This document shows positions 1 to 53,818 of a stretch of DNA of 53,818 bases, piece by piece. Numbering within the stretch: the stretch's first letter is position 1; every line of letters starts with the position of its first letter. The DNA comes from Agromyces humi (GTDB taxonomy: Bacteria > Actinomycetota > Actinomycetes > Actinomycetales > Microbacteriaceae): positions 1 through 53,818 of the forward strand of contig NZ_WJSP02000002.1 of assembly GCF_009720255.1 (NCBI RefSeq). Reading direction: 5' to 3'. The notes beneath the pieces are model-generated. The model saw nothing but the letters and a program-made list of their open reading frames with translations. It made no database searches and was not told where the DNA came from. The position numbers and the translations under genes are program-made.

Positions 1-756
1 CCTAGGTACGCGGCGTCCGAACGCGAACCAGTAGATGGTCCAGAGGAGGATGACGGCGACCAGGCCGAGGATCACCCACTTCATCGAGGATCCGACGCCG
101 ATCATGATCGTCGTTGCTTCGGGGGTGTCCGCGCCGATGTTCTCGAACATGGAACCGACCTGGGGGAGGAGGAACTCACCGGCGACAATGAGGAACGCCA
201 GCACCATCGCGAGGAGCAGGATCGGCTTGAACAGCGAGGAGCGGATCAGCGCCTTGATGTCGGTGGCTTCGACGACGATCATGGCGGCGTTCCGGAGGTT
301 CGCCTGCAGGTCACGCGGGGTCGCTGACGCACGGATGAGCTCACGCGCTACCCGAGGGACCGCGTCTTCCTCGGCGCACATCGCGTCGATGAATGTGGCG
401 CCCTGGTCTCGCATTCGGGCGGCAGCGCGTGTGTACGCGCCACCGATGTTGAACTTCGAGTACTGCTTGCCGAGCTCGGTGAGGGCGCGCTCTTCGGACT
501 CGCCAGCCTCGAGCATGGAGGCGAGGTCTTCGAGTGTTTCGGCGACGTCGTCGAGGCGTGCCTTCTTGCCGACGACGGTGATGAGCTTCTTCTTCTCGCC
601 GACCGGTGTGGGCGGCGCGTACTTCGGCTCCTTCGCCGGCTTCTGCTTCCGGTGACCGCGGGTTTCAGGCGGGGCGACGCCGAAGACCGGCGCGATATCC
701 GCCTGCTGTGGTGCGACGGCCGGGAGCGGCCCGGCGGGGAATTCGAACTGGCTCAT
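1..756 (-). CDS. PilC/GspF-like inner-membrane protein (partial)
   Basis: Inner-membrane platform protein of a type IV pilus or type II secretion-like machine, cut by the left edge of the window. About 250 residues are visible: a basic Pro/Lys-rich N-terminus, then a helical T2SSF-type domain (around residues 65-165, with the typical pattern of LA.MLEAGESEERAL), and hydrophobic segments near 175-195 and 225-245. The ATG overlaps the stop of the PilT-like gene in the arrangement ATGA, so the two are translationally coupled. Family assignment rests on the domain pattern plus the adjacent PilB/PilT-like ATPases. Confidence 0.8.
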   Translation of the reverse strand, partial: MSQFEFPAGPLPAVAPQQADIAPVFGVAPPETRGHRKQKPAKEPKYAPPTPVGEKKKLITVVGKKARLDDVAETLEDLASMLEAGESEERALTELGKQYSKFNIGGAYTRAAARMRDQGATFIDAMCAEEDAVPRVARELIRASATPRDLQANLRNAAMIVVEATDIKALIRSSLFKPILLLAMVLAFLIVAGEFLLPQVGSMFENIGADTPEATTIMIGVGSSMKWVILGLVAVILLWTIYWFAFGRRVPR

Positions 757-1851
757 GAGAGGTCCTTCACGTTGATGCCTCGGCGGGTCAGGAAGTCGTT
801 CATCGTCTTGCGGTCGCGTGCGGTCTTCGCCGCGAGCTCTGGGGTGATGTGGCCTTCGCCGACGAGGCGGTCGAGTGAGGCTTCCATCGACACCATTCCG
901 GCGGCTTGGCCCTGACCGAGAAGCATCTGCTGGGCGAGCTTCATGTCGCCTCCGAGGATGAGCTCTGAGAACTCTCGTGTGTTGAACGCGACCTCTTGTG
1001 CGAGGGCGAGGCCTCCGCCGGTTCTCGGGATGAGCTGCTGCACGACGATGCCGATGAGGACTTGCGCGAGCTGGGTGCGGATGAGCGCTTGCTCGGCGGG
1101 TGGGAACATGGCGATCAGCCCGTCGACCGTTTCGGCGGTCGAGCCGGCGTGCATGGTGGAGACGACGAGGTGGCCGGAGGCGGCTGCGGACAGGGCTGCG
1201 CGGGCGGTCTCGGCGTTCAGGATCTCGCCGACGAGGATGATCTTCGGGTGGGACCGTTTCGCGTTCTCGACGCCGACGGCGAAGCTTGCGACCTGGGAGC
1301 CGACCTCGCGTTGGACGACGAGGGATTTCGCGTGCGGGTAGACGAACTCGACCGGGGACTCGAGCGTGTAGATGGAGGAGGACTCGGTCAGGTTGACGAG
1401 GTTCAGGAGCGCCGCGATCGAGGAGCTCTTCCCGGAGCCGGTCTGCCCGGTGAACAGCAGCAGCCCTGACGGCTGGCGGATCGAGTTGACCAGCGACGGT
1501 GTGAGGCCAACCCGTTCGATGGTGGGGACGTCGCGGGAGATGATTCGGATCGTGAGGCTGGCGCCTTCAATGTCATGCCGGACGGCGAGGCGCCCGCGGT
1601 ATTTCGAGCCGACGTCGATGGATGCGTCGCCTTGGAGGTCACGTTCGAACCGTTCGAGCCCGCCGGGGAGGAACGCAGCGACGATCGCAGTGACGAGCTC
1701 GGCGGTGATCGGTACGGGGCTGTCAGCCATGTGGAGGGTGGCTTTGTCCTTCACGTACCAGAGGCCGCGGCCGGCGGACATGTGGATGTCGGAGCAGCCG
1801 TTGTCGCCGAAGTAGTCGAGGAACCGACCGATGATGGCTCGCGCGTCGAGG

Positions 1852-1859
<8 letters not shown>
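753..1859 (-). CDS. PilT-like type IV pilus/secretion ATPase
   Basis: Hexameric secretion ATPase of the GspE/PilT superfamily, 368 residues. It shows an N-terminal PAS-like half with the family motif SDIHMS, a Walker A GQTGSGKS near residue 136, a Walker B-type VGEILN near 210 and a His-box VVSTMHAGS near 238. The length fits PilT (about 340-370) better than PilB, so pilus retraction or a second assembly motor is the inferred role. The start is set by ATGTCTGA, where the ATG lies 8 bases inside the end of the PilB-like gene. It overlaps PilC downstream by 4 bases. Confidence 0.85.
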
Positions 1860-3879
<2,020 letters not shown>

Positions 3880-3887
3880 ACCCCAAT

Positions 3888-3897
3888 GACATGCGGC
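3888..3897 (-). promoter_or_regulatory. Class 1 motif upstream of the PilB-like gene
   Basis: GCCGCATGTC on the minus strand, with 13 nt between GCCGC and the ATG at 3879. One of the element-wide start-associated motifs. Confidence 0.75.
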
Positions 3898-3936
3898 GAA
3901 GGGCTATTACACGACTGAGCTTCGCGGGCAATTGAT

Positions 3937-4659
3937 TCAGAGCAGTGGGCTGTTCACTTCGCCGCGCCAGATGTCCTCAGACTGTTTGACGAGGTCGTCG
4001 AAGCTGACTCCTCTGGAGTCGCACCAATGCCGGATGTCGGCGAGTACACCGACCGTGTTCTCCACCTCTGCCTTGGTGGCGTCGAGCGGCTCGACGGGAA
4101 ACTCTTCACCGGTCCAGGCGCTCAGTCCACGGACTGCCCTTCCGGCTCCGGCGACGGTCGCGTTGTCGCTTTCAGCCGTGATGGTGTCGTACAGCTTCCC
4201 CTGCACCAGCGCCGCAAACTTGCCGCCCATAATCGGGTCGCTGAGCGACTGGTTCAATGCGTTGATGAGGATGGAGCGAGCGCGATCGTGGACGATCTTC
4301 CCCCAGGCGATGATCGCTTCACGTTCCTCTTGCGTGAGGTGCTCGAACCCTTCGTCGTTGTCGTCGAAGTCGAGTGTTGACCGTGTGGGTGTGTCGTCGC
4401 GTGTGCCTGGGCGCCAGAACATGACGGTGTCCAAGCCGAACTGCAGGTATGTCCGCAGGCCGGATCTGAACTCGAAGGTGATGGCCGGTTGGCCGATGTC
4501 AGGTAGTCGGGGGAGTGAGTCAGGGGAGATGTCGATCGAGTGGAGGACCAGGGCGATGGGAAGGGCCCTGGTGACACGCACCGGGTCTCGTCGGGCTTGA
4601 ACGCCGGGGATACCTGGCCATTCGTCATTGGGTGCGGCGGGGTCCTGAGTTGGTCCCAT
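3937..4659 (-). CDS. Hypothetical protein, 240 aa
   Basis: Not recognised. A soluble, mixed-composition protein without signal peptide or membrane segment. The N-terminus is Pro-rich; the middle contains an acidic helical stretch (around 110-150) and the C-terminus is acidic. It lies directly upstream of the PilB-like gene in the same direction, separated by 57 bases that hold that gene's own motif. Start chosen at the ATG with AGAAGGAAC about 8 bases upstream. A role in the pilus cluster is only suggested by position. Confidence 0.7.
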   Translation of the reverse strand: MGPTQDPAAPNDEWPGIPGVQARRDPVRVTRALPIALVLHSIDISPDSLPRLPDIGQPAITFEFRSGLRTYLQFGLDTVMFWRPGTRDDTPTRSTLDFDDNDEGFEHLTQEEREAIIAWGKIVHDRARSILINALNQSLSDPIMGGKFAALVQGKLYDTITAESDNATVAGAGRAVRGLSAWTGEEFPVEPLDATKAEVENTVGVLADIRHWCDSRGVSFDDLVKQSEDIWRGEVNSPLL

Positions 4660-4762
4660 ATCGGGTTCCTTCTATTGGAGCGATCGGGTTGTCGCGTGAC
4701 ATTCGACGGGTGGGGCCGCCGGCTTGGATGAGTTCGGGTCTCGCTCCGAATTGTGTCGAGGC

Positions 4763-4792
4763 ATCGTACACGCCGCGGTTGTCATGTTGTAA
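4763..4792 (-). promoter_or_regulatory. Putative sigma70-type promoter for the 240-aa gene
   Basis: On the minus strand TTACAA and TACGAT are separated by 18 bases, about 100 bases upstream of the ATG at 4659. Confidence 0.4.
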
Positions 4793-4810
4793 CAGATTGG
4801 GTGAACAAAC

Positions 4811-4842
4811 GACAAAGCCTCACCGTTCGGGTGAGGCTTGTC
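4811..4842 (-). terminator. Intrinsic terminator after the poly-Ala coiled-coil gene
   Basis: Perfect GCCTCACC/GGTGAGGC stem extended by A-T and GACAA/TTGTC pairs, 29 bases after the stop at 4871. Reading the minus strand, it is followed by TTTGTCGTTTG. Confidence 0.75.
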
Positions 4843-4870
4843 GTGGGCCCATCGGCCAGCTTTGAGCGGG

Positions 4871-5950
4871 TCAGCCGATCCGCGTCAGGCCGACGATCGC
4901 CATGTCCGCCGACGACCCGTTGAGGCAAGTCTGGTAGACGAGGTCGAACCCGCGGGGAAGGTCAGCGGTGGTCGCGACCGCCTGGTTGAGGCGGGCGGCG
5001 ATCCCCTCGACGCGATACAGACCGTCGAAGCCGGCACCGTGGACGCGGACCGTCGCGCCGGCCCAGAGCGGGAAGTCCCAGCCGCCGCACGACCAGTGCT
5101 CAGCGATGCCGTTGATGCCGTAGTTCGGCGAGACGTTGACCGACCCGTTGCACGCGTCGATCTCGGACTGGAACCCCGTGGTCCATACGTACTCGTCGTG
5201 GTCGACTCCGCCGCCTCCGCCGCCTCCGCCGCCGCTTGACGGGGCAGGGGACCAGTCATCGTCCGAGTCGTCGTAGTCGGACCAGGACGCCTCTTCGGCC
5301 GCCGCAGCGGCCGCGGCTGCAGCGGCCGCTGCGGCGGCCGCTTCCTCCGCCGCCTTGCGTTCAGCTTCGAGGCGCGCCTGCTCGTCGTTCCAGGCCTTCA
5401 CGGCAGCATCGACGGCCGCCTGCGCTTCACGGATGCCGGCTGGGATCCCGGTGACCTCCTTGCCGACCTGCCCGTCGAGCTTCGCGAGCTTTGCGGCGGC
5501 GGCCTTGTACTCGTCCGGCCGGTCCCAGTAGTCCGCGTCGGTCGGCTTCGCAGTGCGGTGCACCTTCGAGTCCTTGGCGAGCTGCTTCTTCGCGGCCTTC
5601 ACCGCCTTCGAGCTCTCGTCGATCCTGACCTGCAGTGCCGCGCGTGCGTCCTCGGAGAGGACCTTGCCGGCTGACACCTCAAGGGTCTTCGCCGCGGAGG
5701 CCAGGTACGCGTCGGCGGTGGCGATCGCGCCGAACGAACGCAGGCGGTCAAGGTTGAACTTCGTCGACGCGTCGTCGAACGCGGTCACGGCGCTGTCAAG
5801 CGCGATGCTTCGTGAGGCGTCGATCACGCCAACGCCGACGATCACGCCGACGGTGGCGGTCACAGCCATCGCGGCCTGCCATACCGGGCGGCGTTTCCAC
5901 CAAACGTGCTTCTCGTCGATGGCGGTGGCGTCTTCTGCGACGTCGTTCAT
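4871..5950 (-). CDS. Membrane-anchored coiled-coil surface protein, 359 aa
   Basis: Predicted extracytoplasmic protein. It has a short cytoplasmic N-terminus ending in a Trp/Arg patch and one transmembrane helix (about 28-45). A long helical coiled-coil region (50-215) ends in a run of about 18 alanines. An acidic/Ser linker with nine glycines follows, then a C-terminal domain (about 255-359) with cysteines in a DACNG...SCGG...TCLNG pattern. That terminal domain resembles a recurrent domain of actinobacterial surface proteins, but I cannot name it. It carries AGAAGGAGC before the ATG and a class 1 motif upstream. Related in plan to the next coiled-coil gene. Confidence 0.8.
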   Translation of the reverse strand: MNDVAEDATAIDEKHVWWKRRPVWQAAMAVTATVGVIVGVGVIDASRSIALDSAVTAFDDASTKFNLDRLRSFGAIATADAYLASAAKTLEVSAGKVLSEDARAALQVRIDESSKAVKAAKKQLAKDSKVHRTAKPTDADYWDRPDEYKAAAAKLAKLDGQVGKEVTGIPAGIREAQAAVDAAVKAWNDEQARLEAERKAAEEAAAAAAAAAAAAAAAEEASWSDYDDSDDDWSPAPSSGGGGGGGGGVDHDEYVWTTGFQSEIDACNGSVNVSPNYGINGIAEHWSCGGWDFPLWAGATVRVHGAGFDGLYRVEGIAARLNQAVATTADLPRGFDLVYQTCLNGSSADMAIVGLTRIG

Positions 5951-5985
5951 GGGCGGGGGCTCCTTCTGTCGGCCGACATCAAGGA

Positions 5986-5995
5986 GCCATGCGGC
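5986..5995 (-). promoter_or_regulatory. Class 1 motif (GCCGCATGGC)
   Basis: Upstream of the gene starting at 5950. The predicted transcript start 13 nt downstream leaves a leader of about 26 nt containing GACAGAAGGAGC. Confidence 0.65.
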
Positions 5996-6017
5996 GGAAC
6001 AGGAGCCGCGGCGCCGG

Positions 6018-6974
6018 TCAGTGCCCCGTGGCCCCTTCGACGGGAGGTTCCGGAGTGGGGGTCGGCGATGGCGACGGGGTCGGCGTCGGAGTCGGCTTCG
6101 CAGGTGCCGGCTTCTCAGGCTCCTTGTCGTCGTCCTTCTCGGTGCCCGCGCGAGCGCGTTCCTCCGCGACCGCCTTGTCGACGGCTTCGGCGACGAGCTT
6201 GTCGACCCGCTCCTTCTCCTTCGCCTCGAGATCGGCCTTCTCCTTGGCCTTCTTCTCCTCAGCGGCCTTGCGGTTGTCGTCGACCTTCTGCTTTGTGATC
6301 TTGTACTGCTCCGCGAGGATCTCCTGGCGGTCCTTCGCGGTCTCCCGCAGCCAGAAGATCGCCAGCTCGTCCTCGGGCTTCGCGCCCTTCAGATGGTCGT
6401 AGGAGTCGCGGAGCGTCTCCACCATCGCCGGGTTCACATCGAACCGAGAGCCCAAGTCCGCTTCGGTGCGGCCGAGCACCGTGTCGATCAGACCTTCGAA
6501 CTGGCGGTACAGGTCGAGGTAGCGGACCTGCAGGTCGACCAGGTCGTTCGACTTCTCCGCAGCTTCCGCGGCGGCAGCGTACGACTGCTTGTACGCGGTC
6601 AGCTGCTGCGCCGGCACCGCCAACTTCAGGTCATCCGCGGCGGACTTCGACACCTGCACCAACCAGCGGATGTCCTCCTTCGCACGGCCGACCGCGGCGT
6701 CCGCGTGGGTGTTCTTGATCGCGGTCGCGTTCCCCGAGTCGGAACTCGCGACGTTCACTGCGTCGAAGATGGCAGACAGCGCGGGGATGGAAACACCCGC
6801 ACCGACCGCTGCGACGACGACCACGGTGACGACCGTCTTCGCCGCCTTCGGCATCCGGCGCTTCACCTTCGGCTGCTCCGGGAACAGCTCCTCCTGCGAG
6901 TCGTTCGACAGCTGGATCAGCGTGTCGAAGCTGAACTCGTCGCGGTTGTGCGGAGGTGTGGGGTCGGTCGGCAT
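6018..6974 (-). CDS. Membrane-anchored coiled-coil protein, 318 aa
   Basis: Single-pass membrane protein of unknown function. It has a cytoplasmic N-terminus (1-45) ending in a KVKRRMPK basic patch, a transmembrane helix at about 46-68, and a helical extracytoplasmic region. A long Lys/Glu-rich coiled coil spans about 205-275. The tail is PTPTPSPSP-like, typical of cell-wall-spanning linkers. The ATG at 6974 has only a weak Shine-Dalgarno site, and the upstream region is a structured leader of about 150 bases. It may work with the neighbouring coiled-coil protein as an envelope-spanning component of the pilus or mating apparatus; this is inferred from position and topology only. Confidence 0.77.
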   Translation of the reverse strand: MPTDPTPPHNRDEFSFDTLIQLSNDSQEELFPEQPKVKRRMPKAAKTVVTVVVVAAVGAGVSIPALSAIFDAVNVASSDSGNATAIKNTHADAAVGRAKEDIRWLVQVSKSAADDLKLAVPAQQLTAYKQSYAAAAEAAEKSNDLVDLQVRYLDLYRQFEGLIDTVLGRTEADLGSRFDVNPAMVETLRDSYDHLKGAKPEDELAIFWLRETAKDRQEILAEQYKITKQKVDDNRKAAEEKKAKEKADLEAKEKERVDKLVAEAVDKAVAEERARAGTEKDDDKEPEKPAPAKPTPTPTPSPSPTPTPEPPVEGATGH

Positions 6975-7041
6975 TCCAAGCTCGATTCGTGGTGCGGGTT
7001 TCGAATCAGTGCTGGGCCAGCTTTCCCATCAACCCTCGAGA

Positions 7042-7127
7042 CGCTGTCTATAGACCCCGCGCCTGACAGCGCCCCTTGAGGAGGGGAGGTCCGGCTGGCC
7101 CAGCCGGAGGCCGGTGTTGCTGGCCTC
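7042..7127 (-). promoter_or_regulatory. Structured 5' leader of the 318-aa gene
   Basis: Between the motif at 7136 and the ATG at 6974 the minus strand can form several hairpins: GAGGCC/GGCCTC, TCCGGCT/AGCCGGA, CCCCT/AGGGG and CGCTGTC/GACAGCG. No known riboswitch was recognised. Confidence 0.45.
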
Positions 7128-7135
7128 GGGAAAAG

Positions 7136-7145
7136 GACATGCGGC
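7136..7145 (-). promoter_or_regulatory. Class 1 motif (GCCGCATGTC)
   Basis: Lies 160 bases upstream of the ATG at 6974 and 29 bases after the stop of the KTSC gene. Confidence 0.65.
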
Positions 7146-7173
7146 GAAAATCTGAGGTGCTGAAAGTTGGCGG

Positions 7174-8076
7174 TCAGACAGTCGCCAGACGGTCCCGGAG
7201 CCGCGTCGTGGCAGGCGGCGGCAGGTGCCGTGACGGGCACCGGTGCACGCTCTCACCGACGTTGAACCGGTGGCAGGCCGGGCATTCCCGGACGTCGACG
7301 CGGTGTCCGCCGCGGACGAGCCGGTTGTACGCCGACCCGACAGATGATGCGGAGAAGAACGCTCGAGCCTGCTGCTCCGTGACCCGGTAGCCGTACAGCT
7401 TCTCCCGGATCCGGATGGCGAGCACCCCGCGGCCGCGGTCGTACCCGGCGGCGGTGATGAACGAAGACTCCTCGCGGGGTTCCTCGACCTTCCCGCCGGC
7501 AGCGGCGAACCGTTCGGCGCGGCGCTGTGCGAGCTGCCGGGCGTCCTCGATCGCGAGGCGCGGCCGGCGTGCCTCAAGGACCGCGCCGACCGCTTCAGCG
7601 ATGAGCTCGGCTGAGCCTGGCGGGAACCCGAGGCCCTGCACAGACCATTCGTTTGCGCCGTTCTGCGTGACGCGGACCGTACCGGTGATCTGCCCGCCGG
7701 GGAACGAACCGGCGACGGGGAACTCGAACGTTCCGCCGTGGTTGTACGAATACCGCTTCACCGCGGCTGCGGACGGCATCTGCACTGAGATGTCCTGCCC
7801 GCGGTACGTGGCACGGTGCGTGCGGCGGCCGCCGTCGACGACCGGCAGCTGCGGGTAGCCGGCGTCCGGCACTGGCGAGGCGAGCGCGAACGTGTTCGGC
7901 TGCTTCGCCGGCACGTACCCGGCCGCCGCGAGGGCGGCCTGACGCTGCGCGAACTGCGCCTCGGTGACCCCGTCGGCGGACAGGGTGATGCCGTGCGGTG
8001 TCTGCGTCTTGAACGTGTACTGGCCGCCGGCGCCTCCGGCGGCGAGCTTCGGGATGCGAGGCTGAGCGGCTGTCAT
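7174..8076 (-). CDS. KTSC-domain protein with zinc-knuckle tail
   Basis: 300 residues. The N-terminus carries the GQYTFKTQTP...L tag shared with three other proteins here. Residues about 205-265 match the KTSC domain (ITAAGYD... GYRVTEQQARAFFSASSVGSAYNRLVRG), which in known proteins is often fused to DNA- or RNA-related domains but has no settled function. The C-terminus has CPAC...HRC, a possible zinc site. The start is the ATG 14 nt after a GCCCCGCACAC motif with no Shine-Dalgarno site. Function unknown. Confidence 0.78.
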   Translation of the reverse strand: MTAAQPRIPKLAAGGAGGQYTFKTQTPHGITLSADGVTEAQFAQRQAALAAAGYVPAKQPNTFALASPVPDAGYPQLPVVDGGRRTHRATYRGQDISVQMPSAAAVKRYSYNHGGTFEFPVAGSFPGGQITGTVRVTQNGANEWSVQGLGFPPGSAELIAEAVGAVLEARRPRLAIEDARQLAQRRAERFAAAGGKVEEPREESSFITAAGYDRGRGVLAIRIREKLYGYRVTEQQARAFFSASSVGSAYNRLVRGGHRVDVRECPACHRFNVGESVHRCPSRHLPPPATTRLRDRLATV

Positions 8077-8085
8077 GCCGCTCTA

Positions 8086-8095
8086 CGTGTGCGGG
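8086..8095 (-). promoter_or_regulatory. Class 1b motif (CCCGCACACG)
   Basis: CACAC variant of the start-associated motif, 14 nt between CCCGC and the ATG at 8076. Confidence 0.55.
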
Positions 8096-8102
8096 GCGAG
8101 CT

Positions 8103-9167
8103 TTACTCCACGAGGATCTCCGCTCTTGTGTCTCCGTCACGTAGGTCCACCCCCGTGACGGTGATCTTCCACCGGTCACCGTCTTGAGTGGAGAACGAAG
8201 CTCCTGTTTCCATGAGAAGCGTGCCTTCGTGCCAACTGGGGTACGTCTGCGTCTGATGCGGCTCGAGTCGCCGGTACCTGAACGAGTGGATCAGTGCGAC
8301 CCCACGGGTCGACGCGGCAGTCCATCCGGGCCGGTCCGCCCAGAAGGGGAGGCGGAGCTCGACCGTCACCGTTGGGCCGTCGTCGCCGTCCTGGGCGACG
8401 ACGAGCAGCGGGTCCTGTAGGACTGACCCATGGGCGGTCGTCCAAGATCTGATCCATCGCCGCTCACCGCGGCGGATCCTCGCCACACGCCCCTGAGATT
8501 CGAAGACTTGAGTGTTCCAGAAGCGACGCCACACGTGGGCGGCGCAGGGCGGGACCGTGTTGCTCCAGAAGTCCGGCCCCTTGATAAGTTCTGCGTGTTC
8601 CCACCCCGCGAACGGTTGGACGACCTCCATCTTCGGCCATTGGTCGCCCATGACGTCCCACTTGTCGTTGTACATGTGGCCCGTCTTGTCGTCGTCCGCC
8701 ATGATGACGCCGAAGGCATCCTGGAACCCCAGCAGGTGACCGACCTCGTGAAGGTAGTAGGGCATGAGCGCATCCTGGGCAAGGACGGTGGTGTCGTTTC
8801 CCTGGGTTCCGGCGTTGAGTTCTGGAGGGTTCATGAAGGCGATCACTCCGTCGAAACCATTCAGGTTGAACCCGTCGTTGGCGGCTCTTTCCCGCACCGC
8901 CGCGGCGATCTTCGCCCGGTCGTTGCGGAGCTCAGCATGGCTTCGCCCCAGCCTCAGCCATGCGTGGTTCGGAAACTCGAACGAAGGCCTCAGCATGTTG
9001 AGGGTGGACCGCATCCAGTAGTCGCGGACGCTGTACCCGTTGCTGGTAGTGAAGATATCCCTGACCATGTCCGCATGCCAGATCACACTCGGCCTGTAGT
9101 TGTCGCCGAACGGATCGTCGAACATGTACTTGAGCACGGCGATCCGGTAGTCCTGCTTGGCAGCCAC
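8103..9167 (-). CDS. HExxH zinc metalloprotease-like protein, 354 aa
   Basis: Contains YLHEVGHLLGFQDAF at about residues 180-195, the HExxHxxGxxD zinc signature of metzincin/M6-like proteases (His, Glu, His, Asp ligands present). The MGDQW 33 residues later could be the Met-turn. No signal peptide is visible, which is odd for this class. The start is the GTG at 9167 with GGGGGA 7 bases upstream. An in-frame ATG at 9290 would run through the nrdH terminator and was rejected. A TATCCT box lies at 9241-9246 on the minus strand, beside a GCCGCATCC motif relative. Substrate unknown. Confidence 0.75.
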   Translation of the reverse strand: MAAKQDYRIAVLKYMFDDPFGDNYRPSVIWHADMVRDIFTTSNGYSVRDYWMRSTLNMLRPSFEFPNHAWLRLGRSHAELRNDRAKIAAAVRERAANDGFNLNGFDGVIAFMNPPELNAGTQGNDTTVLAQDALMPYYLHEVGHLLGFQDAFGVIMADDDKTGHMYNDKWDVMGDQWPKMEVVQPFAGWEHAELIKGPDFWSNTVPPCAAHVWRRFWNTQVFESQGRVARIRRGERRWIRSWTTAHGSVLQDPLLVVAQDGDDGPTVTVELRLPFWADRPGWTAASTRGVALIHSFRYRRLEPHQTQTYPSWHEGTLLMETGASFSTQDGDRWKITVTGVDLRDGDTRAEILVE

Positions 9168-9281
9168 GATGCGTCCCCCAACGCTCTGCTTGCGCTGGTC
9201 GCCGCATTGAGAGCCCTCGACGGCCGGCTCGGATGCGGCAAGGATAGCGGTGTGCCGGCACGGCGACCACCCCGACAAGAA

Positions 9282-9305
9282 GGGCCCCACCGGAAGGTGG
9301 GGCCC
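9282..9305 (-). terminator. Intrinsic terminator of nrdH
   Basis: Ten-base-pair perfect stem GGGCCCCACC/GGTGGGGCCC with a four-base loop, followed on the minus strand by TTCTTG, 20 bases after the nrdH stop. Confidence 0.85.
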
Positions 9306-9324
9306 TCTGCTGGTTCGGTCCCGC

Positions 9325-9573
9325 TTACGCGGCGACGAGCTCGCGGTGCTTGGCGGCCAGCTCGCCGATCTTGATCGGGTTGAACCCGGACCAGTGGTCG
9401 TCGTCGGTGATGACGACGGGCGCCTGCAGGTAGCCGAGCGACTTGATGTGGGCGAGGGCCTGCTCGTCGACCGAGACGTCGATGACGTCGTACTGGATGC
9501 CCTTGCCGTCGAGCGCGCGATAGGTGGCGTTGCACTGGACGCAGGAGGGCTTGGTGTAGACGGTGACGGTCAT
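9325..9573 (-). CDS. nrdH: NrdH-type glutaredoxin-like redoxin
   Basis: Small thiol redoxin of 82 residues, which in known systems reduces class Ib ribonucleotide reductase using thioredoxin reductase. The thioredoxin-fold active site CVQC is at residues 11-14, the cis-proline segment APVVI near 52, and the NrdH signature WSGFNP near 61. Reductase subunits are not in this window, so it may supply reductant to a host enzyme. Length and motifs fit the family exactly. An intrinsic terminator hairpin lies in its leader and another after its stop. Confidence 0.9.
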   Translation of the reverse strand: MTVTVYTKPSCVQCNATYRALDGKGIQYDVIDVSVDEQALAHIKSLGYLQAPVVITDDDHWSGFNPIKIGELAAKHRELVAA

Positions 9574-9596
9574 ATCGGTGATGCCTTTCGGGTGAG

Positions 9597-9624
9597 AAAA
9601 GCGCCCTCTGCGAAGGAGGACGCT
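9597..9624 (-). terminator. Terminator or attenuator upstream of nrdH
   Basis: AGCGTCCTC/GAGGGCGCT nine-pair stem (one G-T pair) with loop CTTCGCA and TTTTCT on the minus strand. It would end transcripts coming from the repeat array, or attenuate nrdH. Confidence 0.75.
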
Positions 9625-9643
9625 TGGTGGTCGTGGTGTATCT

Positions 9644-9652
9644 GTGTGCGGC
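9644..9652 (-). promoter_or_regulatory. Class 1b motif (GCCGCACAC)
   Basis: Minus-strand motif just before the nrdH attenuator hairpin. No start codon at 13-14 nt, so it would give a leadered nrdH transcript. Confidence 0.5.
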
Positions 9653-9692
9653 GGAATCGTGTGCCGCGGGGATGTTTCCTCTTCACAGATCA

Positions 9693-9701
9693 CATGCGCG
9701 G
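9693..9701 (-). promoter_or_regulatory. Class 2 motif (CCGCGCATG)
   Basis: Minus-strand motif in the nrdH upstream region, directly after the repeat array. Confidence 0.5.
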
Positions 9702-9712
9702 GGAGGCGTCCC

Positions 9713-9999
9713 GCGACCTCTGCCGCGGCGGAGATTTTGACCTGGGTGCGAGGAGTGAGCCTCTGGATCACCTCCGCGAGGGCGGAGAAGGAGCGAATGC
9801 TGAGCCGCCGTTGTATGGATCACCTCCGCGGAGTGGCGGAGAAGGACGTCGATGCCTCGAGTGGGCTCTGGATCACCTCCGCGGTGTGCGGAGAAACGGG
9901 TCGAGTGCTTTGGTGGGCTCTGGATCACCTCCGCTAGGGCGGAGAACTGTCTGGGACCCTAAGGCGCGGGCAACGGATCACCTCCGCGGTGGCGGAGAA
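9713..9999 (-). repeat. Phased hairpin repeat array resembling type I-E CRISPR repeats
   Basis: Five clear copies of GGATCACCTCCGC-N(0-3)-GGCGGAGAA (plus-strand reading; one copy has TGCGGAGAA) start at 9765, 9817, 9870, 9922 and 9975. A degenerate copy starts at 9713. Start-to-start distances are 52, 52, 53, 52 and 53. Repeats are 25-27 bases with CTCCGC/GCGGAG stems; the 26-28-base intervals are mostly unique, though two end in GTGGGCTCT. GGATCACCTCC equals the 3' end of 16S rRNA; the minus strand therefore carries GGAGGTGATCC, a maximal Shine-Dalgarno sequence, and is also the usual crRNA orientation for I-E repeats. The array starts 10 bases after the stop at 10010. No cas genes are present. 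Confidence 0.85.
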
Positions 10000-10009
10000 A
10001 CCCCCACGT

Positions 10010-10516
10010 TCAGCCGGGATGGACCATGAGATCGTAGCCGTACAGGTCGGCGAGGGAGTGGATGAACGTCTGCTCGTCGGTCGGGTCGATGAACGAGACG
10101 TCCCCGGTGGGCAGGGGCACGTCGGTGTAGGGGGCGTAGTCGGTGCTGACGAGGACCAGCGGGACGGGGCCGTCCCAGTTGCCGGCGTACTGGTTGGTCG
10201 CCTGCCCGCGCGGTGCGAGGAGTGCGGTGGCGACCTCTTCGTTCGCGGCGGCGAGGTCGAACCATTCGGTCGCTGCGATGAGCTGCGCCTGGGATCGGTT
10301 GGCGATCATGGAGGCGGCGTGCACGCGTGCGATGAACGCGTCGACGTCACCGTCGTAGGAGTCGGGGAGCTCGGCGTAGCCGGGGATCAGCTCGGCGGCG
10401 AGGTCGGTGAGGGTGTCGGCGTACACGGTTCGGTCGCCGGTGTTCAGGGCGAACGGCCACGGGGTGCCGTCGTCCTTCAGGACGTGGTCGATCTCCTCGG
10501 TCACGAGGGAAGCCAT
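10010..10516 (-). CDS. Hypothetical protein, 168 aa
   Basis: Soluble acidic protein without recognised domain, signal peptide or membrane segment. The central part (about 55-100) is helical; the C-terminal third is richer in Asp/Pro. GGAAGGAG lies 6 bases before the ATG and a class 2 motif about 50 bases upstream. The repeat array begins directly after its stop and would be co-transcribed with it, so it is the best candidate for a protein partner of the array. Confidence 0.7.
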   Translation of the reverse strand: MASLVTEEIDHVLKDDGTPWPFALNTGDRTVYADTLTDLAAELIPGYAELPDSYDGDVDAFIARVHAASMIANRSQAQLIAATEWFDLAAANEEVATALLAPRGQATNQYAGNWDGPVPLVLVSTDYAPYTDVPLPTGDVSFIDPTDEQTFIHSLADLYGYDLMVHPG

Positions 10517-10566
10517 AGGCGGCTCCTTCCGGGTCTGCGGCGTCGGGGCACGCCGGCTACCAGCAC

Positions 10567-10575
10567 CATGCGCGG
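10567..10575 (-). promoter_or_regulatory. Class 2 motif (CCGCGCATG)
   Basis: Upstream of the gene at 10516; the predicted leader of about 41 nt holds GGAAGGAG. Confidence 0.65.
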
Positions 10576-10610
10576 GTAATCATCGCGAGCTGGGACGTGC
10601 CGTTTCCGGG

Positions 10611-10706
10611 TCAGGCGGCGACCGGGTCGGCCCAGAAGGTCAGGTCGTCCTCGAGCTGCTCACGGCTCGGGAAATAGTCGAGTTCGAAATCCTCGCCGAA
10701 CATCAT
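10611..10706 (-). CDS. 31-residue acidic microprotein
   Basis: Short ORF starting Met-Met-Phe-Gly-Glu-Asp, acidic and aromatic, ending Pro-Val-Ala-Ala. It is supported by a class 1 motif about 48 bases upstream and by GAGGAG 7 bases before the ATG. Both signals follow the arrangement of larger genes in this element. Function unknown. Confidence 0.5.
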   Translation of the reverse strand: MMFGEDFELDYFPSREQLEDDLTFWADPVAA

Positions 10707-10748
10707 GTTGATCGTCTCCTCGCGGGGGTGCAAAGCGTGTGCGAGGAA

Positions 10749-10758
10749 GACATGCGGC
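10749..10758 (-). promoter_or_regulatory. Class 1 motif (GCCGCATGTC)
   Basis: Upstream of the 31-residue ORF; it starts where the preceding 307-aa gene ends (10761). Confidence 0.6.
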
Positions 10759-10760
10759 AA

Positions 10761-11684
10761 CTACCGGAACACCGGTGGGACGGTCGGTTCCGCGTCGACG
10801 ACGGCCGGCCGGAGGCTTTCCGGCTTCTCCCACTTGGATGCCGTCCAGCTGCCACGGTCGACCTCGGCGGGGAACTCGTCGTCGAAGGTGACGTCGAGGC
10901 GCCCGTCGAACTTCGCGATGCTGGTCTGGGCGGTGTTCGCGTCGAGGATCGACAGGTGCACACCTTCGAAGCTGACGCGGCGCTTCTGCGTGCTCGGCAG
11001 CAGCTTCGCGTCGTCGACGGCGCCGTCCCAGACGATGTCCAGTCGGGTGTTGCCGTGCCAGGGGATCCCGGACGCGGCGAGCTCAGTTGCGGCCGCGATC
11101 GCGGCCGGGTCGTTCCGGTCGACGCCGTGACGGGCGAGGATCCCGAGGATGACGTCGCGGCGACCGTTGAGGTTCCATTCGATGTCGTCGATACCTTCGG
11201 CTTCGAGGAGGAGGGAATCGCCGAGCGGTGCGCGGAGCGTCCGGTCGGGGGTGATGCGGTTCATCTCAGGGATCGGGTCGACGAGGTTTCGCTTCTCGAT
11301 CTTGTCGACGATGAGCTCACGGCTCTCGGAGTGCAGCTGGTCGAAGTCGACACCGGCGTCGGCGGCGAGGTTTCGGGCGAACTGCTCCGCAGCGTCTCGG
11401 CGGCGGTCCTCGAGGCGAGCCATCGCGGACCGGTGGGCCTTCCACGGCTGCCCGGCGAGGAGCTGATTCGTCTCCGCGGGGGTGAGCGCGTCGTCGTCCT
11501 TCCAGATGTCCAGCTCGATCCCGTACGCCGGAAGGGCGGCGAGTTGGTCGTCGACGAGCCACGCGGCGCGTTCCTGCCCGATCCTGTCGAGCGTGACCGC
11601 CCCTGCGGTCTGGTGCTTCTGGGCGAACTCGCCGCTGATGACGCTGTGAAGGTTCCCGCGGGCATCCTGTGTGGTCTGAGGCAT
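10761..11684 (-). CDS. Hypothetical protein with N-terminal shared tag, 307 aa
   Basis: Unknown function. The first 27 residues carry the tag NLHS..SGEFAQKHQT...TL also found in three other proteins here. The rest is a soluble, charged protein with a helical region at about 60-130 and a beta-rich C-terminal half. The ATG at 11684 was preferred over far upstream starts because it sits exactly 13 nt after a GCCGCACAC motif and avoids overlap with the divergent DUF2510 gene. Confidence 0.72.
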   Translation of the reverse strand: MPQTTQDARGNLHSVISGEFAQKHQTAGAVTLDRIGQERAAWLVDDQLAALPAYGIELDIWKDDDALTPAETNQLLAGQPWKAHRSAMARLEDRRRDAAEQFARNLAADAGVDFDQLHSESRELIVDKIEKRNLVDPIPEMNRITPDRTLRAPLGDSLLLEAEGIDDIEWNLNGRRDVILGILARHGVDRNDPAAIAAATELAASGIPWHGNTRLDIVWDGAVDDAKLLPSTQKRRVSFEGVHLSILDANTAQTSIAKFDGRLDVTFDDEFPAEVDRGSWTASKWEKPESLRPAVVDAEPTVPPVFR

Positions 11685-11693
11685 CTTTCGTAC

Positions 11694-11702
11694 GTGTGCG
11701 GC
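11694..11702 (-). promoter_or_regulatory. Class 1b motif (GCCGCACAC)
   Basis: 13 nt between GCCGC and the ATG at 11684; probably a leaderless transcript. Confidence 0.65.
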
Positions 11703-11736
11703 GGCGGCACTCTCGCCAACCCGCTTCGCAGTGTCG

Positions 11737-11742
11737 TACGCT
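11737..11742 (+). promoter_or_regulatory. TANNNT box for a leaderless DUF2510 gene
   Basis: TACGCT followed by TCGGCC and the ATG at 11749: a host-type -10 with the start codon at the expected transcript start. Confidence 0.6.
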
Positions 11743-11748
11743 TCGGCC

Positions 11749-12228
11749 ATGTCGAACACACCGGCGCCGGGTTGGTACAGCGACCCGTCAGGCGCGCCGA
11801 ACCTCAGATGGTGGGACGGTGCCTCCTGGACAGAGCACATCCGTGTTCCGAACCCGCCGATGGCAGCACCGCCGCCGAACTCGGGCCCGCCGGGGCTGCC
11901 TGCCGCAGCAGTATCCGCCGCCACGCACATCTCGTCGACGTCGTCGACGGGAGTCATTCAGGACACGCGGACCGGTGAGCAGAAGGTCGTAGGCCCCGCG
12001 TCGATCGTCCTCGGGCTTCTCTCGATCCTGCTGTGGCCGGTCGGGGTTGTCGCGCTGCTCGCGATCGCAGCTGGGATCATCGCGATCATCATCGACCGGC
12101 GTCGCGGCGGGATCTCCGGGAAGGTGACCGGGTGGATTGGGATCGCGCTCGGCGCGTTCGGCGGTTTCATCACCTATGGGAACTTCCTGACGGGCCTCAA
12201 CCAGTCGATCGAGGGTCTGGCGTACTAG
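11749..12228 (+). CDS. DUF2510 membrane protein, 159 aa
   Basis: Starts with the DUF2510 signature GWYSDPSGA..LRWWDG..WTEH (residues 7-30), a short cytoplasmic Trp-rich module common in actinobacterial membrane proteins. A Pro/Ala-rich linker follows, then two or three membrane helices (about 80-112 and 122-145) with the RRRGG basic turn between them. The ATG is chosen because it lies 6 bases after TACGCT and directly before the domain. It is followed after 3 bases by a second DUF2510 gene. Exact role unknown. Confidence 0.85.
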   Translation: MSNTPAPGWYSDPSGAPNLRWWDGASWTEHIRVPNPPMAAPPPNSGPPGLPAAAVSAATHISSTSSTGVIQDTRTGEQKVVGPASIVLGLLSILLWPVGVVALLAIAAGIIAIIIDRRRGGISGKVTGWIGIALGAFGGFITYGNFLTGLNQSIEGLAY

Positions 12229-12231
12229 GGC

Positions 12232-12636
12232 ATGTCGAACCCTTCACCTGGCTGGTATCAGGACCCGACTGACTCGAGGACGACGCGTTGGTGGGACGGC
12301 ATGCGATGGACGGAGCATGTCGCCCCGTTGGCCCCGCAGGTTCCTGTCTATCCGACGCTGCCTGGGGCTGCGGTGCCGGCAGAACCGGAACGGCCCGCCC
12401 GTCAATGGTGGGATAGCCGGAACGGATGGGCGATCGCCGCGGCGCTCGTGGCGATCATCTCCCTGTTCATCAACCCGTTCCTCATCTTCGGGATCGTCGC
12501 GATCATCCTCGGCGCGGTCGGAGTGGGGATGGCCGGATCTGCAGGGTACGGGCGCGCCCAGGCGATCGGCGCGATGTCCGTAGGGGCCCTCGCCACAGCA
12601 TGGTCGGCGTACCAGCTGTTCCAGGCAATGAGCTAG
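12232..12636 (+). CDS. DUF2510 membrane protein, 134 aa
   Basis: Second copy of the same plan: GWYQDPTDS..TRWWDG.RWTEH at residues 6-29, a Pro-rich linker, and two membrane helices (about 67-95 and 103-130). It lies 3 bases after the preceding DUF2510 gene, so the pair is an operon and may form a complex. There is no clear Shine-Dalgarno site; coupling to the upstream stop is likely. Confidence 0.83.
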   Translation: MSNPSPGWYQDPTDSRTTRWWDGMRWTEHVAPLAPQVPVYPTLPGAAVPAEPERPARQWWDSRNGWAIAAALVAIISLFINPFLIFGIVAIILGAVGVGMAGSAGYGRAQAIGAMSVGALATAWSAYQLFQAMS

Positions 12637-12671
12637 AGCAGGAAGAGCAAGGGCGGGGATCGGGCCGCGGC

Positions 12672-12677
12672 TAGAGT
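12672..12677 (+). promoter_or_regulatory. TANNNT box for a leaderless zinc-ribbon gene
   Basis: TAGAGT, then TCGGCA, then the ATG at 12684. Confidence 0.65.
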
Positions 12678-12683
12678 TCGGCA

Positions 12684-12911
12684 ATGGCCAAATGCGTCCG
12701 CTGCGGAAAAGAGTTCGACGTCGACGACTCCCGCGAAGAGTTCAACGACGAGTTCGACGGAGACGTCGACTACGACGAGGAGTACGCCGGGGAAGTCTGC
12801 GCGAACTGCGCCATCCCGGACACCGAGTCGAACATCAACGCCGGCGCCGCAATCGACATGATGAACGGCGAGATCGCCTACGACGCCGATCACGTCGAGC
12901 GGTGGCTCTGA
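12684..12911 (+). CDS. Small acidic zinc-ribbon protein, 75 aa
   Basis: Two CxxC pairs (CVRC at 4-7 and CANC at 49-52) flank a very acidic Asp/Glu stretch, so a single zinc ribbon with an acidic insert is likely. There are no basic DNA-binding residues; it may bind a protein or mimic nucleic acid. Probably translated from a leaderless mRNA. Function unknown. Confidence 0.75.
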   Translation: MAKCVRCGKEFDVDDSREEFNDEFDGDVDYDEEYAGEVCANCAIPDTESNINAGAAIDMMNGEIAYDADHVERWL

Positions 12912-12936
12912 GCAGGCTTGCGCTTGCGCGCCCGTC

Positions 12937-13656
12937 CTAGACGATCGACCAGTAGTACACCGACGCGCCTGGGTGCATCTCGCCGATCGATTCGTCGACG
13001 GAGCGGAAGTCAGTGGGGTCGGTGTGCCCGGCGAAGTAGATGGTGATCCCGCCATCCTTGCCCTGCTCGACACGGGTGACGGTGCCGGTGTGGTCCCTGT
13101 CGCCGGAGTTGTCCCAGTCGAACTGGACGATGTCGCCGACCTTCACCTGTGATCGCTGCGCATCGGTGAGCTGGGTGGCACGGTCGGGATGCGCGGCGAG
13201 GTAGTCGCGGAACAGGGTGGACGACACCCACGCCTTCGCGTGGTCGATGTAGCCTTCCTCGTCCTTCGAGTACCACCACTGGTCATCCATCTGCCAGCCG
13301 CGCGCGAGGAGGCCCTGGGAGGCGAAGTTCACGCAGTCGCTGTCGGCGAGGTACCCGAACTCCGAGTTCTGCGTCGACTGCCAGTTGGAGAGGAGGTAGT
13401 CGACCTGCCCCTGCACCGGTGCGGTGAGCGGCTTCCCGTCGAGGTTGCCGGGCCCGGCTTCCGGGCCGGTCTTCGGCTTGGGCGCCTCGGTCTTCGCCGC
13501 CGCGGCCGGGGTCTCAGCCTTCGCCGGCGCGGCCGGCGATGCGATCGTGAGTCCGATGCTGAGGCCGAGCGCAGCGCCCAGGCCGATCCCGACCCCGAAG
13601 TAGATGCCGATGAGCTGGCGGGTGGAGGTGCGTGTGGTTCGGACGGGGTTCTGCAT
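12937..13656 (-). CDS. Membrane-anchored amidase-domain protein
   Basis: 239 residues with a basic N-terminus, one transmembrane/signal segment (about 14-40) and an Ala/Pro/Lys-rich linker to 80. The C-terminal domain fits the Pfam Amidase_6 family (SDCVNFASQGLLARGW around residues 103-118, VGDIVQFDW, HTGTVTRVE, the Cys and His expected for catalysis). It is probably a peptidoglycan or peptide hydrolase outside the membrane, a useful function for opening the wall during mating. The ATG at 13656 was chosen with AGAGGAAG upstream and a class 2 motif 47 bases upstream. Confidence 0.82.
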   Translation of the reverse strand: MQNPVRTTRTSTRQLIGIYFGVGIGLGAALGLSIGLTIASPAAPAKAETPAAAAKTEAPKPKTGPEAGPGNLDGKPLTAPVQGQVDYLLSNWQSTQNSEFGYLADSDCVNFASQGLLARGWQMDDQWWYSKDEEGYIDHAKAWVSSTLFRDYLAAHPDRATQLTDAQRSQVKVGDIVQFDWDNSGDRDHTGTVTRVEQGKDGGITIYFAGHTDPTDFRSVDESIGEMHPGASVYYWSIV

Positions 13657-13701
13657 GTGCGCGGTGAGGCTTCCTCTGGAGGGGCGGACAGTCGCACTCA
13701 C

Positions 13702-13710
13702 CATGCGCGG
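13702..13710 (-). promoter_or_regulatory. Class 2 motif (CCGCGCATG)
   Basis: Upstream of the amidase gene; the predicted leader is about 36 nt. Confidence 0.65.
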
Positions 13711-13714
13711 GATT

Positions 13715-14191
13715 TCAGTCGGTGGCGGTCCAACGGTCGAGGTGGATGACTCCTCGGCGGGCGCCGGCTTCGTAGACGTCCTCGTCGGCTGAGGCGAGTG
13801 AGCCGAGTTCGTCGAGGATCTTCCGCAGCTCGATGGTGAGTGCAGCGCCGTCACCGACGCTGTCCTCGTTGTAGTCGTAGAGGACGTTGAAGTCGGCGTC
13901 GACGATCTCGTAGACGATCGGGGTGGCGCCGTCCAGGTCGTCGTGGTCGACGATTGCGTCGCTGGCGTCTGGGAAGTAGTGCCGGACGGTCCGTGCGACG
14001 CCGCGGGCGACCGACTCGTTCAGCTGCCGTTCCGCTTTCCGGTAGGCGCGCTTCGCGACGTCGATCTCCGCCCAGACGAGGCGGACATGCTCGTCCAACC
14101 CGAGGCCGGTTTCGGCGGGGGACTGCGGTTTCTCGGTGAAGCGGCCGTCGGCGGGGGAGTGGAGGTTGTCGTTCGCGTCGCGGATGGTCAT
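13715..14191 (-). CDS. Hypothetical protein with N-terminal shared tag, 158 aa
   Basis: Begins with the tag NLHSPADGRFTEKPQSP...L (residues 8-25). It continues with a helical region (30-75) and an acidic half with a D-G-A-T-P-I-V-Y strand pattern. No family recognised. The ATG at 14191 is 14 nt after a GCCGCACAC motif, without Shine-Dalgarno site. It diverges from the 107-aa gene across only 41 bases. Confidence 0.72.
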   Translation of the reverse strand: MTIRDANDNLHSPADGRFTEKPQSPAETGLGLDEHVRLVWAEIDVAKRAYRKAERQLNESVARGVARTVRHYFPDASDAIVDHDDLDGATPIVYEIVDADFNVLYDYNEDSVGDGAALTIELRKILDELGSLASADEDVYEAGARRGVIHLDRWTATD

Positions 14192-14201
14192 ACGCGTATT
14201 C

Positions 14202-14224
14202 GTGTGCGGCGGATGCCGCGCATG
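14202..14224. promoter_or_regulatory. Back-to-back motifs in a 41-base divergent region
   Basis: Minus-strand GCCGCACAC (14202-14210) and plus-strand CCGCGCATG (14216-14224) serve starts 14191 (14 nt) and 14233 (11 nt). Confidence 0.7.
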
Positions 14225-14232
14225 GCGGTGGC

Positions 14233-14556
14233 ATGGAGAAGACGCTGACGATGGTCGAGGACGCCGACGGCGACGGGGTCTGCGGGCACTGCGGCCGCGA
14301 GGGGATCCGGTGGCTGGCGACGTTCGATGACGGCGCCAAGGTGGGCTTGCAGTGCGCTCGGAAGCACCTCGGTGTGAAGGTGTCGGTGAAGGATGTTGCT
14401 TGGTCGACAGGTTTCCGTCCGGTCGCCCAGCACCGGGAGCACGGCCTGACGTTCGTCCTCTGGGACAACGGGCGTATGACCAACACCACCCGAAACGGGC
14501 TCCTCGACGCGGTCGGCGGCGAACGAGCGGTGTGGGAGCGGAACGGCTGGCTCTGA
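14233..14556 (+). CDS. Small Cys-containing protein, 107 aa
   Basis: Has CGHC at residues 17-20 and a single Cys in GLQCARKHLG near 41, which could bind zinc together with the following His. The rest is mixed alpha/beta with no recognised domain. Start set by exactly 11 nt after the CCGCGC core, no Shine-Dalgarno site. Function unknown. Confidence 0.72.
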   Translation: MEKTLTMVEDADGDGVCGHCGREGIRWLATFDDGAKVGLQCARKHLGVKVSVKDVAWSTGFRPVAQHREHGLTFVLWDNGRMTNTTRNGLLDAVGGERAVWERNGWL

Positions 14557-14580
14557 CGCCGAGCCGTTCCTTCCGCCACT

Positions 14581-14826
14581 TCAGCGGACGTGCTTCCGCC
14601 CCTCGAGGTAATATCCCGCCCACTCGTCCTGGTCGACCGGGGCGACGTACCAGCCGGCACGCTCGCGCTTGTCGCGTTCACGTTTCGTGTCACCGGCCAT
14701 GTCCTTCCACGCCGACTCCGCGGTGGGGTACACGGAGAAGCTGGACAGGCCGTACATGCTTCCCTTGGCGACTCCGTTCTCGTCGAACAGCACCCAGAAG
14801 TCGGGGATCTCGATGGTGGTTGGCAT
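14581..14826 (-). CDS. Hypothetical protein, 81 aa
   Basis: Small soluble protein with an N-terminal beta pattern (FWVLFDENGVAKGSMYG) and a C-terminal charged region rich in Lys/Arg/Glu and Trp/Tyr. TTAGGAGC lies 4 bases before the ATG. It starts 7 bases after the end of the upstream gene and is probably in an operon with it. Not recognised. Confidence 0.65.
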   Translation of the reverse strand: MPTTIEIPDFWVLFDENGVAKGSMYGLSSFSVYPTAESAWKDMAGDTKRERDKRERAGWYVAPVDQDEWAGYYLEGRKHVR

Positions 14827-14833
14827 GGTGCTC

Positions 14834-15328
14834 CTAACGCTTCTCGAGGCCGGCGAGGAGGTTCTCGGCGACGTCACGGTCGATCGTCCACATGACGTCG
14901 GCGCCCAGCGCCCACCATGCGACGAGGTCGGGGTGGTGCGACGGGACACGTCCGGTGAGGAGTACGTCTCCGAAGCCGTGCTGCTCCTTGGTCCGCATCT
15001 CATCGACGATCCAGTCGTTCAACGCCGTCCACGCGGCATCCTGGAACGCGGCCGCCGTCACGACTAACACCTCGAGGATCTGCCCGTCGCGGGTGAATGA
15101 CTGACCCTCGATGGTTGGGTTGCCGGCGGCACGGATGCGGGTGAGCGACTCCTTCTGGCGGCCAACCTCGGACTCGGCGGAACCCATGTAGTCGAGACGG
15201 AAGTACTTGTCGATGCCAACGGCGCCTTCGCGGGCGGCGCGCACCGGTTTGGTGAGTCGCTGCACCAGGTAGAACTGGTCGGCGTTCACGTGGTCGGTGT
15301 CGATCGCCGGGTCGTCGTTGCGGGGCAT
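14834..15328 (-). CDS. Hypothetical protein, 164 aa
   Basis: Soluble protein with recognisable strands and helices (KYFRLDYMGSAESEVGR; Trp-rich C-terminal third) but no domain I can name. The ATG at 15328 has GAAGGAG 7 bases upstream and a class 2 motif about 30 bases upstream. First gene of a probable two-gene operon with the 81-aa gene. Confidence 0.68.
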   Translation of the reverse strand: MPRNDDPAIDTDHVNADQFYLVQRLTKPVRAAREGAVGIDKYFRLDYMGSAESEVGRQKESLTRIRAAGNPTIEGQSFTRDGQILEVLVVTAAAFQDAAWTALNDWIVDEMRTKEQHGFGDVLLTGRVPSHHPDLVAWWALGADVMWTIDRDVAENLLAGLEKR

Positions 15329-15355
15329 GAGGGTCTCCTTCATCTCGTGACCGTA

Positions 15356-15364
15356 CATGCGCGG
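15356..15364 (-). promoter_or_regulatory. Class 2 motif (CCGCGCATG)
   Basis: Upstream of the gene at 15328; the predicted leader is 18 nt with ATGAAGGAG. Confidence 0.65.
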
Positions 15365-15455
15365 GCGAGTCAAGGGGGCGAAGCACCTCTTGCCCGGGAA
15401 CCTGTCCACGCGCAAGATGAGATTCCGTCACCCATACCCGAGGGGAGGCACGTCG

Positions 15456-15647
15456 ATGGCTGCGCCCAAGCCAGGCGAGAAATACCGGAACGTCCCGACA
15501 GGACGAACCTTCATCGTTCACCAGATTCGGTCGGGCGAGATCCAGATCCAGAGCGTCGACACTCGCTTGCTCCATTGGCTCACGATTCCTGGTTTCCACC
15601 GGAACTACCGGCACTTCAACGAGCAGGAGGAACCCCGCCGCGCATGA
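15456..15647 (+). CDS. Small basic protein, 63 aa
   Basis: Begins MAAPKPGEKYRNVPTGR and has a short beta-rich pattern (TFIVHQI, EIQIQSVD) like a small SH3-type barrel, followed by an aromatic His-rich segment. AGGGGAGG lies 5 bases before the ATG. Its 3' end overlaps the class 2 motif of the next gene. Function unknown. Confidence 0.62.
   Translation: MAAPKPGEKYRNVPTGRTFIVHQIRSGEIQIQSVDTRLLHWLTIPGFHRNYRHFNEQEEPRRA
15638..15646 (+). promoter_or_regulatory. Class 2 motif (CCGCGCATG)
   Basis: Upstream of the gene at 15670; the predicted transcript begins GACAGAAGGAGACC, identical to the leader predicted for the gene at 49135. Confidence 0.7.
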
Positions 15648-15669
15648 CGTCTCCGACAGAAGGAGACCA

Positions 15670-16095
15670 ATGACCGCCACCGCCACCGCCGAGGAGTTCT
15701 GGCAGCAGCTCATCCCCGAAGGCCGCGACTACGAGATGGTCCGCCGCGACCAGCTGCAACCGGGCGACGTCGCTGTCTCCTCGCACTACGGCGTCCGCAC
15801 TGTGAAGCGGATCACCCTCGCAGGGATGAACGGCGAGACCACCCAGATCGACTGGGAGGGCGGCGCGTGGATCCACCCGATGCTCGAGCGGAACGACAGT
15901 CACCTCCTCATCCCTCGCCTCTCCCGGAACCTCACCCCCGCCATCCGGACATTCGCCGACGACACCTCCGCAGGCATCTGGATCGGCGGGACGTGCTTCC
16001 GAGTCGAAGTCCAGGACGGCGAGGTCACCTTCTACGTCGGCGACGACGTCGAAGAGGAGTCGGTGTGGTCCCAGCATGTCGGAGCGGTCCGATGA
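15670..16095 (+). CDS. Hypothetical protein, 141 aa
   Basis: Acidic soluble protein with alternating strands (DVAVSSHYGVRTVKRI; FRVEVQDGEVTFYVGDD), perhaps a beta-barrel. No family recognised. Strong AGAAGGAG 6 bases before the ATG. Its stop overlaps the next start as ATGA. Confidence 0.7.
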   Translation: MTATATAEEFWQQLIPEGRDYEMVRRDQLQPGDVAVSSHYGVRTVKRITLAGMNGETTQIDWEGGAWIHPMLERNDSHLLIPRLSRNLTPAIRTFADDTSAGIWIGGTCFRVEVQDGEVTFYVGDDVEEESVWSQHVGAVR

Positions 16096-16301
16096 CCGCG
16101 CCTCGGACCCGCCAAGAACTGATCGACGGAGCCGTCGAAGCGCGCGTCGAGACGGCCGCCGCAACGTGGCGCGATCCGGCGAACGATGCCGAGGTCGCCG
16201 CGATGGAGGAGACCAAGCAGATCCTCGCCCGGTGGTCCCGAGACGACGCCGAGTTCTACCTCGAGTACTACGCGAAGGCGCTCGGCATCACGCTCGGCTA
16301 G
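16092..16301 (+). CDS. Hypothetical helical protein, 69 aa
   Basis: Small, almost fully helical, charged protein coupled to the preceding gene by ATGA. Its stop shares the bases CTAG with the convergent phosphoesterase stop. No family recognised. Confidence 0.65.
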   Translation: MTAPRTRQELIDGAVEARVETAAATWRDPANDAEVAAMEETKQILARWSRDDAEFYLEYYAKALGITLG

Positions 16302-17200
16302 GCCGCGGCCGCGAACCCTGCGCGGGCTGCGGTGATCGTGATGCCGTCACCCTCGAGCCGCCGTGCGCTCTCGGCCGCGTCGATCCAGTCGAGCGTCGGA
16401 TACGCACCGACCGGCACGACCGAGTGCAGCACCGTGGTCGGGTAGACGTGCACGAGGTTGAACGCCCGTGCGCCGTCCCTTCCACGGGTGCCGCCGACCG
16501 GGACGTTGAGATCCTGGGTGTAGCAGGACGCTGACGCGACGGACACTGGGACGCCGGCGAACGTCGCCGCCGAGGAGTAGTGCAGGTGCCCGGCGATGAT
16601 CGACCGGATGTCGCTGCCCTCGACGACCTCGCGAAGGCCGACCTGGTCGCGGAGTTCCACCGCCACGGCGAGGTCGAGCACAGAGGGGATCGGCGGGTGG
16701 TGCATCGCGAGGATGGTGCCGTGCGGCGCCGGGATCGCCAGCTCCTCAGCCAACCAGTCCAGCTGCTCAGCGGTCACCAGACCGTGATGCTTGCCGGGGA
16801 CCGTGGAGTCCAACGTGATGACCCGGAGCCCGTTCACATCGTCGACACGGTCCACCGGCCGGTACGAGTCCACGAACTCGCCGAGCAGACGGCGCCGGAA
16901 CGCCGCCCGGTCGTCATGGTTGCCCATCACCCAGATCACCTGCGCGCCGAGACGCTCAGCGACAGGATCGACGATCCGCCGCACCCGGTCGTACGCATCC
17001 GGTTCGCCCTTGTCGGCGATGTCCCCGGTGAACACGATCGCTTCCGGCCGGCCACCGGACGCTTCGAACTCGTCGAACAGCTGCTGCAGGTGCGCCTCCG
17101 ACGCGACCCGGTCGTACAAGCGGCCGCCGCCGGCGAGAAGATGCGTGTCGCTGACGTGGAGCAGAAAATGATCCGGGCGCGGGTACTCGGATCGGATCAC
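16298..17200 (-). CDS. Calcineurin-like metallophosphoesterase, CpdA type
   Basis: 300 residues with the full set of metal-binding motifs in order: HVSDTH, TGDIADKG, GNHDDR, AMHHPP and AGHLH. This is the class III cyclic-nucleotide phosphodiesterase (CpdA/Rv0805) arrangement, so hydrolysis of cAMP or a related phosphodiester is likely. The GTG start overlaps the stop of the upstream FtsK-like gene (GTGA), making the two a coupled pair; that coupling hints at a nucleic-acid or nucleotide substrate linked to DNA transfer, which is inference. Confidence 0.87.
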   Translation of the reverse strand: MIRSEYPRPDHFLLHVSDTHLLAGGGRLYDRVASEAHLQQLFDEFEASGGRPEAIVFTGDIADKGEPDAYDRVRRIVDPVAERLGAQVIWVMGNHDDRAAFRRRLLGEFVDSYRPVDRVDDVNGLRVITLDSTVPGKHHGLVTAEQLDWLAEELAIPAPHGTILAMHHPPIPSVLDLAVAVELRDQVGLREVVEGSDIRSIIAGHLHYSSAATFAGVPVSVASASCYTQDLNVPVGGTRGRDGARAFNLVHVYPTTVLHSVVPVGAYPTLDWIDAAESARRLEGDGITITAARAGFAAAA

Positions 17201-18888
17201 TGCGCAGCCTCGGCCATCTTCAGTGCGTGTGCGGCGGCCGCGGCGCCGCGGAGGCGCGGCTCACCGCGGTCCGGTTCGTGACCGAAGCCGCCTTCGGTGA
17301 CAAGACGGGACTTGGGCCGCGGCCCGTCCGATTCGGACTCCAGGCGAGGGGCGAACTGGTCGATCTGCGCCGCCGTCGGGGCCCAGTTCTCAGTGGTCGG
17401 GACACCGAGTGCCAGCAGCGCCTGCCGGTAGTCGCTCGCGGATGCGTAGAACGACTTGTACACGAACGGCTCAGACCCTTCGAGCTCGGCGGCCCCGACA
17501 CCCTTCGCGACTCGGGCGTCGGCGCGGATATTCGCCGGGATCTGCGGCACCGCCGTCTCGTCGTTGTACGCCTGCGATCGGGCCTGCTTCGACGGGTTCG
17601 AGCCCTGAAGGATCTTGTGCCCGACCTTCGCCTTGAGCGACGGGCCGATGCCGGTGTTGTTGTTCTGAACCTGCGTCGACAGGATCATGCGCATGCCAAC
17701 GAAGCGTTGCTGCGAGATGATTTTGGAGATCAGTGACGCGAGAGCCACCTTCAGCAGGTTCTCCTCCGCCACCTCCACCGCAAGCGGATGATCCTTCGGA
17801 ATCCCGGCAGGAATCTTGTCCGTGACGAGCAGGCCCGACACTTCGTCGACGACCGTGAGGATCGGCTCGAACTGCTTGGCTTTCGGGAGCTCGAGCCAGT
17901 TCACGACGCCCTCCTGGGCGAGGATGTCGGCACGCCTCTTGCCCTCCTCGTAGATCAGCGACATAGTCGTGACCGCGGCCGCGAGGCTCTCGCAACCCCA
18001 GAAGTTCGGGGCGCACATGTCGCGGTAGTGGTGGAAATCGACGGATTTCTCGGGCAGGTCCACCAGCGCGAGGAGCGATCCTGAAGCGAGCGCTCCGGCG
18101 ATCAGTCCATTGAGGGTCACCGACTTGCCGGCGCCCGGCGTGCCGGCCACGATCCCGAACGCCTGACTGACCCAGTCGATGCCGGCAAGCTCGCCGGCTT
18201 CTTCGCCCGGCCCGGGAAGCTTCACGCCGAACGGGGTGAAGTCACGGTCGAGCTTAGAGAGCCCCGCGATCGGGTACGGGATCATCGCCGGGAACGTCGG
18301 CGGGTCGGACGGGATGATCTCGGCGGTGAGTTTCTGCGGGTTCGTCTTGATGTACCAGCCTTCACGGCCGATGTCGGACTCGACGGTCGCTTGGAGCTTC
18401 TCGTCGTGCTTCGCGGAGGAGTACTTCGAGGACGGCAGTTCGACGTTGAAGCCGCCGCCGACCCGGTCAGCGACCTGCACCTCCCACGGCTTGACCCCGA
18501 GCACCTGGGCGAGCGCGCCGCGCGCGCGGACAGCGTCGTCGGTCATCTTCGTGAGGCGCGCCCAGCCGAGGTACGGTTCGAACTTCGTCAGCCGGTACCC
18601 GTCGTACTGGGATTCGAGCCGGGCTGCGACCCGGTCCCCGTCGGTGGGTTTCGTCCCGCGGGCGAGGGTGACCTCCTTGGAGTGAGCCTGCTTCCCGGTG
18701 CCATGCTCGATCTCGGTGATCTGCACCTGCCGGGTGGCGGTGACGGTGCCGTCGACGATGTTCGCGTGGTCGACGGACCAGCCCTCCCCAAGCTCGGAGA
18801 GAACCCACTTGTCGAGCGCCTTCGCGTGCTTGTCTTTGTCGAAGTTGGCGGGCAGTTTCAGGGTCGCCTGTTCGATCTTCGAGGTCAT
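17197..18888 (-). CDS. FtsK/SpoIIIE-type ATPase, 563 aa
   Basis: DNA-translocase-like ATPase of the FtsK/HerA superfamily. Walker A GTPGAGKS lies at about residue 252, Walker B ILTVVDEVSG near 345, and the C-terminal half has the FtsK pattern MRMILSTQ..NNTGIGPSLK. The N-terminal 200 residues are beta-rich without membrane segments, so it is cytosolic and may act with a membrane partner. Start at 18888 is set by 13 nt after GCCGCATGTC. Neighbour genes do not reveal a relaxase. One of four FtsK/HerA-type proteins in the window. Confidence 0.85.
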   Translation of the reverse strand: MTSKIEQATLKLPANFDKDKHAKALDKWVLSELGEGWSVDHANIVDGTVTATRQVQITEIEHGTGKQAHSKEVTLARGTKPTDGDRVAARLESQYDGYRLTKFEPYLGWARLTKMTDDAVRARGALAQVLGVKPWEVQVADRVGGGFNVELPSSKYSSAKHDEKLQATVESDIGREGWYIKTNPQKLTAEIIPSDPPTFPAMIPYPIAGLSKLDRDFTPFGVKLPGPGEEAGELAGIDWVSQAFGIVAGTPGAGKSVTLNGLIAGALASGSLLALVDLPEKSVDFHHYRDMCAPNFWGCESLAAAVTTMSLIYEEGKRRADILAQEGVVNWLELPKAKQFEPILTVVDEVSGLLVTDKIPAGIPKDHPLAVEVAEENLLKVALASLISKIISQQRFVGMRMILSTQVQNNNTGIGPSLKAKVGHKILQGSNPSKQARSQAYNDETAVPQIPANIRADARVAKGVGAAELEGSEPFVYKSFYASASDYRQALLALGVPTTENWAPTAAQIDQFAPRLESESDGPRPKSRLVTEGGFGHEPDRGEPRLRGAAAAAHALKMAEAAQ

Positions 18889-18896
18889 GCACGGGA

Positions 18897-18906
18897 GACA
18901 TGCGGC
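18897..18906 (-). promoter_or_regulatory. Class 1 motif (GCCGCATGTC)
   Basis: 13 nt between GCCGC and the ATG at 18888; no Shine-Dalgarno site. Confidence 0.72.
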
Positions 18907-18951
18907 GGGAGTCGAAGTGCCGAAAATCTCCCATGGCGGCCATCGCCGGAG

Positions 18952-18957
18952 TAGCGT
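18952..18957 (+). promoter_or_regulatory. TANNNT box for the 205-aa gene
   Basis: TAGCGT about 35 bases before the ATG at 18992, which has GAAAGGAAC upstream. Confidence 0.45.
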
Positions 18958-18991
18958 CCGTGGAACCGACCAGTGAAAGGAACCGACGGCG

Positions 18992-19609
18992 ATGACACTC
19001 GAGCAGGCGCAGTTGCACGGCGCCATGAACCCGGACACCGCGGTCGCGATCGTCGGCGCCGCGAATGACGAAGCGGTCTTCGACCAGATCCGCCACGAGT
19101 GGGTCGCGCAAGGCGCCGGCACCCCGCTGGACATCGACTACGACGACGAGATCCTCTTCACCTCCGTCGTCGCAGCGATCGCCGCGGCAACCCACGGCGT
19201 CCCGAACGCCATCGCTTTCATCGGCGACTGCCGAGTGTTCGTGACGATGCAGATGCTCGCCGGCACGGCCGCGGATGTCACCGCCCGGTACATCGCGGAG
19301 GAGTACCAGGACGACCAGGAGTTCCCCGGCGCGGAAACGTTCGAGCGTGAGCTGCGCCGCACCGCACGTGCGATCGCCCGCACCTGGGTCCTGGAAGACA
19401 TCGCAGCGGTGGAACCAACCCTCGATGAGATGCACGAGGCGGAGTACGACGCGGAAGCAGCGTTGGTCGCGGAAGAGCTCGGTGTCGAGAACGCGTACCT
19501 GATCGTCGCCAGGCAGCGGCCGTTCATGGCGAAAGCGCACCTTGAAGGCGCGGACCCGCTCGCGGTCGGTGACTTCGTCGCCCAGCAGGTGCTTGGCGGG
19601 CGGGACTAG
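18992..19609 (+). CDS. Hypothetical acidic protein, 205 aa
   Basis: Helix-rich, strongly acidic soluble protein without signal peptide or recognised domain; the middle (about 50-80) is hydrophobic enough for a buried helix. GAAAGGAAC lies about 8 bases before the ATG. It is convergent with the lipoprotein gene at 19614. Function unknown. Confidence 0.72.
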   Translation: MTLEQAQLHGAMNPDTAVAIVGAANDEAVFDQIRHEWVAQGAGTPLDIDYDDEILFTSVVAAIAAATHGVPNAIAFIGDCRVFVTMQMLAGTAADVTARYIAEEYQDDQEFPGAETFERELRRTARAIARTWVLEDIAAVEPTLDEMHEAEYDAEAALVAEELGVENAYLIVARQRPFMAKAHLEGADPLAVGDFVAQQVLGGRD

Positions 19610-19613
19610 GCGA

Positions 19614-20198
19614 TCACCAGATGTCGTTGTCGACGTGTGAGATCGCGAACCCGTGCCCTGACGTGTGCAGGCAGGAGATCTTCTCGCTGTCGTTGGTGCA
19701 GACCACGTCGGCGTAGCTGATGGAGGTGTTCGCTTCGAGCACGCCGATGTCAGTGCGGTACTCGCTGTCGAACGCCGCGCCGTCGCGCTTCCTCGGGTGG
19801 GGTGTCTCAGCGCCTGATGCTTCTATCCCGTACCCGCATGGGACGTCCGCGGCGTAGCAGTAATCGCCGGGCTTCTCGCGGGGGAACTTCCACGCGGGTT
19901 CACGGCCGATCGCGCAGCCGTACAGGGGTGCGCTGTCGCCGGTGACGGTGATCCCGCATCGCAGGTTGCGGTCGGGTGAAACGAACGTCACGCCGACACC
20001 GAGTTCGTGCGCGGTGTATGCGGCCGGGTCGACCGGGTAGATCGCCGGCGGCGCCGCTTGGTTTCCGTGAGACAGGTCAGCGGGTGCTGCGGTGATGACC
20101 GGTCCGACGGTGTCGGCGGGTACGGGTGAGGAGCAGGAGGTCAGGAGGGGAAGGAGCACGACGGCGGCCGCGGCCGCGCCGATGAAGCGGTGTTGCAC
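19614..20198 (-). CDS. Putative lipoprotein, 194 aa
   Basis: Signal peptide with lipobox LLTSC (lipidated Cys at about residue 22), followed by a Ser/Pro/Ala linker and a Cys-containing extracellular domain (six further Cys, probably disulfide-bonded, e.g. LRCGI, YGCAI, YCYAADVPCGYG). The GTG start is preferred because GGAGAC precedes it and the signal peptide starts at once. Function unknown. Confidence 0.78.
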   Translation of the reverse strand: MQHRFIGAAAAAVVLLPLLTSCSSPVPADTVGPVITAAPADLSHGNQAAPPAIYPVDPAAYTAHELGVGVTFVSPDRNLRCGITVTGDSAPLYGCAIGREPAWKFPREKPGDYCYAADVPCGYGIEASGAETPHPRKRDGAAFDSEYRTDIGVLEANTSISYADVVCTNDSEKISCLHTSGHGFAISHVDNDIW

Positions 20199-20227
20199 AT
20201 GTCCAATTGTCTCCTGAAGAGGCGGCA

Positions 20228-20245
20228 CCGGACGACACTGTCCGG
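20228..20245 (-). terminator. Possible terminator hairpin after the 298-aa gene
   Basis: CCGGAC/GTCCGG stem with a six-base loop, 7 bases after the stop at 20252, without a clear T tract. Confidence 0.4.
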
Positions 20246-20251
20246 AAGGCG

Positions 20252-21148
20252 TTACACCGCCTCTGCGACCTCGTCGATCTCGACCTCGTCGGTGTCGGAG
20301 TTCAGCGCCTGCACGAACACCCAGTAATCCTGGCGGATCGCATAGAACGACTGCACCAGCGAGGTGACCGGGCCGTCGAGGATCTCCTGGTAGGTGCGCT
20401 GCGGCCAGTACTGCATGTCCTCGAGCACCCGAGCCCACAGCTGCGCCGGCGGCTCTTCACCTTCGACGCCGGGGATGTCGTCACCCATCACGCCCTGCGC
20501 GAGCCACACCACGGTGCGGATGTCTGCGATCAGGGTGGGGATGTCCTCCTCGATGTAGGAGGTGTGCTCGTTCACCATCGCGATCAGGTCGTTCGCGCGG
20601 ACCGCCCACAGCGCCGGGAGGAGGATCTCGTACAGCTCGGCGGCCTGCTCGGCGATCTCGTCGCTGCCTCCACCGTCAAGGAACAGGTCGGACAGGTCGA
20701 CCCGATCAAGGTCAGGGTCGGACGCCCCTTCCAGCCACGCGGTCACCCTCGCCTGCACGGCCGGGTCGTCGGAGTCGAGCCCGACCGTGGAAAGCGCATC
20801 GAGCCACGTCCCGGTCGCCGCATCGAACACCGTCGCCGCGGTGATCTCCATCGACACCCGCACCGCCCACAGGTCAAGTTCCTCGCCGACCGCCGGGCGG
20901 GCCAGCGACTCTGGCAGCCACAGCAGCGGATGCCAGAACATCGCCGGGTTCGTCTCCGCCGGCCAGCGGCCACCCTCAGGTCGTGCAGGAATCGGCGTCG
21001 CCGCCAGCGGGGAGCCCTTGATCAGGTCCCGTGGCATCTGCGAGTGCTGCGCGAAAAGGGCGTACCGCTCGGGGCTGGTGATGGCCCCGCTCGGGAGGAG
21101 CAGCGCCTCCCCGGCTGTCGGGAAGTACGTGCGGCGGCGGATTTCCAT
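20252..21148 (-). CDS. Hypothetical protein, 298 aa
   Basis: Soluble acidic, helix-rich protein with a long Asp/Glu-rich C-terminus; no signal peptide. No family recognised. AGGAAACG lies about 6 bases before the ATG and a class 1 motif about 55 bases upstream. It diverges from the Cas4/RecB-like operon across 124 bases that hold motifs for both directions. Confidence 0.7.
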   Translation of the reverse strand: MEIRRRTYFPTAGEALLLPSGAITSPERYALFAQHSQMPRDLIKGSPLAATPIPARPEGGRWPAETNPAMFWHPLLWLPESLARPAVGEELDLWAVRVSMEITAATVFDAATGTWLDALSTVGLDSDDPAVQARVTAWLEGASDPDLDRVDLSDLFLDGGGSDEIAEQAAELYEILLPALWAVRANDLIAMVNEHTSYIEEDIPTLIADIRTVVWLAQGVMGDDIPGVEGEEPPAQLWARVLEDMQYWPQRTYQEILDGPVTSLVQSFYAIRQDYWVFVQALNSDTDEVEIDEVAEAV

Positions 21149-21202
21149 GGGTGCGTTTCCTGTGTGGCTCAGCCGGCGAGGGGTTTCGTCCGGCACTGGT
21201 AG

Positions 21203-21212
21203 GACATGCGGC
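21203..21212 (-). promoter_or_regulatory. Class 1 motif (GCCGCATGTC)
   Basis: Minus-strand motif for the gene at 21148; the predicted leader is about 45 nt with a Shine-Dalgarno site. Confidence 0.65.
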
Positions 21213-21255
21213 AGATTCTTCCGCGGAACCCGTGCCGGTGGGAAAAGAACTGCGC

Positions 21256-21264
21256 CCGCGCATG
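21256..21264 (+). promoter_or_regulatory. Class 2 motif (CCGCGCATG)
   Basis: 11 nt between CCGCGC and the ATG at 21273. Confidence 0.72.
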
Positions 21265-21272
21265 TGGTGGGC

Positions 21273-22991
21273 ATGACTACAGAAACAACCACACCACTGA
21301 TCACGGGGGTGGCGTGGGCCGGCGACAAGCTGGTCGCGATCGACGAGAACGTCGTCGACGACCGCCTGCGTCGCAAGGCGCTGTCCGCGTCGACTGCGAA
21401 GTCGATGAAGGGCTGCCTTGCGCGGTTCGCCGTCGAGAAGCTCCTTCCCCGTGATGAGGATCCGTTCACCGCGTCCGCGCTCGGCACCAGCACCCACGCC
21501 GTCCATGAGGACCTCTACACACTCCCCGCCGATGAGCGCACGCTCGAGGCGTTCCACTCGATCAAGCTCGCCAAGGCGGAGCACAAGTGGTCGGAGGAGA
21601 AGCGTCTCGCCGACCCCACGCTGCCGTCCGAGGCCGCCTGGCTCGAGTCGAAGCAGCGTTGGATCTCCGAGGTCGACCGTCTCGGCCTCCGAGAGTTCGA
21701 GATCGTCGACCCGAAGAAGGTTGTCGTCTTCAAGACCGAGCTGGGCTTCGAAGGCGTCGAGATCGCCGGCGTCCCCTCCATGGGCTTCATCGACCGGGTC
21801 GAGGTCGTCCAGGTCAACGGGAAGGACGCGCTCCGTGTCGTCGACCTGAAGACCGGCAAGGAGAAGACCGCCTGGGACCGGAACCGGTACGGCGACGACC
21901 ACGGCGACCAGATCCGCGTGTACTCCGACGCGCTACTCGGCACCCAAGGGGCGGCCGCCGCACAGGGTGCGATCCACTACACCCAGTTCGGGAAGTCCCG
22001 TGAGGTTCCGCTCACCCCGACGGCGATGAACGCCACCCGGAAGGACTTCCGGAACTCCTGGGCGACCCACAACGAGATCATGGCCCGCGGCGAGTTCGTC
22101 ACGAAGCCCGGCCCGCTGTGCGGTTGGTGCCCTGCGGTGAACTCCTGCCCGGCGGCCGCGAACGCCGGCATCAAGGCGAGCAACAGGCTTGAGACCCAGC
22201 CGGCGTCAGCGGTCGAGCTCGGCATCCCGCAGATGCGCCCCGGCATGAAGCCGCTCGGCTCGAAGCTCCCGCCGGTGAACCCGGTCCCGAAGGAAGACCC
22301 GGCCGAGGTCATCTCCCGTATCGCGACGGCGTCAGCTGAGCAGTACGCGCCGGCTGTCGACGACGCCATGGCGCCGCCGGTGCCGGACTGGATCCCCGCG
22401 CATGACAGTGGTGACATTTCCGACCGACACCAGGAGACCACCATGTCCACAGACGTTGTCTTCGCGGAGGGCAACCCCCGCGAACCGATCCTCAACGGCA
22501 AGCTGAACGGCGCGTCGTACGCGGCGATCGCCGTCATCTCCGTCCCGCAGATGGCTGCGGAGATCCTCCACGAGGCGAAGCAGCCGCTCGTCCCCGCAGC
22601 GATCGACCGCATGACCGACCTGCTCGCGAACATCATCATCACCGTCCAGAAGCAGTTCCGCGGCGACAGCGCCGAGTGGGCTGACGGGCTGAACACCCGC
22701 ATCCGTGGCGCGCTCCGCACCACCATCCAGATCACCCCGATGCCGTGGGGGACCACGGACGAGAACGACTGGGTGAACTGGGAGGCCGCGGCGATCAAGC
22801 GGACCGGGTTCTTCATCTCCCGTTCCATCCGTCTCTGGAACTTCGGGCAGAACATCCCCTCGAGCTCGTTCGAGGCGTTCCTCCCGGCTTCCACCCCGGC
22901 CGCGGAGACGGCAGCTGCGACGCCGGCGAAGGCCACGAAGCCGAAGCCCGTCGCGCCCAAGCCCAAGCCTGTCGCCGCCAAGGCGGCCTGA
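21273..22991 (+). CDS. Cas4/RecB-like Fe-S nuclease, read-through fusion
   Basis: PD-(D/E)XK nuclease of the RecB/Cas4 type. One Cys near residue 48 (KGCLARF) and a CGWCPAVNSC trio near 287-296 make a four-Cys iron-sulfur site. Catalytic motifs are GFIDRV near 172 and VVDLKTGK near 190. A 5'-3' exonuclease role in recombination is likely. The frame does not stop at the expected end (about residue 380) but runs on through a promoter motif and Shine-Dalgarno site into the following 182-residue protein, giving a 572-residue fusion. Either the stop was lost or the fusion is genuine. Confidence 0.83.
   Translation: MTTETTTPLITGVAWAGDKLVAIDENVVDDRLRRKALSASTAKSMKGCLARFAVEKLLPRDEDPFTASALGTSTHAVHEDLYTLPADERTLEAFHSIKLAKAEHKWSEEKRLADPTLPSEAAWLESKQRWISEVDRLGLREFEIVDPKKVVVFKTELGFEGVEIAGVPSMGFIDRVEVVQVNGKDALRVVDLKTGKEKTAWDRNRYGDDHGDQIRVYSDALLGTQGAAAAQGAIHYTQFGKSREVPLTPTAMNATRKDFRNSWATHNEIMARGEFVTKPGPLCGWCPAVNSCPAAANAGIKASNRLETQPASAVELGIPQMRPGMKPLGSKLPPVNPVPKEDPAEVISRIATASAEQYAPAVDDAMAPPVPDWIPAHDSGDISDRHQETTMSTDVVFAEGNPREPILNGKLNGASYAAIAVISVPQMAAEILHEAKQPLVPAAIDRMTDLLANIIITVQKQFRGDSAEWADGLNTRIRGALRTTIQITPMPWGTTDENDWVNWEAAAIKRTGFFISRSIRLWNFGQNIPSSSFEAFLPASTPAAETAAATPAKATKPKPVAPKPKPVAAKAA
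22396..22404 (+). promoter_or_regulatory. Class 2 motif inside the nuclease ORF
   Basis: CCGCGCATG read in frame as part of Pro-Ala-His-Asp. Followed 26 bases later by CAGGAGACCACC and the ATG at 22443. Confidence 0.6.
22443..22991 (+). CDS. Hypothetical protein, 182 aa, internal in-frame start
   Basis: Probable separate product starting MSTDVVFAEGN, supported by its own class 2 motif and Shine-Dalgarno site. The core (about 1-135) is helix-rich with Trp-containing segments; the tail is an Ala/Lys/Pro repeat. Placed between an Fe-S nuclease and another small gene in a recombination-type operon, it could be a single-strand annealing or binding partner. That is a positional guess; no RecT, ERF or SSB motif is visible. 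Confidence 0.6.
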   Translation: MSTDVVFAEGNPREPILNGKLNGASYAAIAVISVPQMAAEILHEAKQPLVPAAIDRMTDLLANIIITVQKQFRGDSAEWADGLNTRIRGALRTTIQITPMPWGTTDENDWVNWEAAAIKRTGFFISRSIRLWNFGQNIPSSSFEAFLPASTPAAETAAATPAKATKPKPVAPKPKPVAAKAA

Positions 22992-23053
22992 CAACTTCCT
23001 CGAGAAGAAACCGCCGCGACCGCGGCAAACACATCCTGAAAGGAACACCACCC

Positions 23054-23632
23054 ATGCCCCTGGACAAGTCCATCAAGGACCAGATCGTCCTCGCCGCCCT
23101 CTCGGCCGCCGGCCCTGCCGGTGACAACGCTGAGGAGCACGAGGCGGCGGTCCTGGCGAACGTCCGCCAGATCACCGCCACCCTCCTCGACGACACCTCG
23201 AAGTTCCACAAGGCGGCCGACGAGATCGAGACCGCCAGCAAGTTCGTCGGCATCATCTACCTCGTGAAGAAGGAGGAGTCGTCCAAGCGCGGCCTCGTCT
23301 ACTTCGAGGAGGCGAAGGGCCCGGTCGCCGAGTTCCGCCCCCGCTACACCTTCGAGCAGGTCGTCGCCGCCCACCAGGCGCAGGTCGAGGCGAAGGCGAA
23401 GGGCCAGAAGACTCCCGACCTGCCCGAGGGCATCGAGCTCATCCGCACCGAGCGCACCGACATCCTCGACGGGCTGAACCTCGCCCGCCAGGCGACCGGG
23501 CTGCAGGGCCACCGCGCCCTCATCTTCAAGGTGATGGAGCCGACCCGCGACCCGCAGAAGAAGGTCCGCGTCCTCCGCCACCTGAAGGACCTCGGCGTCG
23601 TCGACAGCTACAAGGTGCCCCGCGCCGCGTAG
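23054..23632 (+). CDS. Hypothetical protein, 192 aa
   Basis: Soluble protein with a helical N-terminal half and a beta-containing middle (SKFVGIIYLVKKEESSKRGLVYFEEAKG), ending with a basic segment. No known family recognised. AAAGGAAC lies about 8 bases before the ATG. It is the last gene before a strong terminator and belongs to the nuclease operon, so a role in DNA processing is plausible but not shown. Confidence 0.7.
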   Translation: MPLDKSIKDQIVLAALSAAGPAGDNAEEHEAAVLANVRQITATLLDDTSKFHKAADEIETASKFVGIIYLVKKEESSKRGLVYFEEAKGPVAEFRPRYTFEQVVAAHQAQVEAKAKGQKTPDLPEGIELIRTERTDILDGLNLARQATGLQGHRALIFKVMEPTRDPQKKVRVLRHLKDLGVVDSYKVPRAA

Positions 23633-23651
23633 CCCCCGCCCACGCAACGAA

Positions 23652-23681
23652 GAACGCCCCGGCCGACTGGTCGGGGCGTTC
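23652..23681 (+). terminator. Strong intrinsic terminator
   Basis: GAACGCCCCG/CGGGGCGTTC ten-pair stem after the stop at 23632, ending the nuclease operon. Confidence 0.8.
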
Positions 23682-23696
23682 GTCGTCCCTCGTGTG

Positions 23697-23702
23697 GATA
23701 AT
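23697..23702 (+). promoter_or_regulatory. Putative -10 for a leaderless SHOCT gene
   Basis: GATAAT five bases before the ATG at 23708. Confidence 0.5.
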
Positions 23703-23707
23703 CGACC

Positions 23708-24256
23708 ATGGGGTTCTTCGACAGCCTGCTCAACAACGGCCGTATCGACCTTCCTGGCGTCGGACGGGACGCGGCGTTCCGTGCGGTGATCAAGGCAGCC
23801 GCGAAGTGCCGCTTCGCTGTTCAGCAGGCGGATGTCGGCGCAGGGTTCATCAGCATGCGCGCACCCAGCGACTACCAGCGCTGGGACGGGAACATCTCCG
23901 CCACGGTCGAGGAGACCGAGAACGGAGCTCTCGTCACCCTCGCCGGCGCCGTGCAGGGGTGGAGCATCATCGGCTCGAAGACAGCTTCCCGCGGAGACCT
24001 CGGCCTTGCACAAGGGAAGCTCGACCGGGAGATCCGGCGAGCGGCCGCCGATACCCCTCCGGCACGGAAGTCGCCGCCGGCGCCCGGCAAGGCGGCGGCT
24101 GCCCCTCAGGCGGCGGCAGCTGCACGCCCGACCACCGGGCTTCCGCCCGGGGTCAACGTCGCCGATCAGGTCGACAAGCTCTTCGCGCTGTTCGAGAAGG
24201 GCGCGATCTCGAAGGACGAGTACGAGGCTGCGAAGCGGCGCGTCCTCGAAGCCTGA
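23708..24256 (+). CDS. SHOCT-domain protein, 182 aa
   Basis: An N-terminal globular domain (1-105) of unknown type is followed by an Ala/Pro-rich linker. A C-terminal SHOCT motif (VDKLFALFEKGAISKDEYEAAKRRVL, residues about 153-180) is a short two-helix oligomerisation module found at protein ends. No Shine-Dalgarno site; GATAAT before the ATG suggests a leaderless transcript. Convergent with the large translocase. Confidence 0.82.
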   Translation: MGFFDSLLNNGRIDLPGVGRDAAFRAVIKAAAKCRFAVQQADVGAGFISMRAPSDYQRWDGNISATVEETENGALVTLAGAVQGWSIIGSKTASRGDLGLAQGKLDREIRRAAADTPPARKSPPAPGKAAAAPQAAAAARPTTGLPPGVNVADQVDKLFALFEKGAISKDEYEAAKRRVLEA

Positions 24257-24271
24257 CCGGCCCGACCAGGT

Positions 24272-27200
24272 TCAGAAGTCGGACGGGACGTCCCGCTCGA
24301 GCACACGCTTCTGCGGCGCCGAACCGAACTCATCTGCCGCGAAGGACTTAGTGGCCGTCGTCGCCGACACAGCAACGACCACCGGTTCCGCCTCGGCCTC
24401 CGGCTCGTCAACGTCGTCGTCGAACTCGTCGAACGCCGACATGTCGAACGTCGGCGCATCATCGTCCACGGCCTCATCTGCGCCGCCGAGCCAGCCGAGG
24501 ATGAACTCCGCCTCCTCCACCTTCAACCCGGTGCCCTTGTCGGTCGCGGCGAGCAGCACCTCGACGCCGGCGTGCTCGAACAGCTCCTCCGACATCTCCG
24601 CCCACGTCAGACCGAGCGGAGACTCCGAACCCAACTGGTCGTCCAACCACACCGCACGCTCAACCTCCGGGTGCGCGTCCAGGTACGCGGCGACCGCGTC
24701 CAGCTTCCACCACCCGTGCCGGGACTCACCGCGACGGAGGGTCGGCAGTTCGCCGCGGCCGATCGCCGCCGCGAACGTCTCATTCGCGTACCCCTCCCAG
24801 TCGGTCAGCCATACCAGGCGGGCGTTCGCACCACCGAGCTGCTCGAGCATACGGGCGCTCACCCCCACCTCACCCATGCCGGGAACCGTCACCGTCCGCC
24901 AGTCACCCCATGCCGGGTCACCGGCCGGCGCGGACGCCGGCGAGATCGCCCCGTCGACATCGACGAACCACACCTGCGACGGGTGCTCATTCGAACGGGT
25001 GGGGACGGTCGGTTCCTGCACAGTCAGCTCCTCAGCTTCCTCAAGGTCAGCGTCGGCGGCCGCCGGCACCACATCATCGTCGGACTCGTCGTCGAGCTCA
25101 TCGAGGAACGACGAGAAGTCCACCTCGAACGAACCGAGATCCTCCACCACCGGAGCGGCAAGCACGGCAGGCTTGGACGGGCGCGCAGGAGGCTCAACGA
25201 CTGCATCCTCATCACCGGCGACAGCGAACTCACCAGTCACCTGCGGCTTCGGGATCAGCGCCTGCAGATCCAGACGCTCCGACTCCGGCAGCGGGGCCCG
25301 GCGCTCCGCGAGCTTCTCCGAATACGTCATCTGCGACGGCTCGAACCACGACTGGATGATCTCCGCCAGACCCTCGCCCTCGTACAGGCCGCGGCCCTTC
25401 GGGATGTGATCACCGAGCGTCGGCGCGTCCGTGAAGTTCTTCAGCGCGCTCGCACGGTCGCCGTTCGTCGCGTTGCCGAGCAGCATGCGGGAGAGGTTCG
25501 TGTTGTGGGTAGGGATGAACCCCTCGACGAGGAAGAGATGGCTCTCGTCGGCGACGCCGATGCAGCGCATTGGCTGTGCGTCCAACACCTCGATTGACTT
25601 CACGTACCGCCACTGAGTTCGGCTTGATTCCTTGAACACCTTCTTCATGCGAGCCAGCTTCCGGGGGAGGCGGAACACTGGAAGGTTCGTGCGGAACTGG
25701 ACCGAGTATGCCCGGCTGGTGATCTTCTTCTCAGTCCAACCCTCAGGGACGTTTCCGGCATCCCATTCACTCCAGGTTGCCTTGATCCCCAACGAACGGG
25801 CGAGCTCCATGATCTGCACCGAGAGTTCACGGCGGACCTGCAGTATGTGGCATTGACCGCTCCGCTTGTGAATAGTGCCGTCCGTGTCCATGAGACCTTG
25901 CAGGAGAGCGAGGCGCTGCGCTGCGGATGCACGCATATAGGCGGCTGGGATGTGCTTGTGGTTGAGGACGCCGGCCGCACGCAGGCTGGGGAGCATGTTG
26001 TGGACACCGACGGTCTTGCCGCTGTTGGTGACTGGGTTCGCCACGAAGCCTGCTGAGCGGATCTGGCCGATGAGGTGAGCTTGATCGGTCAGACCGACCT
26101 CGTCGGTGCAGCTCTCCGTTGCCGCGGATGTGAACGATCCGGCTTCAGTTGATCCGTCGCCCAGCCACGCTCCGAGGACGTACGGGTCGATCGGAAGGTC
26201 AACGTCAGGGCCATCGAAAGCCTCCGGGAGTCGGATGGCCCAGTTCGAGTGACTGCCACGGGCCACCAGCGTCTCCAGCATCTCTTGAGTGGTGACGATC
26301 CGCTCAAGGGGCAACGGTGCACCGTTGCTGTCCACTGCGACCATGTTCGTCAGCTCGGGGACGAGGTTGCTGATGAAGTGGTGTGCGTCATAGACGAACG
26401 GGGCGTGCTCCTGCTCGATCGAGGGGCATTCGAATTTCAGGAGGGTGGTGCCGACGTTTCCAGCGGCGCTGGCGGACACCGGTCCTCGTGATGCGATTTC
26501 GGTCAGCTCGCGAGCGGTGAGCCACAGATTGTCGTCGAGCGTGAGTTCGCGCACCGCGCCGGCGAGCTTGCTGCCACTGAGGCCAATGATCGCCGCAGCA
26601 GTGGGAGCGTGGAAAAGCTTGGGTGCAGTCCCACGACGCTCGTCACGGTCGTAATTACGCACCCTGCCAGTCAGCCGGTCGTACATGCCTCGTCTTGTGC
26701 CGAACTTCGTCGCGAGAGCGAGGATCCGCTCGGTGGTGAGGTATCCGAGTTCCTGGGCGAGTTCGGACGGAGACATCCACGTACCGGGCGCGACCGTGCC
26801 GAGCAACCGCTGTGCCCGAATGACCTTCTTCCACGGCCCATTTTCGCCGCGGTCTGTGCGGCCGTGCTGCTTGCGAGAGCGCATGTCGGCGGCCTGCCAC
26901 AGGTGTCCAGCGTCGACGTCAACAGTCTGCCCGTCGTCGAACTTGACTCTGTGAACCGGGCGATTGGTGACGATGTCGGTGAAGCCGAGGATCGGAGTGG
27001 TGTTGCCATATGGGGTGTAGACGCGGTCGCCGACGATGAGCTCCGAGTTGGTCGCCCAACCGTCGGGGAACCGCTCGGAAACTGGCACGGGTACCCGTGT
27101 GTCCATGGTCAGAAGCTTGAGGTCACCTGCGCCCGGGATCCCGTCCAGCATCTTGGCCGTCAGCTTCTGAGTGGCGAGGATGAGGGTGACGCCGGCCGAT

Positions 27201-30200
27201 CGGGCTTCGCGAGCGATCTTCCCGGTCATCGTGCCGATGTACGCCTTGGCCTGGTTGCTGCGGAGTTGGGTCTGACGCTCTGCTTCAACGACCGGGTCGT
27301 CCGAGGCGGTCTTGGAGACCGGATCGGGCTGCATGAGGCTCGTGAACTCGTCCATCATGAGGTAGATGTGCTTGGGTCGGACATCTGCCGGCAGGTCGCG
27401 GTAGCTGCCGACCTTGTGGGTCATGTTCAGCTCTTTGCGTCGCATGACCTCGCCGTAGACGTGCTTCATCAGCGCGGCTGCTTCTTCGACGGTCGATGCG
27501 AACGCCTTGGAGTAGGGCTCGACGAATCCGAAGTCGGCGCCGCCCTTGGTTGGGTCGACGACGTAGATCTCGTTGCCCTGGAGGGCTGCGCCGTAGAGCA
27601 GAACCTGCAGGTTCACCGACTTGCCGGCTCCGGATGCACCCGCGACGAGCACGTGCGGTGACTGCTTCGGCGAGAACACCACCGGCTCGCCTTCCACTCC
27701 GGTTGCGAACGGAAGTACCCCGTCGGCGGTGTCCATGACGTCCCAGTCCACTGCGGCGTACTCGGGAAGCGGGTGCTGCTTGGAGACGAGCATCCGCACG
27801 TTCTTGGCGCCTTCTGGGTGGTGCCTGACGTCGACGTACTGGTTGTCAGTCGCCGTCATGAGCGTCTGCGCGGCCGCCTTGATCTGGCCGCGGGTGACGC
27901 CGGGCGGCATTTCGAAGTCGAGCACCTGCACGTCTTGGTTCTTCGGGAGGACGTCGGTGCCGATGAGCTTGGGGACGACACCGCCGTCGCCGATGACCTT
28001 GGCGACAAGGAACGCCTGTTCCCAGTCAAGGCTGATGACGTAGTCTTCGTGGCTCATCTTGCTGCCGCGGCCGCGGACCTCGGCGTACTTGAATCCGGTG
28101 TTGGTCGGGTTCGCGCCGGTGACGATGGTGATGACACCATCGCCGGCTTCCGCGACCCGGAGCCACTGGGACTGGAGGGCCTGGCGGATCTTCTGCGCGT
28201 TCGTGCGGACTTCAGCGATGGTGACACCGCCGTACAGCTTCAGCTGCACCTTCCACATGTGCCCGCGGGAGCGGCGGTCGGTCATCGGTGTGGCGGAGAT
28301 GATCTCTGGCCGCGCGAGCCGGCAGGAGTCGAACGCCCGGTTGATGAGTCCTGCGAGCACCCATCCGGCGGCTTTGTTGTCCATCTCGGCCGGCATCACC
28401 TGGTCAGGTGTGGTGGGGAGTTGCTCGTCCGACCAGAACACGTTGATCGCCTGCTGGTGACGGTTCCCGGGGCGGATGCCACCCCAGCCGGAGACGCCGG
28501 TGATGGAGGTGAACGGTGCTGCGGAGAGTGTCGTGGACAGCTGCGGTTCGTACGGCTTGGGTGGCTGGATGTACTCGAGGATGGACACACCCTGGGGGAT
28601 CACCATCGGCTGGTTCTTGACGGTGACGAGCCGCCCGGACGGAGCGATCGGCAGCTTCGCTTCGCCGTAGACGTTGTACTGCGGGACGGGCTTCCGTGCG
28701 CCCATCTTCAGGATGTCGTTCCACCGCTGGTCCCACCGGGCGAGGACGGCCAGTTCGACGAAACGTTCGGCGAGGGCGGGGACGGTGAACTCGGGTGCGC
28801 CGTTGGTGAGCGTACCGATGTACATGGTGTTCGCTGCAGCGTCGACGATGACTTCGGTGCCGAGGTACGCGCCGATCACACCGGCGGACATCTCAACGAA
28901 TCCGAGGGACGCACCGTCGGGGAACGCCCATGCGGTCTGCCAAGCGCCGGGGGTGGGGCCTTCCGGCTCCCCGGAGGCGGGTGCCTCGTCCGGCTCGACG
29001 CCTTCAAGGTCGTCGAGGTCGTCGAGGCTGTCATCCTCACCGTCGGCGCTGTCGGAACCTTCCCAGAGCGGGTACTGCCCGTCCCGGTCGGGCCCGGCGG
29101 CGATGGACTGCGCCTCAAGCAGCACGCACCGGCCCATCCGCTGGTCGTTCGTGACCGCCCAGGTGAGCGCGGATGCGAACGCGAGCTCGACGAGCTCCTG
29201 GTCGACGTCGGAGGTGGACAGGTCTGGCAGTTCCCCGGTGAGCCAGGTGGCGATCCGGAACCGGAGCGGGTGCATGCTGCCGGGGATCGGCTGCCCGTTC
29301 GCGTCTACGTCCGGCTCTTCGAGGATCGCGATCTTCTTCCCGGAGCCGATGAGGAGGGTCAGCTGCGCGGTGAGCTGCATGATCCCGGCTGCGGCGCCGC
29401 CGGTCGCTGCGGCTTCGAAGGTGTCGACGGTGACGGTGTCGCCGATCGCCTTGTGCGCGACGAGCCGCGGTGGGGTTTCCAGCTTCAGCTCGGACGCCTT
29501 CCAGCGTGGATCCCATTCGAGGCGGGCTTGGACGCGGTCACGCCATTCCTGCAGCACCTGGTTCCGGAACGCGAGGTGAAGGACGGTGCCGGCCGCGGCG
29601 ACGATGACCGCGAGGTTCACTTGCCACAGCTGGATCGGGTAGATGTCCATCCACCAGGTGAACCGGGTCGCGATGATGCTGAATGCGAGTGACCCGGCGA
29701 ACGCTGCGGCGCCGGCGCCGATGAGCGCGCCGATCCCGCGGCCGCGGCCGGTGGGGGTGCCGAGCGCTGCGAGGAGGGCGTCGTAGCCGGTGGCGGGTGC
29801 GACGTCGTCTTGGGCTGCGTAGGTGCGGACGGCGGCGGACACCTGCATGACGAGGATGTATGCGCAGACGGCGTTGGCGGTACGCGCGAGGGTTTCGTAA
29901 CCGGTGAGGCCTGCGAGCTCTTCGAGGCCCGTGGCGGGGAACGCGGCGGCGATGACGGCCAGGCCGAGCGCGACGTAGAAGAGGAACTGGTGCTCGACTT
30001 GAGAGATGGTGTACCCGGCGAGCTTCTGCAGGGTCGGGAAATTCGAGTTGGCGAGCCAGGCGATCGGCTGCTGACGGCGGCCAGGCCAGAACGGCATCCA
30101 CGTCTCGGACGGGATGATCATCGACCACTTGAGGCTCGCCCACATCCGGTACCGGTTCAGTTCGAGCTGCTCGGTGGGGGAGCCCGGCGTCGGCGGGTCG

Positions 30201-30385
30201 TTCTTGGTGCGGCCGCCGGTCAGCTGCGGAGGAGAGGACAGGTGGGCGGCGGCGATGAATGCGATGAACGCGATCGCGAACCCGGGCATCCCGAAGTACT
30301 GGGCGACCGCACCTCCGATCGCTCCGATGACCGCGACGTGCGGCGCGATGTTCATCGTGGGTTCGGGTGCGCGGGCTGCTGGCAT
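24272..30385 (-). CDS. Large FtsK-type DNA translocase with intein and HAD domain
   Basis: 2037 residues. The N-terminus has several membrane helices (about 12-42, 145-215, 230-300). A central FtsK/SpoIIIE ATPase has Walker A GASGAGKS near 913, Walker B YLMMDEF near 1005 and TLILATQK. A class 3 intein occupies residues 1091-1628. The C-extein resumes TNLSRMLLG. An acidic linker leads to a HAD-like domain (DVDG near 1803, LTDW, a Lys, LDDQ near 1915). It is probably the membrane pump that moves DNA during transfer. The start is chosen by CGGAGACC and the class 2 motif upstream; Met 11 of this product is an alternative. Confidence 0.88.
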   Translation of the reverse strand: MPAARAPEPTMNIAPHVAVIGAIGGAVAQYFGMPGFAIAFIAFIAAAHLSSPPQLTGGRTKNDPPTPGSPTEQLELNRYRMWASLKWSMIIPSETWMPFWPGRRQQPIAWLANSNFPTLQKLAGYTISQVEHQFLFYVALGLAVIAAAFPATGLEELAGLTGYETLARTANAVCAYILVMQVSAAVRTYAAQDDVAPATGYDALLAALGTPTGRGRGIGALIGAGAAAFAGSLAFSIIATRFTWWMDIYPIQLWQVNLAVIVAAAGTVLHLAFRNQVLQEWRDRVQARLEWDPRWKASELKLETPPRLVAHKAIGDTVTVDTFEAAATGGAAAGIMQLTAQLTLLIGSGKKIAILEEPDVDANGQPIPGSMHPLRFRIATWLTGELPDLSTSDVDQELVELAFASALTWAVTNDQRMGRCVLLEAQSIAAGPDRDGQYPLWEGSDSADGEDDSLDDLDDLEGVEPDEAPASGEPEGPTPGAWQTAWAFPDGASLGFVEMSAGVIGAYLGTEVIVDAAANTMYIGTLTNGAPEFTVPALAERFVELAVLARWDQRWNDILKMGARKPVPQYNVYGEAKLPIAPSGRLVTVKNQPMVIPQGVSILEYIQPPKPYEPQLSTTLSAAPFTSITGVSGWGGIRPGNRHQQAINVFWSDEQLPTTPDQVMPAEMDNKAAGWVLAGLINRAFDSCRLARPEIISATPMTDRRSRGHMWKVQLKLYGGVTIAEVRTNAQKIRQALQSQWLRVAEAGDGVITIVTGANPTNTGFKYAEVRGRGSKMSHEDYVISLDWEQAFLVAKVIGDGGVVPKLIGTDVLPKNQDVQVLDFEMPPGVTRGQIKAAAQTLMTATDNQYVDVRHHPEGAKNVRMLVSKQHPLPEYAAVDWDVMDTADGVLPFATGVEGEPVVFSPKQSPHVLVAGASGAGKSVNLQVLLYGAALQGNEIYVVDPTKGGADFGFVEPYSKAFASTVEEAAALMKHVYGEVMRRKELNMTHKVGSYRDLPADVRPKHIYLMMDEFTSLMQPDPVSKTASDDPVVEAERQTQLRSNQAKAYIGTMTGKIAREARSAGVTLILATQKLTAKMLDGIPGAGDLKLLTMDTRVPVPVSERFPDGWATNSELIVGDRVYTPYGNTTPILGFTDIVTNRPVHRVKFDDGQTVDVDAGHLWQAADMRSRKQHGRTDRGENGPWKKVIRAQRLLGTVAPGTWMSPSELAQELGYLTTERILALATKFGTRRGMYDRLTGRVRNYDRDERRGTAPKLFHAPTAAAIIGLSGSKLAGAVRELTLDDNLWLTARELTEIASRGPVSASAAGNVGTTLLKFECPSIEQEHAPFVYDAHHFISNLVPELTNMVAVDSNGAPLPLERIVTTQEMLETLVARGSHSNWAIRLPEAFDGPDVDLPIDPYVLGAWLGDGSTEAGSFTSAATESCTDEVGLTDQAHLIGQIRSAGFVANPVTNSGKTVGVHNMLPSLRAAGVLNHKHIPAAYMRASAAQRLALLQGLMDTDGTIHKRSGQCHILQVRRELSVQIMELARSLGIKATWSEWDAGNVPEGWTEKKITSRAYSVQFRTNLPVFRLPRKLARMKKVFKESSRTQWRYVKSIEVLDAQPMRCIGVADESHLFLVEGFIPTHNTNLSRMLLGNATNGDRASALKNFTDAPTLGDHIPKGRGLYEGEGLAEIIQSWFEPSQMTYSEKLAERRAPLPESERLDLQALIPKPQVTGEFAVAGDEDAVVEPPARPSKPAVLAAPVVEDLGSFEVDFSSFLDELDDESDDDVVPAAADADLEEAEELTVQEPTVPTRSNEHPSQVWFVDVDGAISPASAPAGDPAWGDWRTVTVPGMGEVGVSARMLEQLGGANARLVWLTDWEGYANETFAAAIGRGELPTLRRGESRHGWWKLDAVAAYLDAHPEVERAVWLDDQLGSESPLGLTWAEMSEELFEHAGVEVLLAATDKGTGLKVEEAEFILGWLGGADEAVDDDAPTFDMSAFDEFDDDVDEPEAEAEPVVVAVSATTATKSFAADEFGSAPQKRVLERDVPSDF
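25502..27115 (-). other. Class 3 intein with LAGLIDADG homing endonuclease
   Basis: 538 codons inserted between GDLK and TNLS of the FtsK extein. The intein starts LLTMDTRVPVP and lacks a nucleophilic residue 1. Block B has HLW, block F has RCI, and the end is FIPTHN followed by Thr: the W-C-T set of class 3 inteins. Endonuclease motifs LGAWLGDG (about residue 1405) and LLQGLMDTDG (about 1495) look intact. Base composition is visibly less GC-rich than the exteins, suggesting independent arrival. Confidence 0.9.
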
Positions 30386-30428
30386 GGGTGGTCTCCGGTG
30401 CAGAGGCTGGATGGAGCTGCCCACGTCA

Positions 30429-30437
30429 CATGCGCGG
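30429..30437 (-). promoter_or_regulatory. Class 2 motif (CCGCGCATG)
   Basis: Upstream of the translocase start at 30385; the predicted leader is about 35 nt. Confidence 0.65.
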
Positions 30438-30476
30438 GGTCTTCAGCCGGGCCACCCCGGACTCCTGCACAGTTCA

Positions 30477-30486
30477 GACATGCGGC
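30477..30486 (-). promoter_or_regulatory. Class 1 motif in tandem with the class 2 motif
   Basis: GCCGCATGTC 40 bases upstream of the class 2 motif, both oriented toward the translocase gene. Confidence 0.6.
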
Positions 30487-30516
30487 GAACCTGCCGTTGT
30501 GGGCGGTTCTCGACGG

Positions 30517-31212
30517 TCAGAACTCGTAGTTCAGCTCGGCTTCCACCCAGTCGGGAACGAGCTCCGTGGCGGCGCCTTGCCGGCGCTCGGCGAAGAGGGT
30601 AGCCCCGGTGCTCGGTTCGAGGTTCAGCTCGAGCGTGGCGGCGCCGGCGGCCCTGGCGTCACGGACGAACCCTGCGGCCGGGTAGACCGTGCCGCTGGTG
30701 CCGATGGAGACGAAGACGTCGCAGGAGGCGATCGCTGCGGCGATGCGGTCCATCATCCGTGGGAACTCACCGAACCAGACGACGTCCGGCCGGAGTGTGG
30801 GCATCCCGCAGACGGAGCATTCGTCATCGAGGCCGAGATCAGCCGTCCACGGAGTTCGTTCCCGGCAGACGGTGCACAGCGCCGAGTTCAGCTCGCCGTG
30901 CATGTGGATGAGGTTTCGGGTCCCTGCGCGTTCGTGGAGGTTGTCGACGTTCTGGGTGACCACGAGGAGGTCGTCGCCGAGGTGCTGCTCGAGGCGGACG
31001 AGCGCCAGGTGCGCGGCGTTCGGTTCGACGTCGGCCAGTTGCCGGCGCCGCTCGTTGTAGAACCGGTGCACGAGCTCCGGGTTCCGCGCGTAGCCGTCCG
31101 GTGTGGCGACATCTTCGATGCGGTGGTTCTCCCAGGTGCCGCCGGCATCCCGGAACGTTCGGATCCCGGACTCTGCGGAGATGCCGGCGCCGGTGAGGAC
31201 GACCGCCCTCAT
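30517..31212 (-). CDS. Sir2-family NAD-dependent deacylase (CobB type)
   Basis: 231 residues, the length of bacterial CobB. Motifs in order: GAGISAESGI (NAD binding), TQNVDNLH, the catalytic His in HMHGEL, two CxxC pairs (CTVC, CSVC) for the structural zinc, RPDVVWFGE and the GTS of the Rossmann part. It should remove acyl groups from lysines using NAD, although Sir2 domains in defence systems degrade NAD. The start overlaps the stop of the NERD gene as ATGA, so the two are made together. Confidence 0.9.
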   Translation of the reverse strand: MRAVVLTGAGISAESGIRTFRDAGGTWENHRIEDVATPDGYARNPELVHRFYNERRRQLADVEPNAAHLALVRLEQHLGDDLLVVTQNVDNLHERAGTRNLIHMHGELNSALCTVCRERTPWTADLGLDDECSVCGMPTLRPDVVWFGEFPRMMDRIAAAIASCDVFVSIGTSGTVYPAAGFVRDARAAGAATLELNLEPSTGATLFAERRQGAATELVPDWVEAELNYEF

Positions 31213-31802
31213 CGGAGCAGCGTGGCGAGCTTCGACACGAGGTGTGGGTCGGCGGGTTTCCGGCCGAACCGGACTCCCGCTTCGACGGCGGAGAGGGTCT
31301 GCCCGTTGATCACCTTCGGGCTGCCCGGCGGGCGGAAGAACACCGTTGAAAGCGGCTTCGGGCCGGTCGGCCAGATGATCAGGGCGAGCCGGATCTTCGA
31401 CGGGCTGATCCCGAGGTGCTCGGCGAGCAGGTCACGGGCCATCGGCAGGGTGCGTTTCTCCGCGGGGTAGCTGACCTTCCCGTCCCGGGTTCGAGCGGAG
31501 AAACGGCGGAGCCCTCGGAACGTGGCGCCGCCGAGCGTCCAGTAGAACGCGCCCTGCCACACCTTCGAGTCGACGATGGTGACGTGGTTGCCGGAGACGA
31601 TCACATGGTCGACGTTCGCTGCGTACTTCGTGCCGGGCATGTTGAGGTCGTGGAAGACGGCGACGCCGGAACGGGTGAGGACGTCGAGGATCTTCGCGGT
31701 GCGGCGTTCACCGTCAGCGCCGCGCTTGGCGACGTCAGCGTTCGCGGCGAACGTGCCGTGCTCGAGCGATCCGCCGGCGCGGCCGTAGACGCGGCCGGTC
31801 AA
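31209..31802 (-). CDS. NERD-domain (nuclease-related) protein, 197 aa
   Basis: Residues about 30-110 match the NERD pattern: KRGADGERRTAKIL, the VFHDLNMPGTKYAANVDHVIV segment and VDSKVWQG, the D...DSK arrangement of a PD-(D/E)XK-like nuclease core. The C-terminal third is basic and ends in a short helical segment. The TTG start is chosen because it overlaps the upstream stop (TTGA) and has AAGG upstream. Middle gene of a three-gene coupled operon with a small membrane protein and Sir2. Confidence 0.8.
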   Translation of the reverse strand: MTGRVYGRAGGSLEHGTFAANADVAKRGADGERRTAKILDVLTRSGVAVFHDLNMPGTKYAANVDHVIVSGNHVTIVDSKVWQGAFYWTLGGATFRGLRRFSARTRDGKVSYPAEKRTLPMARDLLAEHLGISPSKIRLALIIWPTGPKPLSTVFFRPPGSPKVINGQTLSAVEAGVRFGRKPADPHLVSKLATLLR

Positions 31803-31948
31803 CCGAGGAGCCTTGCCACCTCGGTCCACACACCGGCGACCACGATGGCGGCGATGATCCCGACGATGACCCAGAACCCGGTGGCCGAATGCAGGAACGC
31901 GTCCACCTGGTCACGTTCGTGGTTCCGCTTCTCTCGCTGATCGCTCAT
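31799..31948 (-). CDS. 49-residue single-pass membrane protein
   Basis: Basic/acidic N-terminus (MSDQREKRNHERDQ), then one membrane helix (about 24-42), and a short tail. The ATG lies exactly 13 nt after GCCGCATGTC. The stop overlaps the NERD start. It could anchor the NERD and Sir2 proteins at the membrane. Confidence 0.75.
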   Translation of the reverse strand: MSDQREKRNHERDQVDAFLHSATGFWVIVGIIAAIVVAGVWTEVARLLG

Positions 31949-31956
31949 GCCCGGAA

Positions 31957-31966
31957 GACATGCGGC
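31957..31966 (-). promoter_or_regulatory. Class 1 motif (GCCGCATGTC)
   Basis: 13 nt between GCCGC and the ATG at 31948; drives the membrane protein-NERD-Sir2 operon. Confidence 0.72.
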
Positions 31967-31984
31967 GGACCGCGACGTCGAGGG

Positions 31985-32620
31985 CTACTCGGTGGTGGGT
32001 TCGGTGCGACGTGCGAGCTCGGCGCCGACTGCGGCGGCAAGCTGGCTCAGGACCTTGTCGGGAAGCCCGCCGAGAGGAAGGCTCGCGATGTCGAACTCGT
32101 CGAACGGGTCGGCCGTCAGGTCGATGACGTCCTTTCGGCTGTTGCCCCGCCCGGTCCGGTCGAACGGGTTGTCGTTCACGTTGATGAGGCTTTCGACGCG
32201 TTCGCGAGTTCTCCGCTGCAGCGTTGACCGGCCGGGTGCGGTTCCGATCGACACGAGCTCCGACTCGGCCGCATCAGTGCGGATCACGGCAGACCTTGCG
32301 TCCGCCTGCTCGTGAAGGATCAGCCGCTGGATGGCGGAGACCGCGGAGCGTCGGTAGATGTCGTCGGCCGCCCAAGCGAGCTGCTGAGCGGCGTCCATCG
32401 CGATCAGCGCGATCGGGAGTTCCCGGTCCGTGGACTCGCCGGCTTCGACCGCGTACGCCGGGATGGGGCGTCGCGGGCGGCCGTCGAGGTCGACCATCAC
32501 GGCGGTGATGCCCGGGCGAAGGTCGGACAGGCTCACCGTTCCGCCGATCACCTGCAGGGCGTAGACATCAAGGACGGCGACCCGGTCGCCAGGGTCGAAG
32601 GTCTGGTCTTCTCGCTTCAC
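31985..32620 (-). CDS. Hypothetical protein, 211 aa
   Basis: Soluble protein with a beta-rich N-terminal quarter (PGDRVAVLDVYALQVIGGTVSL) and a helical remainder ending in a helix typical of dimer contacts. No family recognised. The GTG start is exactly 11 nt after CCGCGC, and no ATG is available near. Its first 53 bases overlap the 3' end of the upstream phosphoesterase reading frame. Confidence 0.68.
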   Translation of the reverse strand: MKREDQTFDPGDRVAVLDVYALQVIGGTVSLSDLRPGITAVMVDLDGRPRRPIPAYAVEAGESTDRELPIALIAMDAAQQLAWAADDIYRRSAVSAIQRLILHEQADARSAVIRTDAAESELVSIGTAPGRSTLQRRTRERVESLINVNDNPFDRTGRGNSRKDVIDLTADPFDEFDIASLPLGGLPDKVLSQLAAAVGAELARRTEPTTE

Positions 32621-33458
32621 GTGGCCACCATGCGCGGTCCGCTCGGGGGATGAACGTGAACCGGTCGGTCCCGTCGAGCTCGAGCACACCGATATTCCCG
32701 GCCTGCTGGTCACAGCCGAGGGAACGGACGGAGCGGCCGTCGGGGAGGGTGATCATGTCCTTCGCGTGCATGTGCCCGTGGAAGAGGACGCGTGGGCGGA
32801 CAGCGTTCCACACTCGGGTGACCTGCATCCGTGATTCGGCGGAGTAGGCGAGGGCGTGCAGAAGAAACCCGTGCGGGTTGGATGCGAGGATCGTCTCGAT
32901 CGCACGGGTGCCGCCGTTGACGGTCTCATGGGTGAGCATGATGTCGGCAGCGCCTCCAGCGATGGCAGCGTCGACCTGCTCGTCAGTGATCCGTTCTGCC
33001 GGCCACCATGTGCGGCCTTCCGCCCGCCAGGGGAAGTCGACGGATGCGCCGCCGCCGAGTGAGAGGAACCGAACACCGTTCAGCGTGAACCGGTACGGGC
33101 GGGGGAGCGCCCACACCGTCTCGGAGAGTTGGATCGGCTCACCGGGCCGGGACGCGAAGCGTTTCTCGAGCCGGTCGTGGTCTTCATGGTTCCCGACGGT
33201 TACAAGGATCCGCGAGAGATTCGACCCTGCCTCACGTGCCTTCCCGACCCAGTAGTCGACGGAGGTGAGGAACTTCTTCCCGGTCGGGCCAGGCCAGATG
33301 CCGAAGTCGCCGAGGTGGAGGATCGTCTGCACGTCCGGGTGGGCGCGGGCGAGGGCGGGGATCTTCTGCTGGATCCACATGTGGTTGCCGTGCCAGTCGC
33401 CGGCGACCGCGGCGCGGGTCTCGCCCGGGAGGGTCAGGTCATCGCTGTGCGGGGTCAC
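32568..33458 (-). CDS. Calcineurin-like metallophosphoesterase, 296 aa
   Basis: Second phosphoesterase of the window. Motifs: VAGDWHGN, LHLGDFG, VGNHEDHD, LTHETVN and HGHMH, enough for the binuclear metal site. Sequence and spacing differ from the CpdA-like protein, so the substrate may be different. The GTG start is fixed by 13 nt after GCCGCATGGC. The reading frame extends about 23 codons past a plausible natural end (TFIP) through the downstream promoter motif; a CGA there would need one change to TGA. Confidence 0.83.
   Translation of the reverse strand: MTPHSDDLTLPGETRAAVAGDWHGNHMWIQQKIPALARAHPDVQTILHLGDFGIWPGPTGKKFLTSVDYWVGKAREAGSNLSRILVTVGNHEDHDRLEKRFASRPGEPIQLSETVWALPRPYRFTLNGVRFLSLGGGASVDFPWRAEGRTWWPAERITDEQVDAAIAGGAADIMLTHETVNGGTRAIETILASNPHGFLLHALAYSAESRMQVTRVWNAVRPRVLFHGHMHAKDMITLPDGRSVRSLGCDQQAGNIGVLELDGTDRFTFIPRADRAWWPREARRPDLRPWRPGRRP
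32629..32637 (-). promoter_or_regulatory. Class 2 motif (CCGCGCATG)
   Basis: 11 nt between CCGCGC and the GTG at 32620; it lies inside the phosphoesterase frame. Confidence 0.68.
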
Positions 33459-33466
33459 ACCAAGGA

Positions 33467-33476
33467 GCCATGCGGC
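33467..33476 (-). promoter_or_regulatory. Class 1 motif (GCCGCATGGC)
   Basis: 13 nt between GCCGC and the GTG at 33458. The bases after it (CTCCTTG) match those of the motif at 5986. Confidence 0.68.
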
Positions 33477-33494
33477 GGACTCCGCCCGATTCGT

Positions 33495-34004
33495 TCACAC
33501 TGCAGCGGCGGCGCGTCTCGTTTCCGCGCGGACCTTCGGGTGCCGGTCCCGTCGGAGGATGTCGAGGACTGATGACCGGTGCGGGCCGCGGACCTGGTGG
33601 GCGAGCATGACGCGACGGTGCACCTTCGTGTCCTCGGCGATCCACTCCAGCACCTCGAACGGGGTTGCCGGGTTGCTGGCAAGCCAGAACAGCACCTCGT
33701 CGTCACGGCCGAGGAGGTACACGGTGCGGAGGAGGTCAGGGTGGCCGGTGTTCTGCGCCAGGTAGGCGCGGAGCGCCGCGTCCTTCGAGAGGGCATCGAG
33801 CATCTCGCGGCTGACCGCGGGGTTCCGGGCAAGCTCCACCCGCACCGGGTACGAGTAGTAGACGAGCCGGCGGACGATCGCGTCGTCGATCGCAGGGTTC
33901 GCCGCGACCAGGCATGCGGTGTCAGGGCCGGGTGTGTCGAGGAGGATGCTGAGCAGTTCCGGGTCGAACACGAGCGAGGACAGGTCAGCACGAACCGGAG
34001 GCAT
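33495..34004 (-). CDS. LRV/HEAT-like repeat protein, 169 aa
   Basis: Built of about six 24-residue helical repeats with the pattern V...LA.NPA...E.L..L, as in leucine-rich variant repeats (for example VRVELARNPAVSREMLDAL and VLFWLASNPATPFEVLEWI). Such scaffolds bind proteins. No Fe-S cysteines of the classical LRV protein are present. The ATG is 13 nt after GCCGCATGTC. Partner unknown. Confidence 0.75.
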   Translation of the reverse strand: MPPVRADLSSLVFDPELLSILLDTPGPDTACLVAANPAIDDAIVRRLVYYSYPVRVELARNPAVSREMLDALSKDAALRAYLAQNTGHPDLLRTVYLLGRDDEVLFWLASNPATPFEVLEWIAEDTKVHRRVMLAHQVRGPHRSSVLDILRRDRHPKVRAETRRAAAAV

Positions 34005-34012
34005 GCCGGTTG

Positions 34013-34022
34013 GACATGCGGC
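34013..34022 (-). promoter_or_regulatory. Class 1 motif (GCCGCATGTC)
   Basis: 13 nt between GCCGC and the ATG at 34004. Confidence 0.72.
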
Positions 34023-34050
34023 GAGGCGCCGTGCGGTCCTTGGCTGCCGC

Positions 34051-34056
34051 TACGGT
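34051..34056 (+). promoter_or_regulatory. TANNNT box for the 206-aa membrane protein
   Basis: TACGGT, with a predicted start about 15 bases before the ATG at 34079 and GTGAGGAG in the leader. Confidence 0.5.
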
Positions 34057-34078
34057 GATGGCACGAGTGAGGAGCTTG

Positions 34079-34699
34079 ATGGCCGGAGTGTGGATCTGCG
34101 GGATCTTGACGCTGCTCAGTGCCGCGATGTGGGCGTCAGCCCTGGGGACAACCGGTGAAGCTGGCGGGGTTGCACCTGGCGGCGTCATCACCGTTGTGCT
34201 TGCCGGCCTCACCTTGATCCTGTGGTTCCGGGCTCGTTGGAAGAACGCTGGCGAAGAGGCGCCCGCGAAGCCGACCCGCACCGGGATTCTGCTCGGCGTG
34301 GCCGCGGTGACGGCCATCCTCGCCGGGGTCGTGTCGTTCATCCCCGGATACCTTCACGATGCGATGGCTGGATCGCAGGCGTTCCAGGTCTCTGGCCCGA
34401 CGTCCGGAGAAGCGGAATACGTAGGGGCGTGGGCGCTGAAGGACGGGGTCGTCACCGTCGAGACGACATCGTGGCCGACCACAACGGTCGAGGTTGCGCT
34501 CGAGGCAGGGTCAAGCGCTCCGTCTTTCGATCTCACCTTGACCATGGACGACGCCACGACGGTGGAGTGCTCGAGCGAGAAGCGCGTGAACTGGGACCAG
34601 CTCGCCGACCGCACCGTGTTCACCGCCTACTGCTCGGAGATCATCCAGGCCGACGATATGGACGACATCAGCGGGGTCACGATCTCGGACGGCGACTGA
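34079..34699 (+). CDS. Membrane protein with extracytoplasmic domain, 206 aa
   Basis: Three membrane helices (about 5-25, 38-56, 71-92) are followed by an extracytoplasmic domain (100-206) with two Cys that could form a disulfide, acidic, beta-rich. Start chosen for TGAGGAG 5 bases upstream; in-frame starts further upstream lack a ribosome site. No family recognised. Confidence 0.7.
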   Translation: MAGVWICGILTLLSAAMWASALGTTGEAGGVAPGGVITVVLAGLTLILWFRARWKNAGEEAPAKPTRTGILLGVAAVTAILAGVVSFIPGYLHDAMAGSQAFQVSGPTSGEAEYVGAWALKDGVVTVETTSWPTTTVEVALEAGSSAPSFDLTLTMDDATTVECSSEKRVNWDQLADRTVFTAYCSEIIQADDMDDISGVTISDGD

Positions 34700-34703
34700 G
34701 AGT

Positions 34704-34764
34704 CCCGACACCGGGTCGACGTGGCCACCGACGTCTTCGTCGACTCCTCGGACCCGGTGTCGGG
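34704..34764. repeat. Long inverted repeat between convergent genes
   Basis: CCCGACACCGGGTC (34704-34717) and GACCCGGTGTCGGG (34751-34764) are perfect 14-base inverted arms around 33 bases. The inside has a further GTCGACG/CGTCGAC pairing. It works as a bidirectional terminator candidate or a recombination site. Confidence 0.7.
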
Positions 34765-34813
34765 GATGGAACGGAAGCTCCGGGTTGCCACCCTACCTCC
34801 GAATTCCGAGTGG

Positions 34814-35452
34814 TCAGCGCACGGGTTGGCCGAGCCGCAGGTCGGTGAGGTACGACCAGGTCTCCCGGTCGGCCTGGTCTTTCGCGAGCCGCTGGGCTTC
34901 CAGCCGCTCCTCGTAGGCGTTCATCATGGTGGCGGCGAGGTCGAAGTTCTGGGTGGCGAGCCCGTTCGACCATTCGCCGTGGTTGATGTCGAGGGTCTCG
35001 TCGCTGTCGAGCTCGTACCGGTCCCACCCGATGCCGTCGTCGAAGAGGTCGTCGTCGGCGTCGTCCTCGAGGCCGGCGTCGGGGAAGCAGTCCTGCTCCC
35101 ATTCGTCGATGTCGACTTCGCCGGTGACGTCGAAGTACCTGGACCCGTCGGTTGCGAACGCGTGGATGATTGTCTGCTCGTCAGTGCGGTAGTAGACGGT
35201 CACCCCTTCAAGGTCGAGGTGCCGGACGACCGCCTGGGCGAACGCGACGCATTGCCCGTTCTTGAACGCGAAGTCCGCATCGTCGTCGAGGACGCCTGGG
35301 GTGACCCCCACCTTCATCAACGTCGTCCCCACTGTCACCTTCCCGGTGGCCGGTTCGACGGCGAGGTTCGGTGCGAGCACCGGCCCCGGCCGAGCTGGTT
35401 CGGCGGCGAACTTCCCGTCGAGGTGGCGGCTGCGGAACGTGACGTCGGTCAT
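34814..35452 (-). CDS. Hypothetical protein with N-terminal shared tag, 212 aa
   Basis: The N-terminus (RSRHLDGKFAAEPARPGPVL) is a diverged copy of the tag seen in three other proteins here. The middle has beta strands with GKVTVGTTLMKVG and FKNGQCVAFAQAVVRHL, the latter looking like the Cys-containing helix of a papain-like fold (a DGSRYFDVTGEV His-free strand follows). The C-terminal part is highly acidic. A catalytic role is only a suggestion. The ATG lies 13 nt after GCCGCACAC. Confidence 0.7.
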   Translation of the reverse strand: MTDVTFRSRHLDGKFAAEPARPGPVLAPNLAVEPATGKVTVGTTLMKVGVTPGVLDDDADFAFKNGQCVAFAQAVVRHLDLEGVTVYYRTDEQTIIHAFATDGSRYFDVTGEVDIDEWEQDCFPDAGLEDDADDDLFDDGIGWDRYELDSDETLDINHGEWSNGLATQNFDLAATMMNAYEERLEAQRLAKDQADRETWSYLTDLRLGQPVR

Positions 35453-35461
35453 GCCTGATGG

Positions 35462-35480
35462 GTGTGCGGCGCCGCGCATG
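35462..35480. promoter_or_regulatory. Fused divergent motifs
   Basis: Minus-strand GCCGCACAC (35462-35470) abuts plus-strand CCGCGCATG (35472-35480), making a symmetric GCGGCGCCGC centre between genes 35452 and 35547. Confidence 0.68.
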
Positions 35481-35511
35481 AGCGGTTTGCCCGAAGGTCT
35501 GCGCCCGCCGC

Positions 35512-35517
35512 TATGGT
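35512..35517 (+). promoter_or_regulatory. TANNNT box (TATGGT)
   Basis: Lies 30 bases before the ATG at 35547; AGAGGA in the leader. Confidence 0.45.
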
Positions 35518-35546
35518 GGGCGAGCCCACACCAACCAGAGGACCCG

Positions 35547-36281
35547 ATGACCGACCAGACCCCACCGCCGGACGAACACGTCACCTACGAACCGCTCGGG
35601 TTGCCGGTCGCTGAGAAGACCACACCGAAGACACGGCCGTGGTTCGCGAAGCCGCCGTTCCTGATCGCCGCCGGCGCGACGGTCGCCGCGGTCGCGGTCC
35701 TCGCATCGATCACGTTCGGCTCCCAGGCGGGGAACGCACCGGACCCTGCTGAGATCGCCGCAGCGGACGCCGCACGGGATGCCGACTCCTGCGTCGGCTA
35801 CCTCATCGAAGAGGTCGGCGGGAACACGAACTTCGGGACGGCCACCGGGGCGTGCATCGAGTGGGAGGAGGTGTACCCGTCGTCGTGGAAGCACTGGCTC
35901 ACCGGCGATGATGTCGCCATCCCGACCAGCGTCATCGAGCTCGCCGAGAAGGGATACGTCAAGGGTGAAGAGGTGACGCTCGAGGAGACTCCGGCGCCCG
36001 CCCCGGCACCTGCGGTCGCGGTGATCACCTTCTACGGCAGCGACATCCAGATCCTCGGGTCAACCTACGACGACACCCCGGCCGTGGTCGACCTCGGCCG
36101 TGTCGCGGGGCCCTACACGATCGAGGTGCCAACCGGCATCGGCTTCTACTACGGTGCTGTCTCCTGGAACGGCGCGAACGACGCCGGCTGCAAGGTGACG
36201 GTCGGGGATCGGGTCGTCATCGACAACACCGGCCCGAACCAGGTGTCCGCGAACTGCATCGACTACAAAGGCGTTCACTAG
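35547..36281 (+). CDS. Membrane-anchored secreted protein, 244 aa
   Basis: Cytoplasmic N-terminus (1-33), one transmembrane helix (about 38-58), then an extracytoplasmic region with Cys pairs (DSCVGYL, GACIEW), a short Pro-Ala linker (about 145-160) and a C-terminal beta domain with two Cys (GCKV, ANCID). No family recognised. AGAGGA precedes the ATG. Confidence 0.75.
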   Translation: MTDQTPPPDEHVTYEPLGLPVAEKTTPKTRPWFAKPPFLIAAGATVAAVAVLASITFGSQAGNAPDPAEIAAADAARDADSCVGYLIEEVGGNTNFGTATGACIEWEEVYPSSWKHWLTGDDVAIPTSVIELAEKGYVKGEEVTLEETPAPAPAPAVAVITFYGSDIQILGSTYDDTPAVVDLGRVAGPYTIEVPTGIGFYYGAVSWNGANDAGCKVTVGDRVVIDNTGPNQVSANCIDYKGVH

Positions 36282-36325
36282 CCGTTCACTAGGAGATCCG
36301 TAGGCTGCTCGGCGAGAATTCGTGA

Positions 36326-36700
36326 ATGACGCAGGAACTCACGTCGCATCCCACCGTCCGGCAGGCCGATGTGGTCAACGACGCGTCGAGGCAGATCGCC
36401 CGGTTCACGTTGGGTGCGCAGCTCCCGGCGCCGCTCGTGTACGACATCCTCGGCAACCTGAAGGGTGTCGGCCACCTGCAGCAGGCGTTGGTGCAGCTCG
36501 CGCAGGGCCTCGGTCGATCCTTAGATGAGTTCGACGTGTACGAGTCCGACGGTGCAGACCCGGGGGAGCGTGCGGCGGAAGCCACCGATCATCTGCTCGC
36601 GGCCGCGGAGCTCGCCAAACGACTCGCCGCCGAGCTCGAGCTCGCGCAGAACGCGATCGCCAGGCAGGGGTACCTCGCCTCGGAGGACATGCCCGACTGA
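36326..36700 (+). CDS. Hypothetical helical protein, 124 aa
   Basis: Almost all-helical, with long amphipathic helices and Gln/Ala-rich central segments, resembling a four-helix bundle. There is no Shine-Dalgarno site: either GAGAAT 6 bases before the ATG acts as a -10 of a leaderless gene or TAGGCT at 36301 gives a 12-nt leader. No known family recognised. Confidence 0.68.
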   Translation: MTQELTSHPTVRQADVVNDASRQIARFTLGAQLPAPLVYDILGNLKGVGHLQQALVQLAQGLGRSLDEFDVYESDGADPGERAAEATDHLLAAAELAKRLAAELELAQNAIARQGYLASEDMPD

Positions 36701-36722
36701 GCATGCCCTCCGCTGGCACGGG

Positions 36723-36932
36723 TCAGCCGAGGTGCACGCCGTCCGAGTGGACGGCGAGAACCTCCATGGGACGCTGCGCGATCATGTGGCGGATCTGCCG
36801 GTAGTTGTCGATCCAGATGGGGCTGTCGTCTTCGACGCCGGCGGCGTCGAGGAACTCGATGAGCATGGCGCGGGTGAAGTGCTCGTGGCCGTCAGGCAGC
36901 TTGTTCTTCAGCGGCCAGGGGTGGTCGTCCAT
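36723..36932 (-). CDS. Hypothetical protein, 69 aa
   Basis: Small acidic protein; residues 19-60 form a helix-strand pattern (AMLIEFLDAAGVEDDSPIWID) similar in style to short regulators of uncertain role. GGAAGGAAC lies about 7 bases before the ATG. Function unknown. Confidence 0.65.
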   Translation of the reverse strand: MDDHPWPLKNKLPDGHEHFTRAMLIEFLDAAGVEDDSPIWIDNYRQIRHMIAQRPMEVLAVHSDGVHLG

Positions 36933-37031
36933 GGGTGGTTCCTTCCGGTGCTGTTCCCCGCCCCGGTGGGCAGGGTGGGAGCGGAAGGTGTCGCATGCAC
37001 ATCACGCTAGGTCGTCCCGCCGACATTCGGC

Positions 37032-37769
37032 TCAGATGCCGGTGAGTGCCTTGCCGACCTGAGCGGCTGACGGTGCCGGGTACACCGCCGCCGGCTGCGG
37101 GGTCTTCGTCCCGGTGTCGTAGGTGCCGCGGCCGGGGTTTCGGAGGCGGATCACCCCGGTGTTCCACGGGGGCTTGGGGACGTCTCGGTCGGTGACGACG
37201 ACGACATGGATGCGGAGGAGCGCGCCTGCACGGGAGAGTAGGTCGATGGAGCGGCGGAGGTAGTCGTAGAACTCGGTGCGTGCGGCGCGGAGCTCCTCTG
37301 GTGGCAGCTTGGTCTGCAACGGGAGGCGGGCGAGCCCGTCGACGAACAGGAACAGGTGCGGCGGCCGCTGCTTCTCTGGGAGGGCCTCCACTGACCGTTC
37401 CCCGGAAGCGCGGACCGCGGTCATACGCCGGCGCATCTCCTGGGTGAGTTCGACCAACAGCTGCTCGGCGTCTTCCATCCCGTTCGCGAACGCGGTGAAC
37501 CGTGGGTCGGGTGCGCCTTGCGCGCGGATTCCAAGCACCGCCGAACCTTGGACGCGTGCGGCGGCGGCGAGGACATCACCGGCGTTCGACTTCCCGGTGC
37601 CGTGGCTTCCGGCGAGCAACAGGTTGGAGCGGGACGTCGGATCCCACCTGAGCTCACGTGCCGCTCGAGGTGACTCCCCGAACGGCAGGGCTGGCGCGGC
37701 GGCACGGATCTCATCGTCGTTGAGAGGGCCGATGAGGGTCGGCCGGCGACGGGGTTGCTGTCGGCTCAT
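37032..37769 (-). CDS. Small FtsK-like ATPase, 245 aa
   Basis: Compact P-loop protein: Walker A GSHGTGKS near residue 54, Walker B HLFLFVDGLARL near 137, and a basic C-terminal segment (VIRLRNPGRGTYDTG) as in the FtsK/EssC family. It lacks membrane segments and is much shorter than the other FtsK proteins. The Walker B ends in DG rather than DE, so catalysis may be weak or absent. Start 13 nt after GCCGCATGTC. It follows the pilin-like gene. Confidence 0.8.
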   Translation of the reverse strand: MSRQQPRRRPTLIGPLNDDEIRAAAPALPFGESPRAARELRWDPTSRSNLLLAGSHGTGKSNAGDVLAAAARVQGSAVLGIRAQGAPDPRFTAFANGMEDAEQLLVELTQEMRRRMTAVRASGERSVEALPEKQRPPHLFLFVDGLARLPLQTKLPPEELRAARTEFYDYLRRSIDLLSRAGALLRIHVVVVTDRDVPKPPWNTGVIRLRNPGRGTYDTGTKTPQPAAVYPAPSAAQVGKALTGI

Positions 37770-37777
37770 GCCAAGAG

Positions 37778-37787
37778 GACATGCGGC
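37778..37787 (-). promoter_or_regulatory. Class 1 motif (GCCGCATGTC)
   Basis: 13 nt between GCCGC and the ATG at 37769. Confidence 0.72.
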
Positions 37788-37794
37788 GACCCGG

Positions 37795-38904
37795 TCATGG
37801 TGACGGGGTTCCGAACACGAGCATGGTGACGCCCATGTACGTGTTCATCGTCCCTTGAAGGGTGGCGGAGATGGGGCCGGTGGTGGTGATTTCGTCGTTT
37901 GAGGCGGCGAACATCGCATATCCCGTTGTGGCGGTCTGGTCGACCTGCCATCCGGACGCCGGGGCCGGTGCTGCGGGGAACACCCATCCGGCACCGCCTT
38001 CGGACATCGCGGTGAAGATGGCGATCTGGTCGCGCCCAGCCGTGGCTGCGGGGGTGGTCTTGGTCGTCGCGAACGTCGACCCGTACGTCGATGACGACAC
38101 CGAGGCGAGGGTAGGGGAGTTGAGCCCGCGGAGGACGTACACGACCGCGTTGGTGGGGGAGCCGCCGGGGTTGACGGTGATCGTGGTCGGGCCGGTCGCT
38201 CCGGTTGTCCAGGACACCCGGTGCCGGTAGCTGTTCGTCCGGTAGGTGGCCTGGGTGGTGACCGGGTGCTGGAAGGTGAGGCCGGGTGCGGTGACGGTGC
38301 CGGCTTGAATGTAGACGGTGTGGAAGACGACGACCACGACGTCGCTCGGCACGAGCGGGGTCGCGAGTGGGATCGGTGTGTCGGTGCTCCCAGGAAGCGG
38401 GGAGGTCTTCACCTCGACGACGGAGGAGTGGTTCGCCGGCGCGGCAGGGCCGGCCGCTGCGGGCCCTGGAACGGTGGCGGCGGAGACGTCCGCTGTCGTT
38501 GGGCAGTTCGCTTCAGGTTGCGTTGCGCTGAGGAACGGGACGGGCTGATCGTCCTTCGTCCAGAAGATCGCGCCGCTCGGTGATGCCATGGCGGCGCAGA
38601 ACTCGTCATTGTCGAAGGTGGCGGCGATTCGGTTTCCGCTGTGTTGCAGGTAGCCGGCGTTGATGAGGCCTTGGTGGTCCTGGAACACCCCGTCTTTCGA
38701 GATGCTGATCTGCTCAGCGTCCGCGAACGCGTCGAGGGTGCTCTGCGTGGTGGCATCCTGCGTGTAGGGGATGACGGTGACGGCGCCGAACACGGCTGCG
38801 AGGAGCACGGCCACGGAGATGGCGATCGCGACGATGATGTTCGGGATCGACACCTCGAGCCCGGACCTGTCGGCGACGTTCTTCTGCAGGTGGGACGCGA
38901 GCAT
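37795..38904 (-). CDS. Pilin-like protein with C-terminal adhesin-type domain
   Basis: 369 residues. It has a short N-terminus ending RSGLEVSIPN, then a 20-residue hydrophobic helix (about 21-42) followed by an alpha stretch and a beta-rich head, as in type IVb/minor pilins. Residues about 60-130 form a pilin-like domain with one Cys pair (EFCAAM, ANCPTT). The C-terminal 200 residues are Thr/Ser-rich beta repeats like a fibre or adhesin. It could be the tip or major subunit used by the PilB/PilT/PilC set at the other end of the window. GAAGGAG lies 6 bases before the ATG. Confidence 0.65.
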   Translation of the reverse strand: MLASHLQKNVADRSGLEVSIPNIIVAIAISVAVLLAAVFGAVTVIPYTQDATTQSTLDAFADAEQISISKDGVFQDHQGLINAGYLQHSGNRIAATFDNDEFCAAMASPSGAIFWTKDDQPVPFLSATQPEANCPTTADVSAATVPGPAAAGPAAPANHSSVVEVKTSPLPGSTDTPIPLATPLVPSDVVVVVFHTVYIQAGTVTAPGLTFQHPVTTQATYRTNSYRHRVSWTTGATGPTTITVNPGGSPTNAVVYVLRGLNSPTLASVSSSTYGSTFATTKTTPAATAGRDQIAIFTAMSEGGAGWVFPAAPAPASGWQVDQTATTGYAMFAASNDEITTTGPISATLQGTMNTYMGVTMLVFGTPSP

Positions 38905-38973
38905 GGCCACTCCTTCGTTGACGGATCCGTCGAAGGTGAGGAATGCGGCGAGGCCCGTGTCAGGAGGGCGACG

Positions 38974-38979
38974 TAAGCT
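38974..38979 (+). promoter_or_regulatory. TANNNT box for a leaderless 45-residue gene
   Basis: TAAGCT, then GCGGCC, then the ATG at 38986. Confidence 0.6.
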
Positions 38980-38985
38980 GCGGCC

Positions 38986-39123
38986 ATGAAGGTGATCGGC
39001 ACGATCCGCCGTGATGAGACGGAGCGGATCGAAGTGGACGCGGACTCCTATGAGGCGGGTGTTGCGGAGCTTCGTTCGAAGGTCCCGGAAGGTTGGAGCC
39101 TGATCACCGTCAGGACTCGGTGA
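38986..39123 (+). CDS. 45-residue hypothetical protein
   Basis: MKVIGTIRRDETERIEVDAD... with a beta-beta-alpha pattern that ends in GWSLITVRTR. The leaderless -10 spacing matches other genes here. It overlaps the end of the frameshifted minus-strand gene by 14 bases. Function unknown. Confidence 0.55.
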   Translation: MKVIGTIRRDETERIEVDADSYEAGVAELRSKVPEGWSLITVRTR

Positions 39124-39334
39124 CCGCCATCCGCACCGCGGAGCGCAAGTCTTCACCTCGAAGATCAACGGACGGCCGACCCCGGAGTGGTTGTGGTCGA
39201 GGACCAGGTGCACGGTGGAGATCTCACCGACGACGCAGACGTCGTGCGCGACGACGCGGTCAGCGCCGAACAGATCTGCCCTCCTGCTGGGTGACCTGGC
39301 GGCCGGCGCGGTCGTAGAACCTCACGGCGGTCAT
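39110..39334 (-). pseudogene. Small gene with two compensating frameshifts
   Basis: The ATG at 39334 starts MTAVRFYDRAGRQVTQQEG, which stops early. Shifting by one base gives ADLFGADRVVAHDVCVVGEIST..., then shifting back gives a natural end (DLRSAVRMAVTES, TGA at 39112). The first shift is at GGAGGGC, the second near GAGGTGAAG, both near G runs. The intact product would be about 74 residues. It has a class 2 motif 41 bases upstream. Either a decayed gene or sequencing errors. Confidence 0.5.
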
Positions 39335-39374
39335 CTCCAGTTCCTGGTCGATTGAGCCTGTCTTCCGGGTGTGG

Positions 39375-39383
39375 CATGCGCGG
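39375..39383 (-). promoter_or_regulatory. Class 2 motif (CCGCGCATG)
   Basis: Upstream of the frameshifted gene at 39334. Confidence 0.6.
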
Positions 39384-39450
39384 GGCAGTGACGGTGGAAT
39401 CTTCACAGCCCTCGTGTCGCTGCATCTTGTGAGGCACAGAGGAGGTCGCC

Positions 39451-39846
39451 ATGTCGAAGCTCACGGCGCGCGCTGCTGCCGACCACATCCGTGAGGAGCT
39501 GCGAGACGGCGACGAGAACTCCGCCCTCCGGCTCCTCGTCCAAGCGCTCGAGCACTTCCGGCTCGCCGGCACCTCCGTGGAGCTCGAGGGCTTTTTGGAG
39601 GCGCCGTCCTCTACCGGCGATGTCCGATGGGACACGTTGCTGGCGACCGTTTTCGCCTGGGCGGCGGAGCGTCGCGGGATCACGCCTCCTGTTTGGACGG
39701 AGAAGCCGTCGCTGCCGGAGGACTGGCTGCCGGCAACGCCTGGGCGCCCCGCCGAGCAGTACCTCGCGATGATCCGGGCGAGCGCCCTGCCGGAGTTCCT
39801 CGAGCGGGGCATCCTGATACGTGAGCGTGATCTGACCGTCGCCTGA
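39451..39846 (+). CDS. Antitoxin-like protein, 131 aa (orphan)
   Basis: The C-terminus (RASALPEFLERGILIRERDLTVA) and a Trp-containing middle resemble, from memory, a family of actinobacterial antitoxins that pair with nucleotidyltransferase-like toxins. The N-terminus is helical and could bind DNA. No toxin gene is adjacent, so the assignment is tentative; it could be an orphan regulator. GAGGAGG lies 6 bases before the ATG. Confidence 0.55.
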   Translation: MSKLTARAAADHIREELRDGDENSALRLLVQALEHFRLAGTSVELEGFLEAPSSTGDVRWDTLLATVFAWAAERRGITPPVWTEKPSLPEDWLPATPGRPAEQYLAMIRASALPEFLERGILIRERDLTVA

Positions 39847-39870
39847 CAGGCGGCCGGGCACGGGCCCCGA

Positions 39871-40647
39871 TCAGGCGATCTGCTCGTCTCCCGTGTCGGG
39901 CGCCCCTTCGTACCCGTCGAGGTACCGCCGGTACATGACCCGTTGCCCGAAGACGTCGCGGACGTGGGTGCCGACGACGTGGTCGAGTTCGCGGGCGCGT
40001 TCGCCGGTGAACCCCCACCGGTTCCGGCCGGCATCCCATGGCTCTTCGGACGGGAACCAGGTGTCGATCCGGTAGGCGCCGCGGATGACGCCGTGCGCGA
40101 CGCCGAGGCAGTATTTGGCGCGGTCCCGCACCCAGGGTGAGATCTTCCAGTGCCCGCGGGTCTTGTCGTAGATCTCCTGCTCGCTCATGTCGGGACGCCA
40201 CCCTCGCTGGATCTTCACCATGATGAGCGGCAGGTCGATCGGTGGGCATGGGGTGGCGCGGTGCCGGGCGACGACCACGGGGAGGGTGGCGAGGCCGTGG
40301 GCGCCTGAGTGATGGCCGCGGACCAGGTTGGTGAGCGTGTGCCCGTCGGCGGCGAATGCGTCGATGACGGCCTGCTCGACCGTGAACGCGGTGGTCTCGT
40401 CGTCGATGTGGGAGCGGAGGAAGAGCAGCTCGACCTCGAGCCCGGACGCTTCGATGTCGTTGATCGTGCGGAGCTTCGCCCGTTCTGATTCGAGGTCGGC
40501 GCCGGCTTCGCGAACGTGGGCGTTGATCCGGTCGCCGACGCCTTTGCCGACGTAGAACACCCGCCCGTCTCTTGGGTCGCGGAGCGCGTACACGTAGTAG
40601 CGGAGCACCTCGGCGACTTCGTTGGGGATGCGGGTGTCGGTCGGCAT
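39871..40647 (-). CDS. GIY-YIG domain protein (LEM-3-like), 258 aa
   Basis: The N-terminal part has YYVYALRDPRDGRVFYVGKGVGDRINAH (residues 16-43), the GIY-YIG nuclease signature, with Glu in VEQAVIDAF near 90 as the likely catalytic acid. The C-terminal half (about 120-240) has a second globular region with Trp and Asp motifs. A role in DNA cleavage or processing fits. A TACGCT box 7 bases upstream (40655-40660) suggests a leaderless transcript. Confidence 0.78.
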   Translation of the reverse strand: MPTDTRIPNEVAEVLRYYVYALRDPRDGRVFYVGKGVGDRINAHVREAGADLESERAKLRTINDIEASGLEVELLFLRSHIDDETTAFTVEQAVIDAFAADGHTLTNLVRGHHSGAHGLATLPVVVARHRATPCPPIDLPLIMVKIQRGWRPDMSEQEIYDKTRGHWKISPWVRDRAKYCLGVAHGVIRGAYRIDTWFPSEEPWDAGRNRWGFTGERARELDHVVGTHVRDVFGQRVMYRRYLDGYEGAPDTGDEQIA

Positions 40648-40654
40648 GACGCTC

Positions 40655-40660
40655 AGCGTA
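40655..40660 (-). promoter_or_regulatory. TANNNT box (TACGCT)
   Basis: Seven bases before the ATG at 40647; leaderless start. Confidence 0.55.
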
Positions 40661-40673
40661 GCCAGCGGGGGCG

Positions 40674-41141
40674 TCAGCCGGAGATTGCGGCTGTGATGAC
40701 GACGGCGATCAAGACGATCAAGACCACCACGACAGGTGATGCCAGCGTGCCGATTCCCGCCCAAAGCCCGAAGCGGGCGGCGCGTCTGCCGAGCCCGTCC
40801 TGAGCTTGGGCGCGGCGGAGGCCGATGGACCCGAACACGATGGCGAGGACGGTGAGGGTGAGAACCGGGAGGAAGCCAACCCAGGATGTGAGAATGGCGA
40901 AGGTCTGCACTTCAGCGACTGGGATGAGCGTGAGTGCGATGGGGATGAACCAGAAGGTCGCTCCGACGCCGATCGCCCACCATCCGATGATCCGGGCACG
41001 GTTCGCGATCGGGTTGCCTGCCGCCGCCGGAACCAGTTGGGCGGACTGAGCTGGCGCCCATGCTGTACCGTCCCACCACCTCGTCTGCCCTGGAGCGCTG
41101 GGATCGGGGTACCAGCCGGCAGGCGGTGTCGTGCTCGTCAT
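40674..41141 (-). CDS. DUF2510 membrane protein, 155 aa
   Basis: Third DUF2510 protein: GWYPDPSAP..TRWWDG near residues 9-26, then three membrane helices (about 50-75, 85-106, 128-153). GAAGGAGG lies 7 bases before the ATG, and TAGGCT (41170-41175) is a host-type -10. Function unknown. Confidence 0.85.
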   Translation of the reverse strand: MTSTTPPAGWYPDPSAPGQTRWWDGTAWAPAQSAQLVPAAAGNPIANRARIIGWWAIGVGATFWFIPIALTLIPVAEVQTFAILTSWVGFLPVLTLTVLAIVFGSIGLRRAQAQDGLGRRAARFGLWAGIGTLASPVVVVLIVLIAVVITAAISG

Positions 41142-41169
41142 GCCCGGCCTCCTTCGGAACGGTCGCCTG

Positions 41170-41175
41170 AGCCTA
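41170..41175 (-). promoter_or_regulatory. TANNNT box (TAGGCT)
   Basis: About 28 bases before the ATG at 41141; gives a leader with GAAGGAGG. Confidence 0.45.
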
Positions 41176-41191
41176 TCGAACCCGGCACGGT

Positions 41192-41512
41192 TCAGCCGAT
41201 CACGACCATCCCTTCGGCGCCGTACCTTCTGGCCATCCCGACCAGCCAGGTCCGGCCGATCGGGTTCCCGGTGTGTACGACGACCTTCCCCGGCCAAGTA
41301 CCGTGCTCGCAGAGCCAGAGCATCACCGGGCGGGTGTCGTCGGTGCGGCCGCCGACCATTCCGAGGTCGTGGTCGAAGGAGATCTCGTCGAAGCGGGGGC
41401 CGTTCTGCGATGCCTGCTCGAGCAGCGCGATCGCTTCCGCTGACGTGCGTGCGACCACCCAGTCGTCGCCTGCAGGTGCGGGGCGTTCGTCGTCGATCCA
41501 GAGCCGAGTCAT
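41192..41512 (-). CDS. Cyclic-phosphate-processing receiver-like (cREC) protein, 106 aa
   Basis: The sequence LWIDDERPAPAGDDW...EAIALLEQA...ISFDHDLG fits the small cREC family, a receiver-domain relative found next to phosphate- or cyclic-nucleotide-linked conflict systems. The Asp pairs DDE and DHDLG are intact. The ATG overlaps the stop of the upstream gene (ATGA); TACAGT at 41519-41524 is a -10 candidate, so it may also be made from a leaderless mRNA. Confidence 0.78.
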   Translation of the reverse strand: MTRLWIDDERPAPAGDDWVVARTSAEAIALLEQASQNGPRFDEISFDHDLGMVGGRTDDTRPVMLWLCEHGTWPGKVVVHTGNPIGRTWLVGMARRYGAEGMVVIG

Positions 41513-42147
41513 GCGGCCACTGTAAGCGCCGATGCGGGGAGGACGATGATCTGCTCGTCGAGGCCTGCGTAGTGTTGCCGGTCTGGGAAATGCAGGGTGA
41601 TGCCGTCGGCGGTGACGGTGAAGGAGATCAGCTCACCGAGCTCCGTCCCGTCGAGCGTGACGAAGGTCCGGCCGATGTGCTTGTGCGCGATGGAGGACAG
41701 CTTCGTCGGGGTGGTGTCGTGCTGGCGGCGTTTCCGGGTTTGGCTGAGCGCCGGTGTGCAGCGGTTGCATGCGGTGTACGCGGGGAGGTTCTCGACGGTG
41801 GTGCGGTCCATCATGACCGGCATCTCGAGGGTGATGCCGGGGTGGATCGTCACCCGATGGTTGATGTAGTCCGTCCAGAGCTGCTCCCAGGTTTCACCGC
41901 GGTCGATGAGCTTCACCGCGGAGGCGCACTGGTGGCGGTGGATGGTGGGGACGGTGCTGGAAGCGGTGCGGCGGACGACGTAGATCTCGCCGCGGTCGAT
42001 GGCTTCGTTCACGAGTCGTTGCTCGGTGACGATCTTCTTCGGCACTCCGAGCCAGAACTGGCGGTGCGGTTCGGGCAGGGTGTGCGGTTCGGGGAGTTGC
42101 AGGGTCTGGTGCTCGCCGAATGCGGCGCGCAGTGTGGGCAGGCTCAA
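41509..42147 (-). CDS. Hypothetical Cys/His-containing protein, 212 aa
   Basis: Contains HRHQCAS (around residue 70) and ACNRCTP (about 125), which may form a zinc site, followed by an RKRR basic stretch and a beta-rich end. The TTG start has AGGAAGGAAC upstream and a class 2 motif about 35 bases upstream; the next ATG is much further in. It shares its stop region with the cREC gene. Not recognised. Confidence 0.68.
   Translation of the reverse strand: MSLPTLRAAFGEHQTLQLPEPHTLPEPHRQFWLGVPKKIVTEQRLVNEAIDRGEIYVVRRTASSTVPTIHRHQCASAVKLIDRGETWEQLWTDYINHRVTIHPGITLEMPVMMDRTTVENLPAYTACNRCTPALSQTRKRRQHDTTPTKLSSIAHKHIGRTFVTLDGTELGELISFTVTADGITLHFPDRQHYAGLDEQIIVLPASALTVAA
41519..41524 (-). promoter_or_regulatory. 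TANNNT box (TACAGT)
   Basis: Six bases before the ATG at 41512; leaderless candidate inside the upstream coding end. Confidence 0.5.
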
Positions 42148-42173
42148 CGCGGTTCCTTCCTCTTCTGTGGAGT

Positions 42174-42182
42174 CATGCGCGG
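42174..42182 (-). promoter_or_regulatory. Class 2 motif (CCGCGCATG)
   Basis: Upstream of the TTG at 42147; the predicted leader is 17 nt. Confidence 0.65.
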
Positions 42183-42241
42183 AACCGTCCATGCCCGATC
42201 ATGGTCCGGCTGAGATTCGCCACAGATATGGCACGGAGCGG

Positions 42242-42247
42242 TACCTT
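42242..42247 (+). promoter_or_regulatory. TANNNT box (TACCTT)
   Basis: Followed by TCGACC and the ATG at 42254; leaderless. Confidence 0.6.
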
Positions 42248-42253
42248 TCGACC

Positions 42254-42898
42254 ATGACGAACGACCCCCAGCTCGAGCAGCTCATCGCGATCGCATCGAG
42301 CGGTGATCCCGACGCCCTGATGAACGTCGGCATCGCATACAACATGCGAGGCCACCTGGACGAGGCGTTCGAGTGGTTCATCCGCTCGGCCGACGCCGGA
42401 AACGTCAGGGCGTACGCGTACCTCGGTTGGCTGTTCAAAGTGATGGGCGACCACGAGCAGGCCGTCGAGTGGACCAGGAGAGCGGTCGAGGCTGGCGAGC
42501 CGAACGCACCGCAACTTCTGGAGAGCTTGGTGAACCCGCCCGATGTCGTCTCCGATTCTGCGAGGGCTGCGACCGCGATGGCGAAAACCCTTGCACTCGC
42601 GCACATCGAACAGGGGAACTGGGATCAGGCGCAGAGCAACCTGGCTTTCGCAGCGAACGGCGGCGACGTCGATTCGTTCTACCTGATGGGAGTCTGGTGG
42701 GAGGGTCATCAGCAGAACCTCGGGCACGCGATCCTGTTCTACTCCCGCGCCAGCCAGGGAGGGCACGACAAGGCGATGTTCCGGCTTGCCCTGATCTTGG
42801 ACCGTCTCGGCGATCACGACACAGCTAGCGGCTGGTTCTCCAACTCGGCCGCGGCCGGCAACGCCGACGCTCAGCGGGTGCTGGCCGGCCGTGCCTAG
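42254..42898 (+). CDS. Sel1/TPR-repeat protein, 214 aa
   Basis: About five Sel1-like repeats (GDPDALMNVGIAYNMRGHLDEAFEWFIRSADAGN; later SFYLMGVWWEG..LGHAILFYSRASQGGHDKAMFRLALI). These helical repeats form protein-binding scaffolds, often for signalling or secretion complexes. No signal peptide, so cytosolic. The start is fixed by TACCTT-N6-ATG. Partner unknown. Confidence 0.85.
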   Translation: MTNDPQLEQLIAIASSGDPDALMNVGIAYNMRGHLDEAFEWFIRSADAGNVRAYAYLGWLFKVMGDHEQAVEWTRRAVEAGEPNAPQLLESLVNPPDVVSDSARAATAMAKTLALAHIEQGNWDQAQSNLAFAANGGDVDSFYLMGVWWEGHQQNLGHAILFYSRASQGGHDKAMFRLALILDRLGDHDTASGWFSNSAAAGNADAQRVLAGRA

Positions 42899-42923
42899 CG
42901 GATCCGACCGACCCGCCGAGAGC

Positions 42924-44414
42924 TCAGCCACGCATCCGTTTCGGGGGCAGCGCCTCCCCGGTCGCGCCGTGCGCCCCGCCGAACGGGCGCGGGTCCCGGT
43001 CACTTGGCCGTTGCATGGCGGGGACTGGGACGTCCTGGTACCCGGCGGTGCGGAGGAGCACATCGGAGAGGTCAAGCGGCCGCCGGCCGTCCCGAAGCCA
43101 CCTGGGGATCCCACGGAGGAACGTCAGCTGGTCGATGGCGTCGGTCGCCCACGTCCCGGCCGGTGCGAACGGCAGGTCGGCTGGGTCAAGGAACGACGCT
43201 TCCTGCCACACCCCGTCGACGGGCCGGTTCACGGTGAGGTTCTCGAACCGGTCGGTGGACACGTGCTCGGTCGGGAACCATTCACGCCAGTCGGCGACAC
43301 CGATCCTTGAACCGGTGCGGTCGTAGGTGACGCCGGGGGAGAGACGGACAGCGTCTTTCACCATCCGGTGCACGGTGGAGCGGACGTTCCCGGAGGTGTC
43401 ACCGTCGAGTTTCTCCGCGGTGAGGAAGATGACGGCGAGCCCGGAGGCGTCCATGCGTCGGTCCTCGAGGAGCCGCACCCATGTTTCGATCTTCCGTTCG
43501 AGCGCCCGGCCGACGGTGGCGGTGAGCTCGACGACGATGCGGGCGCCGTCTTGGCGGATGACGGTCATGTCGCCGGACTTCGTGTACCGGGCGGTGTCCT
43601 GGGATGGGAGCCCGAGCCCGGTGTAGCCGAGCATGTTCGCTTGCGAGAACCGTTCCCCGACGACGGCGGCCGCGGTGGTGTGCTCTGCGACCCGGACGGC
43701 GAGTTCGGTGGTGAGGACACCGTGGCGGTCGTGGCCTTGACCGCCCATCTTCTGGGTGTGCCCGCCGGTCAGGGAAAGCCATTCCGCGTAGGTGAGCTCA
43801 GGGGCGAGGGTTTTCTCCACGAACGTGGACGTCCCCGGCCGGTACAGGGTGGCGCGCGGGGTCATCCTGGTTGGGGTGAGGGCGTTGCGGAACACGCCGA
43901 CGTCGACGGCGCCGACTGTGAACAGGTCTCGCATCATCGACGACTTCCCGGACGCGAGGTGTGGGATCCCGGTGATCGCCGCGAGCTGCTCACCGGTCGC
44001 GACCCGCCACTGGTCGAGCGCTGCGAGCACGTCGAGGTACGCGTGCAGCCGGCCGCCGGCGAGGATCCGTGAGGCGGCGTCCTTCACGTCGGCGTCCAGG
44101 TGCTTCGGGATGCGCGACGTACCGATCGCCTGCTGGTCGCGGGCGGCTTTCGCGGACACCCACGTTGCCTGGGACCCGGACGTCCAGAGCTCACGGTGGT
44201 ACGGGTCGAACCGGAGGTCGGCGGTGACGTCGGGGTGGCAGCCGCCACCTCCGACCCGGCGCCGGGCCCCGTCGACATTGACGGGTGGGGTGTCGCCTGG
44301 CAGTTCGATGTCGTCGGTGACGACCGGCGCGAGGAAGTCGGATACGTCGGCGTCGACGTCCATCTCCTCGTCGGGGAGGAAGTCCGCCCAGACGCCGAGG
44401 TCCGCGCGGCTCAT
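42924..44414 (-). CDS. Replic_Relax-like winged-helix protein, 496 aa
   Basis: The region from about 115 (VLAALDQWRVATGEQLAAITGIP) reads like the N-terminal winged helix of the plasmid replication-relaxation (Replic_Relax) family, followed by a long region with GHDRHGVLTTELAV and TVIRQDGARIVVELT, similar to the family's second domain. Such proteins accompany TraD/FtsK ATPases in actinobacterial conjugative elements. The start overlaps the coupling ATPase stop (ATGA). Assignment is by pattern, not by search. Confidence 0.65.
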   Translation of the reverse strand: MSRADLGVWADFLPDEEMDVDADVSDFLAPVVTDDIELPGDTPPVNVDGARRRVGGGGCHPDVTADLRFDPYHRELWTSGSQATWVSAKAARDQQAIGTSRIPKHLDADVKDAASRILAGGRLHAYLDVLAALDQWRVATGEQLAAITGIPHLASGKSSMMRDLFTVGAVDVGVFRNALTPTRMTPRATLYRPGTSTFVEKTLAPELTYAEWLSLTGGHTQKMGGQGHDRHGVLTTELAVRVAEHTTAAAVVGERFSQANMLGYTGLGLPSQDTARYTKSGDMTVIRQDGARIVVELTATVGRALERKIETWVRLLEDRRMDASGLAVIFLTAEKLDGDTSGNVRSTVHRMVKDAVRLSPGVTYDRTGSRIGVADWREWFPTEHVSTDRFENLTVNRPVDGVWQEASFLDPADLPFAPAGTWATDAIDQLTFLRGIPRWLRDGRRPLDLSDVLLRTAGYQDVPVPAMQRPSDRDPRPFGGAHGATGEALPPKRMRG

Positions 44415-46825
44415 GCGGGCACCTCAGCGTCGGCGACGGTCTGCACTCGCTCGTACCCGGACATGTCGGATTCGAAGTCGGCGAGCTTCATCGTGAACGC
44501 CGGCTGCCGGGTGCCGTTCACCCGGGTGCGGACGATCGCTTCGTACCGGGGGAGATTCGCGACGTCGGCGATCTCCCAGTGCGACCCGTCCGCGGAGAGG
44601 TCCGCGACGATCTGCGACATGACCTGCGCGACGTCCTGCGTGTACGCGAGCACGGTCCCGAAGCCGAGGACGGACTCCCGCACCTGCGGGACCAGTTGCG
44701 AGGCGCGTTGGGTGGCGAACACCGGGATGGTGCCGTAGGAGCGTCCCTTGTCCTTGATCCACTCGACGATCTCGGGGCTGTTCCCGGCGATCTCGGTGAG
44801 CTCGTCGGAGAAGATCGACACGTGCCGGCCCTGCTCGTCCCAGTCCATGCAGTTGCGCTGGATGGCGTCGTACAGGGAGTACATGAGCATCGCGGACATG
44901 TCCTCCTTGAGTTGCTTGTCGACGAGCTCGCCGCCCTTGGAGGATCCGACGTTCACGATCACCGCCCACCCGTGCTCGAGGATGTCGTCCCAGCTGACCT
45001 TCGACGTCCGCGACCACCACCCCTCGGCGGTGAGAAGCGCCGCAGCCTTGTTCCGGGGCGCTTCGGTGGCGGACTTCCGGTTCGCCGGGGTGACACCGTT
45101 CCCGTAGAGGGTGGACAGCTGCAGCCACGCGAACCCGAGGTCGTCGTCTTCGGTGGCGTTGGTGCGCGCCGCTTCGGACTTGATCGCGGTGGCGAGGGCG
45201 ACGGCGAGCTCGTCACCGAACCCGCCGAGGAGGATGTTCGCGTAGTAGAACGGTGACGCCCCGGACCGGACTCCGGCGGCGTTCGCGACGATCGCGGGGG
45301 TGACGATCAGGGCGCCGCAGAACACACGGGTGAGCATGTTGAACGAGTGCGACCCGATGGAGGTCTCACCCCAGACGTACTTCATCGCGTTCGTGATGGT
45401 GCGCGCCTGATGCTCGAGCGACCCGACCCGGGGGAACATGTCGATCGCCGGGGTGGATCCGTCGGAGAGGTCGCAGACGCCGACGACGTCACCGACCGCT
45501 TCCGCTTGCCGGCGGTACTGCTCCGCACCCTGCCCCTTCGTCTCGAGCGCGACGAGGACGTTCTTGTCGCCGGGAAACCCGTCACGCCCGGACGGCTTCG
45601 CACGCTCCAAGCACATCCACGTCCACACGGACCGGAGTGCCTGGGACTTGCCGGATCCGGGCACGCCGAGGAACATCACGCCCTGCCAGAGATCCTTGGC
45701 GGACAGGGCAACCCAGTTTGCAAGGGACACCCCGATCCGCGGACCGATGATCTGGTTCATCATCGGCGGTGCGGCGCGCACCGCGGTGGACTGCTCACCG
45801 GACGCCGACCCGGCGTGCGGTGCGACGAGCGAGACGGGGATCTCCTGCCCGACGAGGAACGCGTTCTGCGGGAACCCGTACCCGGGGTCGCGGGCGGGGA
45901 TCTTGTTCCCGTCCTTGTCCTCGGACTCCTTCCGCGCTTTCTGCGGCGCGACCGACAGGCCTGCAGGTGCCGGCAGCCGGCCGTCGTGGAGCGCAGCGCG
46001 GAAACGGCTGTGCCGGCCGGGGATGTGCCCGGACCGGAGCCCGCCTGAGATCACCGCGGACGCGGCGGCCGCGGCGAACAACGTCACCTGGGTGAGGGCG
46101 GGAAGGTGCGCGAGTTCCGCACCACCGAACGCGAGAACACCGCCTGCAGCGCCGAGCGCGAACGCACCCTTGATCCACGGCTTCGCGTCACCGGAACGTG
46201 ACGACGTCGCCACGTCCGTGCCGATGTCGAACCCGGGCATCGCGGCGCCCACTTCGCGCAGCAGCGTGCCCGCTTCCGCGGTCGTCTCCGCGCCCGCGTA
46301 GAACGTCGCGACGAGCGCGTCAGAACGCCTCGAGTGGTACTGCGGGTTGTTCGTCCCGAGCTGCGCGGACAGCCACGCCAGCTGCCACTTCCGCTCCTTC
46401 GCGGTGGGACGCCGAAGCGTCGCCGCAACCCACTGCCCGGGACGCATCGCGATCGACAGCGCACGGGACACCGCGGCGGGGTCTGCACCCTGCTGGGTGT
46501 CGCGGGAAACGAGCGAAGGTGTCCGCTCCGTGGTGAGCCACGCAACCTGTGCTGCGTCAGCCAGCGGGGGAAGCTCGTCGACCTCCTCTGCGCGCGCTGC
46601 GACCGCGGCCGCCAGGTGCATCGCCGACTTCCCCGCCGAGTGCGTCGCGGGGACGATCAGGAAGTGCGCCAAACCGTTCTCATCACGGGTGGTGAGCAGC
46701 GTCGTTCCTGGCACGACCGTGGACGCGAAAACGCCTGCGGTTTGGATGAACGTCATGGGGTTCGGGTCGAAGCTGCCGGACCGGCTGAGCTTGTACACAC
46801 GAAGCGGGGAATCGTGCTTGGTCAT
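44411..46825 (-). CDS. TraD/VirD4-like coupling ATPase, 804 aa
   Basis: Membrane-bound P-loop ATPase. The N-terminal half has two or three membrane helices (about 220-275). Then come Walker A LGVPGSGKS near residue 385, Walker B HVSIFSDELTEI near 675, a Gln in VFATQRASQ near 705, and the C-terminal motif-rich ATPase end. This is the layout of conjugative coupling proteins, which bring relaxosome DNA to the transport channel. The ATG is 13 nt after GCCGCATGTC. The downstream Replic_Relax-like gene is coupled. Confidence 0.83.
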   Translation of the reverse strand: MTKHDSPLRVYKLSRSGSFDPNPMTFIQTAGVFASTVVPGTTLLTTRDENGLAHFLIVPATHSAGKSAMHLAAAVAARAEEVDELPPLADAAQVAWLTTERTPSLVSRDTQQGADPAAVSRALSIAMRPGQWVAATLRRPTAKERKWQLAWLSAQLGTNNPQYHSRRSDALVATFYAGAETTAEAGTLLREVGAAMPGFDIGTDVATSSRSGDAKPWIKGAFALGAAGGVLAFGGAELAHLPALTQVTLFAAAAASAVISGGLRSGHIPGRHSRFRAALHDGRLPAPAGLSVAPQKARKESEDKDGNKIPARDPGYGFPQNAFLVGQEIPVSLVAPHAGSASGEQSTAVRAAPPMMNQIIGPRIGVSLANWVALSAKDLWQGVMFLGVPGSGKSQALRSVWTWMCLERAKPSGRDGFPGDKNVLVALETKGQGAEQYRRQAEAVGDVVGVCDLSDGSTPAIDMFPRVGSLEHQARTITNAMKYVWGETSIGSHSFNMLTRVFCGALIVTPAIVANAAGVRSGASPFYYANILLGGFGDELAVALATAIKSEAARTNATEDDDLGFAWLQLSTLYGNGVTPANRKSATEAPRNKAAALLTAEGWWSRTSKVSWDDILEHGWAVIVNVGSSKGGELVDKQLKEDMSAMLMYSLYDAIQRNCMDWDEQGRHVSIFSDELTEIAGNSPEIVEWIKDKGRSYGTIPVFATQRASQLVPQVRESVLGFGTVLAYTQDVAQVMSQIVADLSADGSHWEIADVANLPRYEAIVRTRVNGTRQPAFTMKLADFESDMSGYERVQTVADAEVPA

Positions 46826-46833
46826 GCACCTAG

Positions 46834-46843
46834 GACATGCGGC
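46834..46843 (-). promoter_or_regulatory. Class 1 motif (GCCGCATGTC)
   Basis: 13 nt between GCCGC and the ATG at 46825. Confidence 0.72.
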
Positions 46844-48314
46844 GATCCGTGCACCGGGGCGGGCCAGCGGTCCAGTCGTTCTCGCGCACCGGTGCGGCGC
46901 CCGCCGGTGCACCAGTCGGAGAGTGACCGTCGCACGCAACGGACCACCCGCCCGCGCAACGATCATGCGCGAAACCGGTCCGGATACTCGCCGCCTCCAC
47001 CCCGCCAACCCGGCGCACACAGAGGGCACGAGTAACGCCCACAACGACCCCCGCGACGTGCGCCGCGCCACCTCCCGCGCCGACATACATGTCGCTTTAC
47101 GCTTCGTCGGTGCCCCCGTCAGACTGCGTCTTCCGTCCTCACCTTCGGTGCGGCGCCGTCCGTCTTCCGAACGCTGGCGCGTCCTGAAGTCTCCCGGTTC
47201 CGCGGTCACGTTGCTACCGTGTCCGCTTCACCCCCTGTGGGGGCGGGGTTGCTCGCCTGCCGTGTGCAGGTTCGCGTCGCATGGTCGCTGCCGTGTGCAG
47301 CTTCCTGCGAGGCAGCCGAAGCCACTTCGTGTCTCCGTCTGGTGACCCTCCGTTGTCGGGTCACAAACCTTTGCCTGCCGGCGGCTCTCCGCCCAGGCTC
47401 CGCGGGGATGCTCACGTCCTGTGCGCGTACCGTTGACCGGCACGTCCGCCGCCCCGTCGAACGCTCCGTTCCCGGTACGCCGTCCGGGCCGTCCAACGAG
47501 TCGTTGGACTTCCCCCGAGAACCCAGTCATGCGAAGCCGCCGCCGGCAGGCATCACCAGCGCAAGGGTTGAACGGCACGACGCACACCCCGCCAAACGAA
47601 CCGGGACCACCAAGACGACGAACAGACCGGACAACGCCCCGACCACCGGGCCGAACGCGTCGAAACACCAGCCAGCCGAACACCACACCCGACCACGGCG
47701 CAGCCCGCCGCCGGCAGGCAACCGCACCCCGTGCGGTTCCGGAGGACCCGCCAGGGTCCGACCGAGGGAGCGCAGCGACCGAGACGCAACGACAGACACC
47801 ACGCCATACGTCACGCCACACCACGAGCAACACACCGCCAACCGCCCCGACAAACGAACCGGAAGGAGGGCGACGAAGGAGCCCGACACGAAACGGTAAA
47901 CACCCCGCCCAACGTGAAGCCCAACGAGCGAGGCCGACGAAGGAGGCCGAGGAGGATCAACGGCACGGCAACCGCCCCGACAAACGAAACGCGCGAGGCC
48001 ACCGAATGTGGCCGAGCCAGGCGGGCGGCACACGACACACGCGCACCGCCCGCCCGGCCACCCACGCGCTCGCGCCCCACGCCGAACGACCAGACACACG
48101 AGAAGGCGAACGAACAGAAGGCGAGGACGACGAAGTCGGCCGAGCCTGATCCTCGTAAAGAGAGCCACCTCCCCGTTAGTAGAGGCGCCCGCCAGCAGAG
48201 GCCCGTGCGGCTAGCGCCGGCTCGCCGCGGCCGCGGCTCGGGACGTGGTTGGGCTAGCGCCCGATCAATGCGTCAGCCGGGAGCTCGCGTTCTCGCGGGG
48301 ACGTTATTGCTGAT
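46844..48314. other. 1.5-kb region without convincing genes
   Basis: No ORF here has a motif, Shine-Dalgarno site and plausible composition together. It holds a palindrome-like CGACAT/ATGTCG near 47079, repeats of GCCGGCAGGC (about 47540 and 47715), two copies of CCGCCCCGACAAACGAA (about 47840 and 47970), and two copies of GGCTAGCGCC (48209 and 48252). The T-depleted tract lies inside. It could hold an origin of replication or transfer, or a long noncoding RNA. Confidence 0.6.
47581..48145 (+). other. Strand-asymmetric, T-depleted tract
   Basis: Counting by eye gives roughly 14 T among about 565 bases (near 2.5 percent) while A is common. The flanks have normal T content. Because all stop codons begin with T, plus-strand frames stay open here only for that reason. 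Confidence 0.8.
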
Positions 48315-48944
48315 TCACTCGCAGACCACCGCCGCGGTCAGTAGATGAGTGTCAACCGTGTAGATCGGCGCGACGAAGAACCCGTCGCAGTACGAGAGCA
48401 TCGCGTGGGATGCGTCCGCCATGAACTGGTTTGCCTCATCCGCGGGAACCGTTCCAGTGAACGGGTCAGCGACGCAGGCCCAGCGCCACCCCTGCCAGTC
48501 TTCGATCACGGCTCCACCCAAGGTGTCGGCGCAGACCTCTGCCAGCGTCGGCAACACGATGGTGAACTCTGCTGAAGCGGCGACAGTCTCGCCGCCCGCC
48601 AACGCGAACATGACCGTCAGGACGTGAACGCCTTCGTCGAGCCCGGTCAGGTTGAGCGAGTACGACGTGAGCTTCTTCGCCGTCGACGTCTGTGCGCCGC
48701 ACGCGATCGCAGTTCCGTCCAGAGCGCAGGAAGATTGGCTGACCTGGTGTGCAGCGCGGTTCACCGAATACGCGACGGTCACCGTGTCGCCTCCGATCTG
48801 GTCGACGACTACCGTCGCGGCGGGGGCGTTGCTGTGCGGGGGCGGCGCAGCGGTCGCCGGCGCGGCCGCCCCGACCAGCCACATGGCAACGGCAGCAACC
48901 GCACCCCAGGCGTAAACCATCGACGCTCGCTTGATTGATCGCAT
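48315..48944 (-). CDS. Secreted protein, 209 aa
   Basis: Signal peptide (about 1-32, RSIKRASMVYAWGAVAAVAMWLV..ATA) followed by an immunoglobulin-like beta region (about 45-130) and a Cys-containing C-terminal half (WACVADP, SYCDGF, VVCE). No family recognised. The ATG at 48944 begins the signal peptide directly. A sigma70-type promoter lies about 80-110 bases upstream. Confidence 0.72.
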   Translation of the reverse strand: MRSIKRASMVYAWGAVAAVAMWLVGAAAPATAAPPPHSNAPAATVVVDQIGGDTVTVAYSVNRAAHQVSQSSCALDGTAIACGAQTSTAKKLTSYSLNLTGLDEGVHVLTVMFALAGGETVAASAEFTIVLPTLAEVCADTLGGAVIEDWQGWRWACVADPFTGTVPADEANQFMADASHAMLSYCDGFFVAPIYTVDTHLLTAAVVCE

Positions 48945-49025
48945 GTCGTGCACCACCCCTGCACGGTCGGCGCGAGGCCCCAGCCATCTCGGAACGCTTC
49001 ATCGCAGTCCGCCCTGTTCCCTCGG

Positions 49026-49055
49026 AGAGTAGACCCGGGCCGAGCGCACGGTCAA
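49026..49055 (-). promoter_or_regulatory. Sigma70-type promoter of the secreted protein gene
   Basis: On the minus strand TTGACC and TACTCT separated by 18 bases, close to consensus for a GC-rich host. Confidence 0.65.
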
Positions 49056-49101
49056 TGGCTCAGTGCCTGCGACGCGCCGCCCTCACCACCGCTCGGTTGC
49101 C

Positions 49102-49110
49102 CCGCGCATG
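49102..49110 (+). promoter_or_regulatory. Class 2 motif (CCGCGCATG)
   Basis: Upstream of the gene at 49135. The predicted transcript begins GACAGAAGGAGACC, the same as for the gene at 15670. Confidence 0.7.
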
Positions 49111-49134
49111 ACCTTCTCGACAGAAGGAGACCTC

Positions 49135-49746
49135 ATGCCCGCGTTCACGTCCCGCCTCCCTGCAAGCCTGAACCAGGACCCCGCCCCGTACATCGACAAG
49201 TACGGTGACCGGATCGACTGGGATGCCGAAGACGCGGAGTACTACCCTCGCGACGAGTTCATCCCCGATGTCACCCACCCGACCAGTCGGGTGATCACGC
49301 AGCTGCGTGCCGCGATGACGATCCGCAGGACGATCCCAGACGTCGCGGAGATCACCCGGTACCGGGACGGCATCGCGCTGCTCCTCCACGCCGGGTACGG
49401 CCGCCCGCTGCCCGGCTGGTACTCCGGCCCCACCGTCATCCCGGCGTATCCGGACACCGACTCCACGAGCGTTGTCGCATACGTGTTCCGTGAGGCCGTC
49501 CAGCGGGACACCACCGACAGCGAAGCCGCGGACATGCTCGACCACGCCCTCCGGTTCCTCACCCGATACCGGGACTGGGTCGCGAACGCCGACGGCACCC
49601 CCTGGCCGGGCAGGAAGCCGCGCACCCAAGCCGACTACGACGTCCTCTACGCCGAACGTGCATGGCGGCGCTGGGAGAACAAGCCCGACAGCGCCGACAA
49701 GGCGTCCTTCATCGCCGGGTACATCGACGCGCGGAAGTTCGACTAG
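49135..49746 (+). CDS. Hypothetical protein, 203 aa
   Basis: Soluble acidic protein with many aromatic residues and a helix-rich C-terminal half (AADMLDHALRFLTRYRDWVAN). No family recognised. Strong AGAAGGAG 5-6 bases before the ATG and a class 2 motif 25 bases upstream. Convergent with the DUF732-like gene. Confidence 0.72.
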   Translation: MPAFTSRLPASLNQDPAPYIDKYGDRIDWDAEDAEYYPRDEFIPDVTHPTSRVITQLRAAMTIRRTIPDVAEITRYRDGIALLLHAGYGRPLPGWYSGPTVIPAYPDTDSTSVVAYVFREAVQRDTTDSEAADMLDHALRFLTRYRDWVANADGTPWPGRKPRTQADYDVLYAERAWRRWENKPDSADKASFIAGYIDARKFD

Positions 49747-49774
49747 CGAACTCCGGCCTGCTGAGAAGTGCCGA

Positions 49775-50197
49775 CTACCCGCAGACCTTCTCGGCCGCCC
49801 GGTACAGCGCGACCGCGTTCGCGACGAACTGCGCCTCCGTGACGTCAGTGTCATCGGGCACGCCTGCGTAGTTCGTCCGCGCTGCCGAAGCTTCGTCCTG
49901 CTCGGTCCACCCGTCCGCGATCTTCTCGCACTGCCCGTCCAGCGACACGAGCAGCTGCTCGTCAGGCAGATCACCCATACCGGTGACCGTCGGGTCGGAA
50001 CGCACTGACTCGAGGAACGCCTGCTCCCGGGACTGCTGCCCAGACGTCGCCGCCATGAACAGGGCAACAGCGACCACCAGCCCGGCGGCCAGGGCGACCG
50101 CCAGCCGGAGCCAGCGAGGGCGGGTGCGGGATGTCTGCGGATCCGTCAGCAGGAGCTCCTTCGGTTCCCCTGATCGTATCGACGGGGTGCCGAGCAT
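49775..50197 (-). CDS. DUF732-like membrane-anchored protein, 140 aa
   Basis: Cytoplasmic N-terminus, one membrane helix (about 27-48), then an extracytoplasmic domain with FLESVRSDP...GDLPDEQLLVSLDGQCEKI...FVANAVALYRAAEKVCG. Two Cys (about 93 and 139) fit the DUF732 layout of secreted actinobacterial proteins. The ATG at 50197 is the first after the non-coding-looking upstream part, but the ribosome site is weak, so the start is uncertain. Confidence 0.7.
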   Translation of the reverse strand: MLGTPSIRSGEPKELLLTDPQTSRTRPRWLRLAVALAAGLVVAVALFMAATSGQQSREQAFLESVRSDPTVTGMGDLPDEQLLVSLDGQCEKIADGWTEQDEASAARTNYAGVPDDTDVTEAQFVANAVALYRAAEKVCG

Positions 50198-50285
50198 GGG
50201 AACCTGATGGCTCGCCCACCCGCAACATGGAAGGTGACCCCTGCCAGACGCGAACGGGGGAGTATCGCCACACCACCGCCGATGG

Positions 50286-50291
50286 TAGCTT
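50286..50291 (+). promoter_or_regulatory. TANNNT box (TAGCTT)
   Basis: About 35 bases before the ATG at 50326; leader with GCAGAGGCAGG. Confidence 0.45.
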
Positions 50292-50325
50292 CTGCCCACC
50301 AGACCGCTGACCGCAGAGGCAGGCC

Positions 50326-50784
50326 ATGCCGTCCCAATCGACCAACAGCCGCCCCAAGTGGATCATCCCGGCCGCCCTCGCCGCCGTCGTTGCGGTGGTC
50401 GTCGCCGGCTGCATCGCCGCGTTCACCTTCGGGTGGTTCGGGCTCGGAGGCGGCACCTCAACGGCCGCCGCGCCCACATCCACGCCTTCCGGTGCCCTGC
50501 CAACAGAACAGGTCGCGGCCCTCGAGGCGCAACTGGAATCGGGCGACCCGGCCCAGCTGTCCGTCGCTCTAGCCCTAGACGAATCCCAGCTGACACCGGA
50601 GATGACTTCCGGTTTCGGCACCTCGGACCTGGTCTTCGACACCGCTGCAGCAGTTCAATACGAACACGCTTGGGACGTGCCGGTCACCGTCACCACGGAA
50701 GCCGGAGACACCAGCGAATGGATCGCGACGATCATCGACACCGAAGACGGTCTCGTCCTCGGCGACACGAGGGCCGCCGAATGA
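50326..50784 (+). CDS. Putative lipoprotein, 152 aa
   Basis: N-terminal positive stretch, hydrophobic helix (about 13-35) with VVAGC as a possible lipobox at 25-29 (a transmembrane anchor is the alternative), Thr/Pro/Ala linker, then a small beta domain. The stop overlaps the next ATG (ATGA), so it is made with the secreted hydrolase. Function unknown. Confidence 0.7.
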   Translation: MPSQSTNSRPKWIIPAALAAVVAVVVAGCIAAFTFGWFGLGGGTSTAAAPTSTPSGALPTEQVAALEAQLESGDPAQLSVALALDESQLTPEMTSGFGTSDLVFDTAAAVQYEHAWDVPVTVTTEAGDTSEWIATIIDTEDGLVLGDTRAAE

Positions 50785-52295
50785 GTCACCGGAAGGTCAT
50801 GCTCGCGGCCGCTGCGATTCTGCTCACGGCGGCCGCAACACTCGCGGCGCCACCCGCGATCGCAGCGAGCTGCAATGCCGGCTTCCCATCCAACGTCGAC
50901 CTTGCCGGCAAGCATGTCGCCCTCCTCGCTCACGGGTGGAACGGCGCGGAGCTCGTCCGCACCCGGCAGCTCCTACAAGACGAGCTCGACGACGCCTGGG
51001 CGGTCGGCACGTTCTCCTACCCGGACCTGAACGCCCAATGGCCGGACAAGTCCGGAGCCGCCCAATGTCTGCAGCAGGCGATCCGCGACGTGCACACGAG
51101 AACGGGCTCGACCGACGCGAACGTCTACCTGGTCGCCCACTCAATGGGCGGTATTCTCGCCCGGTTCGCCACCAACTCGAGCGACGACCCGTCGATCGAC
51201 GACATCGTCGCAGGCGTCGTCACGCTCGACACTCCACACCGCGGCTCCCCGATGGGGGCAACCAACATCGCCGCAATGTTGCAGCTCGCGAACGGCGGCG
51301 GCTTTGGGGACGGCTCGAAGTGCCTTGCACCGCACCACCCAGGATCGCTGCCGACAGGCTGCGGATACGCGCCGTACTTGTCGCCGGACATCCCGGTTGC
51401 CCAGATCGTCGGGGACGTCACGATCACCCGCAACTTCTTCGCGTTCGGGTTCAGCGGTCTCGACACCAACGGCGACGGTGTCGTATGGGTCAACTCGCAA
51501 TCGGGATACGACGGATCATCTGAAGGGCCCGCCCCAGGGAACGCGATCATCACCCGTCAGGTCGACTGCGAGTCCGCCCTGGCTGTGCTGGCAGCACATC
51601 AAGGTTCACGACTCAACCTAGCCAACCCGCTCAGCGTGTTCGGGATCACGGGATCCAAGCAGGTCGCCGCCGGCGACCCCATCCTCAACACGAACAGCAC
51701 AGCAGTGGCGATGCTCGGCGCGATCGCCAAGACGACAGCCTGCGGACACACAGGCATGACGGAGAACCCGCAGGCGATCACCATGATCGCCGATTCCCTC
51801 CGCAGCATGCCGGCCCGCACCGCAGCTTGGGTGATCGACGGCACCGGGTTCGGCCCGGTGAAGATCGGTGGCACCCTTGACGCGGCGAAGGCGGAGCCGT
51901 CCGTCACGGTCGAAGATCTTGGATCGCCGTGGTGCGGATCTGTCAACGGCGATGGCTGGTGGTCAGCTGAAGCTCCGGCGGGAGAGGGAAGCGACCTGGT
52001 GTCCGTCATCCTCATCGGATCCAGTTACAACGGGGAAGGGGAACCAGCCCGTACGAGCGGCGCGCCAGCAACCGCGGCCGGGATCACCATCGGTTCAACC
52101 GCGGAAGAGGTATTCGTCGCCTATCCAGACGCGAGACTGGCCAACGAGCAGTACAGCAGGTCTGCCAGGTTTCCCGACTACCAGGATTACGTCGTCGAGA
52201 TCAACGGCGGGCCAGTGGTCCTTGGCACGGAGGGCGGCGTCGTTGACGCCATCATGATCGGACAGGAGGGCATCCCCTACGAACTCTGCTCGTAG
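50781..52295 (+). CDS. Secreted alpha/beta hydrolase (lipase-like), 504 aa
   Basis: Signal peptide (about 1-29, ending APPAIAAS) followed by an alpha/beta hydrolase: oxyanion part LLAHGWNG near 47, nucleophile elbow AHSMGG near 113, and TLDTPHRG. The catalytic acid and His are likely DTNGDGVVWV/ACGHTG. The C-terminal 150 residues form a further beta domain. It probably hydrolyses an ester or lipid outside the cell. Translationally coupled to the putative lipoprotein. Confidence 0.82.
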   Translation: MSHRKVMLAAAAILLTAAATLAAPPAIAASCNAGFPSNVDLAGKHVALLAHGWNGAELVRTRQLLQDELDDAWAVGTFSYPDLNAQWPDKSGAAQCLQQAIRDVHTRTGSTDANVYLVAHSMGGILARFATNSSDDPSIDDIVAGVVTLDTPHRGSPMGATNIAAMLQLANGGGFGDGSKCLAPHHPGSLPTGCGYAPYLSPDIPVAQIVGDVTITRNFFAFGFSGLDTNGDGVVWVNSQSGYDGSSEGPAPGNAIITRQVDCESALAVLAAHQGSRLNLANPLSVFGITGSKQVAAGDPILNTNSTAVAMLGAIAKTTACGHTGMTENPQAITMIADSLRSMPARTAAWVIDGTGFGPVKIGGTLDAAKAEPSVTVEDLGSPWCGSVNGDGWWSAEAPAGEGSDLVSVILIGSSYNGEGEPARTSGAPATAAGITIGSTAEEVFVAYPDARLANEQYSRSARFPDYQDYVVEINGGPVVLGTEGGVVDAIMIGQEGIPYELCS

Positions 52296-52307
52296 GCGCA
52301 TCCCGTG

Positions 52308-52316
52308 CCGCGCATG
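52308..52316 (+). promoter_or_regulatory. Class 2 motif (CCGCGCATG)
   Basis: 11 nt between CCGCGC and the ATG at 52325. Confidence 0.72.
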
Positions 52317-52324
52317 ACCTGTTC

Positions 52325-53254
52325 ATGACGCAGACCCTCACCGAGATCACCCCTGTCTCCAACAGCTGCCAGCGGTGGAACGACCGGAAGCACTCGTGGC
52401 GGCACCCGTCGGAGGGCGGGTTCGACGCCCGCCGGTTCGAAGCTGTCCCACTGTCGGAGGCGGTGGCGAAGGCGTTCACGGTCAGGAACCACTACAGCGG
52501 CTCATTTCCCGCGGCACGGTTCGCGTACGGCCTCACCACCGACGACGAGCGCCTCGGCACCGACGGGACGCTCGTCGATGGCCGGCATCTGGTCGGAGTC
52601 GCGGTCTTGTCCGTGCCGATGTCGTCGGCCGCGCTGAGCAACGTGTTCCCAGACCTCGAGCCGATCCAGCAGACGATCGAGCTCGGCCGGTTCGTCCTCA
52701 CCGACAGCGCCCCAGCGAACGCGGAATCGTGGTTTCTCGGGCATCTGTTCCAGATGGCCGCGGACGACGGCATCCGTGGTGTCGTCGCGTTCGCAGACCC
52801 CATCCCGAGACGTCGGACCACCCTCACCATCGACGAGGACGGCAACCTCGGCGAAGAGGTCGAAGAGGTGCTGCCTGGACATGTGGGGTTGATCTATCAG
52901 GCCAGCAACGGCCGGGCGCTCGGCCGGTCCACGCCGCGGACCCTGAACTACGTCCCTCGGGTCGGCAAGGTCCTGTCCGAGCGGACACTCTCGAAGGTCC
53001 GCACTGGAGACCGCGGCGCCGAAGCCGGAGAGAAGCAGCTCATCGCCCTCGGCGCCCGAGCACGTCTCGCCGGTGAGAACCCGAAGACCTGGCTCGCGCG
53101 GGCGCTTCACGACATCGGCGCGACGAAACTCCGGCACCCCGGCAACCACCGATACGCATGGGCGCTCGGCACGCCAGCTCAGCGGCGACACACCCGGTTC
53201 GGGCTCGAGCAGACGGCGTACCCGAAGCCCAGAGATCTCCTGACGGTGGCGTAA
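52325..53254 (+). CDS. Mom-like GNAT-fold protein, 309 aa
   Basis: Resembles phage Mu Mom and related proteins: VRNHYSGSFPAARFAYGL (around residue 55), GVAVLSVPMS, IELGRFVLTD, NAESWFLGHLF. The family has a GNAT-like fold and modifies adenine in DNA (carbamoylmethylation in Mu), protecting it from restriction enzymes. The C-terminal part contains a DIGATKLRHPGNHRYAWALG segment. The start is fixed by the class 2 motif spacing. Recognised by pattern only; the modification it makes is not shown. Confidence 0.72.
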   Translation: MTQTLTEITPVSNSCQRWNDRKHSWRHPSEGGFDARRFEAVPLSEAVAKAFTVRNHYSGSFPAARFAYGLTTDDERLGTDGTLVDGRHLVGVAVLSVPMSSAALSNVFPDLEPIQQTIELGRFVLTDSAPANAESWFLGHLFQMAADDGIRGVVAFADPIPRRRTTLTIDEDGNLGEEVEEVLPGHVGLIYQASNGRALGRSTPRTLNYVPRVGKVLSERTLSKVRTGDRGAEAGEKQLIALGARARLAGENPKTWLARALHDIGATKLRHPGNHRYAWALGTPAQRRHTRFGLEQTAYPKPRDLLTVA

Positions 53255-53351
53255 GCGGAGCCGTTAGGGGTTCGCGGCGTGCGTGCGAACACGAACGTGA
53301 TCCGCCTTGCGGGTTCGCCACTCCAGGAGCACACTTCGGACGGAGCAACTC

Positions 53352-53564
53352 ATGGCAGCCCTCGAACCAGAGCCGTGGATTCGACCGGACATGAACCGGG
53401 TGATCGGGTGGATAGACCCCGGTTCACAACCCCCGGTCGGGTACTTCGCCCCTGCTTCCACCAGCGGGCCGAGCGCCCCGCTTCTCTGGCCCACCGGCGA
53501 GTCATCAGTCGGGGACGGCTCGCCACCGTCGCGTCGATCCGCCAACGGCGGTGCCGATCCCTGA
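53352..53564 (+). CDS. Hypothetical protein, 70 aa
   Basis: Begins MAALEPEPWIRPDMNRVIGW and is Pro/Ser/Gly-rich after residue 30, so probably partly disordered. GGAGC lies 6 bases before the ATG. It overlaps the end of the convergent partial gene by 60 bases, which lowers confidence. Confidence 0.45.
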   Translation: MAALEPEPWIRPDMNRVIGWIDPGSQPPVGYFAPASTSGPSAPLLWPTGESSVGDGSPPSRRSANGGADP

Positions 53565-53818
53565 CCGTAGGTTGGCAACCACCGGTGCATCCGGCACCCT
53601 GAGCAGCTCGTCTTTCGGTTCGGGAACCGGCCCGAGCCCGTCGGCGATCTCGACCGAGAGGACGGTTCCGCCGGCGCGAACGACGTTGTAGCGCTCGTGG
53701 ACGACGACCGCCTCGCCGACCAGCAGGTACTCGCCGAGGGGACGGTGATGCCAGACGGTAGGGGTGCCCGGTTCGAGCAGGTACGAGAGGGACGCTTCCT
53801 GCCCGGCCACCTCGAGCA
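53505..53818 (-). CDS. Hypothetical protein (partial, 5' end outside window)
   Basis: The visible C-terminal 104 residues have several beta strands (HRPLGEYLLVGEAVVVHERYNVVRAGGTVLSVEIADG) and an Arg-rich tail. The frame is open at the right edge, so the start is unknown. Not recognised. Confidence 0.55.
   Translation of the reverse strand, partial: LEVAGQEASLSYLLEPGTPTVWHHRPLGEYLLVGEAVVVHERYNVVRAGGTVLSVEIADGLGPVPEPKDELLRVPDAPVVANLRSGIGTAVGGSTRRWRAVPD

Follow-up and report, generated by a model that had tools for sequence, protein, structure and literature searches.

A short-period array of type I-E repeats in Agromyces humi with spacers matching ABC-ATPase motifs

A row of regularly spaced hairpins lies between two genes on a contig of Agromyces humi. 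Is it a CRISPR array, a mimic of one, or a set of binding sites that happens to look like one? The window, meaning the whole stretch of DNA analysed, is 53,818 nt long and is one entire contig (C112) of an 812-contig assembly. A first-pass annotation described five clear units and one degenerate unit every 52-53 bases. This description holds. Five exact copies of GGATCACCTCCGC start at 9765, 9817, 9870, 9922 and 9975 (start to start 52/53/52/53), and the sixth unit has its stem at 9718-9733.

GCGGAG pairs with each GGATCACCTCCGC across loops of 4, 6, 5, 4 and 4 nt, in plus-strand order. The minus strand is the sense of both flanking genes, q168 (a label for a 168-aa hypothetical gene) and nrdH, and the RNA sense of the array; read on it, each clean unit is TTCTCCGC-loop-GCGGAG-GTGATCC. 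The hairpin followed by GTGATCC occurs five times on the minus strand of the window and never on the plus strand. When the whole assembly was searched for GGATCACCTCCGC and GCGGAG separated by 4 to 12 nt, all five matches fell in the array. The features are as follows.

10010..10516, minus strand: q168, 168-aa conserved hypothetical protein of actinobacterial plasmids, upstream of the array; no Pfam match
9975..9999, minus strand: U1, first unit in RNA sense, stem CTCCGC/GCGGAG, loop CACC (the same as in the first Leifsonia unit), handle GTGATCC
9947..9974, minus strand: spacer 1, 28 nt; matches ABC-ATPase Walker A codons (LGPNGAGK) imperfectly and in antisense, in plasmid records and chromosome
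9922..9946, minus strand: U2, loop CCTA, handle GTGATCC
9896..9921, minus strand: spacer 2, 26 nt; reads EPTKALD(P) in the D-loop register; agrees with the Leifsonia spacer at 17/23 positions
9870..9895, minus strand: U3, loop ACACC (5 nt), handle GTGATCC
9844..9869, minus strand: spacer 3, 26 nt; EPTRGIDV, as in the Walker B/D-loop of sugar ABC-transporter ATPases, is encoded by the core (9845-9868)
9817..9843, minus strand: U4, loop CACTCC (6 nt), handle GTGATCC
9790..9816, minus strand: spacer 4, 27 nt; target not found
9765..9789, minus strand: U5, loop CCTC, handle GTGATCC
9734..9764, minus strand: spacer 5, 31 nt as measured to the following stem; target not found; one other family genome matches at no more than 3 mismatches over a 25-nt core
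9713..9735, minus strand: U6, degenerate terminal repeat, stem 9718-9733, handle lost, one A-C stem mismatch on the minus strand
9604..9616, minus strand: weak terminator-like stem between array and nrdH; 1 found against 0.5 expected from shuffles
9325..9573, minus strand: nrdH-like glutaredoxin gene, downstream of the array

Elsewhere in the window, a 2050-aa FtsK-type ORF (24272-30424) includes an intein-like segment of the LAGLIDADG homing-endonuclease type and matches HAD_SAK_2 at its C-terminus. A homologue of the Mom DNA-modification protein is encoded at 52325-53254 (Pfam Mom, E 8e-18).

Repeat identity and the same locus in relatives

Period-61 arrays in Secundilactobacillus, Lactobacillus, Actinocrinis, Streptomyces and Actinomadura have precisely this core, with a 4-nt loop, as their repeat. 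At first pass a likeness to actinobacterial type I-E repeats had been noticed; in stem and flank it is an identity. GTGATCC is taken here to be the type I-E 5' handle. Judged by its sequence, each window unit is a type I-E repeat with a stem, a free loop and an invariant GUGAUCC handle.

The arrangement of these repeats is less usual. Canonical type I-E arrays combine near-identical repeats with a period of about 61 and unrelated spacers, whereas the window has a period of 51-54, loops of 4-6 nt and two related spacers (2 and 3). It had also been claimed that loop length varies while the total period is kept. This is correct for the starts of GGATCACC, of which the near-constant period is a property, but not for the stem starts in RNA sense, which lie 53, 51, 52, 54 and 54 nt apart. 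Handle-to-next-stem lengths are 30, 28, 28, 29 and 31 nt. Stem and GTGATCC handle are invariant in the five units, while the loops vary from 4 to 6 nt. The array begins 10 nt past the stop codon of the 168-aa gene. Rfam gave no match for it at gathering scores, and a sigma-70 promoter sought at the array was not found.

The region downstream of q168 was read in 15 relatives. I-E-like hairpins are present in two, Leifsonia sp. Leaf264 and the plasmid of Glaciihabitans sp. INWT7, and none were seen in the other 13. The Leifsonia locus, on a 701-kb contig (C5, near 470.35k), has two units with a stem period of 48 between q168 and nrdH, in the same order of gene, array and nrdH as in the window. 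The Glaciihabitans plasmid carries a two-unit remnant in the same place (L126, near 5578), with a stem period of 55 and the unit CCCCGT-CGTG-ACGGGG-GTGTTCC. Handle and next stem are 25 nt apart in Leifsonia and 32 nt apart in Glaciihabitans, and the last unit is degenerate at all three loci. The stem period differs between the loci. The Glaciihabitans spacer has its top chromosomal match at 19/28, within shuffle range; by eye it resembles the antisense T-arm of a tRNA gene.

Relatives of q168 itself occur on 15 PLSDB plasmids, all from Actinomycetota; among 398 family genomes, 9 have one. None were found in INPHARED, or by a pattern search of genome contigs and viral contigs.

These comparisons bear on a role in binding DNA or ribosomes. 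The array could consist of phased operator or partition sites, act as a Shine-Dalgarno sponge, or be a 3'-UTR element of the 168-aa gene. Such a role would suit the regular period in the window, the start of the array so soon after the upstream stop codon, and the presence of GGAGGTGATCC, which presumably complements the 16S 3' end. A Shine-Dalgarno reading had been proposed on the last of these grounds. However, the Glaciihabitans unit keeps the form of hairpin and handle in the same place without keeping GGAGGTGATCC, and the 16S resemblance is a by-product, because the I-E repeat itself has that sequence. Stem periods of 48 and 55 in the relatives, a loop that changes length inside the palindrome, and spacers that match ABC genes, as described below, also speak against binding sites. 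This explanation is barely credible.

A type I-E operon on a second contig

No cas genes had been noticed nearby. For this contig the statement stands, since a scan of 20 window proteins found no cas family. Another contig of the same assembly, however, carries a divergent type I-E operon. Its orthologue in Leifsonia sp. Leaf264 (cas3, cas8e, cas7, cas5, cas6e) lies on C5, about 68 kb from the array; in the A. humi assembly the operon is on contig C778. By tblastn, 25 of the 48 called window genes and 22 C778 genes match C5 in collinear blocks, although two of the 25 are probably spurious frames that overlap the same T2SS genes. Because C112 and C778 are block-wise collinear with C5, they are probably parts of one giant plasmid, a linkage made through a relative between contigs that are separate in the assembly. 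Cse1 is present in 20 of 398 family genomes, and the A. humi assembly, like that of Leaf264, has a single Cse1 match, the divergent one associated with this replicon. Neither PLSDB nor INPHARED contains a relative of Cas8e at E 1e-5, the Glaciihabitans plasmid included.

Profile matches on C778 identify Cas3e, a 688-aa Cas8e, Cas7e, Cas5e and Cas6e. Cas8e matches Pfam Cse1 above the cut-off (E 3e-28); with NCBIfam models, Cas5e matches above the cut-off and Cse1, Cas7e and Cas6e match below theirs. Cas3 retains the HD, HH, Walker A, DEVH and QRAGR motifs, to which we assume their usual roles apply. A separate cse2 gene was not seen, and no separate gene lies between cas8e and cas7. The Cse1 match covers residues 27-477 of Cas8e (L107:6050-8116, C778), leaving about 210 residues beyond it. 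Since the match ends at 477 of 688 and no separate cse2 was seen, a Cas11 that is fused to Cas8e or translated from within it is possible.

In both operons cas6e is followed by a divergent Cas1, which the Cas1 profile search had missed. The reference for comparison was the Cas1 of a related system (G369) with a period-61 array (repeat ...TTCCCCGCGCACGCGGGGGTGTTCC), and the assignment of catalytic residues is our assumption. The catalytic Glu is replaced by Asp in both plasmids, the last Asp by Cys in C778 and by Ser in Leaf264, and the His is lost in C778 and kept in Leaf264. Four neighbouring ORFs scanned on C778 gave no match to Cas2. With catalytic residues of Cas1 lost and no Cas2 seen nearby, the spacers are probably not renewable, and the array looks frozen.

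Nor was a second array found. C5 has exactly one perfect stem with GTGATCC, and it adjoins q168. The 4-nt-loop pattern, at up to 3 mismatches, gave only scattered single matches elsewhere in the A. humi and Leaf264 assemblies; a looser repeat scan of C5 gave 15 scattered matches and no other array; and CRISPR scans of C778 by 16-mers, repeats and short k-mers gave no array.

The plasmid shares its effector proteins, its repeat stem and its handle with true type I-E (Cascade-Cas3) systems. It differs from them in the state of Cas1, in the lack of Cas2 among the scanned neighbours and of a separate Cse2 gene, in an array that sits on another part of the replicon with variable loops and a stem period of 48-55 instead of 61, and in guides against chromosomal ABC genes. 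It can also be compared with type IV-A CRISPR-Cas systems, which are plasmid-borne, have no working adaptation of their own and have a DinG-like helicase gene, but here the effector is type I-E with Cas3 and Cas8e. A DinG-like helicase gene adjoins the type I-E operon in both plasmids, at L107:12875-15193 on C778 (PADLOC typeIV_DinG, E 4e-56 for this copy, the one scanned) and at C5:530766-533117 in Leaf264. A 126-aa ORF near the cas operon (L107:1784-2164, C778) is similar to one portion of peptide chain release factors, with a score under the cut-off (TIGR00020, E 4e-12).

Spacer matches to ABC-ATPase genes

Spacers 2 and 3 resemble each other and the spacer of Leifsonia (Leaf1). Leaf1 is identical to spacer 2 at 17 of 23 positions (0/500 shuffles) and to spacer 3 at 15 of 23 (p 0.002), and spacers 2 and 3 agree at 16 of 26 (0/500 shuffles). 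Translated from the second base, spacer 3 reads EPTRGIDV, spacer 2 EPTKALDP and Leaf1 EPTTALD, a stretch that we take to be the Walker B/D-loop of ABC ATPases. The differences fall mostly where ABC proteins vary (EPT[K/R/T][A/G][L/I]D[P/V]), and the Lys of EPTKALD in spacer 2 is absent from all 27 chromosomal D-loops compared. The three may form one guide lineage. As they are alike and perhaps of common origin, only two independent ABC matches are certain.

The target sequence of spacer 3 begins GAGCCCAC. At least three other family genomes contain the 24-nt core of this spacer unchanged, and with no more than 3 mismatches it occurs in 240 of 378 family genomes, the A. humi genome included. 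A reversed-pattern control gave 0 among the matches listed, and spacer 5, as a control in the same search, matched in 2 of 378, one of these being its own array. All 29 matches that were read as loci are sugar-ABC ATPases at this motif (28 DEPTRG(I/V)D, one AQPTRGID), and 53 of 58 mismatches are at third codon positions. The trinucleotide 5' of the match is GAC in 24, GAT in 4 and GCC in 1. This is suggestive of a PAM, GAC being also the natural Asp codon before Glu. The A. humi assembly (G000) contains the target in two places, with 2 and 3 mismatches; no perfect match of any guide to its own host was seen.

Spacer 1 matched five plasmid records. Three of these are ABC-ATPase genes, matched in antisense at Walker A (E 0.6, 2 and 7). 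In the same database spacers 4 and 5 had no ABC match. The proposals that U4 is a guide for the ABC signature and U5 one for the H-loop or a DEAH box found no support in the plasmid, family-genome or chromosome searches.

Controls were run on 1.2 Mb of chromosome from a congener, in which 27 ABC domains identified by motif make up 1.5% of bases; the motif mask used for these figures covers the second domains of sugar-ABC proteins. Among the top 10 matches, ABC domains number 4 for U1, 2 for U2, 3 for U3 and 3 for Leaf1, each count reached by 0/100 shuffles (for U2 and Leaf1 it is 2-3, depending on how ties are handled). U4, U5 and the Glaciihabitans spacer have none in their top 10. In longer lists, shuffles reached the count for U2 in 1/100 and for U3 in 1/100 at the top 20, and in 0 and 3/100 at the top 40. 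Against 11 segments running from signature to Walker B, which leave out Walker A, U2, U3 and Leaf1 exceed shuffles and U1, U4 and U5 do not.

Real spacers provide a further control. Of 214 spacers from true period-61 I-E arrays, 193 have no ABC domain in their top 10, 20 have one and 1 has three. About 58% of these spacers have a lower GC content (0.41-0.48); among the 90 of high GC (0.60-0.69), one has two or more ABC matches. ABC-motif spacers are 3 of 5 in the window, against 1 of 214 in real I-E arrays. The most parsimonious reading is that at least two guide lineages, one for Walker A and one for Walker B/D-loop, would be aimed at ABC-transporter genes. The same motif found no credible ABC domain in the window, C778 or C5, where one match was spurious by eye.

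Possible functions of the array

On balance it is probable that the plasmid carries a non-adaptive Cascade with fixed guides against ABC-transporter genes of the host, probably for silencing them. The main alternative is a relic of an ordinary immune array. A type I-E system would once have worked, then lost adaptation while its array decayed, and the ABC matches would be old spacers, taken from chromosomes or other elements, with no present role. The residue loss in Cas1, the lack of Cas2 nearby, the degenerate last units, the Glaciihabitans remnant on a plasmid without a Cas8e relative, and the lack of targets for U4 and U5 can all be explained in this way. Decay is harder to reconcile with five units in which stem and handle are invariant while loops vary, with the excess of ABC motifs over real spacers, with a guide common to two genera that differs mostly at residues variable among ABC proteins, and with intact Cas3 motifs. 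A relic is unlikely. An ordinary array served by a cas locus elsewhere had also been considered at first pass. The cas operon has indeed been found elsewhere, but the lost catalytic residues of Cas1, the short spacers and the guide common to plasmids of two genera indicate that this is not an ordinary immune array.

Repeat mimics may also act as decoys. In a Racr-like RNA anti-CRISPR, mimics with short spacers would occupy the Cas6e and Cas7 proteins of a type I-E system, whether resident or incoming. Like Racr RNAs, the array consists of repeats on a mobile element without adaptation, and the Glaciihabitans plasmid has units and no Cas8e relative. Racr candidates have been reported as confirmed in the case of I-E, and plasmids are reported to account for 90 of the solitary repeats put forward as candidates; the survey covers solitary units, and SRUFinder ignores full repeat matches clustered within 100 bp (PMC10651486). 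The window differs in that its cognate cas operon is probably on the same replicon and its spacers match genes, which weakens both the decoy and the protein-phasing readings offered by the first-pass annotation. The only Cse1 match in the A. humi and Leaf264 assemblies is, moreover, probably the replicon's own. A decoy is improbable here.

Short-period I-E-like mini-arrays do exist in viral contigs, where multi-unit decoys may occur. By eye, and unlike those of the window, their short spacers seem structured, with ACT-NNN-AGT cores and a GGGGC that could pair with the handle. IMG/VR loci L140-L152 and L257-L318, on viral contigs chosen by an I-E-like two-unit pattern, have no more than 8 units in 70 of 73 cases. 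Their periods peak at 61 (64 intervals), 48-50 (32) and 43 (7), in steps of roughly 6 nt. In the 43/44-nt class, 8 of 8 spacers have a TA(C/T)T-NNN-AGT core and 6 of 8 have GCTTGNTACTNNNAGT; several 49-nt spacers could pair with their own handle (GGCCCC...GGGGC, by eye). From their sequences, the short-period loci look like multi-unit RNA decoys.

Guides of another kind are known from CreTA/CreR, in which a few degenerate type I repeats keep their handle features and fixed guides act through partial matches. CreA genes are reported to repress a toxin gene and to have degenerate repeats in which an 8-nt 5' handle is preserved (PMC8501985). The window array could likewise be directed at a promoter of a toxin or of the cas genes on the same plasmid, and its units keep stem and handle sequence, where Cas6 might cut. 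However, no spacer matches C112 or C778 (93 kb of its own replicon) better than shuffles do, and across all 701 kb of C5 Leaf1 has no match that exceeds chance. A candidate target of Leaf1 at C5:308942 (19/23) was rejected, as it lies inside a coding sequence and 19 was reached by 2/30 shuffles. With no toxin or self-promoter target found, and with several guides for coding motifs of a chromosomal gene family, a CreA-like role is very improbable.

Fixed guides for silencing would work as follows. Minus-strand RNA would continue from the 168-aa gene through the array, and the plasmid's own Cas6e would cut at each hairpin. The products would be crRNA-like RNAs, each made up of a GUGAUCC-N handle and a short guide, and would load into the plasmid's Cascade; the distance between handle and next stem is 28-31 nt here and 25 nt in Leifsonia. 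Spacers would probably not be renewed, and stem and handle would have been kept while loops and lengths drifted. At least three of the five guides and the Leifsonia guide would recognise universal ABC-ATPase motifs, antisense for Walker A and sense for Walker B/D-loop, mostly beside a GAC/GAT trinucleotide (for U1 also GTC). Such target genes are common on host chromosomes and were not found on the plasmid sequence examined. The likely effect would be repression of ABC-transporter genes of the host or a recipient, by Cascade with short, imperfect guides, presumably to the benefit of the plasmid. Cutting by Cas3 would be possible. Silencing is likelier than efficient cutting, because carriers survive despite chromosomal near-matches such as the two to spacer 3. 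Counter to silencing by fixed guides are U4 and U5 without an ABC match, the imperfect match of U1, the fading enrichment of U3 in longer lists, the Lys of spacer 2, the failure to find a sigma-70 promoter or a perfect match of a guide in its own host, and the Glaciihabitans remnant, whose plasmid lacks a Cas8e relative and whose spacer lacks an ABC match.

A wider claim is possible and is put forward tentatively. The giant plasmid may carry inherited guides fitted to codons for the universal motifs of ABC ATPases. With these, its non-adaptive Cascade would silence or attack the ABC-transporter genes of the whole host family, although the plasmid has no such gene itself. The parts of the open-licence PMC literature consulted, including PMC11656645, yielded no report of spacers against ABC transporters, of type I-E systems on megaplasmids of this family, or of such crRNA repression of endogenous genes. 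Guides of this kind could escape searches that look only for period-61 arrays or only for solitary repeats.

CRISPR spacers normally record past invaders. The guides described here look inherited, and the motifs that they match are the best conserved in a large family of chromosomal genes. The element that carries them is mobile, and catalytic residues of its adaptation gene have been lost. If the favoured reading is true, this would be a natural CRISPR by which a plasmid controls its host broadly, through motif codons common to a gene family.
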